Shown here piece by piece: positions 1-64,000 of a stretch of DNA of 64,000 nt. Below the pieces are notes generated by a model. The model searched no databases and was not told the DNA's origin. It was given only the letters and a program-made list of their open reading frames with translations. Numbering within the stretch: the first letter of the stretch is position 1; every line of letters begins with the position of its first letter. The position numbers were made by a program, and so were the translations under genes. Where the stretch lies: contig CAMBZU010000003.1 of the NCBI GenBank assembly GCA_945872355.1, forward strand, positions 1-64,000. The letters run 5' to 3'. The stretch is from Chitinophaga pinensis. Lineage in GTDB: Bacteria; Bacteroidota; Bacteroidia; UBA4408.

Positions 1-207
1 CAGGCTATTTGTAAAATAAACGATGCTGGAAGGAAATTGCTGAAAACAGCTATGGAAAGGTTAGGTCTCAGCGCTAGAGCCTTTGATAGTATCCTTAAAG
101 TATCGCGTACCATTGCCGATTTAGATGGTGCTGATGAAATTCAAAATCAACATTTAGCTGAAGCTATTCAATATAGAAGTTTGGACAGAGACACTTGGGC
201 AGGATAA
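1..207 (+). CDS. YifB/ComM family Mg-chelatase-like AAA+ ATPase, C-terminal end only
   Basis: Reading frame 1 is open from the first base to a TAA at 205-207 and encodes 68 residues. It matches the C-terminal helical tail of the YifB/ComM family: an [17 protein letters not shown] stretch followed by AIQYRSLDR and a Trp close to the end. In this family the tail follows an AAA+ Mg-chelatase module; ComM is a helicase that helps branch migration during natural transformation. The ATPase motifs lie outside the window. The ORF track misses it because it has no start codon here. Confidence 0.85.
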
Positions 208-322
208 AAATATTTTATCCTGTTTGCAACAAAAAACATTAGTAAAAATGTCCTCTACGCAAATGAAGTGACAGTGTTATGTTTAGAAAACACTAAAAGA
301 AGTATGATTTACATTTTCGGAC

Positions 323-1012
323 CTATACTTTTTGTCCAATAATTATAATTTCTTCACTCAAATGAGGCCATATTTTACAAGCCAAATTATTTTTCCATTC
401 ACTAAAATTGTTTCTATGTTTTAACTCAACAACCTTAAATTTTTCATCTTCAAACATTTTTTTTAATTCATGGGCTCTGTATTCTTTCACATGCATCCAA
501 CTATCCCAAATCATATGTTTGCCTGTTGGGTTGTAAAATTTATAGTAAAGGTCGCCCATTTTAGCAGTTTTCTTAACTTCTTCGGTAATGGCACCTCCTT
601 TAAATAATTTGATAACTTTATCTAATGCTCCACCATTAACAGTAGATAAGTAAAAATACCCACCTGGCTCTAATTTATTATAAACTTGTTGAAATAACTC
701 TTGTGGTGCAAAACGGAAATGTGCAATACAATGAATTAATGAAAAGCAGTGCACTTTTTCTGGAATTGCTTGTTTAAAATCTGTATTAAAAAACTCACCT
801 TGATATATTTTAATTCCTTGTTCTCTGCTCCATGCGGTCCTTTGATCAAATTCCCAAGGTGCCTCCAATCCAATCACATTTTTATTGGCATTTTTCAAAC
901 GTATGGCAATTTCCCCTCTTCCTGGGCCTAAATCACAATAAATTGCCGCGTTGAGGTTAATTAAATCCTGTGCAGAGTTGTTATATCTTTTTTCTTCTGA
1001 TGGACGTATAAT
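323..1012 (-). CDS. Class I SAM-dependent methyltransferase without a canonical start codon
   Basis: The track starts this gene at a TTG (898), which removes the cofactor site. The frame stays open upstream to a TGA at 1076-1078, and that part encodes SAM-binding motif I (CDLGPGRGEIA) followed by VIGLE at the end of strand beta-2, so the protein must begin further upstream. No in-frame ATG, GTG or TTG exists between that stop and 898; near-cognate ATT or ATA codons around 1007-1027 are the only options, and 1012 (ATT) is my arbitrary pick. The rest fits a Methyltransf_11-like fold (FSLIHCIAHF, GGYFYLSTV). The substrate is unknown. It lies downstream of ispD on the same strand. A 5' frameshift is the alternative. 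Confidence 0.6.
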   Translation of the reverse strand: MIRPSEEKRYNNSAQDLINLNAAIYCDLGPGRGEIAIRLKNANKNVIGLEAPWEFDQRTAWSREQGIKIYQGEFFNTDFKQAIPEKVHCFSLIHCIAHFRFAPQELFQQVYNKLEPGGYFYLSTVNGGALDKVIKLFKGGAITEEVKKTAKMGDLYYKFYNPTGKHMIWDSWMHVKEYRAHELKKMFEDEKFKVVELKHRNNFSEWKNNLACKIWPHLSEEIIIIGQKV

Positions 1013-1113
1013 TTTTAAATTAATTATTTTCTGTTTTAATTTTACTGTAACAAATGTAAATAATAATATTAAATGTCAAATTTAATTTAGATTTTGTGTT
1101 TTTAGAAATTGTA

Positions 1114-1785
1114 TTATTCAAAACTATCTAACAAAGTAGAAGCAATAATTAAATCATGTGGTGTGGTAATTTTTATATTTTCAACATTACCAAGTGTAAG
1201 ATGCACTGAACCACCAGCTGCTTCTAGCACTGTGGCATCATCAGTAAATTCAGACTTATATGTTTGATTAAAAGCTGCAAGAATTGCGGAACTTTCAAAA
1301 CACTGTGGCGTTTGTATAATTTTATAGTTACTCCTGTTAACTGCAAAATTATTTTCTCCTTCAAACTGTCTAATAGAGTCATTCATAGGCACTGTTGGAA
1401 TGCCGCTCCCATATTGCATGGCAGATTCAAAAGCATCATTAATGGTTTGTTTACTTACCAAAGGCCTTACTGCATCATGAATAGCCACATAACTAATTTC
1501 TTCAACCAAATCTAGTCCGTTTTTTACTGAATAAAATCTTTCTGTACCACCTTTTACTATTTGATGTGGCACAATAAAATTATGCGCTATACATAGCTTT
1601 TGCCAGTATTCAATTTGATGTTCGGGCAACACAACAATGATGTTGATATTATTGTCAAAATTAAAAAACCTGTTCATGCTATGCATAAGAACAGGTTTTC
1701 CTTTTATTTCTATAAATTGCTTTGGTACTTCAGTTCCCATGCGAGTCCCAGCACCTCCAGCAACTATAATGGCATATTTTTTCAA
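1114..1785 (-). CDS. ispD: 2-C-methyl-D-erythritol 4-phosphate cytidylyltransferase
   Basis: Transfers CMP from CTP to MEP in the non-mevalonate isoprenoid pathway. The 223-residue length is normal. The N-terminal nucleotide-binding loop IIVAGGAGTRMG with PKQF is the IspD signature, and the family motif AIHDAVRPLV is present mid-protein. It starts 13 bases after the queA stop on the same strand, so the two are probably co-transcribed. ispF, a later step of the pathway, is at 22.1 kb rather than adjacent. Confidence 0.96.
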   Translation of the reverse strand: MKKYAIIVAGGAGTRMGTEVPKQFIEIKGKPVLMHSMNRFFNFDNNINIIVVLPEHQIEYWQKLCIAHNFIVPHQIVKGGTERFYSVKNGLDLVEEISYVAIHDAVRPLVSKQTINDAFESAMQYGSGIPTVPMNDSIRQFEGENNFAVNRSNYKIIQTPQCFESSAILAAFNQTYKSEFTDDATVLEAAGGSVHLTLGNVENIKITTPHDLIIASTLLDSFE

Positions 1786-1798
1786 TGCAATTTAATTG

Positions 1799-2848
1799 TT
1801 ACAAAATCAACATGGCATCACCATAACTTAAGAAACGGTATTTTTCTTTTACCGCTTGCTTATAGGCTTCCATCAATAAATCATAATCAGCAAATGCACT
1901 TACCATCATTAATAAAGTTGATTCTGGCATATGAAAATTAGTAATCATACAATTGGCAATACTAAAATCGTAGGGCGGAAAAATAAATTTATTTGTCCAC
2001 TGATCATAGGGTTTTAAAGTGTTAGAAGTAGATACACTGCTTTCAATGGCGCGCATTACAGTGGTGCCAACTGCGCATATTTTTTTCTTATTTTCCTTGG
2101 CTGAATTTACAACTTTACATGCTTGTTCAGTAATAATAACTTGCTCACTATCCATTTTATGCTTGGTAAGATCTTCAACCTCTACTGGTCTAAATGAACC
2201 TAAACCAACATGCAGCGTAATTGGAGCAAAGTTTACACCTTTTAATTCTAAACGTTTATGTAATTCCTTGCTAAAATGTAAGGCTGCAGTTGGCGCTGCA
2301 ACAGCACCTTCTTGGGTAGCAAAAATAGTTTGGTAACGCTCTTCATCTTCAGGAACTGGGGCTCTTTTAATATATTTAGGAAGTGGCGTTTCGCCTAAGG
2401 CTTCAATGGTAGATTTAAATTCTTCGTAACTTCCATCAAACAAAAATCTTAAGGTTCTTCCTCTTGAAGTTGTATTGTCAATTACTTCGGCTACTAAAGA
2501 ATCGTCTTCACCAAAATATAATTTATTGCCTATTCTTATTTTTCTGGCAGGATCAACTAATACATCCCATAAACGGCTTTCGCGATTTAATTCGCGTAAA
2601 AGAAATACTTCAATTTTAGCACCAGTTTTTTCTTTATTGCCATAAAGGCGTGCAGGAAAAACTTTGGTATCATTAACAATCATGCAATCGCCATCATTAA
2701 AATAGCCAAGAATGTCTTTAAATAATTTGTGTTCAATTTTGCCGGTCTTGCGGTCAACAATCATTAAACGAGATTCATCACGATTTTTTGCTGGATGCTC
2801 AGCAATAAGCTCCTTAGGTAAATGGAAGCTAAACTGGGATAGTTTCAT
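1799..2848 (-). CDS. queA: S-adenosylmethionine:tRNA ribosyltransferase-isomerase
   Basis: QueA transfers and isomerises the ribosyl part of SAM onto 7-aminomethyl-deazaguanine in tRNA to give epoxyqueuosine. The ORF track extends to 2962, but the family N-terminus is [16 protein letters not shown], which puts the start at ATG 2848 (349 residues). A perfect TAnnTTTG promoter element lies 40-46 bases upstream, inside the longer ORF, which supports this start. Family segments visible include [21 protein letters not shown] and [11 protein letters not shown]. Confidence 0.96.
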
Positions 2849-2886
2849 AAGATAAAAATTATTACGGTAATTTTTTAATTGGGGTG

Positions 2887-2894
2887 CAAAGCTA
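2887..2894 (-). promoter_or_regulatory. Predicted -7 promoter element for queA-ispD
   Basis: On the minus strand the sequence is TAGCTTTG, a perfect match to the Bacteroidota -7 consensus TAnnTTTG, 39 bases before the queA ATG. No clear -33 TTTG was identified. Confidence 0.6.
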
Positions 2895-2999
2895 ACATTT
2901 TTTTGAATAATTCGGCATTTTAGTTTTGCCACCGATTCACAGATTAAAAATCTAAACGCCAAGCCCGCAAAGAAGCCGCAAAGAGCGCAATGTATGCAT

Positions 3000-3367
3000 C
3001 ATCATCACATCAGCTCATCATTTTCATTTTCAAATTGCATTGTCACATTGTCACATTGCCCCATTGGCATATTGGCATATTGATCTTGCCACAAATGCAC
3101 AGATTTATTGCTGCAGCATTTTCAAATTGAATTGTCACATTGCTTTATTGGCACATTACTTACCATTTTCAAAATTTCAAATTGCATTGTCACACTGCTT
3201 CATTGTCACACTCCCCATCAGCTAATCAGCTAATTCGCTCATCAGCACATTTATTTTCATTTTCAAATCCAATTGTCACATTGCTTAATTGGCACATTCC
3301 CCATCAGCTAATCAGCTAATTCACTCATCAGCTAATTAGCTAATCACCCCATCAGCTAATTAAAAAT
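3000..3367. repeat. Intergenic array of degenerate octamer repeats
   Basis: The gap between queA and the HD gene holds no convincing gene. It is built from two 8-base word families: ATTGTCAC/ATTGGCAT-type words in runs, and AGCTAATC/CGCTCATC/AGCTAATT words in runs. Both families have a period of 8. A higher-order unit starting CATTTTCAAAT and followed by ATTG-words recurs about four times, and in the last two copies it continues into the AGCT-words. The same words recur near 60.0 kb and 61.1-61.3 kb. Confidence 0.8.
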
Positions 3368-3392
3368 TGTTTTACTTTGCAACTCAAACGAT

Positions 3393-4637
3393 ATGGCTTT
3401 GCTCAACAAACAAAAAATAATTAACGATCCTATTTATGGGTTTATTACCATTCCTAGCGAATTGGTTTTCGATATCATTGAACATCCTTATTTTCAGCGC
3501 TTACGCAGGATTAAGCAGCTTGGGTTAACTGCCTACGTTTATCCTGGCGCTTTGCACACACGCTTTCATCATGCCTTAGGTGCCATGCATTTAATGGTAA
3601 CTTGTATTGATACTTTAAGAAGTAAAGGTACCGAGATTTCTACTGAGGAAGCTGAAGGAGCAATAATTGCAATTTTACTGCATGATATTGGGCATGGCCC
3701 TTTTTCGCATGCCCTAGAATCGTTAATAGTAAAAGATGTCCATCACGAGGAAATTTCTTTGCTCTTTATGAATAAACTCAATGTGGTATTTGAGGGAAAA
3801 TTAAATTTGGCCATTCAAATATTTCAAAACAAATATCATAAGAATTTTTTACATCAATTGGTAAGTAGCCAGCTTGACATGGACCGTTTAGACTATCTCA
3901 AAAGAGATAGTTTTTTTACGGGTGTTTCTGAAGGAATTATCAATTCCGATCGTATCATTAGCATGCTCAGGGTGGCCAATGATACACTGGCTGTTGAAGC
4001 CAAAGGAATATACTCCATCGAAAAATTTATCATTGCGCGCAGGCTCATGTATTGGCAAGTGTATTTACATAAAACCGTGCTTTGCGCAGAAAATATGCTT
4101 GTAAAAATATTGAAACGTGCAAAATACTTAGTTAAGAATGGTGTTGATTTGCCCTCCACACCGCCATTTAACTTCTTCCTTAAAAATGAAATTTCAAGGC
4201 AAATGTTTTTTGATGACCACAAAATAGCTGAAATATTTAGTCGTTTAGATGATTATGATATTTTTACTTCTATAAAAATGTGGCAATGGAGCGATGACAG
4301 GGTTTTGAACCTTTTATGTAACAATCTTGTAGACCGAAAATTATTACATATTGAAATTTCAAACAATGCTTTTGATGGCGATAAACAAGGCATTATTAAT
4401 AAAAGAGTACAAGAGAAATTAAACCTTACAGAAGAGGAAGCGTCATACTTTGTAATTAGCGATTCAGTAAGCAATAACGCCTATAAACCTGGTCAAGATA
4501 AAATAAATCTTTTGTACAGAGATGGCACTATGATTGATATTGCTGATGCTGCCGATCAATTAAATATTTCTGTTTTGTCAAACACTGTGGAAAAGTTTTT
4601 TATGTGCTATCCCAAAGAATGTGTGGTTAAAGATTAG
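3393..4637 (+). CDS. HD-superfamily phosphohydrolase, dNTPase/SAMHD1-like (COG1078)
   Basis: A 414-residue protein with an N-terminal HD domain. The metal-binding residues are visible in order: HTRFHHALGAMHLM, the HD pair in LLHDIGHGPFSHALE, and the distal Asp in SSQLDMDRLDYLKRD. This arrangement belongs to the dGTPase/SAMHD1-like branch, which removes triphosphate from dNTPs; the exact substrate of this bacterial group is not settled. The start is ATG 3393, with a near-consensus promoter word TTACTTTG about 14 bases upstream. lpxD begins 27 bases after its stop, so it may lead the lipid A operon. Confidence 0.88.
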   Translation: MALLNKQKIINDPIYGFITIPSELVFDIIEHPYFQRLRRIKQLGLTAYVYPGALHTRFHHALGAMHLMVTCIDTLRSKGTEISTEEAEGAIIAILLHDIGHGPFSHALESLIVKDVHHEEISLLFMNKLNVVFEGKLNLAIQIFQNKYHKNFLHQLVSSQLDMDRLDYLKRDSFFTGVSEGIINSDRIISMLRVANDTLAVEAKGIYSIEKFIIARRLMYWQVYLHKTVLCAENMLVKILKRAKYLVKNGVDLPSTPPFNFFLKNEISRQMFFDDHKIAEIFSRLDDYDIFTSIKMWQWSDDRVLNLLCNNLVDRKLLHIEISNNAFDGDKQGIINKRVQEKLNLTEEEASYFVISDSVSNNAYKPGQDKINLLYRDGTMIDIADAADQLNISVLSNTVEKFFMCYPKECVVKD

Positions 4638-4664
4638 TTTTACATCAAATTATTATTCAAAAAA

Positions 4665-5702
4665 ATGGAATTTACAGTTGCACAAATAGCCGGTATTTTA
4701 GGAGGAGAAATAGAAGGAAATTCAGATGCAGTAGTTAATACACTCTCCAAAATTGAAGAAGGCCAAGAAAAGTCGCTAACTTTTTTAGCTAACCCAGCGT
4801 ATACACATTTTATTTATAGCACCAAGGCTACAGCTGCTATTGTAAGTAAAACTTTTGTTGCCGAAAAGCCTTTTACCACCACATTAATTAGAGTTGATAA
4901 GCCTTACGAAAGTTTTGCTTTGCTGCTAGAAACATACAATCAAATTAAACACAATAAAAAAGGTATAGAGCAACCAAGTTTTATTGCTGAAAATGCGCTT
5001 TTAGGAAATGATGTTTATGTAGGTGCATTTGCTTATATTGGAAGCAATGTTAAGCTAGGAAATAATGTAAAAATTTATCCCCAAGTTTTTATTGGCGATA
5101 ATACAATTATTGGTGATAATTCCATATTATTTTCAGGTGTTAAAGTTTATTCCGATTGTGTAATTGGAAGTCATTGTACTTTTCACTCAGGCGTAGTTGT
5201 TGGTGGCGATGGGTTTGGCTTTGCACCAAACAGCGAAAATAATTATAAAAAAGTACCGCAAATTGGGAATGTAATTATCGAAGATCATGTGGAGATAGGC
5301 GCTAATACCACTGTTGACAGAGCCACTTTAGGTTCAACCGTTATTAAAAAAGGTGCTAAAATTGATAACTTAATTCAAATTGCACATAATGTTGAAATAG
5401 GTGAAAATACAGTAATAGCAGCACAAACAGGGGTGGCCGGTTCAACTAAAATTGGCAGTGATTGCATGATAGGTGGACAAGTTGGTATTGTTGGCCATTT
5501 AACGATTGCAAAAGGTACAAAAATTGCAGCGCAAAGTGGAGTTGGACAAAGTATCACCAAAGAAAATGAAATTGTACAAGGTTCTCCAGCCTTTGGTATA
5601 GGAGACTACAAGCGCGCATACGTAATGTTCAGAAAATTACCCCAAATGCAAACCAAAATGCAAGAATTAGAAAAGTTATTACAGAACCAAAATAAAGCAT
5701 AG
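4665..5702 (+). CDS. lpxD: UDP-3-O-(3-hydroxyacyl)glucosamine N-acyltransferase
   Basis: Third step of lipid A synthesis: N-acylates UDP-3-O-acylglucosamine, using acyl-ACP. The 345-residue length fits the family. An N-terminal uridine-binding domain is followed by many left-handed beta-helix hexapeptide repeats (about residues 100-310, for example [12 protein letters not shown]), and the catalytic His lies in [10 protein letters not shown]. The C-terminal acyl-carrier-binding helix contains [15 protein letters not shown]. The gene is followed at close spacing by lpxC/fabZ and lpxA, the usual Bacteroidota order. Confidence 0.97.
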
Positions 5703-5735
5703 TTTTGTTTTACCATATTCACCTTAGAACATACA

Positions 5736-7136
5736 ATGACGAGCGAAAAACAAAGAACAATTAAATCTCCTGTAAGTGTTGAGGGTGTTGGCCTTCATAC
5801 AGGCGCACATACCAAATTAACCATTAATCCCGCCCCAGAAAACCATGGTTACAAATTTAAAAGAGTCGATTTGCCCGAACAGCCTATTATTGAGGCTGAT
5901 GTTGATTTGGTTGTTGATACATCTAGAGGCACAACTTTAGGTAAAAATGGGGTTAAGGTGAGCACAATTGAACATGTATTAGCTGCCTTGGTAGGAACCC
6001 AAATCGATAATGCATTAATAGAAGTTTCAGGACCTGAAATTCCAATCATGGATGGCAGTTCAAAGCCATTTGTTGATGCAATCAATACTGTTGGATTTGC
6101 TGAACAAAACGCCGAAAGAGAATATTTTATTTTCGATTCAACATTGACTTACGAAGACCCAATAAAAAAAGCAGAAATGTTAGCGGTTCCTTCCGAAGAT
6201 TATCGCATAACGGTAATGGTTGATTATAACTCGCCAACCCTTGGTACACAGCATGCGTCAATGTATCACATAGGAGAATTTACAAAAGGTATTTCTGAAT
6301 GCAGAACATTTGTTTTTTTGCATGAATTAGAGCAATTATTGCATCATAACCTCATTAAAGGAGGCGATTTAGATAATGCAATTGTTATTGTTGATAGAGA
6401 AATTGAACAAGAAAAATTAGATCATCTTGCAAAAATATTTAACAAACCCACTGTAAAAGTTCAAGGAAAAGGGGTGTTGAATAACACAACACTGCATCAT
6501 CAAAACGAGCCTGCACGCCATAAACTACTAGATATTGTTGGTGATTTGGCCTTGGTTGGTATGCCTATCAAAGGGCATATTCTTGCAGCTCGCCCAGGTC
6601 ATGCGGCTAATGTGGCTTTCGCCAAGATGATTAAAGAGTTGGCAATTGCGCGTAAAAAGAAAAAAGAAACAACTGTTTATTTTGATCTCAATGCCGCGCC
6701 ATTACTCAACGTGCAAGATATCATGAAATTGTTGCCGCACCGCCAACCATTTTTATTGGTCGATAAAATTATGGAGCTTTCTTCAACCCATGTGGTAGGC
6801 GTAAAGAATGTAACCATGAACGAATATTTCTTTCAAGGTCACTTCCCAGGTGAGCCAGTAATGCCAGGTGTTTTATTAATAGAAGCCATGGCGCAATGCG
6901 GGGGCGTATTGGTCTTAAAAACAGTCCCTGATCCAGAAAACTATCTTACATATTTTATGAAAATAGATAATGTAAGGTTCAAACAAAAGGTTGTACCTGG
7001 AGATACTGTAGTGTTTAAATTAGATTTATTATCGCCCATTCGCCGAGGTTTATGCCACATGAAAGGAATTGCTTATGTGTCAGGAAAACCAGTGATGGAG
7101 GCAGAAATGTTGGCCCAAATAGCAAAAGTAAAATAA
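5736..7136 (+). CDS. lpxC/fabZ: Bifunctional UDP-3-O-acyl-GlcNAc deacetylase / 3-hydroxyacyl-ACP dehydratase (LpxC-FabZ fusion)
   Basis: Residues 1 to about 310 are LpxC, the zinc deacetylase that commits the pathway to lipid A: the metal-binding His in STIEHVLAAL, the second His and Asp in HKLLDIVGDL, and KGHILAARPGH near the end. Residues of about 325-466 are FabZ, the beta-hydroxyacyl-ACP dehydratase: LLPHRQPFLLVDKI, then catalytic His and Glu in GHFPGEPVMPGVLLIEAMAQ. The fusion is characteristic of Bacteroidota and is not an assembly error. It lies 33 bases after lpxD and 35 bases before lpxA. Confidence 0.97.
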   Translation: MTSEKQRTIKSPVSVEGVGLHTGAHTKLTINPAPENHGYKFKRVDLPEQPIIEADVDLVVDTSRGTTLGKNGVKVSTIEHVLAALVGTQIDNALIEVSGPEIPIMDGSSKPFVDAINTVGFAEQNAEREYFIFDSTLTYEDPIKKAEMLAVPSEDYRITVMVDYNSPTLGTQHASMYHIGEFTKGISECRTFVFLHELEQLLHHNLIKGGDLDNAIVIVDREIEQEKLDHLAKIFNKPTVKVQGKGVLNNTTLHHQNEPARHKLLDIVGDLALVGMPIKGHILAARPGHAANVAFAKMIKELAIARKKKKETTVYFDLNAAPLLNVQDIMKLLPHRQPFLLVDKIMELSSTHVVGVKNVTMNEYFFQGHFPGEPVMPGVLLIEAMAQCGGVLVLKTVPDPENYLTYFMKIDNVRFKQKVVPGDTVVFKLDLLSPIRRGLCHMKGIAYVSGKPVMEAEMLAQIAKVK

Positions 7137-7171
7137 CAAAACTACCATGATTAATAATTAAATATTTCTAA

Positions 7172-7957
7172 ATGATGATTCATCCAAATGCAGTAGTTTC
7201 ACCCAAAGCAAAAATTGGAAGCAATGTTGAAATTGGTCCTTTTACTACTATCTATGATGATGTTGAAATTGGCGATAACACTTGGATTGCGCCAAACGTA
7301 ACAATAATGGATGGCGCAAGAATAGGAAAAAATTGTAAAATTTTTCCAGGTGCTGTCATCAGTGCAATCCCTCAAGATTTAAAATACAATGGTGAAATTA
7401 CAACTGCCGAAATAGGCGACAATACTACAATTCGCGAATGTGTTACCATTAATCGGGGTACATCTGATCGCATGAAAACAAGTGTAGGAAATAATTGTTT
7501 GTTGATGGCTTATGTGCATGTTGCACATGATTGTTTGGTTGGAAATCATGTTATTTTAGCCAATACAGTGAATCTTGCAGGGCATGTTACCATTGATGAT
7601 TTTGTAATTCTAGAAGGTTTGGTTGCTGTACAACAATTTGTGAAAGTGGGCGCACACTCATTTATCACTGGTGGTACCCTGGTAAGGAAAAATGTTCCGC
7701 CTTTTGTTAAAGCAGCCAGAGAGCCACTTTCCTATGTAGGAATTAATGCAGTAGGACTCAGAAGAAGAGGATTTACACAAGAAACAATTGTAGTAATAGA
7801 AGATATTTATAGAACTATCTATGTGAAAGGTTATAATGTAACCAATGCCCTAAATGTTGTTGAACATGAAGCTCCTCAAATCCCAGAAAAAGATCAGATT
7901 ATTGCATTTATTAAAGAAAGCACCAACGGCATTATGCGTGGCAGTTTACAGGAATAA
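7172..7957 (+). CDS. lpxA: Acyl-ACP--UDP-N-acetylglucosamine O-acyltransferase
   Basis: First acylation in lipid A synthesis, in the cytoplasm. At 261 residues it has the usual length. The N-terminal two thirds are hexapeptide repeats (VEIGPFTTIYDDVEIG), the catalytic His is in YVHVAHDCLVGN, and the C-terminal helical region carries VGLRRRGF. The start MMIHPNAVVSP is usual for the family; either Met could be first. Confidence 0.97.
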   Translation: MMIHPNAVVSPKAKIGSNVEIGPFTTIYDDVEIGDNTWIAPNVTIMDGARIGKNCKIFPGAVISAIPQDLKYNGEITTAEIGDNTTIRECVTINRGTSDRMKTSVGNNCLLMAYVHVAHDCLVGNHVILANTVNLAGHVTIDDFVILEGLVAVQQFVKVGAHSFITGGTLVRKNVPPFVKAAREPLSYVGINAVGLRRRGFTQETIVVIEDIYRTIYVKGYNVTNALNVVEHEAPQIPEKDQIIAFIKESTNGIMRGSLQE

Positions 7958-7972
7958 CATTCTTTAATTAAA

Positions 7973-8593
7973 ATGGAAATATTTGCACAAGAAGTTGGCA
8001 AAAAGTTTGGATCAGAATGGATTATTAAAAATTTTAACCACCATTTTATTGCTGAAAAACCATGTGCAATTTTAGGCGGAAATGGATCGGGAAAATCTAC
8101 GCTGCTAAAAATTATTGCTGGTTTTATGCAACCAGGCAAAGGAAATGTAATCTACAAGCAAAAAGCGCAAGAAATAGAGCCAAGTGCTGTTTATCAACAA
8201 ATAAGCTACGCTGCTCCTTATCTTGAGCTGGTAGAAGAATTTACGTGTATAGAAAGTATAGCATTTCAGCAGAAATTTAAACCGTATATTAACAATATTT
8301 CAGCGAATGAAGTGCTTGAAATAAGCGGCCTGCAACATGCTAGGGAGAAAGCCCTAAAAGTATTTTCTTCTGGCATGAAACAAAGACTTAAATTGACCTT
8401 GGCTATTATGGCCGATTGTCCTATTTTAATGCTCGATGAGCCTTGTTCTAACCTCGATACAAAGGCTATTGATTGGTATCATATGATGCTAGATAAATTT
8501 GCTAAAGATAAACTCATAATTATTTGTAGCAATCACTTGCAATATGAGTATCAAATTTGCAATGAACAAATTAATACGGAAGTATTTAAATAG
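7973..8593 (+). CDS. Short ABC-type ATP-binding protein
   Basis: 206 residues containing one nucleotide-binding domain: Walker A GGNGSGKST near residue 35, a Q-loop region, ABC signature FSSGMKQR and Walker B ILMLDEP followed by a CSNLD loop. There is no membrane domain, and no permease gene sits next to it. It begins 15 bases after lpxA, so it is probably co-transcribed with the lipid A genes. The partner and substrate are unknown. The following 295 bases to the S41 protease hold only the next promoter and an imperfect AGCGCCA/TGGCGCT inverted repeat. Confidence 0.85.
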   Translation: MEIFAQEVGKKFGSEWIIKNFNHHFIAEKPCAILGGNGSGKSTLLKIIAGFMQPGKGNVIYKQKAQEIEPSAVYQQISYAAPYLELVEEFTCIESIAFQQKFKPYINNISANEVLEISGLQHAREKALKVFSSGMKQRLKLTLAIMADCPILMLDEPCSNLDTKAIDWYHMMLDKFAKDKLIIICSNHLQYEYQICNEQINTEVFK

Positions 8594-8862
8594 CGCCACC
8601 ATAGAGAAAAAAAAATAATACTAAATTCGTTTTATTGGCGCTGTAATCCTAATAATACATCAAGCAGAATGAAAATCAACTCAATATTTTAGCAGTGTAA
8701 ATGCATTGAAAATATAACATCGCCATTGCAACTTTGAATAATTCCATCACATTGTTATAACTAATTGGATAATGTTTTCATAAAATAGATCACCATTCCC
8801 AGAGCAATTCATAACCAAGCGTTAAAAACGGCTAAAAATTAACTTTACAATTCTTTTATCCT

Positions 8863-8870
8863 TATTTTTG
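8863..8870 (+). promoter_or_regulatory. Predicted -7 promoter element for the S41 protease gene
   Basis: TATTTTTG, a perfect TAnnTTTG match, 18 bases before the ATG. Confidence 0.55.
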
Positions 8871-8888
8871 ATTCTCTAAAAAAAGGCT

Positions 8889-10652
8889 ATGCAAAGTTTA
8901 CAAAACATTTTAAAAAGATTTAGAAAGCAATTTGTTATTGCAATTCTTGCTATAAGCTCAATTGGCTTTTTCGCTTTTGAAGAAAGTAATCTTTTTGAAA
9001 TTTCTAAAAATATAGACATTTTTGTTACGCTTTTTAGAGAATTGAACGCTAATTATGTTGATGAGGTAAAAGCAGGTAAGATTATTCATAAGGGTATTGA
9101 AGCGATGCTAGAGTCATTAGACCCCTACACAGAATTTATTGCAGAAACAGATGTTGAAGATTATAAATTAACACATGTAAGCAACGAATATGCTGGCATT
9201 GGAGCTTTAATTCAACAGCAAGATGGAAAAGTCATCATTGCTGAACCTTATTTTGGTTATCCAGCACAAAAGGCCGATTTAAGAGCAGGTGATATTGTTT
9301 TAAAAATTGATGATAAGGACATATATTCAAAAAAAGTTGATGATGTAACTTCATTGCTCAAAGGAGCAAACAATACAACGGTTAAAATTGTAATTCAACG
9401 AAAAGGTGAAGTAGCTCCAATTACTAAAACTATTATTCGGCAAGAAATTAAAATTAAAAATGTTTCTTATTACGGAACTATTAGTGATGGCGTTGGATAT
9501 ATTCGACTTGATAAGTTCCTAGATAATTGTTCTGCAGAAGTTAAACAAGCTTTAATATCATTAAAGGAGAAACAAAAAATTAAGGCGCTTGTGATAGATT
9601 TGCGTGGCAATGGAGGTGGTATATTGCAAGAGGCAGTAAAAATTGTAAATTTATTTGTCCCTAAAGGCACCCTAATTGTTTCTCAAAAAGGTAAAACCAA
9701 GTCAAATAATGCTGAGTATTTTGCAACATCAAGCCCCGTTGATGCTGAAATTCCTTTGGCTATTTTAGTAGATAATAATTCAGCTTCAGCCTCAGAAATT
9801 GTTGCAGGCGCTATTCAAGATGTTGATAGAGGAATTATTATTGGAGAAAGAACCTTTGGGAAAGGCCTAGTTCAACAAACATTGAGCTTGTCATACAATT
9901 CGTTAATGAAAGTTACCATTGCAAAATATTATACACCGAGCGGCAGGTGTATTCAAAGTTTAGATTACACGCACAGAAAAGATGACGGCAGCGTAGTAAA
10001 GGTAGCAGATTCATTAATAACAGAATTTAAAACAAAAAACAAAAGAAGCATTTATGATGGAAGTGGCATTTATCCTGATATTAAAACCATATCTCCAGTA
10101 TTTCACCTAGTGTCTTTTTCACTCATGCAAAAATACCTCATCTTTAATTTTGCTTCTGAATTCAAGTATAAAAACAATGAAATTGCACCTGCCAAAAATT
10201 TTTCACTTACTGATGCGCAGTATAACGATTTTATTAGTTTTGTTGAGCAGTCAAAATTTGATTATACTACCAAAAGTGAAGAGCAGTTGGCCGAGTTAGA
10301 AAAGGTATCTAAAAAAGAAAAATACTATGCCAATGTGAGTGCCGATTATGAAAAATTAAAAGCAAAAATTGTAGCCAAGAAAAAAACAGATATGCTCACC
10401 TTTAAAGCTGAAATTAAACAGTTAATCGAATCAGAAATTGCCTGTCGTTACTACTATCAGGATGGCAGGGTAGAAGTTTCGTTCAAGTACGATGATGATA
10501 TCAAAGAAGCCTTAAATGTATTGCAATCGCCTACGGAATATTTGGCTATTGTAAACGGAGAAGGAAAATACAAAGTAATAGGAAAACCCGAAAAAGAAAT
10601 TACCTCACCAGTAGCTCAAAAAGAGGGCGAAGAGGAAGGTGGTGATGAATAA
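8889..10652 (+). CDS. S41 family C-terminal processing peptidase (CTP/Tsp-like)
   Basis: A 587-residue periplasmic serine protease. An N-terminal hydrophobic anchor (VIAILAISSIGFFAF, residues about 18-32) precedes the YVDEV-to-SLDPYTEF cap region, a PDZ domain (about 90-180, with GYPAQKADLRAGDIVLKI), and the S41 catalytic domain. The nucleophile is in NNSASASEIVAGA and the general-base Lys in GERTFGKGLVQ. The C-terminal 150 residues are a long Lys/Glu-rich helical extension ending in acidic residues, as in many Bacteroidota homologues. Substrates are unknown. Confidence 0.93.
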   Translation: MQSLQNILKRFRKQFVIAILAISSIGFFAFEESNLFEISKNIDIFVTLFRELNANYVDEVKAGKIIHKGIEAMLESLDPYTEFIAETDVEDYKLTHVSNEYAGIGALIQQQDGKVIIAEPYFGYPAQKADLRAGDIVLKIDDKDIYSKKVDDVTSLLKGANNTTVKIVIQRKGEVAPITKTIIRQEIKIKNVSYYGTISDGVGYIRLDKFLDNCSAEVKQALISLKEKQKIKALVIDLRGNGGGILQEAVKIVNLFVPKGTLIVSQKGKTKSNNAEYFATSSPVDAEIPLAILVDNNSASASEIVAGAIQDVDRGIIIGERTFGKGLVQQTLSLSYNSLMKVTIAKYYTPSGRCIQSLDYTHRKDDGSVVKVADSLITEFKTKNKRSIYDGSGIYPDIKTISPVFHLVSFSLMQKYLIFNFASEFKYKNNEIAPAKNFSLTDAQYNDFISFVEQSKFDYTTKSEEQLAELEKVSKKEKYYANVSADYEKLKAKIVAKKKTDMLTFKAEIKQLIESEIACRYYYQDGRVEVSFKYDDDIKEALNVLQSPTEYLAIVNGEGKYKVIGKPEKEITSPVAQKEGEEEGGDE

Positions 10653-10680
10653 GTTTAAGTTTATTTTGCTATTTTCAAAA

Positions 10681-10747
10681 CCCTTGCTAGTGGGACACGA
10701 GCAAGGGTGCCATATATACCCTTTGTTGGTCACGCTATAACAAAGGG
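10681..10747. other. Two tandem perfect hairpins between the S41 protease gene and lepA
   Basis: Stem 1 pairs CCCTTGCT (10681-10688) with AGCAAGGG (10700-10707). Stem 2 pairs CCCTTTGTT (10719-10727) with AACAAAGGG (10739-10747). Loops are 11 bases each. Neither is followed by a T-run, so a classical intrinsic terminator is not clear; they may stabilise the 3' end of the protease mRNA. Confidence 0.6.
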
Positions 10748-10904
10748 ATCAACATCTAATCTTTACTCATTGCTGATGTTATCACCAACAAATTTATACC
10801 TTTCTAGCCCCCTAATTTAGGTATCCAATTTTATCAAATCTGCTAATCATAACAATAGCTGTTGAATTAATTAAATGGGCTGTATTTCTTTCAATTTTTC
10901 TGAT

Positions 10905-10912
10905 TACTTTTG
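10905..10912 (+). promoter_or_regulatory. Predicted -7 promoter element for lepA, nearly leaderless
   Basis: TACTTTTG matches TAnnTTTG perfectly and ends only 7 bases before the lepA ATG, predicting a leader of a few bases at most. It also lies inside the longer ORF-track frame, which argues against that upstream start. Confidence 0.55.
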
Positions 10913-10919
10913 CAACCCT

Positions 10920-12707
10920 ATGGAAAATATCAGAAATTTTTGCATTATAGCACACATCGATCATGGCAAAAGCACCTTGGCCGACCGTTTGCTGGAGTAC
11001 ACCAAAACAGTTTCAAAAAGAGATTTACAGGCGCAAGTGCTTGATGATATGGATTTGGAGCGTGAGCGCGGTATAACTATCAAAAGCAAAGCCATTCAGA
11101 TGGATTATGAATTGAATGGACAGAAATATATTTTAAATTTAATTGATACCCCAGGGCATGTCGATTTTTCATATGAAGTTTCGCGATCTATTGCAGCTTG
11201 CGAAGGCGCTTTGTTAATTGTAGATGCTGCCCAAGGAATTCAAGCTCAAACGATATCCAATCTATACTTGGCATTAGAAAATGATTTGACCATTATTCCG
11301 GTGCTCAATAAAATTGATTTGCCCAGTGCTAATCCCGAAGAGGTAAAAGATCAAATTGTAGAATTGCTTGGTTGCGATAGAGACATCATTTTATCTGCCA
11401 GCGGAAAAACAGGCATGGGCGTTTATGATATTTTAGAGGCCATAGTAAACAGGGTTCCAGCACCTAAAGGCAAATTAAATGCACCACTTCAAGCATTAAT
11501 TTTTGATTCTGTTTTCAATTCTTTCAGAGGAATTATTGCTTATTTTAAAGTAATCAATGGAGAAATTAAAAAGGGCGATCGCGTTAAATTTTTTGCTACA
11601 AAAAAGGAGTATAATGCTGAGGAAATTGGTGTTTTAAGACTTAAACAAGAGCCAAGAAGCTCAGTTAAAGTTGGCGATGTTGGTTATATTATTTCGGGAA
11701 TTAAGGAAGCCCGCGAAGTAAAAGTGGGTGATACCATTACCTTGGTAGCCGCGCCATGTGAAGCAGTTATTCAGGGTTTTGAAGATGTAAAGCCTATGGT
11801 TTTTGCTGGCATTTATCCTGTTGATACTGATGATTATCAAGAGTTGCGTTACAGTATGGAAAAATTGCAATTGAATGATGCTTCTCTTACTTGGGAGCCA
11901 GAATCATCTGCAGCGCTTGGCTTTGGTTTTAGATGTGGTTTTTTAGGAATGCTCCACATGGAAATTATTCAAGAGCGTTTAGAGCGTGAGTTCAACATGA
12001 CAGTTATTACTACTGTGCCAAACGTTTCGTATTTTGCGTATACCACAAAAGGAGATAAAATTATTGTAAATAACCCAAGCGATTTACCTGAAGCCAGCAG
12101 AATCGATTATGTTGAAGAGCCTTTTATTAAAGCACAAATAATTACCAAATCAGAATTTACAGGTGGGATCATGAGCCTCTGTATAAATAAAAGAGGGATA
12201 CTTAAAAATCAAGTGTATTTAACACAAGATAGGGTTGAACTTAATTTTGAATTGCCCCTAGGAGAGGTTGTTTTTGATTTTTATGATAAATTGAAAACTA
12301 TATCTAAAGGCTATGCTTCGTTTGATTATTCGCCCTTAGAATACCGCGAGTCGCAGTTAGTTAAATTAGATATTTTATTAAATAGTGAACCTATAGATGC
12401 CTTATCGGCTTTAATCCACAGAGATAATGCCCATGATTTTGGCAAGAAAATTTGCGAAAAACTAAAAGAGCTAATTCCTCGTCAACAATTTGAAATACCA
12501 ATACAAGCAGCTATTGGGGCTAAAATTGTGGCCCGAGAAACCATTCGTGCCCTAAGAAAAGATGTAACAGCAAAGTGTTACGGAGGTGATATTTCTCGTA
12601 AACGTAAATTATTAGAAAAGCAGAAAGAAGGTAAGAAAAGAATGCGCCAAGTAGGTAGTGTAGAAATTCCGCAACAGGCTTTTATGGCTGTGCTTAAGTT
12701 GGATTAA
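10920..12707 (+). CDS. lepA: Elongation factor 4 (back-translocating GTPase LepA)
   Basis: Ribosome-associated GTPase. The start [19 protein letters not shown] at 10920 matches the family; the track's 15 extra residues overlap the promoter. G1 is AHIDHGKST, the switch region is [10 protein letters not shown]3 is DTPGH, and G4 is NKIDLP. The family C-terminal domain is present ([15 protein letters not shown]-like end, here [16 protein letters not shown]). Its stop overlaps that of convergent murF by 4 bases (shared TTAA). Confidence 0.97.
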
Positions 12708-14008
12708 GAAAAGAGCGCTAATAGTTGCTCCATTTTCATCCCTCTTGAACCTTTAATGAGGATATGACTATTGCTGATGGCATTTTCTTTCAGATAAGAT
12801 AAGCAATCAGCAACTTGTATAAAGCTTTTGCTCTTAACTGTTTGTACAAATGCACTAAATTTAGGACCAACAAAAATACATTCCTGATAATTTCCTTTTA
12901 GGGCTTCTTTAACAATGGCTTCATGCTCTTGAGCACTGCTATCGCCTAATTCAAACATATCACCCAAAATTACCATCTTGTTTTGTGCCTGCATTTTTGA
13001 AAAATTATCCAAGGCTGCTTTCATGCTGCTTGGATTGGCATTGTATGCATCTAAAATAATAGTATTGCTGCCTTTTTTAATGATTTGCGAACGACTATTG
13101 TCTGGTGCATAACCCGCAATAGCTTCTGCAATAAGCGCATCATCAACATGCAAGTATTTGGCTACACAGATAGCTCCTAAAATATTTTCGGCATTGTATA
13201 GGCCAATTAAGTTAGAGTCTACCTTTGTTTTTGCACTATTTTGATAGGTGTAATTTAAACTCAAAAAAGGTTCATCATGAATAATTTGTCCTTGACAGTC
13301 TGCGTTTGCTTTAAATCCATATGTAAGCGTTTTTGTGTGCTTGGCCTTTTCTTGAAGTATTTCATTATCGGCGTTAAACACAATTAAACCTTCATGCGCT
13401 TGTAAAAATTGATACAGTTCAGTTTTTCCTTTAATGACACCTTCAATGCCCCCAAATCCTTCTAAATGGGCTTTTCCAATATTTGTAATAAGGCCTATTG
13501 TTGGCTCAGCAATACCACTCAACAATTCAATTTCTCCTTGATGATTAGCACCCATTTCAATTATAGCGACTTCATGTGTGCTATTTAATCTGAGCAAAGT
13601 TAAGGGTACACCAATATGATTATTTAAGTTGCCAATGGTAGCAAGCGTTTGATATTTTTTTGAAAGCACCACATTAAACAATTCTTTGGTGGTTGTTTTT
13701 CCATTAGAGCCTGTAATGGCAATCACTGGTATATCGAATTGTTTTCTGTGATAATTAGCTAAATTCTGCAGTGCCACTAATGTATCATTTACATAAAATA
13801 TGTTTGTGTTATTAGCAAAATTGGCATCACTGCTTATGGCATATTTAGCGCCAGCTTGAATAGCTTGCTCAACAAAAAGATTGCCATCAAAATTTTCGCC
13901 TTTTAATGCAATAAATAAACTCTGTGCATCTATTTTACGTGTATCTGTGCATATTCCGCTAGTCTGTAAAAAATAGTCATGCAGTGCTTCAATTTCTAGT
14001 TCTTGCAT
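12704..14008 (-). CDS. murF: UDP-N-acetylmuramoyl-tripeptide--D-alanyl-D-alanine ligase
   Basis: Last cytoplasmic step of the peptidoglycan pentapeptide, adding D-Ala-D-Ala. The P-loop [12 protein letters not shown] and the [13 protein letters not shown] stretch are typical; the C-terminal ligase domain includes [11 protein letters not shown] and LGDMFELG. I start it at ATG 14008 ([13 protein letters not shown]), 8 codons inside the track ORF, which suits the family N-terminus. It sits downstream of gldJ on the same strand, separated by a terminator; the gldJ-murF proximity is a recurring Bacteroidota arrangement as I recall. Confidence 0.96.
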
Positions 14009-14040
14009 TATTTGGTTGTATTTAAAATACAATGATATAA

Positions 14041-14072
14041 AAAAACCTGCATCATTGCTGATGCAGGTTTTT
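14041..14072 (-). terminator. Intrinsic terminator downstream of gldJ
   Basis: A 14-bp perfect stem (AAAAACCTGCATCA with TGATGCAGGTTTTT) around a TTGC loop. It has a T-run on both strands, so it is potentially bidirectional; on the minus strand it ends the gldJ transcript before murF. Confidence 0.85.
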
Positions 14073-14092
14073 TTATTTAAAAATATAAATTA

Positions 14093-15682
14093 TTATTCGC
14101 TAGTATTAAAGCCAACCGGACTTCCCACACGTGTCATTGCACAACGGAAACCCAACCAAGATGTTGATTGTCTTTCATCCAAGAATCTTCTTGTGCCTGG
14201 ATTCATCCAATACGCTCTATCGTGCCAGTTACCACCTTTAAATACATGGGCTTTATCATTAATCATTGAAGTAATGTCTGGTCCCGCTTCAACTATTTTC
14301 TTGTTGAAATACATACCATTACTTTCAGCAGCTGCAGTTTCTCCTTCAGCAGGTGCAGCAGTTTCTCCGCCTTCACCACCTTCACCACCTTCTGCAGCAG
14401 CGGCAGTAGCAAGTAAATTTTTCCAGTTTTCTTCATCAACTTGAGAAGAGAAATCACCATCCAAGAAATTAATATTATCTGAACGTTTGTAGTTTCTTCT
14501 TTCAGCCAAATTATCTTTTACATTGTCAACGTTTCTATAAATAATATGTCCTAAACTATCTTTATCAGCAACTGCTCCTTCTTCATTTAGTTTTTTAGTT
14601 TGGAAAATATTCCCTCTATATGCTCTGAAGTCTGATTTGTCGTCATGACTTACAGCACGATATACATCCATTACCCACTCACTCACATTACCTGCCATGT
14701 TGTATAATCCATAATCGTTTGGCCAGTATGATAGCACAGGAGATGTAATATCTGCATTGTCATTCAAGTTGCCAGCAGTACCCATGTTATCACCTCTACC
14801 TCTTTTAAAGTTAGCCATCATTTTACCTATATCTCTTTCCGAATCATTTCTCACATAGTGACCATTCCATGGATATAGTTTACGTTTAACTACGTCTTCT
14901 TCTGTGGTATTTCCTATTAATGAGTAAGCTGCAAATTCCCACTCAGCTTCTGTTGGAAGTCTATATCGTGGCAATAAAATACCATCTTCCATTCTTACCT
15001 TTCTTTCACCACTGCCTTTACTATTTAAGTCTTCTTTGTTTTTCTTTACTGTACCTTCATATTGGCCAACTAGATATGCATCTGTATTAAAATTATTTTC
15101 ATTCACCCAATTATTCGGATCAAATTCTAAAACACCTTCTCTAATAAGAATGAACTCATTTACACGGTCGGTTCTCCATGCACAAAAGTCAGTTGCCTGA
15201 AGCCAATTTACACCTACCACAGGATATTCATGATAAGCTGGGTGACGCAAATAATATTCTACATATGGCTCATTAAAAGCTAAACGGTCGCGCCAAACTA
15301 ATGTATCTGGCAATGCTTTTTTCAGTACCTCAGTGTAATCTGTGCCATAAACATTTCTTGTCCAAAATAAATATTCTAACCAATCAATGTTTCTAACTTC
15401 TGTTTCGTCCATGTAAAATGATGAAACAGTGACCCTTCTGGGTTGATTGTTCCAATCATACATCACATCTTGTTCAATGCGTCCCATAGAAAATGTACCG
15501 CCTTCAATGAGTACTAAACCTGGACCAGTTTCTTGTTCCTGATAAACTACTTTTTCAAATCCTCCGTTATCGGGATTGTTATATTCCCAACCTGTTGAGT
15601 TAGAAGTAGGCTGGGTACAAGAGGCTGCTAAAAGCATACTACCTGCAGAAACAGCTAATATTAATTTCTTACTTTTTTTCAT
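14093..15682 (-). CDS. gldJ: Gliding motility / T9SS lipoprotein GldJ
   Basis: GldJ is an outer-membrane lipoprotein needed for T9SS and gliding, with a formylglycine-generating-enzyme-like (SUMF1) fold. The start at 15682 (MKKSKKLILAVS) gives a lipoprotein signal with lipobox LLAASC. Family hallmarks are GPGLVLIEGGTFSMG, YMDETEV, RLPTEAEWEFAA, NMAGNVSEWV, and GGNWHDRAYW near the C-terminus. The length of 529 residues fits GldJ better than GldK. A low-complexity Ala/Gly/Glu insert (about residues 422-455) lies just before the last block and looks lineage-specific. The gene is next to porP/sprF and divergent porU-porV. Confidence 0.93.
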   Translation of the reverse strand: MKKSKKLILAVSAGSMLLAASCTQPTSNSTGWEYNNPDNGGFEKVVYQEQETGPGLVLIEGGTFSMGRIEQDVMYDWNNQPRRVTVSSFYMDETEVRNIDWLEYLFWTRNVYGTDYTEVLKKALPDTLVWRDRLAFNEPYVEYYLRHPAYHEYPVVGVNWLQATDFCAWRTDRVNEFILIREGVLEFDPNNWVNENNFNTDAYLVGQYEGTVKKNKEDLNSKGSGERKVRMEDGILLPRYRLPTEAEWEFAAYSLIGNTTEEDVVKRKLYPWNGHYVRNDSERDIGKMMANFKRGRGDNMGTAGNLNDNADITSPVLSYWPNDYGLYNMAGNVSEWVMDVYRAVSHDDKSDFRAYRGNIFQTKKLNEEGAVADKDSLGHIIYRNVDNVKDNLAERRNYKRSDNINFLDGDFSSQVDEENWKNLLATAAAAEGGEGGEGGETAAPAEGETAAAESNGMYFNKKIVEAGPDITSMINDKAHVFKGGNWHDRAYWMNPGTRRFLDERQSTSWLGFRCAMTRVGSPVGFNTSE

Positions 15683-15726
15683 TGTATGAGTGAATGGTGA
15701 GCGTAAATTAATTTCCATCAAAATAG

Positions 15727-16692
15727 TTAGAATGTTGGACAATTTATTGTATTAAATTTCTTTCTTTTAACCTTACATTTAAAGGTAAAAATCATTGATA
15801 ATTCATGTGATCCCGCAGATGCGTTACTTAATTTAGATACAGTAACATCATAAGTGTAACCAATCTTAAATTTTTCCATTTTAAAACCAATTAAAGCAAT
15901 AATTGCGTCTTGATTTCTATACCATAATCCACCAACTAATGGCCCCTTAGATACGTACAAACCTAAATTAAGTTGCTGGAAATTGGCTTGTTGTTGGTAA
16001 ATGATGTTTGGTGATATGGTCCAATCGTTAAATTGACTAAGTGGAATAACAGCTCCAGCATGGGCAGTTATTTTTCTAGGTAATCTACTTTTTGCAGCGT
16101 TAGTAAATCCTTCATATGGTTGTGTTAAATGGTGAACTGCAACACCACCAAAAAATTTATCGCTAAAAGCTAAAGCACCTGCAGAAAAATCAGCAACGCC
16201 TCTACTGCTTAAAATAGGCGTTTCTGCAGTTTTCCATATAAAACCGTTCCTGTCACTTATTTGATCTCCAAAAGTTAAACTATTCCAATCTACTTTCTTT
16301 TGATAATAAGCTGCTTGAAGGCCAACTCGAATACTAAAAAATCTATTTACGGGCAATTGGTAAGAATAAATCCCACTGGCTCCAGTTGTTGTTAGCGCTC
16401 CTGATCCTGCACGGTCATTCATTACTAAAACACCTAAACCACCATTCATATTATCAACATGTTGGTCGTAAGATGCACTGTAGGTAACAAAATTACCTGG
16501 AATCCCTGGCCATTGATTTCTATAGTTCATTACCACACGAGGGCAACGAGCTGTGCCCGCAAAAGCAGGATTTAAGTATAACGGATTTGCGTAAAACTGG
16601 CTAAATTGCGGGTCTTGAGCCATAACATCAGACGATAGAATGACGCATGTTAAGCTAGTAAACAACAATTTAAACAACAAAGTTTTGTTCAT
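15727..16692 (-). CDS. PorP/SprF family type IX secretion membrane protein
   Basis: A 321-residue protein whose likely start is ATG 16692 (MNKTLLFKLLF), with a signal peptide ending near VMAQ. It then carries the family N-terminal signature DPQFSQFYANPLYLNPAFAG and predicted outer-membrane beta-strands. PorP/SprF-like proteins help anchor or export particular T9SS cargoes, and genomes carry many paralogues, so I do not assign it as the core porP. It is 44 bases upstream of gldJ on the same strand and divergent from porU. Confidence 0.92.
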   Translation of the reverse strand: MNKTLLFKLLFTSLTCVILSSDVMAQDPQFSQFYANPLYLNPAFAGTARCPRVVMNYRNQWPGIPGNFVTYSASYDQHVDNMNGGLGVLVMNDRAGSGALTTTGASGIYSYQLPVNRFFSIRVGLQAAYYQKKVDWNSLTFGDQISDRNGFIWKTAETPILSSRGVADFSAGALAFSDKFFGGVAVHHLTQPYEGFTNAAKSRLPRKITAHAGAVIPLSQFNDWTISPNIIYQQQANFQQLNLGLYVSKGPLVGGLWYRNQDAIIALIGFKMEKFKIGYTYDVTVSKLSNASAGSHELSMIFTFKCKVKRKKFNTINCPTF

Positions 16693-16891
16693 TGATAAAT
16701 GATTAAAGCTACAATTATACATAATTTTTGAATGTAAAGTTACAATTGACTTGATTTTTTTTAGTTCTGAATGCATTTTAACAAATTTCTTTACAGTTAT
16801 TTCGACAATAATTTTCTTTTATTTTCGTTTTTTCGTCAATTATTTCCAACATTTGCTCTGCAGTGAGCGTTATATTACAAATAAATAGCAT

Positions 16892-19800
16892 ATGTATTTC
16901 AACAAAAGAATTTTTCGATTCGTTTTTCTCTTAGTTACGTTAATCGTATTTAAAACGTTTGCGCAATCCAAAAAAGAAAGTGTTGGAACCAATGATAATA
17001 AGCTTAACAATGGTACAACATCAAGTAATGTTAAGAAATTTGCACAAGCAAACAAAATATTTTGGACAGAGCCAAGGTCTATTAATGAAGAAGGAACAGT
17101 TGTTAGTTTTTTGAATTTTGAAGGAGCTATTCTTTCTGTTCCAAATGCACTTCCTTATTTTTCGGGCAGGGCTAAAGCACCTTCAGGATATAAAAATGGT
17201 AAAGTAAGTTTAACTAATTTAGTTTTTGAAGAGCTAAATGCAACTGAAGAAATAATTGCAGCCAAATACGACAAGTTGCCAAGTTTAATTGTTGTAAAAA
17301 CTGAACAAGTATTTCAAAAAAAAATGCCTTCGCTTATTTATGATTTTATACCACTTCGAAAAAACGATGCCACAGGCAAAATTGAAAAATTAGTAGCATT
17401 TGATATTATAGTTAGCCCAATTGAAGCTTTAAAGTCTTCAAGTCGCGCTCATACCTATGCTTCAGAGTCTGTTTTAAAAACAGGCACATGGTTTAAAGTT
17501 GGAGTAACAAAGGATGGTATTTACAAGTTAGATTTTAATTATTTTAAAAATTTAGGTGCAAAGCCCAACGAAATAGACCCTAGAAATATTAAAATATATG
17601 GCACTGGAGGGCAACAATTACCTTTTTTAAATAGTGTTTCACGTTTTGATGATCTTACAGAATGTGCAATTTATTATGAAGGTGAGACTGATGGGACGTT
17701 TGATGATGGAGACTTTGCACTGTTTTATGGGAAAGCGCCTCAGCGTTGGTCAAGCGATACTAGTTGTTTGGGCATGACTCATAAATTAAACGACTATACC
17801 GATACAAGTTATTACTTTATCAATATAGATGGGAATTTAGGAAAACGGATTAATCAGCAAGCATCATTAACACAAAATGCAACAGTAACAGTAACTTCAT
17901 TTGATGACTTTGCTTTTTATGAGAACGAAGCGGTAAATGTTGTAAAAAGCGGAAGACAGTGGTTTGGAGAAAGCTTTGATGTTGTAACAACCTATAATTT
18001 CCCCTTTAATTTTCCCAATATTGATTTTTCGGCTCCTGCCTATATAAAAGCTCAAGTAGCAGCAAGATCAAACCCCGCCTCAACTTTTAACGTAAAATGT
18101 GGGTCATTGAACATGGTAATAAACCCTGCTCCAATTGCATTGCAGCCGTATTACGCTGACCCAGTTTCCATCGCCAGTGGTTGCGAACAGTTTTTGCCTA
18201 GCTCATCTCAATTTAATGTCGAAATTAGATTTACTAAATCACCCTCATTTAATAGCGGATATGGTTTATTAGATTATCTTGAAATAAGATTGCGCAGACA
18301 ACTAAAAATGGCTGGCAATGAGGTTGCATTTAGAGATTTTAACTCCTCAGGTATTGGACAAGTAGCAGATTTTAATATTGCAGATGCATCTACAAATACA
18401 ATACTTTGGGATATTTCAGATTTTCAAAATATAAAGCAAGTACAGGGTGTATTAAACGGCAATCTTTTTACTTACAGAGCGAATGCCGATACTGTTCATG
18501 AATATATTGCATTTAACTCAGGAAGTAATGCTATAAAAGAACCATTTAATTTTGGAATAGTTGAAAATCAAAATTTACATGGCTTGGGCTTTTATGATAT
18601 GATAATTGTTTCACACCCTTTATTTTTAGATCAGTCGCAGCGTCTTGCCGATTTGCATTTTGCAACGGATGGTTTAAAGTCATTAGTGGTAACACCACAA
18701 AAAATATACAACGAATTTTCTGGCGGAAACCAAGATGTTACAGCGATTAAACAGTTTGCTAAAATGTTTTATGATAGGGCTGTTACAGCGCAGGAATTAC
18801 CAAAGTATTTATTGTTAATGGGAGATGCTTCCTACAAAAATAGAGGTAGAAGCACAGTTGGAAATACAAACTTTGTGGGGTGCTTCGAATCTGCAAATGG
18901 CATTTCATATACTAATTCTTATGTTACCGATGATTATTTTGGATTGCTTGATGAAACCGAAGGAGAAGGGTTAACCGAACAAATGGATATTGCCGTTGGA
19001 AGAATTCCTGTTAAAACAAAGGATGAGGCAAAAGCAGTAGTAGATAAAATATACACATACATGGAACCTCAATCGATTGAAGTTGCAAATCCTTCCTTTT
19101 GTGGCACGGCTGGATCATTTTCAAGCGGCGATTGGCGAAATGTGATTTGTTTTGTTGCCGATGATGAAGATAATAACTTGCACTTTTTGCAATCGGAACG
19201 TTTAGCGGTTTATGTCGATACTACTTATCATGACTATAATATCGACAAAATTTATAATGATGCTTTTAAACAACAATCTGCAGCTGGCGGCGCAAGGTAT
19301 CCTGATGTTAATATTGCAATTAATCAAAGAGTTGATAGAGGTGCTTTAATTTTGAATTATACAGGACATGGCGGTGAAACAGGCTGGGCTCAAGAAAGAA
19401 TTTTAGAAGTAAAAGATATTGAATCTTGGAACAATGCCAATAGACTGCCGCTTTTTGTGACTGCTACCTGTGAGTTTAGTAGATTCGATGATCCCGGGAG
19501 AACCTCAGCGGGGGAGGAGGTAATTCTTAGGCCGAATGGTGGTGGTATTGGTTTGTTAACTACCACACGCTTGGCTTATGCTAATTTTAATGAAACATTA
19601 AATAGAAATTTTTATCAAAGTGTTTTTGTGCGGGATAGTATTACTCAATTGTTTCCTAGAGTTGGCGATGTTTGTACCACAACAAAAAATAAAACAGCTG
19701 CAGTTAGCTCTGGTACGAGTAATCATAGAAATTTTTCACTTTTATGTGACCCTGCTATTAGGCTAAATTTTCCTGATTATAAAGTGTATACACAATCAAT

Positions 19801-20860
19801 AAATAACCAACCAGTAGCTTTTGTTGGCGATACTTTAAAAGCACTTACCAGAATTACTGTTGCTGGCTATGTGGCAAATTTAGCTGGCGTAAAATTATCC
19901 AATTACAACGGAATAATATTTCCTACAGTTTACGATAAAGAAACCAAATTAAAAACGCTTGCCAATGATCCGCAATATTCTGCTGCTGCAAATTTTAAGA
20001 TGAGAAAAAGTATTATTTACAGAGGAAAAGCAAGTGTTGTAAACGGGGAATTTACATTTACATTTATTGTTCCCAAGGATATTGATTATTCGTTTGGCGC
20101 AGGTAGGATAAGTTATTATGCAGCAAATGGAACAAATGACGCCAATGGTTATAATGAAAGTTTTATTGTAGGAGGCACTAACCCTAATGCACCTGCTGAT
20201 GCAGATGGACCTAAAATTGATTTATTTATGAACGATAATAAATTTGTTTCAGGGAGTATCACAAATGAAAGCCCTGATTTATTGGGCGTGCTGTTTGATG
20301 ATAATGGTATTAATACTGTAGGAAATGGAATAGGTCATGATTTGGTTGCAGTTTTAGATGAAAATACAGAAAAGTCAATCATCTTGAATAATTTTTACCA
20401 AGCTGATCTTAATTCCTTTCAAAGTGGCACTGTTCGTTATCCTTTCACCAAACTTAGCGAAGGTAGGCATACACTCACTTTGAGAGCATGGGATGTTTAT
20501 AATAATTCTAATACTGCAAATACTGATTTTGTGGTTTCTTCATCTTCAACTTTAGCGCTACAACATGTTTTAAATTACCCTAATCCATTTACCACCTATA
20601 CCAAATTTATGTTTGAGCACAATAAACCTTGCGAAACATTGGATGTTAGTATACAGGTTTTCACAGTTTCTGGCAGATTGGTTAAAACATTAGAAACTTT
20701 AGTTAAGTGTGAAGGCTTTAGATCTGAACAAATTAACTGGGATGGATTAGATGATTTTGGAGATAGAATTGGACGCGGAGTATATGTATACAGATTAAAA
20801 GTAACAGCACCTGATGGCACTTGGGCTGATAAATATGAAAAATTAGTTGTTTTAAAATAA
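16892..20860 (+). CDS. porU: Type IX secretion system sortase PorU
   Basis: A 1322-residue member of the gingipain-like C25 peptidase family that cleaves T9SS sorting domains and attaches cargo to the cell surface. A signal peptide (about residues 1-24, ending FAQ) is followed by a long N-terminal region. The C25 domain has the catalytic His in NYTGHGGETGWAQE and Cys in FVTATCEFSRFDDP with GLLTTTRLAY after it. The C-terminus is itself a sorting-domain-like fold (LNYPNPFTTYTKF ... GVYVYRLKV ... EKLVVLK). porV follows in the same direction, as in other T9SS loci. Confidence 0.96.
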   Translation: MYFNKRIFRFVFLLVTLIVFKTFAQSKKESVGTNDNKLNNGTTSSNVKKFAQANKIFWTEPRSINEEGTVVSFLNFEGAILSVPNALPYFSGRAKAPSGYKNGKVSLTNLVFEELNATEEIIAAKYDKLPSLIVVKTEQVFQKKMPSLIYDFIPLRKNDATGKIEKLVAFDIIVSPIEALKSSSRAHTYASESVLKTGTWFKVGVTKDGIYKLDFNYFKNLGAKPNEIDPRNIKIYGTGGQQLPFLNSVSRFDDLTECAIYYEGETDGTFDDGDFALFYGKAPQRWSSDTSCLGMTHKLNDYTDTSYYFINIDGNLGKRINQQASLTQNATVTVTSFDDFAFYENEAVNVVKSGRQWFGESFDVVTTYNFPFNFPNIDFSAPAYIKAQVAARSNPASTFNVKCGSLNMVINPAPIALQPYYADPVSIASGCEQFLPSSSQFNVEIRFTKSPSFNSGYGLLDYLEIRLRRQLKMAGNEVAFRDFNSSGIGQVADFNIADASTNTILWDISDFQNIKQVQGVLNGNLFTYRANADTVHEYIAFNSGSNAIKEPFNFGIVENQNLHGLGFYDMIIVSHPLFLDQSQRLADLHFATDGLKSLVVTPQKIYNEFSGGNQDVTAIKQFAKMFYDRAVTAQELPKYLLLMGDASYKNRGRSTVGNTNFVGCFESANGISYTNSYVTDDYFGLLDETEGEGLTEQMDIAVGRIPVKTKDEAKAVVDKIYTYMEPQSIEVANPSFCGTAGSFSSGDWRNVICFVADDEDNNLHFLQSERLAVYVDTTYHDYNIDKIYNDAFKQQSAAGGARYPDVNIAINQRVDRGALILNYTGHGGETGWAQERILEVKDIESWNNANRLPLFVTATCEFSRFDDPGRTSAGEEVILRPNGGGIGLLTTTRLAYANFNETLNRNFYQSVFVRDSITQLFPRVGDVCTTTKNKTAAVSSGTSNHRNFSLLCDPAIRLNFPDYKVYTQSINNQPVAFVGDTLKALTRITVAGYVANLAGVKLSNYNGIIFPTVYDKETKLKTLANDPQYSAAANFKMRKSIIYRGKASVVNGEFTFTFIVPKDIDYSFGAGRISYYAANGTNDANGYNESFIVGGTNPNAPADADGPKIDLFMNDNKFVSGSITNESPDLLGVLFDDNGINTVGNGIGHDLVAVLDENTEKSIILNNFYQADLNSFQSGTVRYPFTKLSEGRHTLTLRAWDVYNNSNTANTDFVVSSSSTLALQHVLNYPNPFTTYTKFMFEHNKPCETLDVSIQVFTVSGRLVKTLETLVKCEGFRSEQINWDGLDDFGDRIGRGVYVYRLKVTAPDGTWADKYEKLVVLK

Positions 20861-20886
20861 GAATAAGTTTTATATTGTTTAATTTA

Positions 20887-20894
20887 TAAATTTG
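20887..20894 (+). promoter_or_regulatory. Predicted -7 promoter element for porV-ispF
   Basis: TAAATTTG, perfect TAnnTTTG, 21 bases before the porV ATG. It suggests porV-ispF can be transcribed separately from porU. Confidence 0.5.
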
Positions 20895-20915
20895 CAGTCC
20901 TTTAAAGAAAATTTA

Positions 20916-22148
20916 ATGAAAAAACATAGTTGGTTTCAAGTCGTTTCATTTGCGGTATTTTTAATAACGAACACTACCATAGCTCAAACCACCACTAGTA
21001 TTACTGGCCAAGAGGTAAAATTAAACACCATTACTACGTCTGTTCCATTTCTTTCAATTGGTCCTGATTCTAGAGCTGGAGGTATGGGAGATTGTGGTGC
21101 TGCTTCAACACCAGATGTAAATTCTATGCATTGGAATGCTGCAAAATATGCGTTTATTGAAAAGAAAACAGGATTTGCGTTAAACTATACGCCTTGGTTA
21201 AGAAGATTGGTGCCTGACATTAATTTTTCTTATTTAAGTGGCTATAAGAAACTTGATAAAAATCAAGCGGTGGCTGCCTCATTGCGTTATTTTTCGTTAG
21301 GTGATATTACCTTTACTGATATCAATGGAACAACTATTGGCCAATTTAGACCCAATGAGTTTGCGCTTGATGTAGCTTACAGCAGAAAGTTAAGTACTAA
21401 ATTTAGCACCGCTCTTGCACTGCGTTATGTGTTCTCAAACCTAACAAGTAATATAAATGTAGGAGGTGTAAATACCAAAGCTGGTCAAGCTGTTGCTGCA
21501 GATATAAGTACTTTTTATCAAAACAATGAGCTCAACCTTGGAGATAAGAAAGCAGCTTATTCTTTTGGGGTAAATATTTCAAATATTGGTTCAAAAATAT
21601 CTTATAGTGAAACAGCTGTGAGAGATTTTATACCCATGAATTTAAAAATTGGAAATAACCTTACTTTAGATTTAGATGACTATAATAAATTATCTTTTAT
21701 GGTTGATTTAAATAAATTATTAGTACCAACACCTCCAGAAATTGCAAGAGATTCAACAGGCAGTCCGGTTTATGGTGCAGATGGAACATTGCAATTAAGT
21801 TCTGGCAAACCCTCCAATGTAGGTACTGTTGCAGGAATGTTGCAATCATTTTATGACGCGCCAGGAGGATTTAATGAAGAGTTAAGAGAAGTAATGTGGG
21901 CCGTAGGATTAGAATATTGGTATGATAATTTATTTGCTTTCAGAACTGGTTACTTTCATGAATCAGCTTCAAAAGGAAACCGCCAGTACTTTAATATTGG
22001 CGCAGGTTTAAGATACAATGTGTTTGGAATTGACTTTGCTTATTTAATACCAACTGTGCAGCAAAACCCTTTACAAAATACCTTACGATTTACGCTCACT
22101 TTTAATTTTGAATCCTCAAAAGCGGGAGCTAAAGAAACTACCAATTAA
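20916..22148 (+). CDS. porV: Type IX secretion outer-membrane shuttle protein PorV
   Basis: PorV is a FadL-like beta-barrel that receives cargo at the T9SS translocon and hands it to PorU. The start at 20916 (MKKHSWFQVV) gives a signal peptide; the track start is a TTG that lies within the promoter element. The family signature VPFLSIGPDSRAGGMGDCG and the MHWNAAKYAF segment are clear, and the protein ends with beta-strand signature TLRFTLTFNF. Its TAA overlaps the ispF ATG by one base. Confidence 0.95.
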   Translation: MKKHSWFQVVSFAVFLITNTTIAQTTTSITGQEVKLNTITTSVPFLSIGPDSRAGGMGDCGAASTPDVNSMHWNAAKYAFIEKKTGFALNYTPWLRRLVPDINFSYLSGYKKLDKNQAVAASLRYFSLGDITFTDINGTTIGQFRPNEFALDVAYSRKLSTKFSTALALRYVFSNLTSNINVGGVNTKAGQAVAADISTFYQNNELNLGDKKAAYSFGVNISNIGSKISYSETAVRDFIPMNLKIGNNLTLDLDDYNKLSFMVDLNKLLVPTPPEIARDSTGSPVYGADGTLQLSSGKPSNVGTVAGMLQSFYDAPGGFNEELREVMWAVGLEYWYDNLFAFRTGYFHESASKGNRQYFNIGAGLRYNVFGIDFAYLIPTVQQNPLQNTLRFTLTFNFESSKAGAKETTN

Positions 22149-22645
22149 TGCAACAATTTAGAGTTGGATTTGGATTTGATGTACATCAGTTAAAAGATGG
22201 TCATCCATTTTGGTTAGCGGGTATTCAAATTCCTCACTTCCAAGGTGCTTTTGGTCATTCTGATGCAGATGTTGTTATACACGCTATTTGTGATGCCTTG
22301 TTAGGTGCTGCAGCATTAGGCGATATTGGCAAGCATTTCCCAGATACTGATATGCAATTTAAAGGCATTGACAGTAAAATATTATTGAAAAAGGTGGTTG
22401 AATTACTGGCTCAACATCATTATCAAGTAGGAAATATAGATGTTACCTTGGTGTTAGAAAAGCCAAAAATTAAACCTTTTATTGAGCAAATGCAATCGAC
22501 TTTGGCTCAGGTAATGGGTGTTCAAAATGATCAAATATCTTTAAAAGCTACTACCAACGAAAAAATGGGTTTTGTAGGTCGTGAAGAAGGTGTTGCAGCG
22601 CATGCAGTGGCTTTGATTTGTAAAAACAATTTATTGAATAGCTAG
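22148..22645 (+). CDS. ispF: 2-C-methyl-D-erythritol 2,4-cyclodiphosphate synthase
   Basis: Cyclises CDP-ME-2-phosphate in the MEP isoprenoid pathway. 165 residues; zinc ligands in GFGFDVHQL and HAICDALLGAAALGDIG, the GHSDADVV segment and the C-terminal KATTNEKMGFVGR are all present. It overlaps the porV stop (TAATG), so it is probably translationally coupled. After it, 22646-22920 shows no gene I can support. Confidence 0.97.
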   Translation: MQQFRVGFGFDVHQLKDGHPFWLAGIQIPHFQGAFGHSDADVVIHAICDALLGAAALGDIGKHFPDTDMQFKGIDSKILLKKVVELLAQHHYQVGNIDVTLVLEKPKIKPFIEQMQSTLAQVMGVQNDQISLKATTNEKMGFVGREEGVAAHAVALICKNNLLNS

Positions 22646-22921
22646 TTCAGCGATTCCTTATTTTTAGACAGACATCATACTCGTTGGATGCTTTCGCTTT
22701 TTAATAATTTAAATGATTTTCTTTGTGTATTTTACCTATATTATAGTGCGTTTGAGCCATTGAAGGCCTTATTCTCTGTATTAACAATTACTCATTTAAT
22801 ATTTAATTTCTCTATTTCTTTTTGCCATCTCTAAATAATAACACTATATTCGTGTTAACATATTTTAATAAAAGCAAAGTCGTTCATTTTATTTTCATCT
22901 TTTTAAAACATTTGTTTATGA

Positions 22922-23179
22922 GCACAAAATCCAAAAACAGAAGGGCTTTACCATTTTTATCCCAACCCCGCTGCTGAAAATATTACTTTGGTTTCATCAG
23001 GCGAATTAATTAAAGCCATTGCATTGTTGGACTTAACCGGAAAGGAAGTTTACTCAGAAAATAATTTGAATTTAACCAAAACTGTATTTGACCTTAATAA
23101 AGCTGCTTCAGGCATTTATCATTTAAAGGTATCATCTAATTCAGGGGTTAGTAAAATATTTAAATTAGTTAAACAATGA
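22922..23179 (+). pseudogene. Orphan T9SS type A sorting-domain fragment
   Basis: An 85-residue open frame after a TGA at 22919-22921, without an ATG. It begins AQNPKTEGLYHFYPNPAAEN and continues with strands ending in GIYHLKVSS and KIFKLVKQ, the Por_Secre_tail pattern normally found at the end of large secreted proteins. No cargo domain remains. The track lists only its last 63 residues from a TTG. The TGA stop overlaps the ATG of the next gene (ATGA). It is most likely a deletion remnant; a short leaderless peptide is less likely. Confidence 0.7.
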
Positions 23180-24009
23180 GAATTCTTATTTTAATAATTA
23201 TCTGTACTTGGTTTCCTAAAAATTTAATTGCTAAAGACAGTTTAAATTCCATCAATAAAAAACCAAAATGTAGTTTAATCTTTGCGATTGATAATAATTA
23301 TAATTACAGACATGTTAGAAAACCTAATTTTCTTGATTATGGATACCCTGTTAATTATGATTACACTCAAGCTGAATTGGATTACTTAGACAGTTGTAAT
23401 ATTGCCTGTAACATGAAATCAATCAGTTTAAAAATTGAAAGAAGCATCTGGAAATTTATTGCTTTTCAAAGCGGATTTGTCTATGGTCGAAAAGGTTATA
23501 TGGGATGCAGGGATGTAGAAGAAACAACTTTTAAAACAGGAAGTATTTACAGACTGTATTACACCCGTATTCCTTTACCAACTTTATCCATACCAGTAGG
23601 ACTTTGTTTGAACAAAACTATTTTAAATAATAAATTGATTATTTCTGTAAACTCAGGCATGGAGGTAAATTTTATTACAAAGAAATTTCAGGCAAACGAC
23701 TTTAGCGTGAATATTGGCAAAATCAAGGATGAAAAAAGTGGATTTTTCGGTTTCAGTAATTTAAAAGACGTGGATGATAACCTTTATTATGAACCACATG
23801 AATTTGGAACAATTAATAGCACTCAATATTATGCCGGATTAAATATCAAATATCTGATTTTTAAAAATACTTTTATCCACTTAGGATATACCTATATATC
23901 AGAATTTAAGTTTCACAAAACTAATGACAAACTTTATAGTAGTGCTTATATTTATGAAAAAAGATCCTACATACATCGATATGGTGCAGGTATTGGATTA
24001 TGCTTTTAA
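23176..24009 (+). CDS. Predicted outer-membrane beta-barrel protein
   Basis: 277 residues with a short hydrophobic N-terminus (MRILILIIICTWF). The body has alternating aromatic/polar strands, ending in RYGAGIGLCF with a terminal Phe typical of Bacteroidota barrel proteins (PorT-like, OMP_b-brl). I do not recognise a specific family. Its ATG overlaps the stop of the orphan sorting domain, so the two once formed, or still form, one transcript. Conserved-looking Cys pairs (CNIAC, GC) are present. Confidence 0.65.
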   Translation: MRILILIIICTWFPKNLIAKDSLNSINKKPKCSLIFAIDNNYNYRHVRKPNFLDYGYPVNYDYTQAELDYLDSCNIACNMKSISLKIERSIWKFIAFQSGFVYGRKGYMGCRDVEETTFKTGSIYRLYYTRIPLPTLSIPVGLCLNKTILNNKLIISVNSGMEVNFITKKFQANDFSVNIGKIKDEKSGFFGFSNLKDVDDNLYYEPHEFGTINSTQYYAGLNIKYLIFKNTFIHLGYTYISEFKFHKTNDKLYSSAYIYEKRSYIHRYGAGIGLCF

Positions 24010-24256
24010 ATTCTTTCACACTAGCTTAAATGTTAATGATTTAAGAGTGAGCCAAAATGCGGATAGATCCATAGGATTAACTACGATTGTTTTACCTGGT
24101 AATGATGATAACTTCAAAAAAGTACTTTCTTGTAAATTTTTATCCAAATCCCAAGTAGGCAAAGATAAAAGACATTTAAGGCATGGGTACGACAAAACAA
24201 GCTTTTTTCCTATTGGGATGAATTTGCCTGAGTTGCCAGCTGACAACCCCACCTGA
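24010..24256 (+). other. Unassigned open segment cut by a REP element
   Basis: The +2-shifted frame running through the end of the barrel gene stays open here (to TGA 24254-24256) with a protein-like sequence (DRSIGLTTIVLPGNDDNF, GYDKTSFFPIGMNLPELP). The complementary strand is open as well (24016-24252). I cannot tell which, if either, is coding. The plus-frame stop TGA lies at the left edge of REP palindrome 1, as if an element insertion truncated it. Confidence 0.25.
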
Positions 24257-24278
24257 GCGTAGTTTCCGAACTACGCTC
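24255..24278. repeat. REP palindrome 1 of the RAYT element
   Basis: Perfect 10-bp inverted repeat GAGCGTAGTT / AACTACGCTC with a TCCG loop, just upstream of the transposase. It contains the GTAG tetranucleotide often associated with RAYT-linked REPs. Confidence 0.85.
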
Positions 24279-24338
24279 TTAATATTTGAAATGCTAAAAT
24301 GAATTCAATACTTAAATAATTTTTACTACTTTCACAAT

Positions 24339-24881
24339 GTGGCAGATGCGTATCAAATAAAAAATCAAAAAGGATTGCACTTCTTAACGCTACAAGTAGT
24401 AGGTTGGGCAGCTATTTTTACTAGACAATCCTATAGAGATATTATTATTGATAATTTTGTGTATTGCAGATAAAGTAAAGGTTTAAAAGTGTATTCGTAT
24501 GTCTTCATGTCAAATCATATTCATTGTATTGTAAGTGCAAACAATAACTTATCGGATGTTGTTAGAGATTTCAAAAAATTCACATCGAAGGAAATTTTGA
24601 AATTAGTAAACGAAAATACGCAGGAAAGTAGAAAAGAATGGTTGCTCATGATTTTTAAATATCACGCAAAATTCAACAAACGGGTTGAAAAGTTTCAATT
24701 TTGGACGCACGAAAATTACGCAGTTGAATTAACATCAATTGAAATGATTGAAAGTAGGGTAAATTATATTCATCAAAATCCAGTTAGAGCTGGCTATGTG
24801 GCGCAAGAACATGAATATATTTATTCAAGTGCTAAAAACTTTGCAGGACTTATAAATTTAATGGAGATAGATGAGCTTTAG
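24339..24881 (+). pseudogene. REP-associated tyrosine transposase (RAYT, Y1_Tnp) with one in-frame TAA
   Basis: Read through one stop, the frame from GTG 24339 gives about 180 residues, the normal RAYT length. It begins VADAYQIKNQKGLHFLTLQ, has the HUH motif in MSNHIHCIV, and the catalytic-Tyr region VNYIHQNPVRAGYV. Codon 45 is TAA (24471-24473), between VYCR and SKGLKVYSY; the track reports only the 130 residues after it. RAYTs are single-strand endonucleases that mobilise REP palindromes. With the stop it should be inactive unless read through. Flanked by three REP palindromes. Confidence 0.85.
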
Positions 24882-24896
24882 TGGAAAATATAAAAG

Positions 24897-24919
24897 CAGC
24901 GTAGTTGAAAACTACGCTG
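24897..24919. repeat. REP palindrome 2 of the RAYT element
   Basis: Inverted repeat CAGCGTAGTT / AACTACGCTG with a 3-base GAA loop, 16 bases after the transposase stop. Same core as palindromes 1 and 3 but a different loop. Confidence 0.8.
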
Positions 24920-24981
24920 AGAGGAGTGTAAATAAATACGAATGGACATGGGCAGATAGAAAGAGTAGTGAACCCCCATCT

Positions 24982-25005
24982 GAGCGTAGTTTCCGAACTA
25001 CGCTC
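24982..25005. repeat. REP palindrome 3
   Basis: Identical to palindrome 1: GAGCGTAGTT / AACTACGCTC with TCCG loop, within the duplicated block. Confidence 0.85.
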
Positions 25006-25065
25006 TTAATATTTGAAATGCTAAAATGAATTCAATACTTAAATAATTTTTACTACTTTCACATT

Positions 25066-25230
25066 GTGGCAGATGCGTATCAAATAAAAAATCAAAAAGG
25101 ATTGCACTTCTTAACGCTACAAGTAGTAGGTTGGGCAGCTATTTTTACTAGACAATCCTATAGAGATATTATTATTGATAGTTTTGTGTATTGCAGATAA
25201 AGTAAAGGTTTAAAAGTGTATTCGTATGTC
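25066..25230 (+). pseudogene. Truncated second RAYT copy (N-terminal 55 codons)
   Basis: Starts with GTG as in the first copy, carries the same TAA as codon 45 (25198-25200), and loses similarity at 25230 right after YSYV. No catalytic motif remains. Confidence 0.8.
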
Positions 25231-25333
25231 GCAGTAGGCGATAAGATGAAGCCAAGCCATGTGCGCTGGGCTTAGTGCCGGCAATAGCTTACTTTTAAAT
25301 AGTTACCTGCTGAATGACAAGTTGGGTTTATCA

Positions 25334-25360
25334 CGCGCAGGATGCGCGCGCTAGTTTTTT
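25334..25360 (+). terminator. Hairpin followed by T-run
   Basis: CGCGCA / TGCGCG stem with a GGA loop, then a few bases and TTTTTT. It has the form of an intrinsic terminator but no clear upstream gene on this strand other than the RAYT remnant. Confidence 0.4.
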
Positions 25361-25429
25361 ATGTTACTTTATTAACGACATAAAGTTACACTTGTGACAA
25401 AATTATACATGAAGGTTTAAGCTTAAATT

Positions 25430-25545
25430 TTTGCGCGAGGGATTGAGCCTTTGTTTGAGCTCTTATTGGCAATTCCAACACCTTGGAGTTGCCAAAAAAG
25501 CGAGTGGCGAAAGCCCGGCCGCTTTTCATTTTTTTTGAACTTAGC
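25430..25545 (+). ncRNA. Possible structured RNA with GAGGGATTG and AAAGCCCGGCC motifs
   Basis: The gene-free stretch 25231-25614 contains GCGCGAGGGATTGAGCC, then a hairpin GGCAATTCC / GGAGTTGCC, then GGC-GAAA-GCC with a GNRA loop running into CGGCCGC and a T-rich tail. This combination of a GAGGGAT box, a variable hairpin and an AAAGCCCGGCC box is, from memory, a recurrent intergenic element in Bacteroidota genomes and may correspond to a Flavo-1-like motif. I cannot confirm the family or the strand. Confidence 0.4.
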
Positions 25546-25614
25546 TTATAAATGAACTGAATTTGAATAAAAAAATTAGAAAGGGGACGCGCCCAAAGAA
25601 AGATGATTAAATAT

Positions 25615-26082
25615 TTACTCTCCTGTCCACATTAAGAGTTTGTTGTTGTTCTCGAACTTTGAGATATCGTTGGTGGTTAATATCATGACCAAATCGATGA
25701 TGGGTAAAATAAAAAAACCACCTCCAAAAGTAAATAAATAAACTGCTGGTATGTATGGCGCTGTGCCTAAATAAATCCTGTGTACGCCAAGCATGCCAAG
25801 GGTTAAAGTTAAAATAGCTGCAGTAACTTTTTTATTTTCAACGGTAGCTTTTTGAAGCAGTGTAATTAACTTAACTTTATTTATTTTAGGCGCTTGGGAT
25901 ACTTCTGGTGTGCTTTCGTTGCTAACAACAGAATCAATAACGACATTTTCAAATGTGTGAGGTAATACACAATTAGTGGCATTTAACCTACTTTGAATTG
26001 AAACAAAAAGAAAAAAAATGGGGATAAAAAATTTACTGAGCAAAGGCATTGGTATTTGAAAAAGCGACATTGATTTTAACAC
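25615..26082 (-). CDS. TM2 domain-containing membrane protein
   Basis: 155 residues. An N-terminal hydrophobic segment (FFIPIFFLFVSI) is followed by a polar linker, then a TM2 domain: two transmembrane helices around GMLGVHRIYLG and GGFFILPIIDLVMIL. TM2 proteins are small membrane proteins of unknown biochemical role. The N-terminal start is uncertain; Met codons at residues 4 and 12 are alternatives. Confidence 0.8.
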   Translation of the reverse strand: MLKSMSLFQIPMPLLSKFFIPIFFLFVSIQSRLNATNCVLPHTFENVVIDSVVSNESTPEVSQAPKINKVKLITLLQKATVENKKVTAAILTLTLGMLGVHRIYLGTAPYIPAVYLFTFGGGFFILPIIDLVMILTTNDISKFENNNKLLMWTGE

Positions 26083-26106
26083 ATAATCAATGACGCCTTA
26101 AGAAAA

Positions 26107-26712
26107 TTATTTTGCAGCCTTAAAGTTAGCAGCAACTTGGTTCCAGTTTATTACATTCCAAAATGCGGTAATGTAATCTGGTCTGCGGTTTTGATAGTTT
26201 AGATAATAGGCATGCTCCCAAACATCTAAAGCCATAATTGGGGTTCCTTTTACTTCAGCAATATCCATTAGTGGATTGTCTTGATTAGGTGTAGAAGTAA
26301 CCATTAATTTGCCATTGTGAACAATAAGCCATGCCCAACCTGAACCAAATCTGGTGGTAGCAGCTTTGTTGAATTCTTCTTTTAGTTTATCTAATGAACC
26401 AAAAGCTGCATTAATTGCATCACTTAATTCACCGGTTGGAACACCACCACCGTTAGGGCCCATAATAGTCCAAAATAAAGAGTGATTGTAATGTCCACCT
26501 CCATTATTTCTTACCGGCATAGGATATTTAGAAATGTTTGCACAAATTTCTTCAACGCTAAGCTTATCGGCATCTGTACCTGCAATGGCTGCATTTACAT
26601 TGTTTACATAAGCTTGATGATGTTTAGTATGATGAATTTCCATCGTTTTTGCATCAATGTTTGGTTCAAGTGCGCTGTAAGCGTAACTTAGTTTTGGTAA
26701 TTCAAAAGCCAT
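26107..26712 (-). CDS. sodA: Iron/manganese superoxide dismutase
   Basis: Converts superoxide to oxygen and hydrogen peroxide. 201 residues, no signal peptide. Metal ligands are visible: His in [12 protein letters not shown], His in GHYNHSLFW, and Asp/His in [20 protein letters not shown]. Whether iron or manganese is used cannot be read from the sequence with certainty, so sodA/sodB naming is nominal. It has its own predicted promoter. Confidence 0.96.
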
Positions 26713-26759
26713 GATATTTATATTTTAAAGATGAGTAAATTATTTTTTTTATTCGATTT

Positions 26760-26767
26760 CAAAGATA
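26760..26767 (-). promoter_or_regulatory. Predicted -7 promoter element for the sod gene
   Basis: Minus-strand TATCTTTG, perfect TAnnTTTG, 47 bases before the ATG. Confidence 0.5.
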
Positions 26768-26808
26768 GTACAATTAGTAAAAACTAAATTTTAATTGTGT
26801 TATTTAGA

Positions 26809-28050
26809 TTATTTTCTTGTAAGCAATGCCATGTAAAAACCATCAGCATCAAAGTGGGTTGGCGTATATCTTTTTTCTCCTTCCATAATCCATTGCTCAC
26901 CATGTTTTTCCATAAACCATTTAATTTGCTCTTCGCCCTCTATGGGTAAAATACTGCATGTAGCATAAACCATTTTACCTCCTGGTTTAACGGTTGGTGC
27001 AAACCTTTCCATGATTTCTTTTTGTTGTTCAATGAGGTTATTAATTTCATGCGGTTGCAATTTCCATTTGGCATCAGGGTTTCTTCTTAAAACCCCTAGG
27101 CCAGAGCAAGGCAAATCTAAAAGCAGTCTATCAGCAGTATTTGCTAGTCTTTTAGCAGTTTTGGTGCTTTCAATTTCTTTAGCTTCTATAATAGATACGC
27201 CAGCTCTGCGTGCCCTTTTCTTCAATTCTTCCAATTTAAAAGCTTTGTTATCAAGTGCAATTAACCGGCCTTTGTTTTGCATCAGCGCTGCCAAGTGCAA
27301 ACTTTTACCACCTGTACCAGCGCAAGCATCAATTACACGCATACCTGGTTTAACTTGTAAAAATTCGGCTACCATTTGTGAAGCGCCATCTTGCACTTCA
27401 AAAAAACCTTCTTTAAATTCGGGCAAACGAAACACATTTCTTCTATAAACCAACTCCACTGCACTTGGGCTCCAAGGCAAAATATTATTTTCTATTTGAT
27501 GTTCGGTAAGTATTTCCTGTAACTTATTTACAGTGGTTTTAATGCTATTGGCCCTTAAAACCATTTTAGGTTCTTGATTGAGTGCAATAGCAATTTTATC
27601 CCATGCTGCACCTAGTTGTTGCTTACATAAATCATCCATCCAATCGGGATAAGATTCTCTTATTTTAGTAACTTTTTCATATTTTCTTAGTCTTTGCTCA
27701 ATGGTATCTGTATTAACTTCCTTAAAAGCAGGTAACATGGGAAGTTCTTTATCTCTAAATACGAACCATGCTGCATAAATTCTATAAAAATGACTGTCGG
27801 TAAAGTTTTTATCAGCATCTGCAGCAGTTGCAATTAATCGCCAATAGCGAATCATGTCGCTGCAGGTTTCATAAATGTAGGTTCTATTTCTAAAATTCCA
27901 TTTTTTATTGGCACGCATTACTTTCTCTAACGCCTTGTCTAAGTTAGTCCCTTCCTTAATCACATCCCGAATCACCATCAAAATATTTTTGGTGAGTATT
28001 TTGTGGTCAAGTACAATCTTTTTTTTAGCCCCCTTAAAATCTTTGTTCAT
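26809..28050 (-). CDS. RsmB/NOP2/Sun-type RNA (cytosine-5) methyltransferase
   Basis: The start at 28050 (MNKDFKGAKKKIVLD) gives 413 residues; the 66 upstream residues in the track are Leu/Ile-rich and lie across a perfect promoter element, so I exclude them. A NusB-like N-terminal region is followed by the methyltransferase: SAM motif I DACAGTGGKSLHL, motif IV LDLPCSGLGVLRRNPDAKW and motif VI YATCSILPIE, which carry the two Cys of this family. The likely product is 16S rRNA m5C, but the exact site cannot be told. Confidence 0.93.
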   Translation of the reverse strand: MNKDFKGAKKKIVLDHKILTKNILMVIRDVIKEGTNLDKALEKVMRANKKWNFRNRTYIYETCSDMIRYWRLIATAADADKNFTDSHFYRIYAAWFVFRDKELPMLPAFKEVNTDTIEQRLRKYEKVTKIRESYPDWMDDLCKQQLGAAWDKIAIALNQEPKMVLRANSIKTTVNKLQEILTEHQIENNILPWSPSAVELVYRRNVFRLPEFKEGFFEVQDGASQMVAEFLQVKPGMRVIDACAGTGGKSLHLAALMQNKGRLIALDNKAFKLEELKKRARRAGVSIIEAKEIESTKTAKRLANTADRLLLDLPCSGLGVLRRNPDAKWKLQPHEINNLIEQQKEIMERFAPTVKPGGKMVYATCSILPIEGEEQIKWFMEKHGEQWIMEGEKRYTPTHFDADGFYMALLTRK

Positions 28051-28072
28051 CTTTTGTGTAAAAATTATGCTG

Positions 28073-28080
28073 CAAATGTA
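28073..28080 (-). promoter_or_regulatory. Predicted -7 promoter element for the rRNA m5C methyltransferase gene
   Basis: Minus-strand TACATTTG, perfect TAnnTTTG, 22 bases before the chosen ATG. Confidence 0.55.
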
Positions 28081-28313
28081 ATTAATAGATTCAAGCATTA
28101 ACAAAGTGATATTTTTCAATTTAAAATTCATTTCTTTGTTAAACAATAATGAGGGCAAGTGTAAACAAGTTGTTTTCTTTTTAATAAACTTGATAGGCAT
28201 GAATTCTTGTTTGACAACTTTCAAAGGAATGACTATTGTTACTGGCATTGGCCTGCGCTTTAGGGTGGGAAGAAATACATTTATAAAAAAGTCACTATAA
28301 AAATAAAATAGAT

Positions 28314-29027
28314 ATGAAAACCATTTTTACCGTTTTATTCGCGTTATTTTGCATTAATTTAAAAGCTCAAGAAAATAAGATTGGAGCCAGCATTAATGTT
28401 AAAGGAATTTCTAGTATAAAGGTGCAACCAGATGAAGGTATTTTAAACCTAAATGCTTCATTTATTGGCTTAGATGTAAATCAAGCCATGCTTGGTTTAG
28501 ATAAAAAAACAAAAGAAATAACACAGCAAATTATAGCTGCTGGTTTGAGTGAAAAAGATCTAAAAACAATTAATTTTCAAATAAACAAAAACATTGTTTA
28601 CCGCAGAGGTTCAGCCAAAGACAGTGGTTATTTTGCCAGCCAAAGTTTACAAGTTAAGTTTGTTTACAGCAAAGAAAAAGTAGCAAAAATTTTAAATGTT
28701 TTTTCAGAGAGCAAAGCAGGTTACAATATGAATTTTGACTTTATTTTGTCAGATACTTTGAAGAAGAAAACTGAAGCTACTTTGATGAAACTTTCAATAA
28801 AAGATGCAAAAATGAAGGCCAATTTATTGACAGCTGAGGCTGGTGTAAAAATAAAAAGAATTAAAGTTATTGAATATGGTGTAGTTTCAGCTAATAGAAC
28901 TTATTCCATGTTGCCCACCAGAAGTATGAGCGCTGATGTAACAGGAGGAGAAGCCATGCAAGGTTTTACCCCAAATGATATTGAAATGAGTGATGAGGTG
29001 CTCATTGTATGGGAATTAGAACAATAA
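28314..29027 (+). CDS. SIMPL domain (DUF541) secreted protein
   Basis: 237 residues. A signal peptide (MKTIFTVLFALFCINLKAQ) is followed by a single SIMPL domain starting ISSIKVQPDEGILNL and including the FQINKNIVY and SMSADVTGGEA segments. SIMPL proteins form large periplasmic oligomers of uncertain role. It stands alone between the divergent methyltransferase and the carboxylase gene. Confidence 0.85.
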   Translation: MKTIFTVLFALFCINLKAQENKIGASINVKGISSIKVQPDEGILNLNASFIGLDVNQAMLGLDKKTKEITQQIIAAGLSEKDLKTINFQINKNIVYRRGSAKDSGYFASQSLQVKFVYSKEKVAKILNVFSESKAGYNMNFDFILSDTLKKKTEATLMKLSIKDAKMKANLLTAEAGVKIKRIKVIEYGVVSANRTYSMLPTRSMSADVTGGEAMQGFTPNDIEMSDEVLIVWELEQ

Positions 29028-29073
29028 GTTTTTATTTTCAAATAGCTTCATTTTAATTTTCCTAAAATTAATA

Positions 29074-29081
29074 TAAGTTTG
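29074..29081 (+). promoter_or_regulatory. Predicted -7 promoter element for the carboxylase gene
   Basis: TAAGTTTG, perfect TAnnTTTG, 19 bases before the ATG. Confidence 0.5.
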
Positions 29082-29100
29082 TAGATTATTTAATAAGCAT

Positions 29101-30642
29101 ATGACAAAAGCAACTGATTTACTTCAGCAAAAAATAAAAGAGGCTCAATTAGGTGGTGGTGAAGCAAGAATTGCATCACAACATAAAAAAGGGAAACTTA
29201 CAGCGCGAGAAAGATTACATTTTTTAATGGATGAAGGTTCATTTCAAGAGATTGGCATGATGGTAACGCACCGTTCAAATGAATTTGGATTAGAGCGTGA
29301 AAAATATTTAGGAGATGGCGTAGTAACAGGTTTTGGCACTATCAATGGCCGTTTGGTTTATGTTTTTTCGCAAGATTTTACTGTATTTGGTGGTTCATTA
29401 AGTGAAACACATGCCGAAAAAATATGTAGAATTATGGATTTGGCTGTTCAAAATGGCGCACCGTTAATTGGTTTAAATGATAGTGGCGGCGCCCGAATAC
29501 AAGAGGGTGTGGTTTCTCTTGGCGGTTATGCTGATATTTTTTACAGAAACACGAGAGCATCTGGAGTTATTCCTCAATTATCGGCTATTATGGGTCCATG
29601 CGCAGGCGGTGCTGTTTATTCGCCAGCCATTACCGATTTTATAATGATGGTTGAAAATACTTCTTATATGTTTGTAACAGGCCCCAATGTGGTTAAGACA
29701 GTTACTCATGAAGAGGTTAGCAGCGAAGAGTTAGGAGGAGCATCAACACATAGCACCAAATCGGGTGTAACACATTTTTCATGTGCTAATGAAATAGAGT
29801 GTATCAATAATATTAAAGCCTTATTGAGTTACATGCCTCAAAACTGTGAAGAGGAAACTCCAATAGTTGCATATGAAGCAGGCAATGAAAAGCGTCCGAA
29901 GTTAAATGATTTGATTCCTGAAAATGCAAATCAGCCCTATGATATGCGTGAAGTAATTTTAGAAGTAATTGATGCAGATTCTTTTTTAGAGGTGCATAAA
30001 AACTTTGCTGAAAATATTGTTGTAGGATTTGCACGCTTAGGGGGTAAAAGTATTGGTATAGTTGCAAATCAACCTGCCTTTTTAGCGGGTGTTTTAGATA
30101 TAAAATCATCTAATAAAGCAGCTAGGTTTGTGCGATTTTGTGATTCATTTAATATTCCTTTATTAGTTTTTGAAGATGTACCGGGTTTTTTACCAGGCAC
30201 CGATCAAGAGTGGAATGGCATTATAACTAATGGCGCAAAATTATTATATGCTTTCTGTGAAGCCACAGTGCCAAGGATTACGGTGATAACAAGGAAGGCT
30301 TATGGTGGAGCTTACGATGTAATGAATAGCAAGCATATTGGAGCTGATATGAATTATGCTTGGCCAACTGCAGAAATTGCTGTAATGGGAGCAAAAGGAG
30401 CAGCAGAAATTATTTTTAAATCAGAAATATCCTCAGCTAAAGATCCTGCAGCAAAGTTAAAGGAAAAAGAAAGTGAGTATATTGAACATTTTGCAAACCC
30501 TTATCGTGCGGCCGAAAGGGGATATGTTGATGAAGTAATTATACCAGAAGATACCCGAGAAAAATTAATTACAGCATTTAAAATGTTGAAGAACAAAGTT
30601 TATAATATGCCTCGTAAGAAACATGGAAATATTCCACTTTAA
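29101..30642 (+). CDS. Acyl-CoA carboxylase beta (carboxyltransferase) subunit, propionyl-CoA type
   Basis: 513 residues, the usual length for PccB-type carboxyltransferase subunits, which move CO2 from biotin to an acyl-CoA, usually propionyl-CoA to give methylmalonyl-CoA. Motifs: [18 protein letters not shown] near the N-terminus, [14 protein letters not shown] and [13 protein letters not shown] (first crotonase-like half), and [14 protein letters not shown] and [11 protein letters not shown] (second half). The biotin carboxylase/carrier subunit is not in the window. Methylmalonyl-CoA mutase would need B12, an indirect link to the riboswitch at 52.6 kb. Confidence 0.93.
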
Positions 30643-30662
30643 ATTTACTTAGAAAAAGATCC

Positions 30663-33600
30663 TTGAACAAGTTTAGGTTAGAAATTATAAGAATTTTAGG
30701 CGTTTTAGCTTTATTGCTTTGGCATTTAAATGTAGCTGCACAAAAAAACAATTTTAGTTTTGATCATTTAGGGATACGAGAAGGTTTATCGCAGAGCTAT
30801 GTAAACTGCGTAGTTCAGGATAAACAAGGTTTTATGTGGTTTGGAACGCAAGATGGCTTGAACAAGTATGATGGTTATCATTTTAAAGTTTTTAAAAACA
30901 ATCCCAAAGAAGCTAATTCAATTTCAAGTAATTTTATTCATTCAATTGTAGCTGATGATAAAGGCAATTTATGGATTGCAACAGATAATGGATTAAATAA
31001 GTTTGACCCAATAACAGAACAGTTTTCGCTTTTTCAGTTACAAGGCAAAGGAAGCGAACTCAAACAAAAATTTACCTCTTTATTGGTGAGTAAAGATCTG
31101 ATATATGCCGCAACAGCCAATAACGGAATCTATACTTTAAAAGTTAGTGACCCCAAGGCTAAACTTACGAGCTTGCTGGGGAATCAAAATCTTAAAAACA
31201 GTATTATACAATGCTTGTATATTGATAATGATAAGCTCCTTTGGATTGCTACCAATAATGTAGGATTAATATCCTATGATTTGCGAAAGAAATCAGTAGT
31301 GCAGTATCAAAACAATTATCAGTTCAAATTGAATAGCAATTGTATTTTTTCAATATATGAGCTAAATCAAACGTTCCTTTGGTTAGGTACCGATAATGGT
31401 TTAAATATTTTAAACAAAAAAACAGGAGCTATAGAGGTTGTTCAAAATGATATACTTAAACCGAATAGTTTAAGTAATAATGTTGTTAAGGGTATATTTC
31501 AAGATCATTCGGGTACTATTTGGCTAGCAACCAATGGAGGTCTTAACAAATACAATAACAAGCCAAATAATTTTGCAAGATTTCAATATTCACCAGAAAA
31601 TAGAAAGGGCATTAATGGAAATAAAGTAAACTGTATTTATGAAGATAAAACAGGTACTGTGTGGGTTGGAACAGAATCAGGGATTAATAAATTTGATCGA
31701 ATTCAAAATAAGTTTAAACTTTTTACACCAAGAATAAACTTTAATTTAACAGACTTTACCAACAATGTTTGGAGTATTTTTGATGACACAGAAAGCAACA
31801 TTCTTTATGTAGGAAGTGATGCAGGGCTCACTGTTTTTGAGAGAGAAACAGGTACAAGTTTTACAATATCAATGCCCTCTACAATTAAATCGGCATCAGC
31901 TGCTGTAACCTCCATTCAGCCATATATGGATCAAAAGCTGTTAATTGGATGCGAGCATGGATTATTTGAGTATCATAAAATTAATCATTCCATTGTTCCA
32001 TTTAAATTAAACACGCAACAAAAAGACCTGTTAAGAGATAAATTTATATTGTGCATTAAAATTGACACTAAGGGCAATTTATGGGTGGGTACAAAAGAAG
32101 GCCTCTTTAAAATAGATTTAAAAAATCGCAATACCGACTATTTTGTGAGTAATAGTAATGCCAGTATTGCATTGTCCAATAATGATATTCGAGTTATATT
32201 TGAAGACGCTGATGGAAATATTTGGATTGGCACCAATGGTGGAGGCCTTAATAAAGTAGATTATATTGCAGCAACAAAAAAGATTACCGATAAGATTTAC
32301 TTTGTAAAATACCTATCAAATGCAGAAGATGAAACCACTTTAAGTAATAATAATATTTTAAGTATTAACCAAACTAAAAAGGGTTACTTGTGGTTGGGTA
32401 CTTACGGAGGTGGGGTGAATGAGTTTGATATAAGTACAGGCAAGGTAAATAGGTTTAGTGCAGCACTAAAGGGCTTGCAAAGTAGTACCATTTATAGTAT
32501 TTTAAAAGAGCGTAATAATTTATTGTGGTTTAGCACGAATAATGGTTTAATAAAGCTTCAATTAAAAGATACTTCAATAACGAGCTATTTTGAGAACGAT
32601 GGTTTACAGAGCAATGAGTTTAATAGTGGTTCAGCTTTTAAGTCAGACAAAGGTGAGTTATTTTTTGGTGGTGTAGAAGGGTTTAATGCATTTTACCCAG
32701 CGCAAATTTTACATGATACCATTGCTCCAAATGTTGTAATTACAGCATTAAAGATATTTAATCAACCTATTGATGCACTTAAAAGTAAAATATTAAAGAA
32801 AAGCATCTCATTTGCCGAAAGCATTTCACTTTCATATAAACAAAACTTTTTTTCATTTGAGTTTTCGGCGCTTCACTTTTCTTCGCCAGAAAATAATGAG
32901 TTTAAATACATGATGGAGGGCTTAGATGAAGATTGGAATTATGTTGGCACTCAAAATCAAGCTTATTATACCAATTTAGAACCGGGTGAATACGTGTTTA
33001 AAGTTTTAGGTTCTAACTCTGATGGTATATGGAGCAAAACGCCTGCAACCATTAAAATAAGAATTACACCTCCTTTTTGGAAAACCTGGTGGTTTAGATT
33101 GCTTGGGGTAATTATAGTGATTGCTATTGTGTATTTTTATAATAGACAGCGTTTAAACAGGGTAGTTAAACAGAAGCGATTGCTCGAAAATCAAATTAGG
33201 GAGCGCACTGCCACTGTAATGAAGCAGAAAGAAGAAATTGAAAATCAAAAGTCTATTATAGAGGAACAAAAAAAGAAGACTGAAAGTTTAGTGCATAGTA
33301 TTTTACCCAAAGAAACCGCCGAAGAACTTATAAATAAAGGTTTTTCGAGGCCTAGAAATTATAGTTTATGCACTGTGATGTTTACCGATTTTCAGGGGTT
33401 TACCAAAATTGCCGAGAAATTAAGACCCCAGCAATTGATTGATGAATTAGATAAGTACTTTAGTAAATTTGATGAAATTATTGGAAAATATAACATGGAA
33501 CGCATCAAAACAATTGGAGATTCGTACATGTGCGCGGGAGGTATTCCAATTAGAAATAAAAGCAATCCGATTGAATCAGTATTAGCAGCTTTGGAAATAC

Positions 33601-34586
33601 AGCGTTTTATGCAAGATGCTTTTATAGAAGTTGATGGCATTAAATACGAGTGGAAATTAAGATTAGGAATAAATACAGGCGAAATTATTGCAGGTGTGAT
33701 TGGAAAAACTAAATTTGCTTTTGATATTTGGGGAGATACCGTAAATACTGCAAGCAGAACAGAGAGCAGTGGAGAGGCGGGGAAAGTAAATATAACAAAG
33801 GCTACTTATGAATACATTAAAGATTTTTTTGTTTGCACTTATAGAGGAAAAATTTCGGCCAAGAACAAGGGAGAAATTGAAATGTACTTTGTGGAGCGCA
33901 TTAAACCAGAACTTTCATTAGACACACAGGGTATGACACCAAACGAAATATTCAATGAGAAATTTTCTCAATTGTTGCTCGATAAATTCAGCTTCAAAAA
34001 ATCCGAATCGAGGATCTTAAAGTTATTATCGGATAGGTTACCTGAAGGGCTTTATTATCACGGCATACATCATACTATAGATGTTACCAATTCAGCCGAA
34101 GAAATAGCAAGAGAGGAGGGAGTAGAAGGAGAGGATTTGTTTTTATTAAAAACAGCAGCACTTTTTCATGATGCTGGTTTTGTGCAGGAATATGTAAAAA
34201 ATGAGAAAATTGGGGTAAGCTTTGCCAGAGAAGTGTTACCAAAATATGGTTATACCGACCGTCAAATAGACATTATTGATGGGATTATTATGGCCACAGA
34301 AATACCTCAAAATCCAAAAACACATTTAGAAATGATAATGTGTGATGCCGATTTAGATTATTTAGGCAGAGAAGATTTTTATGAAATATCAGCATCGTTA
34401 AAAAAGGAGTTGATAGCATTTGGCAAAATTCAAGGCGATCAACAATGGGATCAAATGCAAATTCCATTTCTTGAAAAACACGAGTACTTTACTGAAACTA
34501 ATAAACGCAGAAGACAACCTAATAAGCTAAAACGCATTGAAGAGATAAAGGGAAAGCTAGCAGATATTGGCAATTATTCAAGCTAA
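30663..34586 (+). CDS. Membrane sensor: two-component-regulator propeller, Y_Y_Y, class III adenylate cyclase, HD domain
   Basis: 1307 residues. The only start that keeps the signal peptide (about 1-27, ending NVAAQ) is TTG 30663. About ten Reg_prop blades follow (WFGTQDGLNKYDG, LWIATDNGLNKFD, IWLATNGGLNKY), then a Y_Y_Y domain (YMMEGLDEDWNYVG), a transmembrane helix near 808-826 and a coiled coil to about 885. The class III cyclase (about 898-1075) has metal Asp in MFTDFQGF, Lys in IKTIGDSY and Asp in FDIWGDTVN; that Lys/Asp pair indicates ATP as substrate. The C-terminal HD domain (about 1125-1250) has HGIHHT, LFHDAG and CDADLDYL. Ligand and HD substrate are unknown. Confidence 0.9.
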   Translation: MNKFRLEIIRILGVLALLLWHLNVAAQKNNFSFDHLGIREGLSQSYVNCVVQDKQGFMWFGTQDGLNKYDGYHFKVFKNNPKEANSISSNFIHSIVADDKGNLWIATDNGLNKFDPITEQFSLFQLQGKGSELKQKFTSLLVSKDLIYAATANNGIYTLKVSDPKAKLTSLLGNQNLKNSIIQCLYIDNDKLLWIATNNVGLISYDLRKKSVVQYQNNYQFKLNSNCIFSIYELNQTFLWLGTDNGLNILNKKTGAIEVVQNDILKPNSLSNNVVKGIFQDHSGTIWLATNGGLNKYNNKPNNFARFQYSPENRKGINGNKVNCIYEDKTGTVWVGTESGINKFDRIQNKFKLFTPRINFNLTDFTNNVWSIFDDTESNILYVGSDAGLTVFERETGTSFTISMPSTIKSASAAVTSIQPYMDQKLLIGCEHGLFEYHKINHSIVPFKLNTQQKDLLRDKFILCIKIDTKGNLWVGTKEGLFKIDLKNRNTDYFVSNSNASIALSNNDIRVIFEDADGNIWIGTNGGGLNKVDYIAATKKITDKIYFVKYLSNAEDETTLSNNNILSINQTKKGYLWLGTYGGGVNEFDISTGKVNRFSAALKGLQSSTIYSILKERNNLLWFSTNNGLIKLQLKDTSITSYFENDGLQSNEFNSGSAFKSDKGELFFGGVEGFNAFYPAQILHDTIAPNVVITALKIFNQPIDALKSKILKKSISFAESISLSYKQNFFSFEFSALHFSSPENNEFKYMMEGLDEDWNYVGTQNQAYYTNLEPGEYVFKVLGSNSDGIWSKTPATIKIRITPPFWKTWWFRLLGVIIVIAIVYFYNRQRLNRVVKQKRLLENQIRERTATVMKQKEEIENQKSIIEEQKKKTESLVHSILPKETAEELINKGFSRPRNYSLCTVMFTDFQGFTKIAEKLRPQQLIDELDKYFSKFDEIIGKYNMERIKTIGDSYMCAGGIPIRNKSNPIESVLAALEIQRFMQDAFIEVDGIKYEWKLRLGINTGEIIAGVIGKTKFAFDIWGDTVNTASRTESSGEAGKVNITKATYEYIKDFFVCTYRGKISAKNKGEIEMYFVERIKPELSLDTQGMTPNEIFNEKFSQLLLDKFSFKKSESRILKLLSDRLPEGLYYHGIHHTIDVTNSAEEIAREEGVEGEDLFLLKTAALFHDAGFVQEYVKNEKIGVSFAREVLPKYGYTDRQIDIIDGIIMATEIPQNPKTHLEMIMCDADLDYLGREDFYEISASLKKELIAFGKIQGDQQWDQMQIPFLEKHEYFTETNKRRRQPNKLKRIEEIKGKLADIGNYSS

Positions 34587-34588
34587 AA

Positions 34589-34644
34589 ATTAATAGCATT
34601 TGACTGTGCTATTGGCATCATTATTTACGGCCTAAATAATGATG
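34589..34644 (+). terminator. Paired hairpins after the cyclase gene
   Basis: A small AATAGCA/TGCTATT stem, then a perfect 12-bp stem CATCATTATTTA / TAAATAATGATG (34616-34644) with a CGGCC loop and a T-rich tail. Probably the end of the cyclase transcript; the T-run is weak. Confidence 0.5.
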
Positions 34645-34733
34645 GTTTCTTTGTTAAACAGTATGTTTTTATGTTCAATAAATACTAACCCATTTAAAGC
34701 ACCAAAGCTTTATGCTAGTAAGAAGTTAAAAAA

Positions 34734-34764
34734 AGGGCGGAAGTTCAATTAAGTACTTCCACCC
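34734..34764 (-). terminator. Probable terminator, minus strand
   Basis: AGGGTGGAAGT / ACTTCCGCCCT imperfect stem on the minus strand followed by a run of seven T. It would end transcripts coming from the T9SS cargo remnant and small ORF upstream. Confidence 0.55.
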
Positions 34765-34782
34765 TGCTATTGCTAATGAGTT

Positions 34783-34935
34783 TTATGGTAAGGGCTGATC
34801 GCTAATTAACCAATTGTCATTTATTTTTTCACTAAAAGCTTGTTCTTTATCTGCTTGTTCACAAGTTAATTTATGAATTATTACTTTCTTAGGAGATACT
34901 CTCCAATTTTTTTATACAACAAATTTATCCTCCAT
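34783..34935 (-). pseudogene. Small ORF (50 codons) with an in-frame TAA
   Basis: Starts at ATG 34935, two bases after the cargo remnant's stop, and reads MEDKFVV, then TAA, then NWRVSPKKVIIHKL and FSEKINDNWLISDQPLP to a stop at 34783. The composition after the TAA is protein-like. A poly-A run at the stop could be a frameshift site. I do not recognise the family. Confidence 0.3.
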
Positions 34936-34937
34936 GC

Positions 34938-35687
34938 CTATTCTTTTATAATCTTAAAAGACTGCTTCATATTTTCTCCAATAAAGAACATAAAAATACC
35001 ACCTGATAAATTAACCAAATCAATTGCTATGTTTTGAGATTTAAGTTTTCCAGTCATGACAACTCTTCCTGTGTTATCATAAATGGAATAAACCTCACCA
35101 ATAAGTTTGCTGTCTGCCTTTACATTAATTATGTTTTGTGCAGGGTTTGGAAACACAGAGAATAAATTTTCTTGTGAGGTTTCATTTATACCTACGTTGT
35201 TATTTACCGTTAAAACTGCTGCAGAAGAAGTGTCGGTACAAGAGCCTGAAGAAACAATACATCGGAATGGCTGATTGTTATTGCTCAATGTTGTATTTAC
35301 AATTGTAAGTGTGTCATTCCCTGTGCCACTATATTGTCCAACACTATTTAAATTTTGAAAACCAACACCAAGGTCTGTTTGCCATTGATAAGTGGACAAT
35401 GGGTTTGATGCTGCTGTTGTGAATTGAGCGTTATTAGAAATGTTAACCGATTGATTTATTGGTTGCGTACTAACTGACAATTGACAATTGTTGTATAAGT
35501 TTGTTATTTCTTGTTGGGTAAGGGCACGGTTCCAGATGCCGATATCGTCTAACTTGCCATTGAAAAAATAGCCATACGGTGGCATTAATTCATCTGGGAA
35601 GTAACCAGCAATCATTGGTAGTGAATTTGAGGTCAATGTACCGGGAGCATTTAAACTAATAACACAAAAATAGCCTTTCCCTTGCAC
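34938..35687 (-). pseudogene. 5'-truncated T9SS cargo protein (LamG remnant, Ig-like region, sorting domain)
   Basis: The 249-residue frame starts (GTG) in the middle of a LamG/concanavalin-like domain, whose last part is recognisable as GKLDDIGIWNRALTQQEI; compare GKIDEVRIWHRALT in the intact cargo gene at 57.3 kb. An Ig-like segment (STYQWQTDLG ... FRCIVSSG) and a sorting domain (LFSVFPNPAQNIINV ... KQSFKIIKE) follow. There is a stop immediately upstream and no signal peptide, so it is a decayed gene. It lies 41 bases downstream of the giant cargo gene. Confidence 0.75.
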
Positions 35688-35728
35688 CTAAAGTATGCCT
35701 TTGCGCAATTTGGGTTATATAAACTTAA

Positions 35729-38700
35729 TCATTCTACAAGTACTATTTTGATGATATCAGTTTTGTAGCCATCATTCAATTCGAGTAAATAAACACCAGC
35801 ACTTATTCCTTCAAAAGCAATAAAATTTGAATTGCTATTCATGTTGTTTTTTATCAATTGAGCTGAAAGCAATTTGCCTGTTAAATCGAGCAGATTTACA
35901 CTAAGTTGAGCAGCAGCTGTATCTGCTGTTTTAATATTAATGCCATTCAATTGGCAAGGATTAGGAAAAACATACCAGTATTGGTTTTGCGCAGTATTAA
36001 GAAAGCTTACAGCTTTTATTTCACTGTATTTATAATTGCCATCAAAGTCGGTTTGCTTTAATCTATAATATGAAGTTCCTTCAAAAGGATTAACATCAGT
36101 AAACTTGTAGTTTAATATTTGATTGCTATTGCCAGCACCATCTACTTCAATGAGTGGATTAAAATTTACGGCATCTTTTGACCGCTCAATAGTAAAATAA
36201 TCATTATTGGTTTCACTTGCTGTAGTCCAAGATATTGCTGCATTTGCGTGCATTGCTTGCACATCAAAATTGAGCAATGTAATAGGCAGTGGCGATCCAT
36301 TTCCATTGCCTGTAAAATCACTAAAAGTAGTGAGTCCATTCCAAGTAAAAGTGTTTGTGCCGGGACTAATTATTGAATTTCCCATATTATTTGTAAAACC
36401 ACTTCCTATGCTAGAAACCCACAGCCCTGCATGATATTTATATGGTTTTAAATTAGCTTCAACACCAACCACATCGGCAGAGGCATAAGTATAACTCACA
36501 TCATAATTAAAAGTTCCGCCAAAATTTAAAGGTTCAACCGACCAATACCTATTAAGATATTCGGGCCCTGCCGTTCCAATCATGGGATGTATTGAAGGTA
36601 TCACATATAAACTTATTTGTGCAGTATTGTTAACACTTGTTCCAGCGTTTAATGTTATGCTCATAGGCGTATAGTCAATGGCATCTCCCAATGGGAAGCT
36701 ATAGGTATTATTAGTTGTTGTTGTATAACGCGTAAACTTTGCTGTGCTTGTTCCTGAAATAAAATAGTTGCTAGCATTGCCGCCAATCAAGGTGCCATTT
36801 GCACCAGTTTGACCTAAAATTAGTTCCTTGCCATTTAAATCAACTTTGCCAGAAATTAAGTTGAGCGTATTGAGCACTCGCACATTGCCTATGGTTAATG
36901 AAATCCCTGCTGCATTATTAATGATTAAAATGTCAAATGGATTAACGGTTGGGTTACTACCACCTACATTTTGATTGACTGTGCCATTAAAAGTAACTGA
37001 CTTATTGTTAGGAAAGAAATTTACTGCAGCTAAACTATTGTTCATCCAATCTCCTTTCAATTCAATATTTCCTCCTGCTGCGCCCGAACAAGATAAATTA
37101 CCAAACAAGGTAATATTTCCATTTATCTTTAATGGCACTGTCATGTTATTCCCTGCAAAATCCATATAGAAATTAGCACCAGCATCAATGGTTAAGTTGC
37201 CTGCTGTATTGAGCAAAGTAGCAGTATTGCCGCCTGCACCTGGGTTAAAAGTAGTGTTATTGCTCACTTTTACGTGTCCTGGATAGCCTCTGCCAGCAGA
37301 AGAACTCCACTCTATTCCTCTATTGAATGTGCCTCCGGAAAAATATTGTAAAGTAGCATTGCTGTTGTAAAAAGGTGCGCTTGTGCTTACAAAACCACCA
37401 TTATTTATTCGCATAGTTCCGCCACTTTGAATAGTTGTTGAATTTAAAACAGCGCCAAAATTAACGCCTCCATTAATATATACATTGTATGGATTTGTTA
37501 TACCAGTAAAAGTTCCATTGCCATTAAAAATAATTGTACCAGCTGAACTTCCTGCACTAAAATCTCCACCTAATCCGCTTACGATAGCTCCTGTGGAAAG
37601 GTAAATTACATTTGCAGCACCAACATTTAAAGTTCCAGTATTTAAAGTAAGTGCGTTGCTCAGTGTAATTGAAGCTGAGGTGTTGGTTAATGTTCCTGAT
37701 AAACTCATTTTAATTTCTGCAGCTATTGAAATTGCTGGGCTGGTATTAAAGCCTGTATTTTGATTTGCACCATAAAATTCATAGCTACTCGCAGTGTTGA
37801 AATTTCTTGTTCCTGAGGGCGCCATGCCAATAATTCCGCTAGGATGCGTTGTTCTGATCAGAGTGCCAGCATTCGTTCTAAACTCGTCAGCAGAAGCACC
37901 TCCATCGCTTGTAGTAACTGTAAATCCTTGAGCATCAAAAGTAGCATTGGTACCGATATCAATATCACCATCTGAAACAGAAAAATTACTAAGAAGTAAT
38001 AAAGATTTGTTGGCCCCAATAATGAAATCAACAAATAAATTTCCACCTCCACTTCTAAAATAATTTTGCATGCCAACTCCATTAAAAGCAAAAGTTGGAT
38101 TAATGTTATTACTGCCTACAGATGAACAATGAATTAAACCACCTGTTGCAGTTAAATTGCCGCTTAAGTATACAAAGCCATCACCTGTTCCACTTACTGA
38201 AGTATTAAAATCAAACCTACCAGCATTTTGAATCCAATTGCCCATGATATAAGTATTATTTGTACTTAAATTGCCGCTATGTTGCGAAAAGCGGGCATTG
38301 CTATTTGTAAATTCGAGATCACCATCAATATAAAGTGTAACACCGCCTCCGCTTGTTGTTTGTTCAAATTGCCCACCATTAAGTGTCAATTTGCCGCTTA
38401 TTCCATTTGTAATGCCCATACCTTCCCAGGTTCTTGAAGGCGTATAAAGACCGGTTCCTACAATTGTTAGGTTGTGATATGATCTATTGGCAGTGATGGA
38501 AGTAAATACAGGAACAGTTTGGTTTGCACTGCCATTGAAAACAACTGTGCTTCCTGCGGTAGTGTATATTCCTGTGCCTGGCGTAAAAGTACCTGCAATG
38601 CCTATATTTCCCGAAGGTTGCAGCACTCTGTTGTTGTTTGTAGAAGTTAAATTATTATAGTTGAAAGCAGTTATAGATTGTCCATTTGTACCATTGTAAT

Positions 38701-41700
38701 TCATAGTATTGCCAGTTACAACATAATTACCTGTTGTGAATATTGCGATAGGATTAAATGTACCTGCTACGTTAATTACACCAGCAAGGGTAAGATTATT
38801 GTTAGTTCTTGCATTGCTAAGCGTTAAGTTATGATAACTTGAGGCAGGGACTGTTTGAGCGCTTGAACTATTAAAATCAACAGAACTTCCTGCAATTGTA
38901 ATTACGCCTGCACCCGGTGTGTAAATTCCACAAATGCCAATAGTGCCCGTGCTTGATAATGTTCTATTGCCTCCGCTGATATTTAAATTTCCGTAATTAA
39001 TTGGAGGGACTACAGATGTGGATGCACCAGCAATATTGAATGTACTGTTGCAATTGCATGTTCCAGTTGCAGTTCCACCATAAGCCATATTTCCATTAAC
39101 TGTAATTGATGTGCCTGAGGCAAGTTGAAAATTTCCAGTTCCGTTTAAAGTGAAGTTATTTACTGTGAAACTTCCAGCAATAATGCTACATACATTAGGG
39201 TTGGAAACACCGACTGTAATATTGTCTGCTGCCCCAGGAATACCATTTGGTGTCCAGTTAGCAGCCGTATTGAAATTATTGCTACTAGCACCAACCCAAG
39301 TGTAATTTATAGAAATTGGCGCTCTTCTTCCTGTTATTTCTATACCATTAAGTGGCAGGTAAGTTTGAGTAAAAGCAGCTGTTGAAGGTTGAAATCCAAT
39401 AAGCTTAACTCCAGTGGTTAATGCAGTGCCATGCTCTGTCCATGCTCCAGCTGAAAAAGTACTTAATTTTAGATTAGCTTCTATGCCGTTGATGTCTGAT
39501 GGCGTATGAAAAACTGTAATTGAATCTCTGTAAATTCCGCCAGCGCCATTTTCAGTTACTAGCCAATATCTGCTCAGGTAATCAACTGGAGCGCTTGGTG
39601 TATTGATATTAGGACTTACTGCATCAACTACCCTTACTCCAATAACTCTGCTGACTGTGTTTTTATAAAAACGAATTTCAGCAGGGCTAAATTCAGTAAT
39701 ACCTGTGTTTTCTCCGATTGGAAATACATAATTATCAAAACCAACAGGTGTGCCAGATCTTATGTAGGTGCTTAACAGCAGTTGACCTGTGCCATTTGTA
39801 ACAAACATATTTGTAGCAGATGGACTTGTGATTGAATAATTTCCACTATTGAAATAATCAATCAATAAATCGTTATTGCCTAACAGCAGTGAACCATTTG
39901 TTAATCTAACTTCTCCACCACCGCCACTTGCAGTTCTATTGGCATGTAAATTAATTCCTGCAATGTTATCAATTTCAACTGAAACACTGGTCATAGCAGC
40001 AGGCCATTCTTTATCAGAAGACGACATATTTGTGGTGCCATTATAGCGTAATTGACTTCCTGCAGTGTAAACTATAGCGCCAGCACCTGAAATTGCACCA
40101 GATGTTCGTATAAATTTACCTACTGAATTTATAGTAATATTATTTGCGAGAGTTATTCCAGCAGCATTATTCAAACGCCACCAAAGATTAAGTAGGGTGG
40201 TTCCAGCAATGCTTACATTTTGGTTAATGCTTCCTTTGAATTCAATTTGAAAGCGAGGAAATACAGCACCAGCATTAATTACTGCCCCAGATGATTGACT
40301 AAATGCACCGCTAACATTTAAATAAATTTCCGGATTAATGCCAAATGATGCGCCAATGAATGTACCCGCTGTTTGGGTGAAATTACCTAAAATGTTCCAA
40401 GTAGATATTATGCCATTTGCAGCACCAACACTGCAGTTATTAACGGTTCCTCCGCTTTGTGTGAAATTGCCTGAAATATTAATATTAGAAGTAGAGCCAA
40501 GGCCAGCATTTGAATTATAAACTACAAAGCTACCTGCGGAAATATTAAATGCAGCAGCTGCAATATTAAATGTTGGAATTCCACCTGTAGATGCAGGTGG
40601 AAGCACTTGAAAATTTGTTACTCCGCCAGTAATATTTATTGCTCCAGTAATATTAATAATTATGTTAGGCGTGTTAGGTGTTATCACATTGGTTAAGCCC
40701 AAAGTTCCGCCTGAAACATTTAAATCTCCGAGGATTGCGAAAGATAAACTAGCAAGGCTTGTTAGTCTTAAAGATCCAGTATTGGTGCTTAAAACATTGA
40801 AATTTCCAGCTATTGTTGCACCATTTAAACCACCAAATAAATTTACATTTCCAGTTTGACTAGGGCAATTCCATGTAAAGTTACCGAAGGTTTGAGAGAG
40901 CCCTCCAGTTGCACCAGTGCTTGTAGTGTATCCAATGATTTTGCAATTTGATGCAGCGTTCCATGCAGCAGTAGGCAAAGTTCCCGCTATGGTAGTATAG
41001 TTGTGTTCATAAACCCCAGTAGAAGAAAATGTAGTGTTTAATGCTGTCATGCCAACTATTGAGCCAGCAGCACCTCCTATTCTTAATGTGCCGTTAATCA
41101 CATTGGCTGTTGAACCTGTTAAAGTTAAAGTATTTGCTCCGATATCTAATTTGCAATTTAAACCTGCGTTAATAGTTAGGTTGTTTGTTATTGCAACAGC
41201 CACTGCAGATGTAACAGTGGCGGTGGTGTTAGCGACTGTCAAATTTCTAAAATTTGCTGCCGCGTTTAAAATACTTTGTGCTGCTGTTCCATTAAAATTA
41301 ACTGAACTGCCAGTAGTTGTGGTAACGCCAGCTGAAGGTGTATAATTTCCGCAAATTCCAATTGTACCAATAGTTGATAATACTCTTGGACCACCTGTCA
41401 AATTTAAATTTCCATAATTTAATGCAGGAATTGTTTGCGATAATGCACTAGAAATAGTTAAGGAACTTGCACAATTGAAAGTAGCACTGGCCGAATTTTG
41501 GTAGGTAATGTTTCCACTAATGGTTAAATTTCCTGTGGCGCCAAGATTCAGACTTCCTGAACCAATCAGTGTTAAGTCATTAACAGTTTGTGTGGTATTA
41601 AAGTTAGTAGGATTTGTGCCCACAACATTAAATATAACATTATCAGCGGCGCCAGGAATTCCATTTGGGGTCCAATTTGTAGCAGTATTCCAAGACCCAT

Positions 41701-44560
41701 CTGTTGCGCCATTCCAAGTAAAATTGGTTGCCGATGAAATGAAAGCATCATCTTTTCCTAAGGCAAAAGTGCCAGTATTAACAAATGTTGAAGAGCTTGT
41801 GAAATAAAAAGGATTTGACCCACCTGTGGTTGCTCCATTTTGACTCCAAGATGAACCATTCCACAAACCAAATCTTCTTGTAAGCCCTGTTGCAAAATTA
41901 ACTGCTTCTTCACTAGGTGAATTCCAATAGGCAGATAAATTTAAGTTTGCACCACCAATAGTTCCCTCGGCTACTATCCAACTGCGATTGATAACTCTGG
42001 TAGCGTCTGCAGGTGAAGGTGGAGTTCCATCTGTAACTCTTACACTGTATGAATCTGTGGTTCCATTGTTGGCAATAATAATTGGGTTGTAAGCTGAATT
42101 TCCAACAGGAAAATTAAAAGGAAATCCGCCACCCATTAATGCAATTTGCAGCACTCCCGTATTGTTTGTTTTTATATAGGAATTTGAGCTTCCGCCCATA
42201 GGTGGTTCTGAAACACTTAAATTATTTGTATTGAGCACTAATATTCCAGCATTAAGAGTAACTGTACCACCTATGGAGCGACTGGCATGTAAGGTTACCG
42301 TGTTTGTTGTAAAAGTGTTATCAATAATTAAATTCATAGGGCTATTGATAGCTGGAAATTCAGTGCTAGTAGTAGTTTGAGCATTGGTTGAAGCATCATA
42401 AACCAAGGAAGCATAACCCCCTGTTTGATCATAAAAAACAGTGCCGCTACCAACAATACTTCCTTTGCTCATTCTTAGTGTTGAGCCCCATCCACCTCCA
42501 TTGGCATTATCATTTAATGGCAGTAAACCAGTAAGATTAATTCCACCACCATTTACTCTAAAATTTACATTGCTGAGTACACTTCCATTTAAAGTTACTG
42601 TTTGCAATCCAACGCCATTAAACTCTGCATAACTCAAGGTGGATAATGAAAGACCAAATAACTGCAAAGTTGCTGGTGCAGATTGAATATAATTACCTCC
42701 TATTCTAAATATACCATCATAATCACTGGCAGCTAAGTCAATTATCCCATCAGTATGCGTTACATTCCCTGTAACATTTAGGGTTCCGGTACCTCCAATA
42801 CTGTTTATGTCTGTTAATAGTAAAAATGCATTTGCGCTATTCACAATAAGGTTTCCAGAAACATTGATCATACAATCAGCACTACCGGTGGCAAGTGCAA
42901 AAACACCATCAGAAACTGTTAGTGAACCACCCACGTTAAGGGTACAAGGGTTATTGGTGGTAATTCCAATTTCTTGAAAGTTTAATCCCAAAATACTTAG
43001 GTTTCCATTTACAGTTGTAAGCGCACCATCTAGCATTGGAGAAGTAAGTTGAGCAGGGCAATTCCAAGTAAAGTTGCCAAAGTTTTGATTCAAACCAGAT
43101 GTGGGTTGTGTGCCCAAAGTGTAGCCAAAAATAAGACATGTTGAATTGGCATTCCAGGTTGCTAAAGGAATAGCTCCATCTATAGTTGAGTAATTATGTT
43201 CGTAAAAACTACTTGCCCCAAAAGTTGTATTCGCAGCGGTTGAGCCTATTATTGATCCTGCAGTCCCTCCAACTCTTAGGTTTCCATTAATTACGTTAGC
43301 GCTTGATCCTGTTAAATTTAGTGTTTTATTGCCCATGTCTAAACGGCAGTTTGCTCCTGCATTAATAGTTAAATTATTAGGCACTGCAATTGAGTTCAGC
43401 GCTGTAACAGTAGCTGAAGTATTTGAAACTAAAAGATTGTTAATAGTTTGTGTAATATTACTGTTATAAATTTGGGCATTGGTACCATTGAAGTTAACTT
43501 GACGGCTATTGCAGTTAAAAGTACCACTGGTTTTGATGAAGTTTCCAGAAACGTTTAAATCGCCTCCTGCACTGTTTGAGAGCGTTAAAGTGCCACCTCT
43601 TACATCGATATTCTTTGTTGTGATTGCTGTTGTAGATGTTCCTGAAGTTAAAGCGCCATTTGCAACTACTAAATTACCTGCAATATTCCAGGCTTGACCT
43701 GCACCAGTAGTTCTTGTAATTGTTTGACCACTGCTATTCATTGTAAAATCATAAACAGAAATACCTCCAAATGCAGCATTTGATGCAGTTAAAGGTTGCG
43801 TATAAGAATTTTGGCCAAAAGGATTTGTGGAGGTTCCATTCCCTGTGTTTGAAACAGTAAAATATCTTGTAATTCCATTGCTATTTGCAATTACATTATT
43901 TCCATTGTAGTTTTCTATTGGAACTTGTGCATACATTGCGTTTGTATTTGAAATATATCCCATCCAATTGAATGCAGCAGGCCTTGCTCCGCCATTAATT
44001 GCACCTTGGAGGCGCGCCCAAGAAATACTGAATTCTCTTCTGTCATCAGCACCATTGCCATTGCCATTATCGTTGGAAGAATATTGCCCATTAGCATTAC
44101 CTGTGAAATCACTTATTCCACTGCCACAAATTCCATCAGCACCGCCTCCGAGGGAAGTCCAACCATTAGCGCCATCTTTTCTAAATATTTCACGATAGCT
44201 GTTGTGCGCATAAATGCATATGTCAGCGCGGAATGGTAAATTAGGCCTGGTAGTATAACCATCATAGTTAAGGCCAACCAATGTTCCATTTGCATTTGTT
44301 GCTCCATTTACAGGAACAATAGGGTCAACATCAAGGTAAATAGTAACAGGTTCAGATTGATTAGCGTTGTTTATGCTAACAAAAAGATTGGTATTGTTCC
44401 AAGTAAGTGCCCAATTGGTTGAGCCGGAAGTGTAATTATTTGGATAATTTGCTATACCGTCATTTGCAGCATCAATGGTTGGTGTAGTCCATTGTGCAAT
44501 TGACTTATTGGCAAAACCAAAAACAATTAAAATAAACAGGTAAAGTAATCTTGTTTTCAT
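35729..44560 (-). CDS. Giant repetitive T9SS cargo protein (putative surface adhesin)
   Basis: 2943 residues. A signal peptide (about 1-22, ending KSIAQ) precedes an N-terminal sugar-binding-like domain (to about 215, with VTIYLDVDPI and ADICIYAH). The body is Asn/Thr/Ser/Gly-rich beta-helix-type repeats. Recurrent modules include TWNGATDGSWNTATNW (about 950) and TWVGASSNNFNTAANW (about 1753), each followed by TPNGIPGAADN; a block with NVINGNLRVGGTAGS (about 430) repeated near 1160; and several copies of GTIGICGNYTP-like units. The C-terminal sorting domain (from about 2863) has YVFPNPCQLNG and ends IVLVE. Export by PorV/PorU is expected. Cys and Lys are rare. Ligand unknown. Confidence 0.88.
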   Translation of the reverse strand: MKTRLLYLFILIVFGFANKSIAQWTTPTIDAANDGIANYPNNYTSGSTNWALTWNNTNLFVSINNANQSEPVTIYLDVDPIVPVNGATNANGTLVGLNYDGYTTRPNLPFRADICIYAHNSYREIFRKDGANGWTSLGGGADGICGSGISDFTGNANGQYSSNDNGNGNGADDRREFSISWARLQGAINGGARPAAFNWMGYISNTNAMYAQVPIENYNGNNVIANSNGITRYFTVSNTGNGTSTNPFGQNSYTQPLTASNAAFGGISVYDFTMNSSGQTITRTTGAGQAWNIAGNLVVANGALTSGTSTTAITTKNIDVRGGTLTLSNSAGGDLNVSGNFIKTSGTFNCNSRQVNFNGTNAQIYNSNITQTINNLLVSNTSATVTALNSIAVPNNLTINAGANCRLDMGNKTLNLTGSSANVINGNLRVGGTAGSIIGSTAANTTFGASSFYEHNYSTIDGAIPLATWNANSTCLIFGYTLGTQPTSGLNQNFGNFTWNCPAQLTSPMLDGALTTVNGNLSILGLNFQEIGITTNNPCTLNVGGSLTVSDGVFALATGSADCMINVSGNLIVNSANAFLLLTDINSIGGTGTLNVTGNVTHTDGIIDLAASDYDGIFRIGGNYIQSAPATLQLFGLSLSTLSYAEFNGVGLQTVTLNGSVLSNVNFRVNGGGINLTGLLPLNDNANGGGWGSTLRMSKGSIVGSGTVFYDQTGGYASLVYDASTNAQTTTSTEFPAINSPMNLIIDNTFTTNTVTLHASRSIGGTVTLNAGILVLNTNNLSVSEPPMGGSSNSYIKTNNTGVLQIALMGGGFPFNFPVGNSAYNPIIIANNGTTDSYSVRVTDGTPPSPADATRVINRSWIVAEGTIGGANLNLSAYWNSPSEEAVNFATGLTRRFGLWNGSSWSQNGATTGGSNPFYFTSSSTFVNTGTFALGKDDAFISSATNFTWNGATDGSWNTATNWTPNGIPGAADNVIFNVVGTNPTNFNTTQTVNDLTLIGSGSLNLGATGNLTISGNITYQNSASATFNCASSLTISSALSQTIPALNYGNLNLTGGPRVLSTIGTIGICGNYTPSAGVTTTTGSSVNFNGTAAQSILNAAANFRNLTVANTTATVTSAVAVAITNNLTINAGLNCKLDIGANTLTLTGSTANVINGTLRIGGAAGSIVGMTALNTTFSSTGVYEHNYTTIAGTLPTAAWNAASNCKIIGYTTSTGATGGLSQTFGNFTWNCPSQTGNVNLFGGLNGATIAGNFNVLSTNTGSLRLTSLASLSFAILGDLNVSGGTLGLTNVITPNTPNIIINITGAINITGGVTNFQVLPPASTGGIPTFNIAAAAFNISAGSFVVYNSNAGLGSTSNINISGNFTQSGGTVNNCSVGAANGIISTWNILGNFTQTAGTFIGASFGINPEIYLNVSGAFSQSSGAVINAGAVFPRFQIEFKGSINQNVSIAGTTLLNLWWRLNNAAGITLANNITINSVGKFIRTSGAISGAGAIVYTAGSQLRYNGTTNMSSSDKEWPAAMTSVSVEIDNIAGINLHANRTASGGGGEVRLTNGSLLLGNNDLLIDYFNSGNYSITSPSATNMFVTNGTGQLLLSTYIRSGTPVGFDNYVFPIGENTGITEFSPAEIRFYKNTVSRVIGVRVVDAVSPNINTPSAPVDYLSRYWLVTENGAGGIYRDSITVFHTPSDINGIEANLKLSTFSAGAWTEHGTALTTGVKLIGFQPSTAAFTQTYLPLNGIEITGRRAPISINYTWVGASSNNFNTAANWTPNGIPGAADNITVGVSNPNVCSIIAGSFTVNNFTLNGTGNFQLASGTSITVNGNMAYGGTATGTCNCNSTFNIAGASTSVVPPINYGNLNISGGNRTLSSTGTIGICGIYTPGAGVITIAGSSVDFNSSSAQTVPASSYHNLTLSNARTNNNLTLAGVINVAGTFNPIAIFTTGNYVVTGNTMNYNGTNGQSITAFNYNNLTSTNNNRVLQPSGNIGIAGTFTPGTGIYTTAGSTVVFNGSANQTVPVFTSITANRSYHNLTIVGTGLYTPSRTWEGMGITNGISGKLTLNGGQFEQTTSGGGVTLYIDGDLEFTNSNARFSQHSGNLSTNNTYIMGNWIQNAGRFDFNTSVSGTGDGFVYLSGNLTATGGLIHCSSVGSNNINPTFAFNGVGMQNYFRSGGGNLFVDFIIGANKSLLLLSNFSVSDGDIDIGTNATFDAQGFTVTTSDGGASADEFRTNAGTLIRTTHPSGIIGMAPSGTRNFNTASSYEFYGANQNTGFNTSPAISIAAEIKMSLSGTLTNTSASITLSNALTLNTGTLNVGAANVIYLSTGAIVSGLGGDFSAGSSAGTIIFNGNGTFTGITNPYNVYINGGVNFGAVLNSTTIQSGGTMRINNGGFVSTSAPFYNSNATLQYFSGGTFNRGIEWSSSAGRGYPGHVKVSNNTTFNPGAGGNTATLLNTAGNLTIDAGANFYMDFAGNNMTVPLKINGNITLFGNLSCSGAAGGNIELKGDWMNNSLAAVNFFPNNKSVTFNGTVNQNVGGSNPTVNPFDILIINNAAGISLTIGNVRVLNTLNLISGKVDLNGKELILGQTGANGTLIGGNASNYFISGTSTAKFTRYTTTTNNTYSFPLGDAIDYTPMSITLNAGTSVNNTAQISLYVIPSIHPMIGTAGPEYLNRYWSVEPLNFGGTFNYDVSYTYASADVVGVEANLKPYKYHAGLWVSSIGSGFTNNMGNSIISPGTNTFTWNGLTTFSDFTGNGNGSPLPITLLNFDVQAMHANAAISWTTASETNNDYFTIERSKDAVNFNPLIEVDGAGNSNQILNYKFTDVNPFEGTSYYRLKQTDFDGNYKYSEIKAVSFLNTAQNQYWYVFPNPCQLNGINIKTADTAAAQLSVNLLDLTGKLLSAQLIKNNMNSNSNFIAFEGISAGVYLLELNDGYKTDIIKIVLVE

Positions 44561-44860
44561 TTTGGCTTTGTTCTAATCGCTCTTCTTAATTTTTACTCGG
44601 TGCTTGTAAGTGAAATTAAACGCCTAATTTACAAATTATTATATTAAATAGGTCACTAAATAAAAACGGGTCTATTTTTTATATTAAATAGTGCTTTTAA
44701 AGTTAATTTTACATTAATTTATTCTGCTTAATAAATGCTAAGCCTATAAATTATCAGTAAAAACAAAGGAAACACTGGTGTTTTGGAAGATTTTAGATAT
44801 GCTAAATATTATTGGCTTAATATAACAGCAGCTAAAAGGATTTTGCTTCATATTATTTAC

Positions 44861-44868
44861 TACCTTTG
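44861..44868 (+). promoter_or_regulatory. Predicted -7 promoter element for typA
   Basis: TACCTTTG, perfect TAnnTTTG, 26 bases before the ATG; a TTTTG lies about 15 bases further upstream as a possible -33 element. The divergent gap 44561-44894 otherwise holds two copies of ATATTAAATAG (near 44640 and 44681) and nothing else I can name. Confidence 0.6.
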
Positions 44869-44894
44869 CGCCCTTAAAAAACAAGCCTATTATC

Positions 44895-46703
44895 ATGCAA
44901 GCTATCAGAAACATTGCAATTATTGCCCACGTTGACCACGGTAAAACTACTTTGGTGGACAAAATGTTGCATCAAAGTAAACTATTTCGTGACAACCAAG
45001 AGTCAGGAGAATTAATTTTAGATAACAATGACCTGGAGCGAGAGAGAGGAATAACCATTCTTGCGAAGAACGTTTCTATTAATTATGGTGGAGTTAAGAT
45101 TAACATTATAGATACACCGGGCCATAGTGATTTTGGAGGAGAAGTGGAACGTGTATTAAATATGGCCGATGGAGTTTTGCTTTTGGTTGATGCTTTTGAA
45201 GGAACTATGCCTCAAACACGTTTTGTATTGCAGAAAGCACTTCAGCTTGGTTTAAAGGCCATTTTGGTTATCAATAAAGTTGATAAACCAAATTGTCGTC
45301 CAGACGAGGTGCATGATGAGGTTTTTGATTTATTCTTTAACTTGGATGCTACCGAAGAGCAATTAAATTTCCCTACCATCTACGGAAGTAGTAAACAAGG
45401 TTGGATGAACACTGATTGGAAAGAAATAACTACTGATATTGTACCATTATTAGATTGCATTGTGGAGCATATTCCAGCTGCGCCATATCATGAAGGAACA
45501 TTGCAAATGCAAATTACATCCTTAGATTTTAGTAGTTTTGTTGGTCGTATTGCTATTGGCAGGGTTTTTAGAGGAAATATTCGTGAAAACATGCCAGTTT
45601 CACTTGTTAAGAGAGATGGAAAAATAGTTAAATCAAGAATTAAAGAACTTTATGTTTTTGAAGGTTTAGGTAGGGCAAAAGTAACTGATGTAAAAAGCGG
45701 TGATATATGTGCTATTACTGGAATTGAGGGTTTTGAAATTGGGGATACTATTGCTGATTTTGAAAATCCTGAGGGTTTAAAGCCGATTAGTATTGATGAG
45801 CCCACAATGAGCATGTTATTCACCATTAACAATTCTCCATTTTTTGGCAGAGAGGGTAAGTTTCTTACTTCGCGTCATGTGCGTGAAAGGTTATATAAGG
45901 AAATGGAAAAAAATCTTGCATTGCGCGTTGATGAAACCGACAGTGCTGATGCTTTTCTTGTGTTTGGAAGAGGTATTCTGCATTTGAGTATTTTAATTGA
46001 GACTATGCGCAGGGAGGGTTATGAATTGCAAGTTGGTCAACCGCAAGTAATATTAAAAGTAATTGATGGTGTAAAATGCGAGCCAGTTGAAACTTTAATT
46101 GTTGATGTTCCGGAGCCTGTATCAGGAAAGGTGATTGAATTAGTAAGTCAAAGAAAAGGTGATATGTTAATTATGGAGCCAAAAGGCGATATGATTCATC
46201 TTGAATTTACTATTCCCTCTAGAGGAATTATTGGTTTGAGAAATAAAGTATTAACCGCTACGGCAGGTGAAGCAATAATGAACCATCGTTTAAAAGGATT
46301 TGAGCCTTGGAAAGGAGAAATAGCAGGTAGAATATCGGGTTCATTAATTAGTATGGAATTAGGCACTGCAATTGCCTACAGTATTGATAAATTGCAAGAT
46401 AGAGGTTTCTTTTTTGTAGATCCAGGAGATGAAATTTATGCAGGTCAGGTTATTGGTGAGCACACGCGCCCAGATGATTTAGCAGTTAATATTACAAAAA
46501 CTAAAAAGCTTACCAACATGCGTGCCTCTGGTACTGATGAAAAGATGAATATTGCACCAGCAGTTAAATTTTCATTAGAAGAGGCGATGGAATATATTCA
46601 AGAAGATGAGTATGTGGAGTTGACTCCAAAGTCGATTCGCATGCGTAAAACTATTCTAAATGAAAATGATCGCAAGCGTGTAAGTAAGAGTGCTTCGGCA
46701 TAA
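44895..46703 (+). CDS. typA: Ribosome-associated GTPase TypA/BipA
   Basis: 602-residue translational GTPase involved in ribosome assembly and stress growth. G1 AHVDHGKTT, switch [10 protein letters not shown]3 [12 protein letters not shown]4 NKVDKP. The C-terminal half has the family's EF-G-like domains ([15 protein letters not shown]) and the terminal [12 protein letters not shown]. Single gene with its own promoter and terminator. Confidence 0.97.
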
Positions 46704-46744
46704 TTATGTAATATAGTTATGTTATAGATTTTCATTTAAAACAT

Positions 46745-46785
46745 AAAAAAAGTCCTAACTCAACAAAAGTTTAGGACTTTTTTTA
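46745..46785 (+). terminator. Intrinsic terminator of typA
   Basis: Stem AAAAAGTCCTAA / TTAGGACTTTTT with an 11- to 12-base loop and a long T-run, about 45 bases after the typA stop. A-run on the other side makes it symmetrical. Confidence 0.9.
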
Positions 46786-46835
46786 TTTGTAGCAGAACTT
46801 ACATTAAAGGTTTAATTTAACATAAATAGCTGTCG

Positions 46836-46965
46836 TAATACCGATTACACTTTCAATTTAGTCCCATTGCGGCATTACCATATTGTACTAAATTCAAGTA
46901 GTATCGGCATTAACCATTGCATATTTTTTTTTTGGCCTAAAAAATAAATGCAATTGTTATAATTT
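46836..46965. repeat. MITE-like intergenic repeat, copy A
   Basis: Begins TAATACCGATTACAC and the core ends GTATCGGCATTA at 46912, forming imperfect terminal inverted repeats around about 77 bp with an internal GCGGCATTACC. A shared tail AAAATAAATGCAATTG follows to about 46965. Most of this is nearly repeated at 60120-60307, where a second module is inserted. Confidence 0.75.
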
Positions 46966-46987
46966 CCTTATAATTGAAGATTGATAG

Positions 46988-46995
46988 TACTTTTG
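46988..46995 (+). promoter_or_regulatory. Predicted -7 promoter element for the ClC gene, nearly leaderless
   Basis: TACTTTTG, perfect TAnnTTTG, ending 5 bases before ATG 47001 and 14 before ATG 47010. Confidence 0.55.
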
Positions 46996-47000
46996 CATCA

Positions 47001-48779
47001 ATGCGTGCAATGATTAAAAAATTAAATAGATTGATCAATATAGCTCAGCAGCAACTGAGTAAGAAACAATTTATATTGCTTTCGGCCATTCTTGTGGGTC
47101 TTTCTGCAGGAATAGCTGCGATTACAATGAAAAGTTTTGTGCATTTAATTTTTACACTTGCTACCTATAAGCCCATTGTTAGCTTGCGTTATTTGTATTT
47201 AGTGTTGCCAGCCTGTGGTATATTTTTAACTGTTTGGGTCATAAAAAAGCTTCTTAAAGGAAAGTTAGAAAAGGGGTTATCGCCCATTCACTATGCTATT
47301 GCTAAAAAGTCAAGTATTGTTCCTCGCGAACAGATGTATGCACAAGTGATTACAAGCACACTTACTGTTGGTCTTGGAGGCTCTGCAGGACTTGAAGCTC
47401 CGATTGTTATTACAGGAGCGGCATTTGGGTCAAATTATGCTAAAACATTTAAATTAGATTATAAAGATAGAACTTTGTTGCTGGCATGTGGCGTGGCAGC
47501 AGGTATTGGTGCAGCCTTTAATGCGCCCATTGCTGGTGTTTTGTTTGCCTTAGAAGTGTTATTGTTGGATATAAGTATTTCGGCTTTCACTCCACTAATT
47601 ATTGCTGCAGCAACAGGGGCTTTGGTTTCTAAAATATTTTTGAAACAAGATATATTATTTAATTTTCTGCAAAGTAGTCCTTTTAACTATTATAATGTGC
47701 CCTTTTATGTGCTTTTAGGCTTGCTAACAGGATTATTGTCTGTTTACCATCAAAGAATGTTTTTGAAATTGGAGCATTGGCTTTCAAGTTTAAAGCTTGG
47801 GGCCTATAAAAAAGTTTTTTTGTCGGGCGCAATGCTGGCTGCTTTAATTTTATTTTTTCCTAGCTTGTTTGGAGAAGGCTACGCAAGTATTAAAATACTA
47901 GCTTCATCAAATTCTAATCAGATTTTTGAAAATAGCATTCTTCATGATTTTACTTCAAATTCATGGTTTATTTTATTATTCATAACAATAACAATGCTTG
48001 TTAAAGTTTTTGCAACTGCCATAACTTTAGGGAGTGGAGGCAATGGAGGAAATTTTGCACCGTCACTTTTTGTTGGCGCTTATGCGGGCTTTGTTTTTTC
48101 TAGATTTATTAATTTAACTCATCTTACAACATTATCAGAAAGCAACTTTACCTTGGTGGGCATGGCTGGTATATTAAGTGGACTCTATCATGCGCCGCTA
48201 ACAGCGCTTTTTCTTATTGCGGAAATAACAGGAGGATACAACCTATTAATTCCATTGATGATTGTTTCTTCAATAAGCTATGCCATCAGCAAGCATTTCG
48301 AGAAATTTAGTTTGGATGCCAAAAAATTAGCAAGTACAGGGTCCATTTTTACTAACGATAAAGATAAAAATATACTCACCACCATTTCTACATCACGCAT
48401 AGTTGAAACTGATTTTGTAAAGATTTTTCCGATGCAAACGTTAGGTGAATTTGTAAAAATAATATCTTCATCAAAAAGAAATATTTTTCCAGTTGTAAAT
48501 GAGCAAGACAAACTGCTTGGTATTATTGTTTTAGATAATGTAAAAGAGGTAATTTTTAAAAATGAATTATACGAAAAAGTATTGGTTAAAGAACTCATGA
48601 GTATGCCACCAGAGGTTGTTGCACCTTACGAGCCCATGGAAAATGTAATGAAAAAATTTGATGAAACTGGCGCATGGAATTTGCCTGTGATAGATGAAGG
48701 CGTTTACGTTGGTTTTATATCAAAATCAAGTATATTTTCGAACTACAGAAATAAATTAATGGATTATAGTATAGACTAA
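47001..48779 (+). CDS. ClC-family chloride channel/antiporter with tandem CBS domains
   Basis: About 592 residues from ATG 47001 (or 47010); the track's TTG start overlaps the promoter. The membrane part has the ClC filter regions: GGSAGLEAPIVITGA (with the gating Glu), AAFNAPIAGVLFALE and GSGGNGGNFAPSLFVGA. Two CBS domains occupy about the last 150 residues (FPVVNEQDKLLGIIV; WNLPVIDEGVYVGFIS). Whether it is a channel or an H+/Cl- exchanger cannot be read safely. xseB follows 5 bases later. Confidence 0.93.
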   Translation: MRAMIKKLNRLINIAQQQLSKKQFILLSAILVGLSAGIAAITMKSFVHLIFTLATYKPIVSLRYLYLVLPACGIFLTVWVIKKLLKGKLEKGLSPIHYAIAKKSSIVPREQMYAQVITSTLTVGLGGSAGLEAPIVITGAAFGSNYAKTFKLDYKDRTLLLACGVAAGIGAAFNAPIAGVLFALEVLLLDISISAFTPLIIAAATGALVSKIFLKQDILFNFLQSSPFNYYNVPFYVLLGLLTGLLSVYHQRMFLKLEHWLSSLKLGAYKKVFLSGAMLAALILFFPSLFGEGYASIKILASSNSNQIFENSILHDFTSNSWFILLFITITMLVKVFATAITLGSGGNGGNFAPSLFVGAYAGFVFSRFINLTHLTTLSESNFTLVGMAGILSGLYHAPLTALFLIAEITGGYNLLIPLMIVSSISYAISKHFEKFSLDAKKLASTGSIFTNDKDKNILTTISTSRIVETDFVKIFPMQTLGEFVKIISSSKRNIFPVVNEQDKLLGIIVLDNVKEVIFKNELYEKVLVKELMSMPPEVVAPYEPMENVMKKFDETGAWNLPVIDEGVYVGFISKSSIFSNYRNKLMDYSID

Positions 48780-48784
48780 AAAAA

Positions 48785-48988
48785 ATGGAAAAAAAAACGA
48801 AACTTAATTATGAATTAGCATTTCAAGAATTGAGCACTATTGTGAAAGATATTGAACAAGAAAACATTCAACTTGACGAGCTTTCAAAAAAAATTGTAAG
48901 AGCTAATGAGCTGATTTCATTTTGTAAAGAACGCTTAAGACTCACTGAAGAAGAGTATCAAAAAGCAATAGATGGCTTAAAGGCTTAA
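48785..48988 (+). CDS. xseB: Exodeoxyribonuclease VII small subunit
   Basis: 67 residues, the normal size. The family pattern is clear: NYELAFQELSTIVKDIEQ, then ELSKKIVRANELISFCKERL. XseB binds the large subunit XseA to make the single-strand exonuclease. xseA is not in the window. The gene is tightly spaced behind the ClC gene, and its 3' end overlaps the convergent MmcQ gene by 12 bases. Confidence 0.93.
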   Translation: MEKKTKLNYELAFQELSTIVKDIEQENIQLDELSKKIVRANELISFCKERLRLTEEEYQKAIDGLKA

Positions 48989-49327
48989 CTGTTTTGATTT
49001 TGGTAAACTTTTAAATACCAATTGGTAAGACTCGTCTATAAAACGTTTGATCAAACTTGCGCTGAGTTCTTGATTTGAGATGACTGTGTTCCAATGCATC
49101 TTGTTCATGTGGTAACCTGGTGAAATACTTTCAGGGTATGTTTCACGCAGTTGTATAGCTATTTCGGGATCACACTTAACATTAATGCTTAAGGGGTTTT
49201 TCTCTAAAGACATTAGCAAAAACATTTTGTCAAGCACTTTAAAAACTAAGGTATTATTGTCAAAAGGAAAGCTTTCTGTTACTCCTTTTTTATTAATGCA
49301 ATAAGCCCTTATTTCTTCCGCATTCAT
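48977..49327 (-). CDS. MmcQ/YjbR family protein
   Basis: 116 residues matching the YjbR-like fold: KGVTESFPFDNNTLVFKV, then MFLLMSLEKNPLSINVKCDPE and the YHMNKMHWNTV segment. It is a CyaY-like small protein, sometimes labelled DNA-binding on weak evidence. The function is unknown. Confidence 0.9.
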   Translation of the reverse strand: MNAEEIRAYCINKKGVTESFPFDNNTLVFKVLDKMFLLMSLEKNPLSINVKCDPEIAIQLRETYPESISPGYHMNKMHWNTVISNQELSASLIKRFIDESYQLVFKSLPKSKQLSL

Positions 49328-49353
49328 AAATACAATGAGTAGAAAAAGTTCAA

Positions 49354-51162
49354 TTACTTTACAATTTTTCTAGTTGTAATTTTGTTAGCTTCATTTACTT
49401 GCACAACATAAATCCCGGCAGGCCATTCAGTTGTATTAATGCTTATTGATTTCTTTCCATTTGCTGAGCTGTTTGATATTAACTGACCAGTAGCATTGTA
49501 TATTAAAACATTCGCATCTTGGCCCATTAAAGTTAGATTTAATTGCTCGTTAAAAGGCACAGGATAAATTGCATTTTTAGTTTGGCTTTGTATTGTTTGA
49601 ATTGTTGTAAGTGAACCATTAGGGGTGCTCACCACCATTCTAATCATTACATCTTCAATTTCGCGATACCGGTTAATAGCCCAGCCTGCGCCTAAAACTT
49701 CAAAAGTTTGATTACTTAAAGGCAAGGTTTGGTCTTGACCAATTGTTATACCATCGCCATTCATGATCCAAGAAACATATACACCAGAATCATTCACTGT
49801 TAAAGGCGCACTCAATAATACCTGATTCCAAGTATTATTTGTAATTGATGCATTTGGCACAGCAATATTTACTAATTCAGTACCTGGGCCATTATTTATG
49901 CCATCATTAGCGTTAACTTTTGCAGTAAATCCAACAGCTGAAGGATCTGAAACTATAAAATACTCTAAGCGTTGAATTACGAAAGGGCTAAATGGTGGCT
50001 CAAAATACACGCCAACACCGCCATTGCCGCCTTGCCAACTCAAACCTAAACCTTCGCTAGTGTTGTCACAGTATTGTAAGTTTACAAGCGCATTTAAAGT
50101 GTCAACAACAACCAATTCCATTGCTTTAGTATTGTTTGTTGGTGTTGCATCGTTAGCTAATTGAGTTTCAGAAGTGAAACGATAAGTGCCATTTGCAATT
50201 GGAGAAAAAGTACTACTTTGAGTAATAATTTGTTCATCACCAGGATTAGCCACATTAGCTGTTGAGGTGCTTGAAGTTATGAGCGTATTTGCAGCGTTTA
50301 ATACTTGCGAATAAACATTGAAGGCAGCTATATTTTGGTTTCCAGTATTTTTTACTTGACTTGTCATTTGAAAACTTGGGCCATTGTTTAATAAAAATTT
50401 TGCGCCTGTTTCGTCATTGTCATTCCACATTACAGCTGCATCAATTACTTGATAGGTTGTATTGTTAGGATAATAAAATTTTACTGCGTAATTGCTAAGC
50501 GGGTATTGCCCGTATGAGTGTTGCAGGCCAATATTTCCTGAATTGTTTTCGATGCCGATACTTAGAATATTTGCAGTTCCGGCAGATACGCCACTTTGTA
50601 ATTTATACTGAAAAGTGATAGAACTATCGATGTTACTTAAAATTATTTGGAAGCTATTTGCACCTTGTATATAACCGTTGGCTGCAGTAGGACTCCAAAA
50701 AGCTACATTTTCATAGCTTACTATCAACGTATCGTTTGTTGCATTTTGCCAATAATAACATTGGCCAGGATTTGTTGCGCCATCAAAATTAAGATCGGCG
50801 GCAAATGGTGCAATAAAATTATTGGGTTGTGCAGCTGCAGGAATTGTAGGAAAAGGAGAAGAAATTTGTCCATTAGTAAATCCTATGTATCCATTAGAAC
50901 CAATATAATATTGAGAAACGTTATACCAATAATACTGAAAATTAAATCCAATTGGAAAAGGACCTGTATTATTATCATCACTTAAACCTGTTACTTGAAT
51001 GGTGTTGGGCAAAGCAGTAATATCAATCCAAGAATATACAGGACCATTGGGCTCGTTGCTGTCTTTCCAAGTATAACCAAATATATCAGGTCCGCCAACG
51101 GCAGCAAATAAAGTAGAATAGCAGATTGTTGCAATAAAAGTTAGAAGTAAATTTCTTTTCAT
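49354..51162 (-). CDS. T9SS cargo protein with nidogen-like and CARDB-like regions
   Basis: 602 residues from ATG 51162 (MKRNLLLTFIATICYSTLFA signal peptide); the track start adds 20 residues upstream. The N-terminal domain (YIGSNGYIGFTNG, FAADLNFDGATNPG, NSFQIILSN) resembles domains common in secreted proteins of this phylum. A CARDB-like region follows (TSQVKNTGNQNIAAFNVY). The C-terminal sorting domain has NAIYPVPFNEQLNLTL and ends TTRKIVK. TATATTTG lies just 2 bases before the ATG, probably too close to act as its promoter. Confidence 0.85.
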   Translation of the reverse strand: MKRNLLLTFIATICYSTLFAAVGGPDIFGYTWKDSNEPNGPVYSWIDITALPNTIQVTGLSDDNNTGPFPIGFNFQYYWYNVSQYYIGSNGYIGFTNGQISSPFPTIPAAAQPNNFIAPFAADLNFDGATNPGQCYYWQNATNDTLIVSYENVAFWSPTAANGYIQGANSFQIILSNIDSSITFQYKLQSGVSAGTANILSIGIENNSGNIGLQHSYGQYPLSNYAVKFYYPNNTTYQVIDAAVMWNDNDETGAKFLLNNGPSFQMTSQVKNTGNQNIAAFNVYSQVLNAANTLITSSTSTANVANPGDEQIITQSSTFSPIANGTYRFTSETQLANDATPTNNTKAMELVVVDTLNALVNLQYCDNTSEGLGLSWQGGNGGVGVYFEPPFSPFVIQRLEYFIVSDPSAVGFTAKVNANDGINNGPGTELVNIAVPNASITNNTWNQVLLSAPLTVNDSGVYVSWIMNGDGITIGQDQTLPLSNQTFEVLGAGWAINRYREIEDVMIRMVVSTPNGSLTTIQTIQSQTKNAIYPVPFNEQLNLTLMGQDANVLIYNATGQLISNSSANGKKSISINTTEWPAGIYVVQVNEANKITTRKIVK

Positions 51163-51370
51163 ATCAAATATATTTTGTTTGCTAAGGTAATTAAAATTCA
51201 ATATCAAGCAATAAAATAGCATTTTATATGCTCAAAAAAAATGAAATGTTGCAACCAAACCATTATGTTTTATTACTGCTTATTGCTGTATTTTACTGAT
51301 GCTTTCATGAGATTAAATTTGCCACATTGCACAAGGGATTTAATAGCAAATTTACAGATTGATTAAAATA

Positions 51371-52384
51371 TTATTGTTTAATAAATTTCTGATTTTGTAT
51401 TCCTTTTTTTGTTTGTATTTGGATGTTATAGATGCCATTGGATAAATTTTCAATTGAAAATTTTTGTTGTGAGGCGATATTTTTATACTCCAACATTTTT
51501 TGTCCATTCATGTTAAAAATAGTGACGATATTATTGCTTCCATCGGGCACATTATTAAAGTAAATAAAAGAGTTGGCAGGATTTGGAAAAACAATTATTT
51601 GATTTGTAGCTAATTCTATTTCATTATTTCCAACGGTTACATCAATGGTCAAATTATCTAAACAGAAAAATGCTGGTGTATTCATGCCAAATGCACCATT
51701 GTCTGATGAAGTTAATGTAAATTTTAAGCTGTCGAAAACCCCAAGTATGCTGCAATCTACCCATTCCCAAGTTTTTAAAATATAGTCTAAACTATCATTG
51801 GTGAAACGAAAATCAGCTAAATAAAACGCTACACTATCAGCACTTAATTGACCGCCAACATAAGCCCTTGTAGTAAGTTTAAAAAAGTCAGGAAAATTTC
51901 CTTGAGGTAAACCACTATTAGTGCCAGTTGTATCTCCAAATTTTCTTGCAAAAGTATCTCCATTCTTCATGCTGTTATAGGCGTAAGTGCCATTTGTAAC
52001 ATAAAAACCATTGATAACCATTGTTGGCGTTATATTATTTAAACGGGCAATTGCATTTTGCTGAACTACTGCATAATTTGAAGAACCTGCATATCCAACT
52101 GCAGCCTTAGCAGCATAAAGATTTGTGAAGCCTGAGGTAATAGAATCAACCATTGAAGAATAGGCAAATCCATCTACCCAATATCCACCAAATGAAGTAT
52201 CATAATTATTTGGAAAATACATGCCGCCACTTACAAAACCACCAGATTGATCACTTCCGTTCCAATAGGCGCCCATAGGTGGCGTTGGAAGAAATAAATT
52301 TTCAAAATCTGATATTATTTGTGCTTTAATAAGCAAGTTGCTAAACAACACAAGCGCAATTAAAAGAGGTAATTTTTTTTTCAT
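51371..52384 (-). CDS. DUF4465-like T9SS cargo protein under cobalamin riboswitch control
   Basis: 337 residues from ATG 52384 (MKKKLPLLIALVLFSNLLIKAQ signal peptide). The mature part looks like DUF4465: ISDFENLFLP, YWNGSDQSGGFVSGG, FGGYWVDGFAYS and later DSVAFYLADFRF. It ends with a T9SS sorting domain (IVFPNPANSFIYF ... NQKFIKQ). A cobalamin riboswitch lies 163 bases upstream on the same strand, with no other gene between. I infer a surface-exposed corrinoid-binding or uptake-accessory protein; DUF4465 members near B12 uptake genes are my recollection, not something shown here. Confidence 0.85.
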   Translation of the reverse strand: MKKKLPLLIALVLFSNLLIKAQIISDFENLFLPTPPMGAYWNGSDQSGGFVSGGMYFPNNYDTSFGGYWVDGFAYSSMVDSITSGFTNLYAAKAAVGYAGSSNYAVVQQNAIARLNNITPTMVINGFYVTNGTYAYNSMKNGDTFARKFGDTTGTNSGLPQGNFPDFFKLTTRAYVGGQLSADSVAFYLADFRFTNDSLDYILKTWEWVDCSILGVFDSLKFTLTSSDNGAFGMNTPAFFCLDNLTIDVTVGNNEIELATNQIIVFPNPANSFIYFNNVPDGSNNIVTIFNMNGQKMLEYKNIASQQKFSIENLSNGIYNIQIQTKKGIQNQKFIKQ

Positions 52385-52546
52385 GTTTTTTTGTTTTTCT
52401 ATTATTTTTTTAAACCATTGATTCATCAATATCATCAACAGGAATAATAAAACAGGCAAACAAATTTGTAGCGGCATATAGCTGCATAGCTTTCACAAAA
52501 ATGATGTCCTGCTTTTTTCCCGAAGCTGGCAATCTAATTTTGCATT

Positions 52547-52693
52547 GGCAGGTCTTCTGACTTGCTTTATCTAGCGTCTTCCCTCATAACTATTATGCTA
52601 TAAAGTGACATTTAATGCTAGAAAAAATTGTTTTTGTGAAACAATTAAAGCTTACAGCAGCGGGAACTGTTACTGATTTACACAGTATTCCCT
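52547..52693 (-). promoter_or_regulatory. Cobalamin (B12) riboswitch
   Basis: Minus-strand landmarks in the right order: GGGAAT, AACAGTTCCCGCTGCTGTAA (the CCCGC/CTGTAA core), a TGTCACT segment, GAGGGAAGACGC, and the closing AGAAGACCTGCC box. These match the AdoCbl riboswitch consensus closely. It sits in a leader of about 350 bases between a predicted promoter and the DUF4465-like gene. A GCAGG downstream (near 52507) could pair with CCTGC of the closing box as part of the expression platform; that is speculative. Confidence 0.94.
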
Positions 52694-52737
52694 TTTAATT
52701 TTTTGATAAAGTCTTTATCTAAAAAACCAACGCAGGG

Positions 52738-52745
52738 CAAATGTA
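52738..52745 (-). promoter_or_regulatory. Predicted -7 promoter element upstream of the cobalamin riboswitch
   Basis: Minus-strand TACATTTG, perfect TAnnTTTG, 44 bases before the riboswitch GGGAA. Confidence 0.6.
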
Positions 52746-52833
52746 TGAAATATTTTAAATACCACAACTTAAAATTTTAAACGATGAAATGCATTTATCA
52801 GCAAATAAAAGTTTGTGAATTCAATATTAATAT

Positions 52834-52841
52834 TATTTTTG
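52834..52841 (+). promoter_or_regulatory. Predicted promoter of the cold-shock gene
   Basis: TATTTTTG at -7 with TTTG (52812-52815) 18 bases upstream, a full TTTG-N18-TAnnTTTG match to the Bacteroidota consensus. Confidence 0.65.
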
Positions 52842-52871
52842 TTCCATTATTATTTTAATTATTTATTTATT

Positions 52872-53063
52872 ATGAAAACAGGAAAAGTGAAATTCTTTAA
52901 TGGTGCCAAAGGATTTGGATTTATTAAAGACGATGCTACCAACGAAGAAGTATTTGTTCATGTAACAGGTTTAGTTGACCAAATTCAACAAGATGACAAT
53001 GTTACTTTTGACATTACCGAAGGTAAACGTGGTTTAAACGCAGTAAACGTTAAGAAGGCTTAA
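52872..53063 (+). CDS. Cold-shock domain protein (CspA family)
   Basis: 63 residues from ATG 52872 (MKTGKVKFFNGAKGFGFIK); the track's upstream 19 residues lie over the promoter. RNP1 is KGFGFI and RNP2 is VFVHV. Single-strand nucleic-acid-binding chaperone. Followed by an intrinsic terminator. Confidence 0.95.
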   Translation: MKTGKVKFFNGAKGFGFIKDDATNEEVFVHVTGLVDQIQQDDNVTFDITEGKRGLNAVNVKKA

Positions 53064-53087
53064 TTATATTGATGCCACAGGTAATTT

Positions 53088-53120
53088 AAAGCCCTTGCTT
53101 ATTTAGCAGGGGCTTTTTTT
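53088..53120 (+). terminator. Intrinsic terminator of the cold-shock gene
   Basis: Stem AAAGCCCTTGC / GCAGGGGCTTT (one G-T pair) with a short loop and a seven-T run. Confidence 0.85.
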
Positions 53121-53132
53121 ATGCTTATTACT

Positions 53133-53157
53133 TTTAACCCAGATTTCGCATTAGAAA
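53133..53157. repeat. Short dispersed repeat, copy of the 57.04 kb element end
   Basis: TTTAACCCAGATT-TCGCATTAGAAA is the same as 57044-57068 except for one base. No matching inverted end was found nearby, so this looks like a fragment. The rest of 53121-53357 shows nothing else. Confidence 0.6.
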
Positions 53158-53357
53158 CCTACTCAACTCATTTCACTTCAATCTCACGCAATAATCCATT
53201 TTGAATTTCAAAATAGCTTGATACGCTATCCTTCCAATATACATGGTGCGTAAAATGAACTTCAAAAAATATTGTTTAAGAAAGATTTCAAATGCGTAAT
53301 TAAGGTTAAGCTATTTAGCACTTTGTTTTGCTGAAATATTTGAAGACCTTTGCCGAA

Positions 53358-54581
53358 ATGTTAGAAGTTAAAACGATAGTAATTATAGGGGGAGGTGCTG
53401 CAGGATATTTTGCTGCAATAAATGTGGCCTATAATTATCCCGAGTGCAAAGTAATCATTGTAGAAAAAACAGGTAAAACACTTCAAAAAGTGAAGGTGAG
53501 TGGAGGTGGAAGATGCAATGTTACAAACCACTGTTTTGAGTTATCTCAGCTTTCAAAAAACTATCCTAGAGGAGAGAAAGAACTGCTTCAAGCCTTTTAT
53601 CAATTTTCGGTGAGTGATACAATAGCATGGTTTGAGCAGCATCATGTTGATTTAATTGCAGAAGATGATCACAGAATGTTTCCAAGCACCAATAGTTCTC
53701 AAACAATTATTGATTGTTTTGAGAGCTCTTTTAATCAATTGGGAGGAAAAATATTTCTAAATACTGAAGTAATTGCGATTAAAAAATTAGAAAATAATTT
53801 TGAAATTAATTTTAAAACTGGCAATAATATTATTGCTAGTAAAATTATTGTTACCAGTGGCGGCTACAATCAAGAAAGTGGTTACAACTTTTTAAATGCA
53901 TTTCAATTAAATGTGATAAAGCCATTGCCATCTTTGTTTACGTTTAATTTAGCTGATAAAAAAATTACAAAATTAATGGGCTTAAGCGTACCATCTGCAA
54001 AGGTTACCATAAAACAAAGTAAGTTGGAAAATGAAGGTCCATTACTTATTACCCATTGGGGATTAAGCGGGCCAGCAGTTATTAAGTTATCATCATTTGC
54101 TGCTATTCATTTAAATGAAATAAATTACAATTTTGAGATAGAAGTGAATTGGAATAATAACTTCAGTAAAGAAACTTTAAAGCAACATTTAATAAAACTT
54201 AAAAACACTACAGCTAAGGTTTGGGGTAGTTTACATACAGAAATAGGAATTCCTAAGCGGCTATTAGAATATATGATGTATGAATGTGAAATAAGTGAAA
54301 CTAAAAAATTAGCCGAAACCAATAATAAACAAATTGAACAGCTGTGCGCCATGGTTTGTGAAGGTACATTTGCTATAAAAGGAAAAACAACTTTTAAAGA
54401 AGAGTTTGTAACCTGCGGAGGTATTGATTTAAAAGAAGTAAACTTTAAAACTATGGAATGTAAAAAGATACAGGGACTTTACTTTGCAGGCGAAGTTTTA
54501 AATATTGATGGCATTACAGGTGGATTTAATTTTCAAGCAGCATGGACCACCAGTTTTATTGCAGCGCAGCTGAAAACATAA
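53358..54581 (+). CDS. HI0933/BaiN-family flavoprotein, NAD(P)/FAD-dependent oxidoreductase
   Basis: 407 residues from ATG 53358; the track start is a TTG. A near-consensus promoter word GACCTTTG ends 5 bases before the ATG. FAD-binding motif IIGGGAAGYFAAINVA, the family's KVSGGGRCNVTN, and C-terminal CGGIDLKEV plus FAGEVLNIDGITGGFNFQ are clear. The reaction in this lineage is unknown. Confidence 0.92.
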   Translation: MLEVKTIVIIGGGAAGYFAAINVAYNYPECKVIIVEKTGKTLQKVKVSGGGRCNVTNHCFELSQLSKNYPRGEKELLQAFYQFSVSDTIAWFEQHHVDLIAEDDHRMFPSTNSSQTIIDCFESSFNQLGGKIFLNTEVIAIKKLENNFEINFKTGNNIIASKIIVTSGGYNQESGYNFLNAFQLNVIKPLPSLFTFNLADKKITKLMGLSVPSAKVTIKQSKLENEGPLLITHWGLSGPAVIKLSSFAAIHLNEINYNFEIEVNWNNNFSKETLKQHLIKLKNTTAKVWGSLHTEIGIPKRLLEYMMYECEISETKKLAETNNKQIEQLCAMVCEGTFAIKGKTTFKEEFVTCGGIDLKEVNFKTMECKKIQGLYFAGEVLNIDGITGGFNFQAAWTTSFIAAQLKT

Positions 54582-54618
54582 AAAATCAAAAAGCGTATTA
54601 AAACAATCCGATAAAACG

Positions 54619-54626
54619 TAATTTTG
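54619..54626 (+). promoter_or_regulatory. Predicted -7 promoter element for the rhomboid gene
   Basis: TAATTTTG, perfect TAnnTTTG, 46 bases before the ATG. Confidence 0.45.
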
Positions 54627-54672
54627 TACAACAAATCATTTACAGCATCTGTTACAGTTTTAAAAATAATTA

Positions 54673-55575
54673 ATGAGCAACTCTATTCTTGATGACATAA
54701 AATTTAATTTGAGAACGGGTAATAACATACTGCGTTTTGTAATTATAAATGCAGGTATTTTTATTATTCTTGGCCTGCTTAGTTTAATTGATAATTTGTT
54801 TAAACTTGGCGGTATTCTGCATTTTAATGAGTATTTTACTTTTCCCTCATCGCCTGTTTGGTGGTTAAGAAAACCTTGGTCTTTGTTGAGTTATATGTTT
54901 CTTCATCAAGACTTGTTTCATTTACTTGGCAACATGGTTATGCTTTATTTTGGTGGCCGTATTTTTACTGAATTTTTAGGAAATAAAAGAATTGTTGCAT
55001 TGTATTTTGCTGGTGGTATTGCTGGCGCTTTGTTATATATGTTGCTTTATAATACCATTCCAATGTTTGCCGATGCAGGTATAATTAGCAATTTGCTAGG
55101 TTCATCGGCAGCTGTTTTGGCTATATTTTTTGCCATTGCAAGTTATTTACCCAATTATGAAGTTGGTTTAATTTTAATTGGTCCTGTGCGTTTAAAATAT
55201 ATTGCTTTGTTTTTATTTGTTCTTGATTTATTAAGTATTGATCAAAACAACCCAGGTGGGCATATTGCCCATATTGGCGGGGCCCTATTTGGAATTGCTT
55301 ATGCTACTGGATTAAGAAAGGGTTATGACTTTACAATCACGTTTAATAATATGGTAAACAAAATAGAAAATTTATTTAGCAAGCGTAATCAAAGTAGCGC
55401 TAAGATGAAAGTATCCTACAGGGAATCAACATCACAAAAAGCAAAAGCTGTAAAAGAGGCCAAAAACAAGCAAGAAGTTATTGATGCCATTTTAGATAAA
55501 ATATCAAAATCGGGATACGATAGTTTAACTAAGTCAGAACAAGAAACCATTTTTAAAATGAGTAAGGAAGATTAA
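54673..55575 (+). CDS. Rhomboid-family intramembrane serine protease
   Basis: 300 residues with six predicted membrane helices. The HxxxN region is FHLLGNMVMLYFGG, the catalytic Ser is in LLGSSAAVLA and the catalytic His in HIAHIGGALFG. The cytoplasmic C-terminus is basic and ends in a short helical motif (ILDKISKSGYDSLTKSEQ) that is common in Bacteroidota rhomboids. Substrates are unknown. Confidence 0.93.
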   Translation: MSNSILDDIKFNLRTGNNILRFVIINAGIFIILGLLSLIDNLFKLGGILHFNEYFTFPSSPVWWLRKPWSLLSYMFLHQDLFHLLGNMVMLYFGGRIFTEFLGNKRIVALYFAGGIAGALLYMLLYNTIPMFADAGIISNLLGSSAAVLAIFFAIASYLPNYEVGLILIGPVRLKYIALFLFVLDLLSIDQNNPGGHIAHIGGALFGIAYATGLRKGYDFTITFNNMVNKIENLFSKRNQSSAKMKVSYRESTSQKAKAVKEAKNKQEVIDAILDKISKSGYDSLTKSEQETIFKMSKED

Positions 55576-55782
55576 TGTTTTTTGATTTTGAATGGGATGT
55601 AAAAATGAAGCATTGCCCAACCTTTGATTGTAGATAAAAGGGAGTAATAAACGCCAATAAAGTAACATTTGAATTGTTTATAATGCTAATAATTCAAATA
55701 AATATTAAATTTTTGAAATGGTTAATTTAGTTTTTTTCGGTGTTATTAATGCTGCCTTATTTAACTTTATATTCTCATATCA

Positions 55783-56169
55783 ATGCGCCACAACATGAAG
55801 AGCAATAAACCAATTTCAATACAAGCCAGGTTAAACAGTTTTGTTTATGCATTTGAAGGAATAAAGTATTTTATGCGTCATGAACCACAAGCCCTCATTC
55901 ATTTGCTTGCAGCGCTGGCAGTGATTATTGCCGGTTATAGTTTTGAAATAAGTGTTGGTGAATGGATAGCAATTTCATTTGCTATTGGATTGGTGGTGGT
56001 AGCTGAAATGTTGAATACAGCCATTGAGAAATTAACCGATATGGTTTCTCCTGAAATACATCCTAATGCAAAGGTGGTTAAAGATTTAGCAGCAGGAGCG
56101 GTGTTAATGGCGAGTATTGTTGCTTTAGTGATAGGATTGATCGTTTTTTTGCCGAAGGTGTTGTATTAA
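55783..56169 (+). CDS. Diacylglycerol/undecaprenol kinase family protein (DgkA-like)
   Basis: 128 residues, three membrane helices. Family motif AEMLNTAIEKLTDMV followed by HPNAKVVKDLAAGAVLMAS. It phosphorylates a membrane lipid alcohol; undecaprenol or diacylglycerol cannot be distinguished. ATG 55783 or ATG 55795 (MKSNKPIS) may be the start. Confidence 0.93.
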   Translation: MRHNMKSNKPISIQARLNSFVYAFEGIKYFMRHEPQALIHLLAALAVIIAGYSFEISVGEWIAISFAIGLVVVAEMLNTAIEKLTDMVSPEIHPNAKVVKDLAAGAVLMASIVALVIGLIVFLPKVLY

Positions 56170-56174
56170 TTTTT

Positions 56175-56837
56175 TTAAAAAATACAGGTCATTCCAAGGC
56201 CGAATATTATATTGATTCTTACGCCATAATTAAAATCAGAAAGTATGTTGTATGAACCACTATTGTTTTCTAAACTTGTTATTTTTCGATTAATATAATT
56301 ATATGATAGTAGTGGTTCAATTAAAAATGATTTCCCTGCTTTAAAAGCATAGCCAATACCTAAATTAGCACCCCAATGCTGACTTTCTATTTTTCTATTT
56401 TCGTAAGTAATTGAATATCTTGTATAATAGTTTAGCGATGGAGCCTCATAAGATTGTTTCCCAATGCCAAGCAAAAACGAACTTGTAATGAAAACTCCTT
56501 TTTTAGTGTAATATCTTATGATGGGGGATATAGATAATTCATGCAAATTTGATTTTACATAATAGACTCCATTGTAGTATGAAGAACCCTCAAATGTAGC
56601 ATATTGAAATCCATAATTAAGGCCCAGGCCTAATACAAATTTTTTAACTTTATAACCATAAAATGGAGCGGCATATAATTGAATTTCTTTTTGATTGCTA
56701 GATAAAGAAGGAACATGATAATTTCCTCCTGCATTAATACCAATATAGTTTCTGGGAGTTTTTTCTGTTTCATTACTTTGCGCAGATAGTTGCAGCATTG
56801 AAATCAAAAGTATCGTGGTAAAAAGTATTTTTTTCAT
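56175..56837 (-). CDS. Outer-membrane beta-barrel protein
   Basis: 220 residues from ATG 56837 (MKKILFTTILLISMLQLSAQ signal peptide). The remainder is alternating beta-strands rich in Tyr and Gly (YIGINAGGNYHV, LGLNYGFQYATF, GANLGIGYAFKAG) and ends FGLGMTCIF. Porin-like Bacteroidota family, function unknown. Convergent with dgkA. Confidence 0.8.
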   Translation of the reverse strand: MKKILFTTILLISMLQLSAQSNETEKTPRNYIGINAGGNYHVPSLSSNQKEIQLYAAPFYGYKVKKFVLGLGLNYGFQYATFEGSSYYNGVYYVKSNLHELSISPIIRYYTKKGVFITSSFLLGIGKQSYEAPSLNYYTRYSITYENRKIESQHWGANLGIGYAFKAGKSFLIEPLLSYNYINRKITSLENNSGSYNILSDFNYGVRINIIFGLGMTCIF

Positions 56838-56864
56838 GATGTTTATGCAAGTAGAGGTTTTACG

Positions 56865-56872
56865 CAAATGTA
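56865..56872 (-). promoter_or_regulatory. Predicted -7 promoter element for the beta-barrel gene
   Basis: Minus-strand TACATTTG, perfect TAnnTTTG, 27 bases before ATG 56837. Confidence 0.5.
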
Positions 56873-57041
56873 AGCTTTGTCTGTTTTTGTAGCAGTAAAA
56901 TAAAATTTTAATTAAGGCTTAAACATCTCATATATGCTAATTGATATTCATTTTCAGCTCATATTGCTATTGAAGCCACATTATGCAATAGGAATTCTTG
57001 ATCTGCAAAATTTTACAATAATATCAATTGCTTATGATTTG

Positions 57042-57197
57042 AGTTTAACCCAGATTACGCATTAGAAATGCGTAAACTATAAAGAAATTGTAAATCAGAT
57101 TTTTACAAATCTGATAACATTTTCTAAATCGGGATTAACCCAACTAAATCAAGTAGTTCGATTTTTTAAATCTCCTATTGATTAATTTGGGTTAAAC
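57042..57197. repeat. MITE-like element with terminal inverted repeats
   Basis: Left end GTTTAACCCAGATTA and right end TAATTTGGGTTAAAC (inverse GTTTAACCCAAATTA) flank about 155 bp. Inside are a hairpin TCAGATTT/AAATCTGA and a further ATTAACCC. Its left 25 bases recur at 53133. It accounts for most of the 430-bp gap between the barrel gene and the LamG gene. Confidence 0.6.
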
Positions 57198-57212
57198 GTA
57201 AATTACATAAAT

Positions 57213-57250
57213 AAAAAAAAGGCAATTAATTAATTATTAATTGCCTTTTT
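57213..57250 (-). terminator. Intrinsic terminator of the LamG cargo gene
   Basis: AAAAGGCAATTAAT / ATTAATTGCCTTTT stem (loop about 5-8 bases) with A- and T-runs on both sides, 20 bases after the gene's stop on the minus strand. Confidence 0.85.
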
Positions 57251-57269
57251 TTTAGAAGAAGAAGGATTG

Positions 57270-58511
57270 TTATTTCACCAATATCTTGCCATTTGAAATG
57301 CTTACAGAGTTACTTAAAAACTCATAAAAATAAATACCTGAAGTAAGCGTATTTTTATTGATGTTAATTTGATTTAAGCCACTTTTAATAGGTGTTGGTT
57401 GGGCATATACTTGTCTGCCTGTTATATCTGAAATTAGAAAGATAGTATTGTTGTAATCTTGATTTGCATTGATTGATAGCACTGCATCATCCATCATAGG
57501 ATTTGGATAAACAGTTACATTCAGCTTGTTATTTGTGTTTTTGATACCAACACTTGTAACAGCATAATTAACACTTGTACTTGAGCATCCATCAAGGTTT
57601 GGATCAGTTGTAAAAGTATAATCTCCGGCAAAAAGTGGTGTGTAATCTATATTTGTTGCACCTGCAATCGGATTACCATTAAAAAACCATTGTCCGTTTG
57701 TAGAAGCTGTTAAAACCAGCCCATTGAAAGTAATGGTTGGTACCGGAGGAACATTGTTAAATGGCACAGAGACATCCCAAGTGTTACCATTCAATGTTGC
57801 ATTGTTGCTGCTTTGAAGATCAGCGCTGCTTGTGCCAGTGCCTTCATTAAAACGCCAATAAGAAACCAATCCAACAGCTGCAGCAGGGTCAATATGTTTG
57901 TTCATATTTGCCATTAATTGAGCAGCAGTAAGGGCACGGTGCCAAATGCGCACTTCATCAATTTTGCCATTGAAAAAACGAGAAGCAGCTTGAACAGGGT
58001 CACTTAATTTACCAATGGTTAGCGGATAATTTGGAGAAGTAACAATACTACCTTGAAAAGCAACCGAGTTTTGTTCTACTCCATTGATAAAAACTTTCAA
58101 ATTTTGGCCATCATAAGAACCTGCAACGTGTGTCCAGGTGCCTAATGTTAGCGTGCTGGCAGGAGAGACAGCTTCTTTCCAACTTGTTGGATTTTGATTT
58201 ACATCTAAACCAGCAATGTTAAATGATAATTCACCAGTGCCTCCACAGCGCAATACAAAGCCACCCTCGCTATTGCTCCAGCCATGCTTGCAAACGATTG
58301 TGTTATTGGCCGAATTAAAAGCCCATGCATTAGAATTAATCCATGCTTCAATTGTTATTGAATCGGTAATGTTTAAGTTGCTTTGCAGTCCTGGACTTGC
58401 GTAGTTGCTAAAGCCATCAAAGGTAATGGAGTTGCTGTTTTCTATGCATACTTGGGCGTTTGCATGTTGCAAAGCAATTGTTAAAAGGGCTAGCGTAAAT
58501 ATTTTTTTCAT
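57270..58511 (-). CDS. T9SS cargo protein with LamG/concanavalin-like domain
   Basis: 413 residues. Signal peptide MKKIFTLALLTIALQHANAQ, a LamG_3-type domain to about residue 215 (SNSITFDGFSNYASP, WTHVAGSYDGQNLKVFINGV, GKIDEVRIWHRALT, YWRFNEGTG), a short Ig-like region (NGQWFFNGNPIAGATN) and a sorting domain (VTVYPNPMMDDAVLSI ... NGKILVK). Probably a surface glycan-binding protein. It is the intact counterpart of the truncated cargo at 34.9 kb. Confidence 0.9.
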   Translation of the reverse strand: MKKIFTLALLTIALQHANAQVCIENSNSITFDGFSNYASPGLQSNLNITDSITIEAWINSNAWAFNSANNTIVCKHGWSNSEGGFVLRCGGTGELSFNIAGLDVNQNPTSWKEAVSPASTLTLGTWTHVAGSYDGQNLKVFINGVEQNSVAFQGSIVTSPNYPLTIGKLSDPVQAASRFFNGKIDEVRIWHRALTAAQLMANMNKHIDPAAAVGLVSYWRFNEGTGTSSADLQSSNNATLNGNTWDVSVPFNNVPPVPTITFNGLVLTASTNGQWFFNGNPIAGATNIDYTPLFAGDYTFTTDPNLDGCSSTSVNYAVTSVGIKNTNNKLNVTVYPNPMMDDAVLSINANQDYNNTIFLISDITGRQVYAQPTPIKSGLNQININKNTLTSGIYFYEFLSNSVSISNGKILVK

Positions 58512-58533
58512 AGTTTATGTGGGATTAAAAAAT

Positions 58534-58541
58534 CAAATTTA
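58534..58541 (-). promoter_or_regulatory. Predicted -7 promoter element for the LamG cargo gene
   Basis: Minus-strand TAAATTTG, perfect TAnnTTTG, 22 bases before the ATG. Confidence 0.5.
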
Positions 58542-58623
58542 GCAAAGAATATTATATGTACTTTAAAAAGTGACTTTATTTTAAGTGTGTTGATAAGGGA
58601 TGCGAGTGGATATGGAAAGGAGG

Positions 58624-58644
58624 ATTGCGGGTCGAGCCCGCAAT
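58624..58644. repeat. Small GC-rich palindrome
   Basis: ATTGCGGG / CCCGCAAT around TCGAG, in a gap otherwise without genes. It looks like a dispersed REP-type palindrome, unrelated in sequence to the RAYT REPs. Confidence 0.6.
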
Positions 58645-58783
58645 GACGGTTAACTTTTATTTTAAAAGAGTCTTTATTAACATAATGATACTCTGCTGGT
58701 GGTTGCTTTAATTAGTAGTGCGGATGAATGTCCTGCCTTCATTTTATTCAGTCTAAACTTCTCGTCCCTTCATTAATGAGCAT

Positions 58784-58812
58784 AAAAAAAAGCAACCTAA
58801 AAAGGTTGCTTT
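58784..58812 (-). terminator. Terminator of tRNA-Leu
   Basis: AGCAACCT / AGGTTGCT stem with a 4-base loop and a T-run on the minus strand, just after the tRNA 3' end. Confidence 0.85.
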
Positions 58813-58821
58813 AATAAACAG

Positions 58822-58903
58822 TGCGGATGAAGGGACTCGAACCCCCACGCCTCACGGCACCAGATCCTAAGTCTGGCGCGGCTGCCAATTACGCCACATC
58901 CGC
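58822..58903 (-). tRNA. tRNA-Leu (anticodon UAG)
   Basis: Minus strand begins GCGGATG and ends CATCCGCA (7-bp acceptor stem plus discriminator A). The anticodon arm is CCAGA-CTTAGGA-TCTGG with anticodon TAG. A long variable arm (TGCCGTGAGGCG region) makes it class II, and GGTTCGAGTCC forms the T arm. CCA is not encoded. Confidence 0.96.
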
Positions 58904-58935
58904 ATTTTACTTTTGGCTTTTGCGCTAAGCGCGCG

Positions 58936-58943
58936 CAAATGTA
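58936..58943 (-). promoter_or_regulatory. Predicted -7 promoter element for tRNA-Leu
   Basis: Minus-strand TACATTTG, perfect TAnnTTTG, 32 bases before the mature tRNA 5' end, followed by a GC-rich stretch GCGCGCGCTTAGCGC. Confidence 0.6.
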
Positions 58944-59007
58944 GCTTTTTTTTATAAAGAAGCAATCAAAAAGTTTTTGCTGAACTGTTTTTGCTGAATT
59001 TTTTTTT

Positions 59008-59089
59008 ATACCGATGTGAAATAAGTAATGGCCCAAATTTGTTTCACGGCATTTGTCCCAAACTTTTTTCCGATCGGCATTTACCAATG
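59008..59089. repeat. MITE-like intergenic repeat, copy C
   Basis: ATACCGATGTGAAATAAG at the left and CCGATCGGCATTTACCAATG at the right (ATACCGAT versus inverted ATGCCGAT). The 82-bp core recurs at 60175-60256 with one substitution. It is followed by another inverted pair ACCAATGT ... ACATTGGT (to about 59133). Confidence 0.8.
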
Positions 59090-59132
59090 TAAGATTTTAA
59101 CTTATTGGCATAATTTATAAATCACATTGGTA

Positions 59133-59558
59133 TTATTTAATTATTTCCCAAGTATGGTCAGCGAGCAACTTTACGGAGGTAATAAATTCATTAAAGCGTG
59201 CCGTTTTACCCCATTGATTTGGACCAATAATGGAAAGTGCTGTTTTGCCATCTTCCTTACGATATAAATGGTAAGTATGGCCAGGCATAGGCTCAAAGCG
59301 CATTTCTGTATTGTATATCTCTTCGCTGATTTCAACTCTTTGTTTGATATCATTCATTTGATTGGCCAACACTTGCATTTGCTCATAAATGTTTTTTACT
59401 TGCATATTGGTTTGCTCTCTCATTGCAGTAAGCGCGCGACTTTTAATTTTGCCACTGTCTTCTGGTTTTATCAATGCGCTTCCTACATGATGCGCATATT
59501 CGAGCAGGCCTGGTAACTCTGCTACTTTATCTTTATCTATTGGGTTTTTTTCCATCAT
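59133..59558 (-). CDS. DUF2452-like protein
   Basis: 141 residues from ATG 59558 (MMEKNPIDKDKVAELPGLL); the first or second Met may be used. The track's TTG start adds a hydrophobic stretch that would overlap the panD promoter region and is not needed. Conserved-looking segments are YAHHVGSALIKPEDSGKIK, QVKNIYEQMQVLANQ and RVEISEEIY, ending VKLLADHTWEI. I recognise the DUF2452 family from these; the function is unknown. It is divergent from panD. Confidence 0.8.
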   Translation of the reverse strand: MMEKNPIDKDKVAELPGLLEYAHHVGSALIKPEDSGKIKSRALTAMREQTNMQVKNIYEQMQVLANQMNDIKQRVEISEEIYNTEMRFEPMPGHTYHLYRKEDGKTALSIIGPNQWGKTARFNEFITSVKLLADHTWEIIK

Positions 59559-59625
59559 TTGTGCAATAAACAGCAATATTACAAAGATGTTTAATTTTTT
59601 GGCTGATGCTAACAAAAACTTTTTC

Positions 59626-59633
59626 TAAATTTG
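59626..59633 (+). promoter_or_regulatory. Predicted -7 promoter element for panD, nearly leaderless
   Basis: TAAATTTG, perfect TAnnTTTG, ending 8 bases before the panD ATG; it lies inside the track's longer ORF. Confidence 0.55.
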
Positions 59634-59641
59634 CGCCCGCA

Positions 59642-59986
59642 ATGGATATACAAGTATTAAAATCGAAAATTCACAGGGCTACGGTTACCGAGGCCAACAT
59701 TGATTATATAGGTTCTATCACTATTGATGAAAACCTTATGGATGCCACTCATTTAATTGAAAACGAGCAAGTGCATGTTTTGAATTATCGTAATGGACAG
59801 CGAATTATTACTTATGTTATAAAAGGTGAGCGAGGTAGTGGTGTAATTTGCTTGAATGGTCCAGCTGCTTTGCAGTTTTCGAAAGATGATGAAGTAATAG
59901 TTATTTCTTACGCCAGTATGGATTTTGAAGCAGCCAAAAGCTTTGTGCCGAAGGTAGTTTTTCCGAATAAGGAGAATGCTATATGA
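59642..59986 (+). CDS. panD: Aspartate 1-decarboxylase
   Basis: 114 residues from ATG 59642 (MDIQVLKSKIHRATVT). Makes beta-alanine for pantothenate/CoA. The autocleavage Gly-Ser that forms the pyruvoyl cofactor is in DYIGSITID, and RNGQRIITYVI and GSGVICLNGPAA are typical. The upstream residues in the track (LTKTFSKFAPA) are promoter sequence. No other pan genes are adjacent. Confidence 0.96.
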   Translation: MDIQVLKSKIHRATVTEANIDYIGSITIDENLMDATHLIENEQVHVLNYRNGQRIITYVIKGERGSGVICLNGPAALQFSKDDEVIVISYASMDFEAAKSFVPKVVFPNKENAI

Positions 59987-60119
59987 TGTGCCAATTTTTC
60001 AATGTGCCAATGTGACAATTGAATTTTGTCTTTAATAATCAGAATTAGGTAATTTGATAATTGTTTGATTAATTTAATCAGTTAATTTTAAAGTGTCCTT
60101 AACCTATAGTTTTTAGAAC

Positions 60120-60307
60120 TAATACCGATTACACTTTCAGTTTAGTCCAATTGCGGCATTACCTTATTTTACTAATACCGATGTGAAATAAGCAATGGCC
60201 CAAATTTGTTTCACGGCATTTGTCCCAAACTTTTTTCCGATCGGCATTTACCAATGCATATTTATTTTTTAGTTGGACTATAAAATAAATGCAATTGTTA
60301 TAATTTG
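60120..60307. repeat. MITE-like intergenic repeat, composite copy B
   Basis: A module starting TAATACCGATTACAC (as in copy A, 46.8 kb) is interrupted at 60173 by a second module starting TAATACCGATGTGAAA and ending ATCGGCATTT (as in copy C, 59.0 kb). The tail AAAATAAATGCAATTG of copy A then resumes. Just upstream (about 59990-60020) are a few ATTGTCAC/ATTGGCAC octamers. No gene lies in 59987-60406. Confidence 0.8.
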
Positions 60308-60308
60308 C

Positions 60309-60375
60309 AATAGGGACAGTAGCAAGCTGCCATGCAGCGCGGATGGCCCGGCCAAAGCAGAGCGAGGGATTGCCC
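60309..60375. other. GC-rich segment sharing GCCCGGCC and GCGAGGGATTG words with 25.4 kb
   Basis: Contains GCAAGCTGCCATGCAGC (small hairpin), GATGGCCCGGCC and AGAGCGAGGGATTG, in a different order from the candidate RNA at 25430-25545. Clearly richer in GC than its surroundings. It may be a degraded relative. Confidence 0.35.
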
Positions 60376-60406
60376 CCATTAATTACCTAATTAATCAATC
60401 AGCTCA

Positions 60407-61063
60407 TTAAATTTCCATTTCAGGAATTTCTCCTTCGATGATTAATTTACCTGCGGTAGCGTTTTTAATTTGCTCAACACTGATGCCTGGTGCGCGCTCT
60501 AAAAGCCTGAATCCGCCTTGTGGTAATACGTTTAATACGGCTAATTCAGTTACTATTTTTTTAACGCATTTGATGCCAGTTAAGGGCAGGGTACAGTTGG
60601 GTAATAATTTTGATTCGCCTGCTTTATTCACGTGTTGCATGGCTACAATAATATTGTCGGCGCTGGCAACTAGGTCCATTGCACCACCCATGCCTTTAAC
60701 CATTTTGCCGGGTATTTTCCAGTTTGCAATATCACCATTTTCAGAAACTTCCATGGCTCCTAAAATAGTAAGGTTTACTTTGCGCGCTCTGATCATACCA
60801 AAGCTTAGCGCTGAATCGAAAAACACGGAGCCTGGCAATGTGGTAATGGTTTGTTTGCCTGCATTAATTAAATCGGCATCTTCTTCGCCCTCAAAAGGGA
60901 AAGGCCCCATGCCTAATAGGCCATTTTCGCTTTGCAATACAACGTTTATTCCTTCGGGAATATAGTTTGCCACCAAGGTTGGAATACCTATTCCTAAGTT
61001 AACATAGTAACCATCTTTTACTTCTCTGGCAATTCTTTTTGCGATTCCGTTTTTATCTAACAT
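60407..61063 (-). CDS. scoB: 3-oxoacid CoA-transferase subunit B
   Basis: 218 residues. Together with subunit A it transfers CoA from succinyl-CoA to acetoacetate (or similar acids). The catalytic Glu is in LQSENGLLGMGP; also GIGIPTLVANYIPEG and GGAMDLVASA. The gene lies after scoA on the same strand but separated by 240 bp of tandem repeat. Confidence 0.94.
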   Translation of the reverse strand: MLDKNGIAKRIAREVKDGYYVNLGIGIPTLVANYIPEGINVVLQSENGLLGMGPFPFEGEEDADLINAGKQTITTLPGSVFFDSALSFGMIRARKVNLTILGAMEVSENGDIANWKIPGKMVKGMGGAMDLVASADNIIVAMQHVNKAGESKLLPNCTLPLTGIKCVKKIVTELAVLNVLPQGGFRLLERAPGISVEQIKNATAGKLIIEGEIPEMEI

Positions 61064-61104
61064 ACCTTATTGATTAGCTAATTAGCTAATTGATTGATTA
61101 GCTA

Positions 61105-61310
61105 ATTGTTTTATTTATATATTTTTTGAAATTACTTGACATTAATTTCTGTTTTCTTTTTTAATTTAATTTTTCATCAGCTAATTCGCTCATCAGCTCA
61201 TCAGCTAATTGTTTTATTCATATATTTTTTGAAATAACTTGACATTAATTTCTGTTTTCTTTTTTAATTTAATTTTTCATCAGCTAATTCGCTCATCAGC
61301 TTATCAGCTC
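61105..61310. repeat. 103-bp tandem duplication between scoA and scoB
   Basis: Copies 61105-61207 and 61208-61310 are nearly identical. Each unit has a T-rich half (CTTGACATTAATTTCTG) and an AGCT-octamer half (AGCTAATTCGCTCATCAGCT). The array reaches into the end of scoA, whose last codons and stop (ATGAGCTGA on the minus strand) are octamer sequence. Confidence 0.9.
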
Positions 61311-62017
61311 ATCTTCCTGGTAGTTCTTTGCTCAATTCTTTTTTCATATTGTTGGCCTTGAAAGATGCGGTGTATATAAATACCGGGAGTGTGAATAAAG
61401 TTTGGATCTAACTCACCTACTTCAACCAATTCTTCGACCTCTGCAATGGTTATTTTACCTCCAATGGCCATGGCATGATTAAAGTTCATTGCTGTTTGTC
61501 GAAATACTAAATTGCCTGCTGTGTCTCCTTTCCAAGCTTTTACCAAGGCAAAATCTGCTTCGAAAGCATACTCTAATAGGTATTCTTTTTCTATCCCATT
61601 AAAAGTAAATTTACGACTTTCTTTACCTATTGCAACTTCAGTTCCAACACCTGCAGGGGTATAAATGGCAGGCATACCATAGCCAGCAGCCATGCAACGT
61701 GTGGCTAAAGTGCCCTGTGGAACTAAATCCACTTCTAACTCACCACTTAGCATTTGGCGTTCGAACTCTGCGTTTTCGCCAACATAGGAGGAAATCATTT
61801 TTTTGATTTGTTTGTTTTGGAGCAGCAATCCCAGTCCAAAGTCGTCGACACCCGCATTGTTGCTAATACAAGTTAGATTTTTAATTCCTTTTTTTACTAA
61901 TGCTGCAATTAAGTTTTCGGGAATGCCACAGAGCCCAAATCCGCCTACCATTAAGGTCATGTTATCTTGAATGTCAGCAATGGCTTCATCTACATTTTTT
62001 ACAGTTTTATTAATCAT
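61304..62017 (-). CDS. scoA: 3-oxoacid CoA-transferase subunit A
   Basis: 237 residues. Family motifs: [16 protein letters not shown] (CoA-binding region), [14 protein letters not shown] and [23 protein letters not shown]. The C-terminus EQRTTRKMS ends inside the intergenic repeat. It starts 28 bases after the PBP1A gene stop and may be co-transcribed. Confidence 0.94.
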
Positions 62018-62045
62018 AATACTTTTTAATTATTTCAAACAATTA

Positions 62046-64000
62046 TTAAAAATCTTCACCAAATTCAATACTTTCTCCTTGTTCTTTGTCTTCGTTGTAT
62101 TTTGTGCAATCGAGTTCAATTTTAAGGTCTAAGCCTTCAGGTTTTTCAAAGTCATTTTGAGTAACCTTGAGTGATTTGTCGGCATAAACTTTTTTCATGT
62201 ATAAACCCCAAATAGGCAGCGCCATTGAAGCTCCTTGACCTAAATCGGTGCTTCGGAAATGGGCGCTACGATCTTCACAGCCTACCCAAACACCGCTTAC
62301 TAAATCAGGAGTGATACCCATAAACCATCCATCAGAATTATTTTGCGTGGTCCCTGTTTTCCCTGCAATAGGAGCAGTTAGTCCATATCTGAATCTTAAT
62401 CTTGATCCAGTTCCATGGTCAACAACACCTTTCATTAAGTTGATTGTAAGATAAGCTGTTTCTTTACTGATGGCTTCAACACTGCGTGGCATAAAGTCTT
62501 CGATTACATTGCCATTTTTATCTTCGATGCGTGTAATAAAAGTTGGTTCAACCCACACCCCTTGATTGGCAAAAGTACTGTTTGCACCTACCATTTCGTA
62601 AACAGAAATATCTGCAGTTCCTAAGCATAAAGAAGGTACAGCTTCGAGTGGACTTTCGATACCTAACTTACGCGCTAAATCTACCACAGCTTGCGGGCCA
62701 AACTGTTTCATTACATAAGCAGTTATAGAATTTACAGAAAGCGCTAAGCCTTTTTTTAAGGTCATCATGCCACCGTATTTACCATCAGAATTTTTAGGAC
62801 TCCAACTTCCGCCTTCCGGTAAATCAAAGGTTACAGGAATGTTGGGCACTTGATAGCATGGACTCCATTGCTCTTGCATGGCTAAAGTATAAACAAAAGG
62901 TTTAAATGTTGAGCCCACCTGTCGTTTTCCTTGACGCACATGGTCATACTTAAAGTTTCGATAATTAATGCCACCAACCCAAGCGCGAATATATCCCGAG
63001 CTTGGCTCCATGCTCATGAAACCGGTTTGCAAAAAGTATTTGCAATAGCGCATACTGTCCCAAGGAGTGATAATTGTATCGAAATCTCCTTTCCATGAAA
63101 AAAGTTTTGTTTCTACAGGTTTCATGAAAGTAGCTTTAATTTCGTTATCGCTCAAACCTCTTTCTTTGAGCGTTCTGTAGCGGTCACTGCGTTTCATAGT
63201 TTGCGTTAGCAGTTTTTCAACTTCTGTATCGTTCATGTTATAAAAGGGTGCATTTTTTTTACCTTTCCAATGTGTAAAGAATTTCCCTTGAAGCTCTGTA
63301 AGCCATTCCTGCACAGCTTCTTCGGCATAGCGTTGCATTTTACTGTTTATGGTTACGTATATTTTTAATCCATCTTTGTATAAATTGTATTTACTACCAT
63401 CAGGCTTATTATGCTCCTTGCACCACTTTTTCATATAGTCGCGCAAGTATTCTCTAAAGTAGGTGGCGATACCTTCGTTTTGATCTTCGGAGGTGAATTT
63501 AATTTTAAGCGGAATTTTTTTATATTTTTCGCATTGCTCATTAGTAATATAGTGGTACTTTTCCATTTGGTTGAGCACTACATTTCTTCTATTTACTGCA
63601 TTTTCTGGTTTGCGTTTAGGGTTAAAAAGGGATGGGTTTTTAGCCATTCCAACAAGCATGGCAGCCTGTTCAATTTTAAGTGAATCGGGTGTTGTGTCAA
63701 AATAAATACGTGCAGCAGACTTAATACCTACTGCATTATTAATAAAGTCGAATTTATTAAGATACATGGAAATGATTTCATTTTTGGTATAGTTTTTTTC
63801 CAATTTTACAGCAATGATCCATTCTTTAAATTTTCGCAATACCAATTCAACTTTATTAAGGTTTTCTCTTGGAAAAAGCATTTTAGCTAATTGTTGTGTG
63901 ATTGTACTTCCTCCTCCGCTGCTTTCTCTGCCGCTTAAAGCGCCACTTACGGCTCTTCCCAATGCTCTTACATCTACACCGCTATGGGTGTAAAAACGAG
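62046..64000 (-). CDS. Penicillin-binding protein 1A (bifunctional transglycosylase/transpeptidase), 5' end outside the window
   Basis: The frame continues past the track's TTG start to the window edge (RFYTHSGVDVRALGRA), so the gene is partial. The remaining N-terminal part is the GT51 glycosyltransferase (GGGSTITQQLAKMLFPRE). The transpeptidase has SxxK in GSTFKPFVYTLAM, SxN in LALSVNSIT, and KTG in IAGKTGTTQNNSDGWFMG. The C-terminus is acidic. It polymerises and crosslinks peptidoglycan at the inner membrane. Confidence 0.95.
   Translation of the reverse strand, partial: RFYTHSGVDVRALGRAVSGALSGRESSGGGSTITQQLAKMLFPRENLNKVELVLRKFKEWIIAVKLEKNYTKNEIISMYLNKFDFINNAVGIKSAARIYFDTTPDSLKIEQAAMLVGMAKNPSLFNPKRKPENAVNRRNVVLNQMEKYHYITNEQCEKYKKIPLKIKFTSEDQNEGIATYFREYLRDYMKKWCKEHNKPDGSKYNLYKDGLKIYVTINSKMQRYAEEAVQEWLTELQGKFFTHWKGKKNAPFYNMNDTEVEKLLTQTMKRSDRYRTLKERGLSDNEIKATFMKPVETKLFSWKGDFDTIITPWDSMRYCKYFLQTGFMSMEPSSGYIRAWVGGINYRNFKYDHVRQGKRQVGSTFKPFVYTLAMQEQWSPCYQVPNIPVTFDLPEGGSWSPKNSDGKYGGMMTLKKGLALSVNSITAYVMKQFGPQAVVDLARKLGIESPLEAVPSLCLGTADISVYEMVGANSTFANQGVWVEPTFITRIEDKNGNVIEDFMPRSVEAISKETAYLTINLMKGVVDHGTGSRLRFRYGLTAPIAGKTGTTQNNSDGWFMGITPDLVSGVWVGCEDRSAHFRSTDLGQGASMALPIWGLYMKKVYADKSLKVTQNDFEKPEGLDLKIELDCTKYNEDKEQGESIEFGEDF

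Follow-up and report, generated by a model that had tools for sequence, protein, structure and literature searches.

Which function is served by a cobalamin riboswitch whose direct downstream gene codes for a T9SS-tagged DUF4465 protein and stands apart from the btuB receptor gene? This question is raised by a locus on the minus strand of the window analyzed here, a stretch of 64,000 nucleotides from Chitinophaga pinensis (contig CAMBZU010000003.1 of assembly GCA_945872355.1). We suggest that the locus is, in all likelihood, a one-gene unit for times of B12 scarcity, with an exported BtuJ-like capture protein that would feed a separately encoded BtuB-BtuG transporter. The observations behind this proposal are the RNA family, the protein family, its predicted fold, the sorting tail, the presence of a type IX secretion system (T9SS) gene, the btuB-btuG locus elsewhere in the genome, and conservation in the genus; B12 binding, the sense in which the switch acts, and the export of the protein and its hand-over of B12 are proposed by analogy with characterized relatives.

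The DUF4465 protein and its predicted fold

The features of the locus are compiled in Table 1. When the region is aligned with its counterparts in three other members of the genus and a further member of the family, only ATGAAAAAAAAATTAC is conserved, so that the start codon of the 337-residue protein is the ATG at position 52384 (MKKKLPLL). An in-frame ATG at 52477 was ruled out as the start, since the sequence upstream of 52384 lacks conservation and no conserved coding sequence is found there.

Table 1. Features of the riboswitch-DUF4465 locus, in the order of transcription
Feature	Coordinates	Strand	Evidence
Bacteroidota-type promoter, TTG-N19-TACATTTG	52738..52767	-	sequence; same-place motif in most Bacteroidota relatives
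Cobalamin riboswitch aptamer, RF00174	52530..52746	-	89.4 bits; first ~8 nt shared with the promoter -7 element
Post-aptamer hairpin CCAGCTT-CGGGAAA-AAGCAGG, probable P13/L13 arm	52508..52529	-	alignment and ~30 leaders; L13 assignment putative
Coding sequence, 337 aa, DUF4465 and T9SS sorting domain (P0001), BtuJ-like	51371..52384	-	profile matches, alignment
Signal peptide MKKKLPLLIALVLFSNLLIKA, no lipobox cysteine	52322..52384	-	sequence inspection
DUF4465 domain (PF14717), residues 65-245	51650..52192	-	146.7 bits; model matches 9HMU
DE loop NGTYAYNSMKNGD with Tyr134 (BtuJ1 Tyr146)	51956..51994	-	comparison with BtuJ1
HI loop GMNTPAFFCLD; Phe239 where BtuJ1 has Tyr245	51656..51688	-	comparison with BtuJ1
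T9SS type A C-terminal sorting domain, residues 265-335	51380..51592	-	PF18962, TIGR04183, fold match

An ordinary, putative N-terminal signal peptide without a lipobox is visible by inspection of the sequence. The DUF4465-like body ascribed to the protein was borne out by the Pfam profile PF14717, which is matched with 146.7 bits against a cut-off of 25 (E 1e-42); likewise, the T9SS sorting domain scores above the cut-off with both PF18962 (E 1.3e-10) and TIGR04183 (E 2.7e-13). An AlphaFold2 model of the protein, built from 26 sequences and with a pLDDT of 84, contains the augmented jelly-roll fold. In a structural comparison by Foldseek, its best match in the PDB is the B12-bound DUF4465 complex 9HMU (E 2.8e-17; TM 0.81 over the target), followed by BtuJ1 with cyanocobalamin (9FCT/9QPM), and the tail of the model matches the tail of a T9SS cargo protein in complex with the translocon (8GLK_D; TM 0.85 over the target). 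A sequence search against the PDB also returned BtuJ1 (9QPM) as the best match (E 1e-18).

Ligand binding in the family and altered pocket residues

The function of DUF4465 has now been characterized: BtuJ1, BtuJ2 and six additional members, eight divergent proteins in total, bind B12 (PMC12751083, PMC13398666), and binding is tight for the two Bacteroides thetaiotaomicron proteins, reaching sub-nanomolar affinity in the case of BtuJ1 (PMC12751083). This published binding and the match of the modelled fold lend support to the earlier guess that the protein of the window captures corrinoids. It shares with BtuJ1/BtuJ2 (PDB 9FCT, 9QPM, 9I2L) the DUF4465 jelly roll, the DE-loop tyrosine, the NTP motif of the HI loop and, by prediction, control by a cobalamin riboswitch and secretion; however, the B. 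thetaiotaomicron proteins are lipoproteins encoded within btu operons, whereas the protein studied here carries a T9SS tail and is encoded by a stand-alone gene.

The protein also differs from BtuJ1 in the ligand pocket. Tyr146, Asn241 and Thr242 of BtuJ1 are kept (Tyr134, Asn235, Thr236), but two of the three "halo" tyrosines are replaced by phenylalanine (Tyr97 by Phe86, Tyr245 by Phe239). Tyr245, situated in the HI loop, has been termed a hallmark of the family and described as universal or 97% conserved (PMC12751083, PMC13398666). Among the members examined, phenylalanine occupies this position in 23 of 52 T9SS-tagged proteins and is absent from it in the other 16, whose tails or anchors are of different kinds. 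Neither GMNTP, which makes up the remainder of the HI loop, nor the tyrosine of the DE loop varies. Given that it lacks the hallmark tyrosine, we file the protein as a BtuJ-like member of DUF4465 and not as BtuJ itself. The exchange of Tyr245 would remove a hydrogen bond to a corrin side chain, so that the affinity of the protein or its choice of cobamide may differ from that of BtuJ1. Among binders other than F2I9N3 of Fluviicola taffensis, measured B12 binding by a Phe239-type member was not found in the literature.

The two phenylalanines, and the finding of the one at the hallmark site only in T9SS-tagged forms among the members examined, might also indicate that the domain has drifted to another corrinoid, such as cobinamide or a lower-ligand variant, or to a different ligand altogether. 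We consider such a drift quite improbable, since GMNTP and the DE-loop tyrosine do not vary and the Phe forms are as strongly linked to riboswitches as are the Tyr forms (e.g., at loci L005, L006, and L007). A BtuJ-like cobamide binder is the reading that we retain, and the tyrosine-to-phenylalanine change that roughly every second T9SS form shows at the hallmark site lends itself to testing which residues the pocket requires.

The cobalamin riboswitch and its leader

A covariance-model search recovered the cobalamin riboswitch proposed in the initial annotation over the full length of RF00174 (model positions 1-189; 52746-52530, minus strand) with 89.4 bits (E 8.9e-21), compared with a gathering score of 31.5 bits. 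The promoter element noted in front of it has the -33/-7 form of the Bacteroidota, with TTG at 52767-52765, a spacer of 19 nt and TACATTTG at 52745-52738. A TAnnTTTG motif recurs at the 5' edge of the aptamer in most Bacteroidota relatives, while about 0.09 occurrences per 95 nt are expected in the window. The Rfam match takes in the -7 element as its first 8 nt, and the transcript would accordingly start near 52734.

The aptamer is followed by a hairpin with a CGGG(A) loop (52508-52529, minus strand), a feature common to most of the Bacteroidota btu riboswitch leaders examined. Its stem shows compensated changes in relatives (e.g., GCTT/AAGC to ACTT/AAGT in genome G003), its CGGG loop is kept in the alignment and in the leaders of about 30 loci, and it probably forms the kissing-loop arm. 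With its complete aptamer, a promoter at the 5' edge and the CGGG-loop hairpin afterwards, the element resembles other Bacteroidota RF00174 riboswitches and differs from them in nothing beyond ordinary variation.

Between the aptamer and the gene lies a leader of 145 nt. No intrinsic terminator was found at the locus, the leader folds no better than shuffled sequences (z -1.1), and neither a clear terminator nor a clear masking of the ribosome-binding site was seen that would account for the switch. The btuJ loci of B. thetaiotaomicron are riboswitch-regulated (PMC13398666, PMC12751083), and by analogy with the riboswitches measured in that bacterium (PMC12751083), repression of the DUF4465 gene by B12 is expected.

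Association with riboswitches among relatives

In a sample of 197 genomes of the class, 59 contain DUF4465 above the cut-off, with 67 domains altogether. A same-strand RF00174 riboswitch is present within 6 kb upstream of 61 of these domains, in 55 of the 59 genomes, and the homologues are hence clearly associated with B12 riboswitches. Thus none of the three outcomes that the initial annotation had named as refuting its reading was observed, the RNA matching RF00174 and the protein DUF4465. Sixteen of the linked domains follow the riboswitch directly (<700 nt) and 45 belong to later genes of operons, mostly positioned about 2.1-2.2 kb from the riboswitch, a distance that corresponds to the length of a btuB gene. 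When the protein was used as a query against GTDB genomes, most of the DUF4465 loci found were likewise preceded by a same-strand riboswitch of the cobalamin clan.

A stand-alone gene and the B12 economy of the genome

The next minus-strand gene begins about 150-210 nt past the stop codon of the DUF4465 gene, and the downstream gene differs in the three other genomes of the genus; the description of the DUF4465 gene as the only downstream gene agrees with this lack of a conserved neighbor. Given the same strand, a gap of about 200 nt and no recognized terminator, one might still envision that the riboswitch controls, in addition or even for the most part, a longer transcript extending over the gene of the next T9SS protein (49354-51162). 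We regard such a transcript as highly improbable: the downstream gene is convergent in genome G001, G003 has another gene next, in G002 the homologue of the 49354-51162 protein is located about 6 kb away with other genes in between, and among relatives it is the DUF4465 gene that makes up the direct unit. The unit is accordingly treated here as consisting of one gene.

Eight genomes of the order were compared for gene arrangement. The riboswitch-DUF4465 pair stands alone, with differing neighbors, in all four genomes of the genus and in a member of another genus of the same family (G006). In genome G005, by contrast, riboswitch, BtuB, DUF4465, Thiamine_BP and propeller genes form a single operon, and two of the eight genomes possess the riboswitch and lack DUF4465. 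The earlier claim of a gene standing outside the btuB locus consequently holds for the genus and fails for most relatives, in which the gene is part of a btuB operon.

In the genus, the btuB-btuG genes occupy another riboswitch locus. In the genome under study, this locus (contig C15) comprises a riboswitch (102.7 bits) and genes for a BtuB-like receptor, a Thiamine_BP protein and a DUF5074 propeller lipoprotein, the last of which is close to BtuG (E 2.5e-60 to BtuG3 in the BtuB3G3 complex 8P97). The small Thiamine_BP (PF01910) protein, whose gene is flanked by btuB and the btuG-like gene in the genus (L046, 9696-10022, minus strand), is also encoded in the operon of G005. The genome encodes the B12-dependent MetH (1749 bits), and a search for CobQ in this 96% complete assembly gave no match above the cut-off; from these two observations, the organism is probably incapable of B12 synthesis and dependent on import.

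Predicted export through the type IX secretion system

Tails were classified with simple profiles and patterns for 68 distinct DUF4465 proteins from the gathered loci, a sample weighted to relatives of the protein studied here: 52 carry a T9SS tail, six a PEP-CTERM tail and four a lipobox. In the published domain counts, the T9SS tail is represented by the entry IPR026444. Such a C-terminal domain has been counted before in 229 of 824 DUF4465 proteins (IPR027828 with IPR026444; PMC12751083). Export via T9SS in place of lipidation, as proposed in the initial annotation, therefore probably applies to the present protein but is not a peculiarity of this organism. The protein belongs to the published class, with which it shares the domain and the sorting tail; that class, however, has been reported as a count only, and the two reports (PMC12751083, PMC13398666) do not deal with the riboswitch layout, the split loci or the Tyr-to-Phe change. 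DUF4465 proteins with T9SS tags, and the binding of B12 by them, had entered the literature by 2025-2026. Nothing on point was found there on T9SS together with a cobalamin riboswitch or btuB.

The genome itself encodes the translocon protein SprA (sprA; 2647 bits), a sign that it possesses the T9SS, and yields about 90 sorting-domain matches. Two additional T9SS-tagged proteins are encoded near the locus on the minus strand (49354-51162 and 57270-58511), one of them with a Laminin_G_3 domain.

A T9SS type A tail fits release as well as surface anchoring. The protein might hence act away from the cell as a soluble or vesicle-borne B12 scavenger, in line with the work of BtuJ1/BtuJ2 on extracellular vesicles of B. 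thetaiotaomicron (PMC12751083) and with a gene that does not share a transcript with BtuB. We consider this possibility rather unlikely, as the operons of most relatives also encode BtuB and a BtuG-like surface lipoprotein, an arrangement that points to action at the receptor.

A BtuH-like partner family

In many relatives, the DUF4465 gene is followed by a gene for an unnamed protein of about 330 amino acids, which bears T9SS tags in Bacteroidota and PEP-CTERM tags in Burkholderiales. In two Burkholderiales loci (L032, 2179-3873; L034, 3801-5660), the partner domain and DUF4465 are joined in one open frame that terminates in PEP-CTERM and lies behind a cobalamin riboswitch; in a third (L033), the two are adjacent genes. 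Within the class sample, both genes are present in 52 genomes, DUF4465 only in seven, the partner only in 14, and neither in 124 (p 8e-27 by a Fisher test that takes no account of relatedness). A same-strand riboswitch is located within 5 kb upstream in 10 of the 14 partner-only genomes, with distances read from tables.

The partner of the genome under study is a T9SS-tagged protein of 326 amino acids (contig C82; L047, 10658-11638, minus strand), whose gene lies downstream of a DUF6580 gene, a CWC/DUF5522 gene and a probable AdoCbl-type riboswitch. The candidate element scores 42 bits against a cut-off of 50, its counterpart at the same place in G001 reaches 54 bits, and it is probably the third B12 riboswitch of the genome. 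The DUF6580 membrane protein behind it (L047, 11990-12556, minus strand) is possibly an inner-membrane component of a corrinoid transporter.

Beyond its sorting tail, the partner family carries no annotation from Pfam, NCBIfam or solved structures. Among 843 frames, the profiles of the partner and of the BtuH domain match each other only (E 3e-6 to 1e-3 and 1e-5 to 5e-3), hhalign aligns the two with 92.8% (E 4e-7), and a direct PDB profile search with the partner gave only E 0.033 to 8BLW. Asn399 and Phe401 of BtuH2, which touch the nucleotide loop of B12, fall on the conserved ENxF motif of the partner; residues are numbered as in 7BIZ after a shift by 100, and under this shift His476, Tyr510, Trp511 and Trp577 are likewise correctly placed. 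As these four ligand residues lie in a region without a reliable alignment to the partner, the family is not filed as BtuH. The predicted fold was set aside as a guide to function (pLDDT 71; PDB matches limited to the T9SS tail and to weak beta-sandwich hits at a TM of about 0.2), and descent as a DUF4465 paralogue was ruled out (hhalign 0.7%).

We take the partner to be a distant T9SS-exported BtuH-like protein and a candidate B12 binder. BtuH2/BtuGH of B. thetaiotaomicron (PDB 7BIZ, 8BLW), B12-binding surface proteins of the same regulon, would be its distant relatives, in contrast to the DUF4465 protein, for which no sequence relation to them was found. As a newly recognized, specific candidate for B12 binding at the surface, the BtuH-like partner is a fresher lead than the DUF4465 protein.

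Proposed working of the locus

When intracellular cobalamin is low, the riboswitch would permit expression and the BtuJ-like DUF4465 protein would be made. Its signal peptide would take it across the inner membrane, and its C-terminal domain would direct it to the type IX system for passage through the outer membrane. Outside the cell, the loops of its jelly roll would hold a cobamide, which would then be passed to the BtuB-BtuG transporter produced from the separate riboswitch locus; cobalamin bound to the aptamer would turn expression off again.

On a broader view, the BtuJ-like DUF4465 protein and the BtuH-like family may form a lipoprotein-independent pair for extracellular cobamide capture, exported via T9SS in Bacteroidota, PEP-CTERM-tagged and sometimes fused in Burkholderiales, that is the usual form outside gut Bacteroides and has been split into separate riboswitch units in this genus; to our minds, the case for this generalization is evenly balanced. 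Three points are new: the genes are divided among separate riboswitch units, many T9SS forms have lost the hallmark tyrosine, and DUF4465 has a BtuH-like partner. A structurally solved B12-binding domain that environmental Bacteroidota combine with a different mode of export and a riboswitch of its own would extend the view of B12 scavenging beyond the lipoprotein model of the gut.
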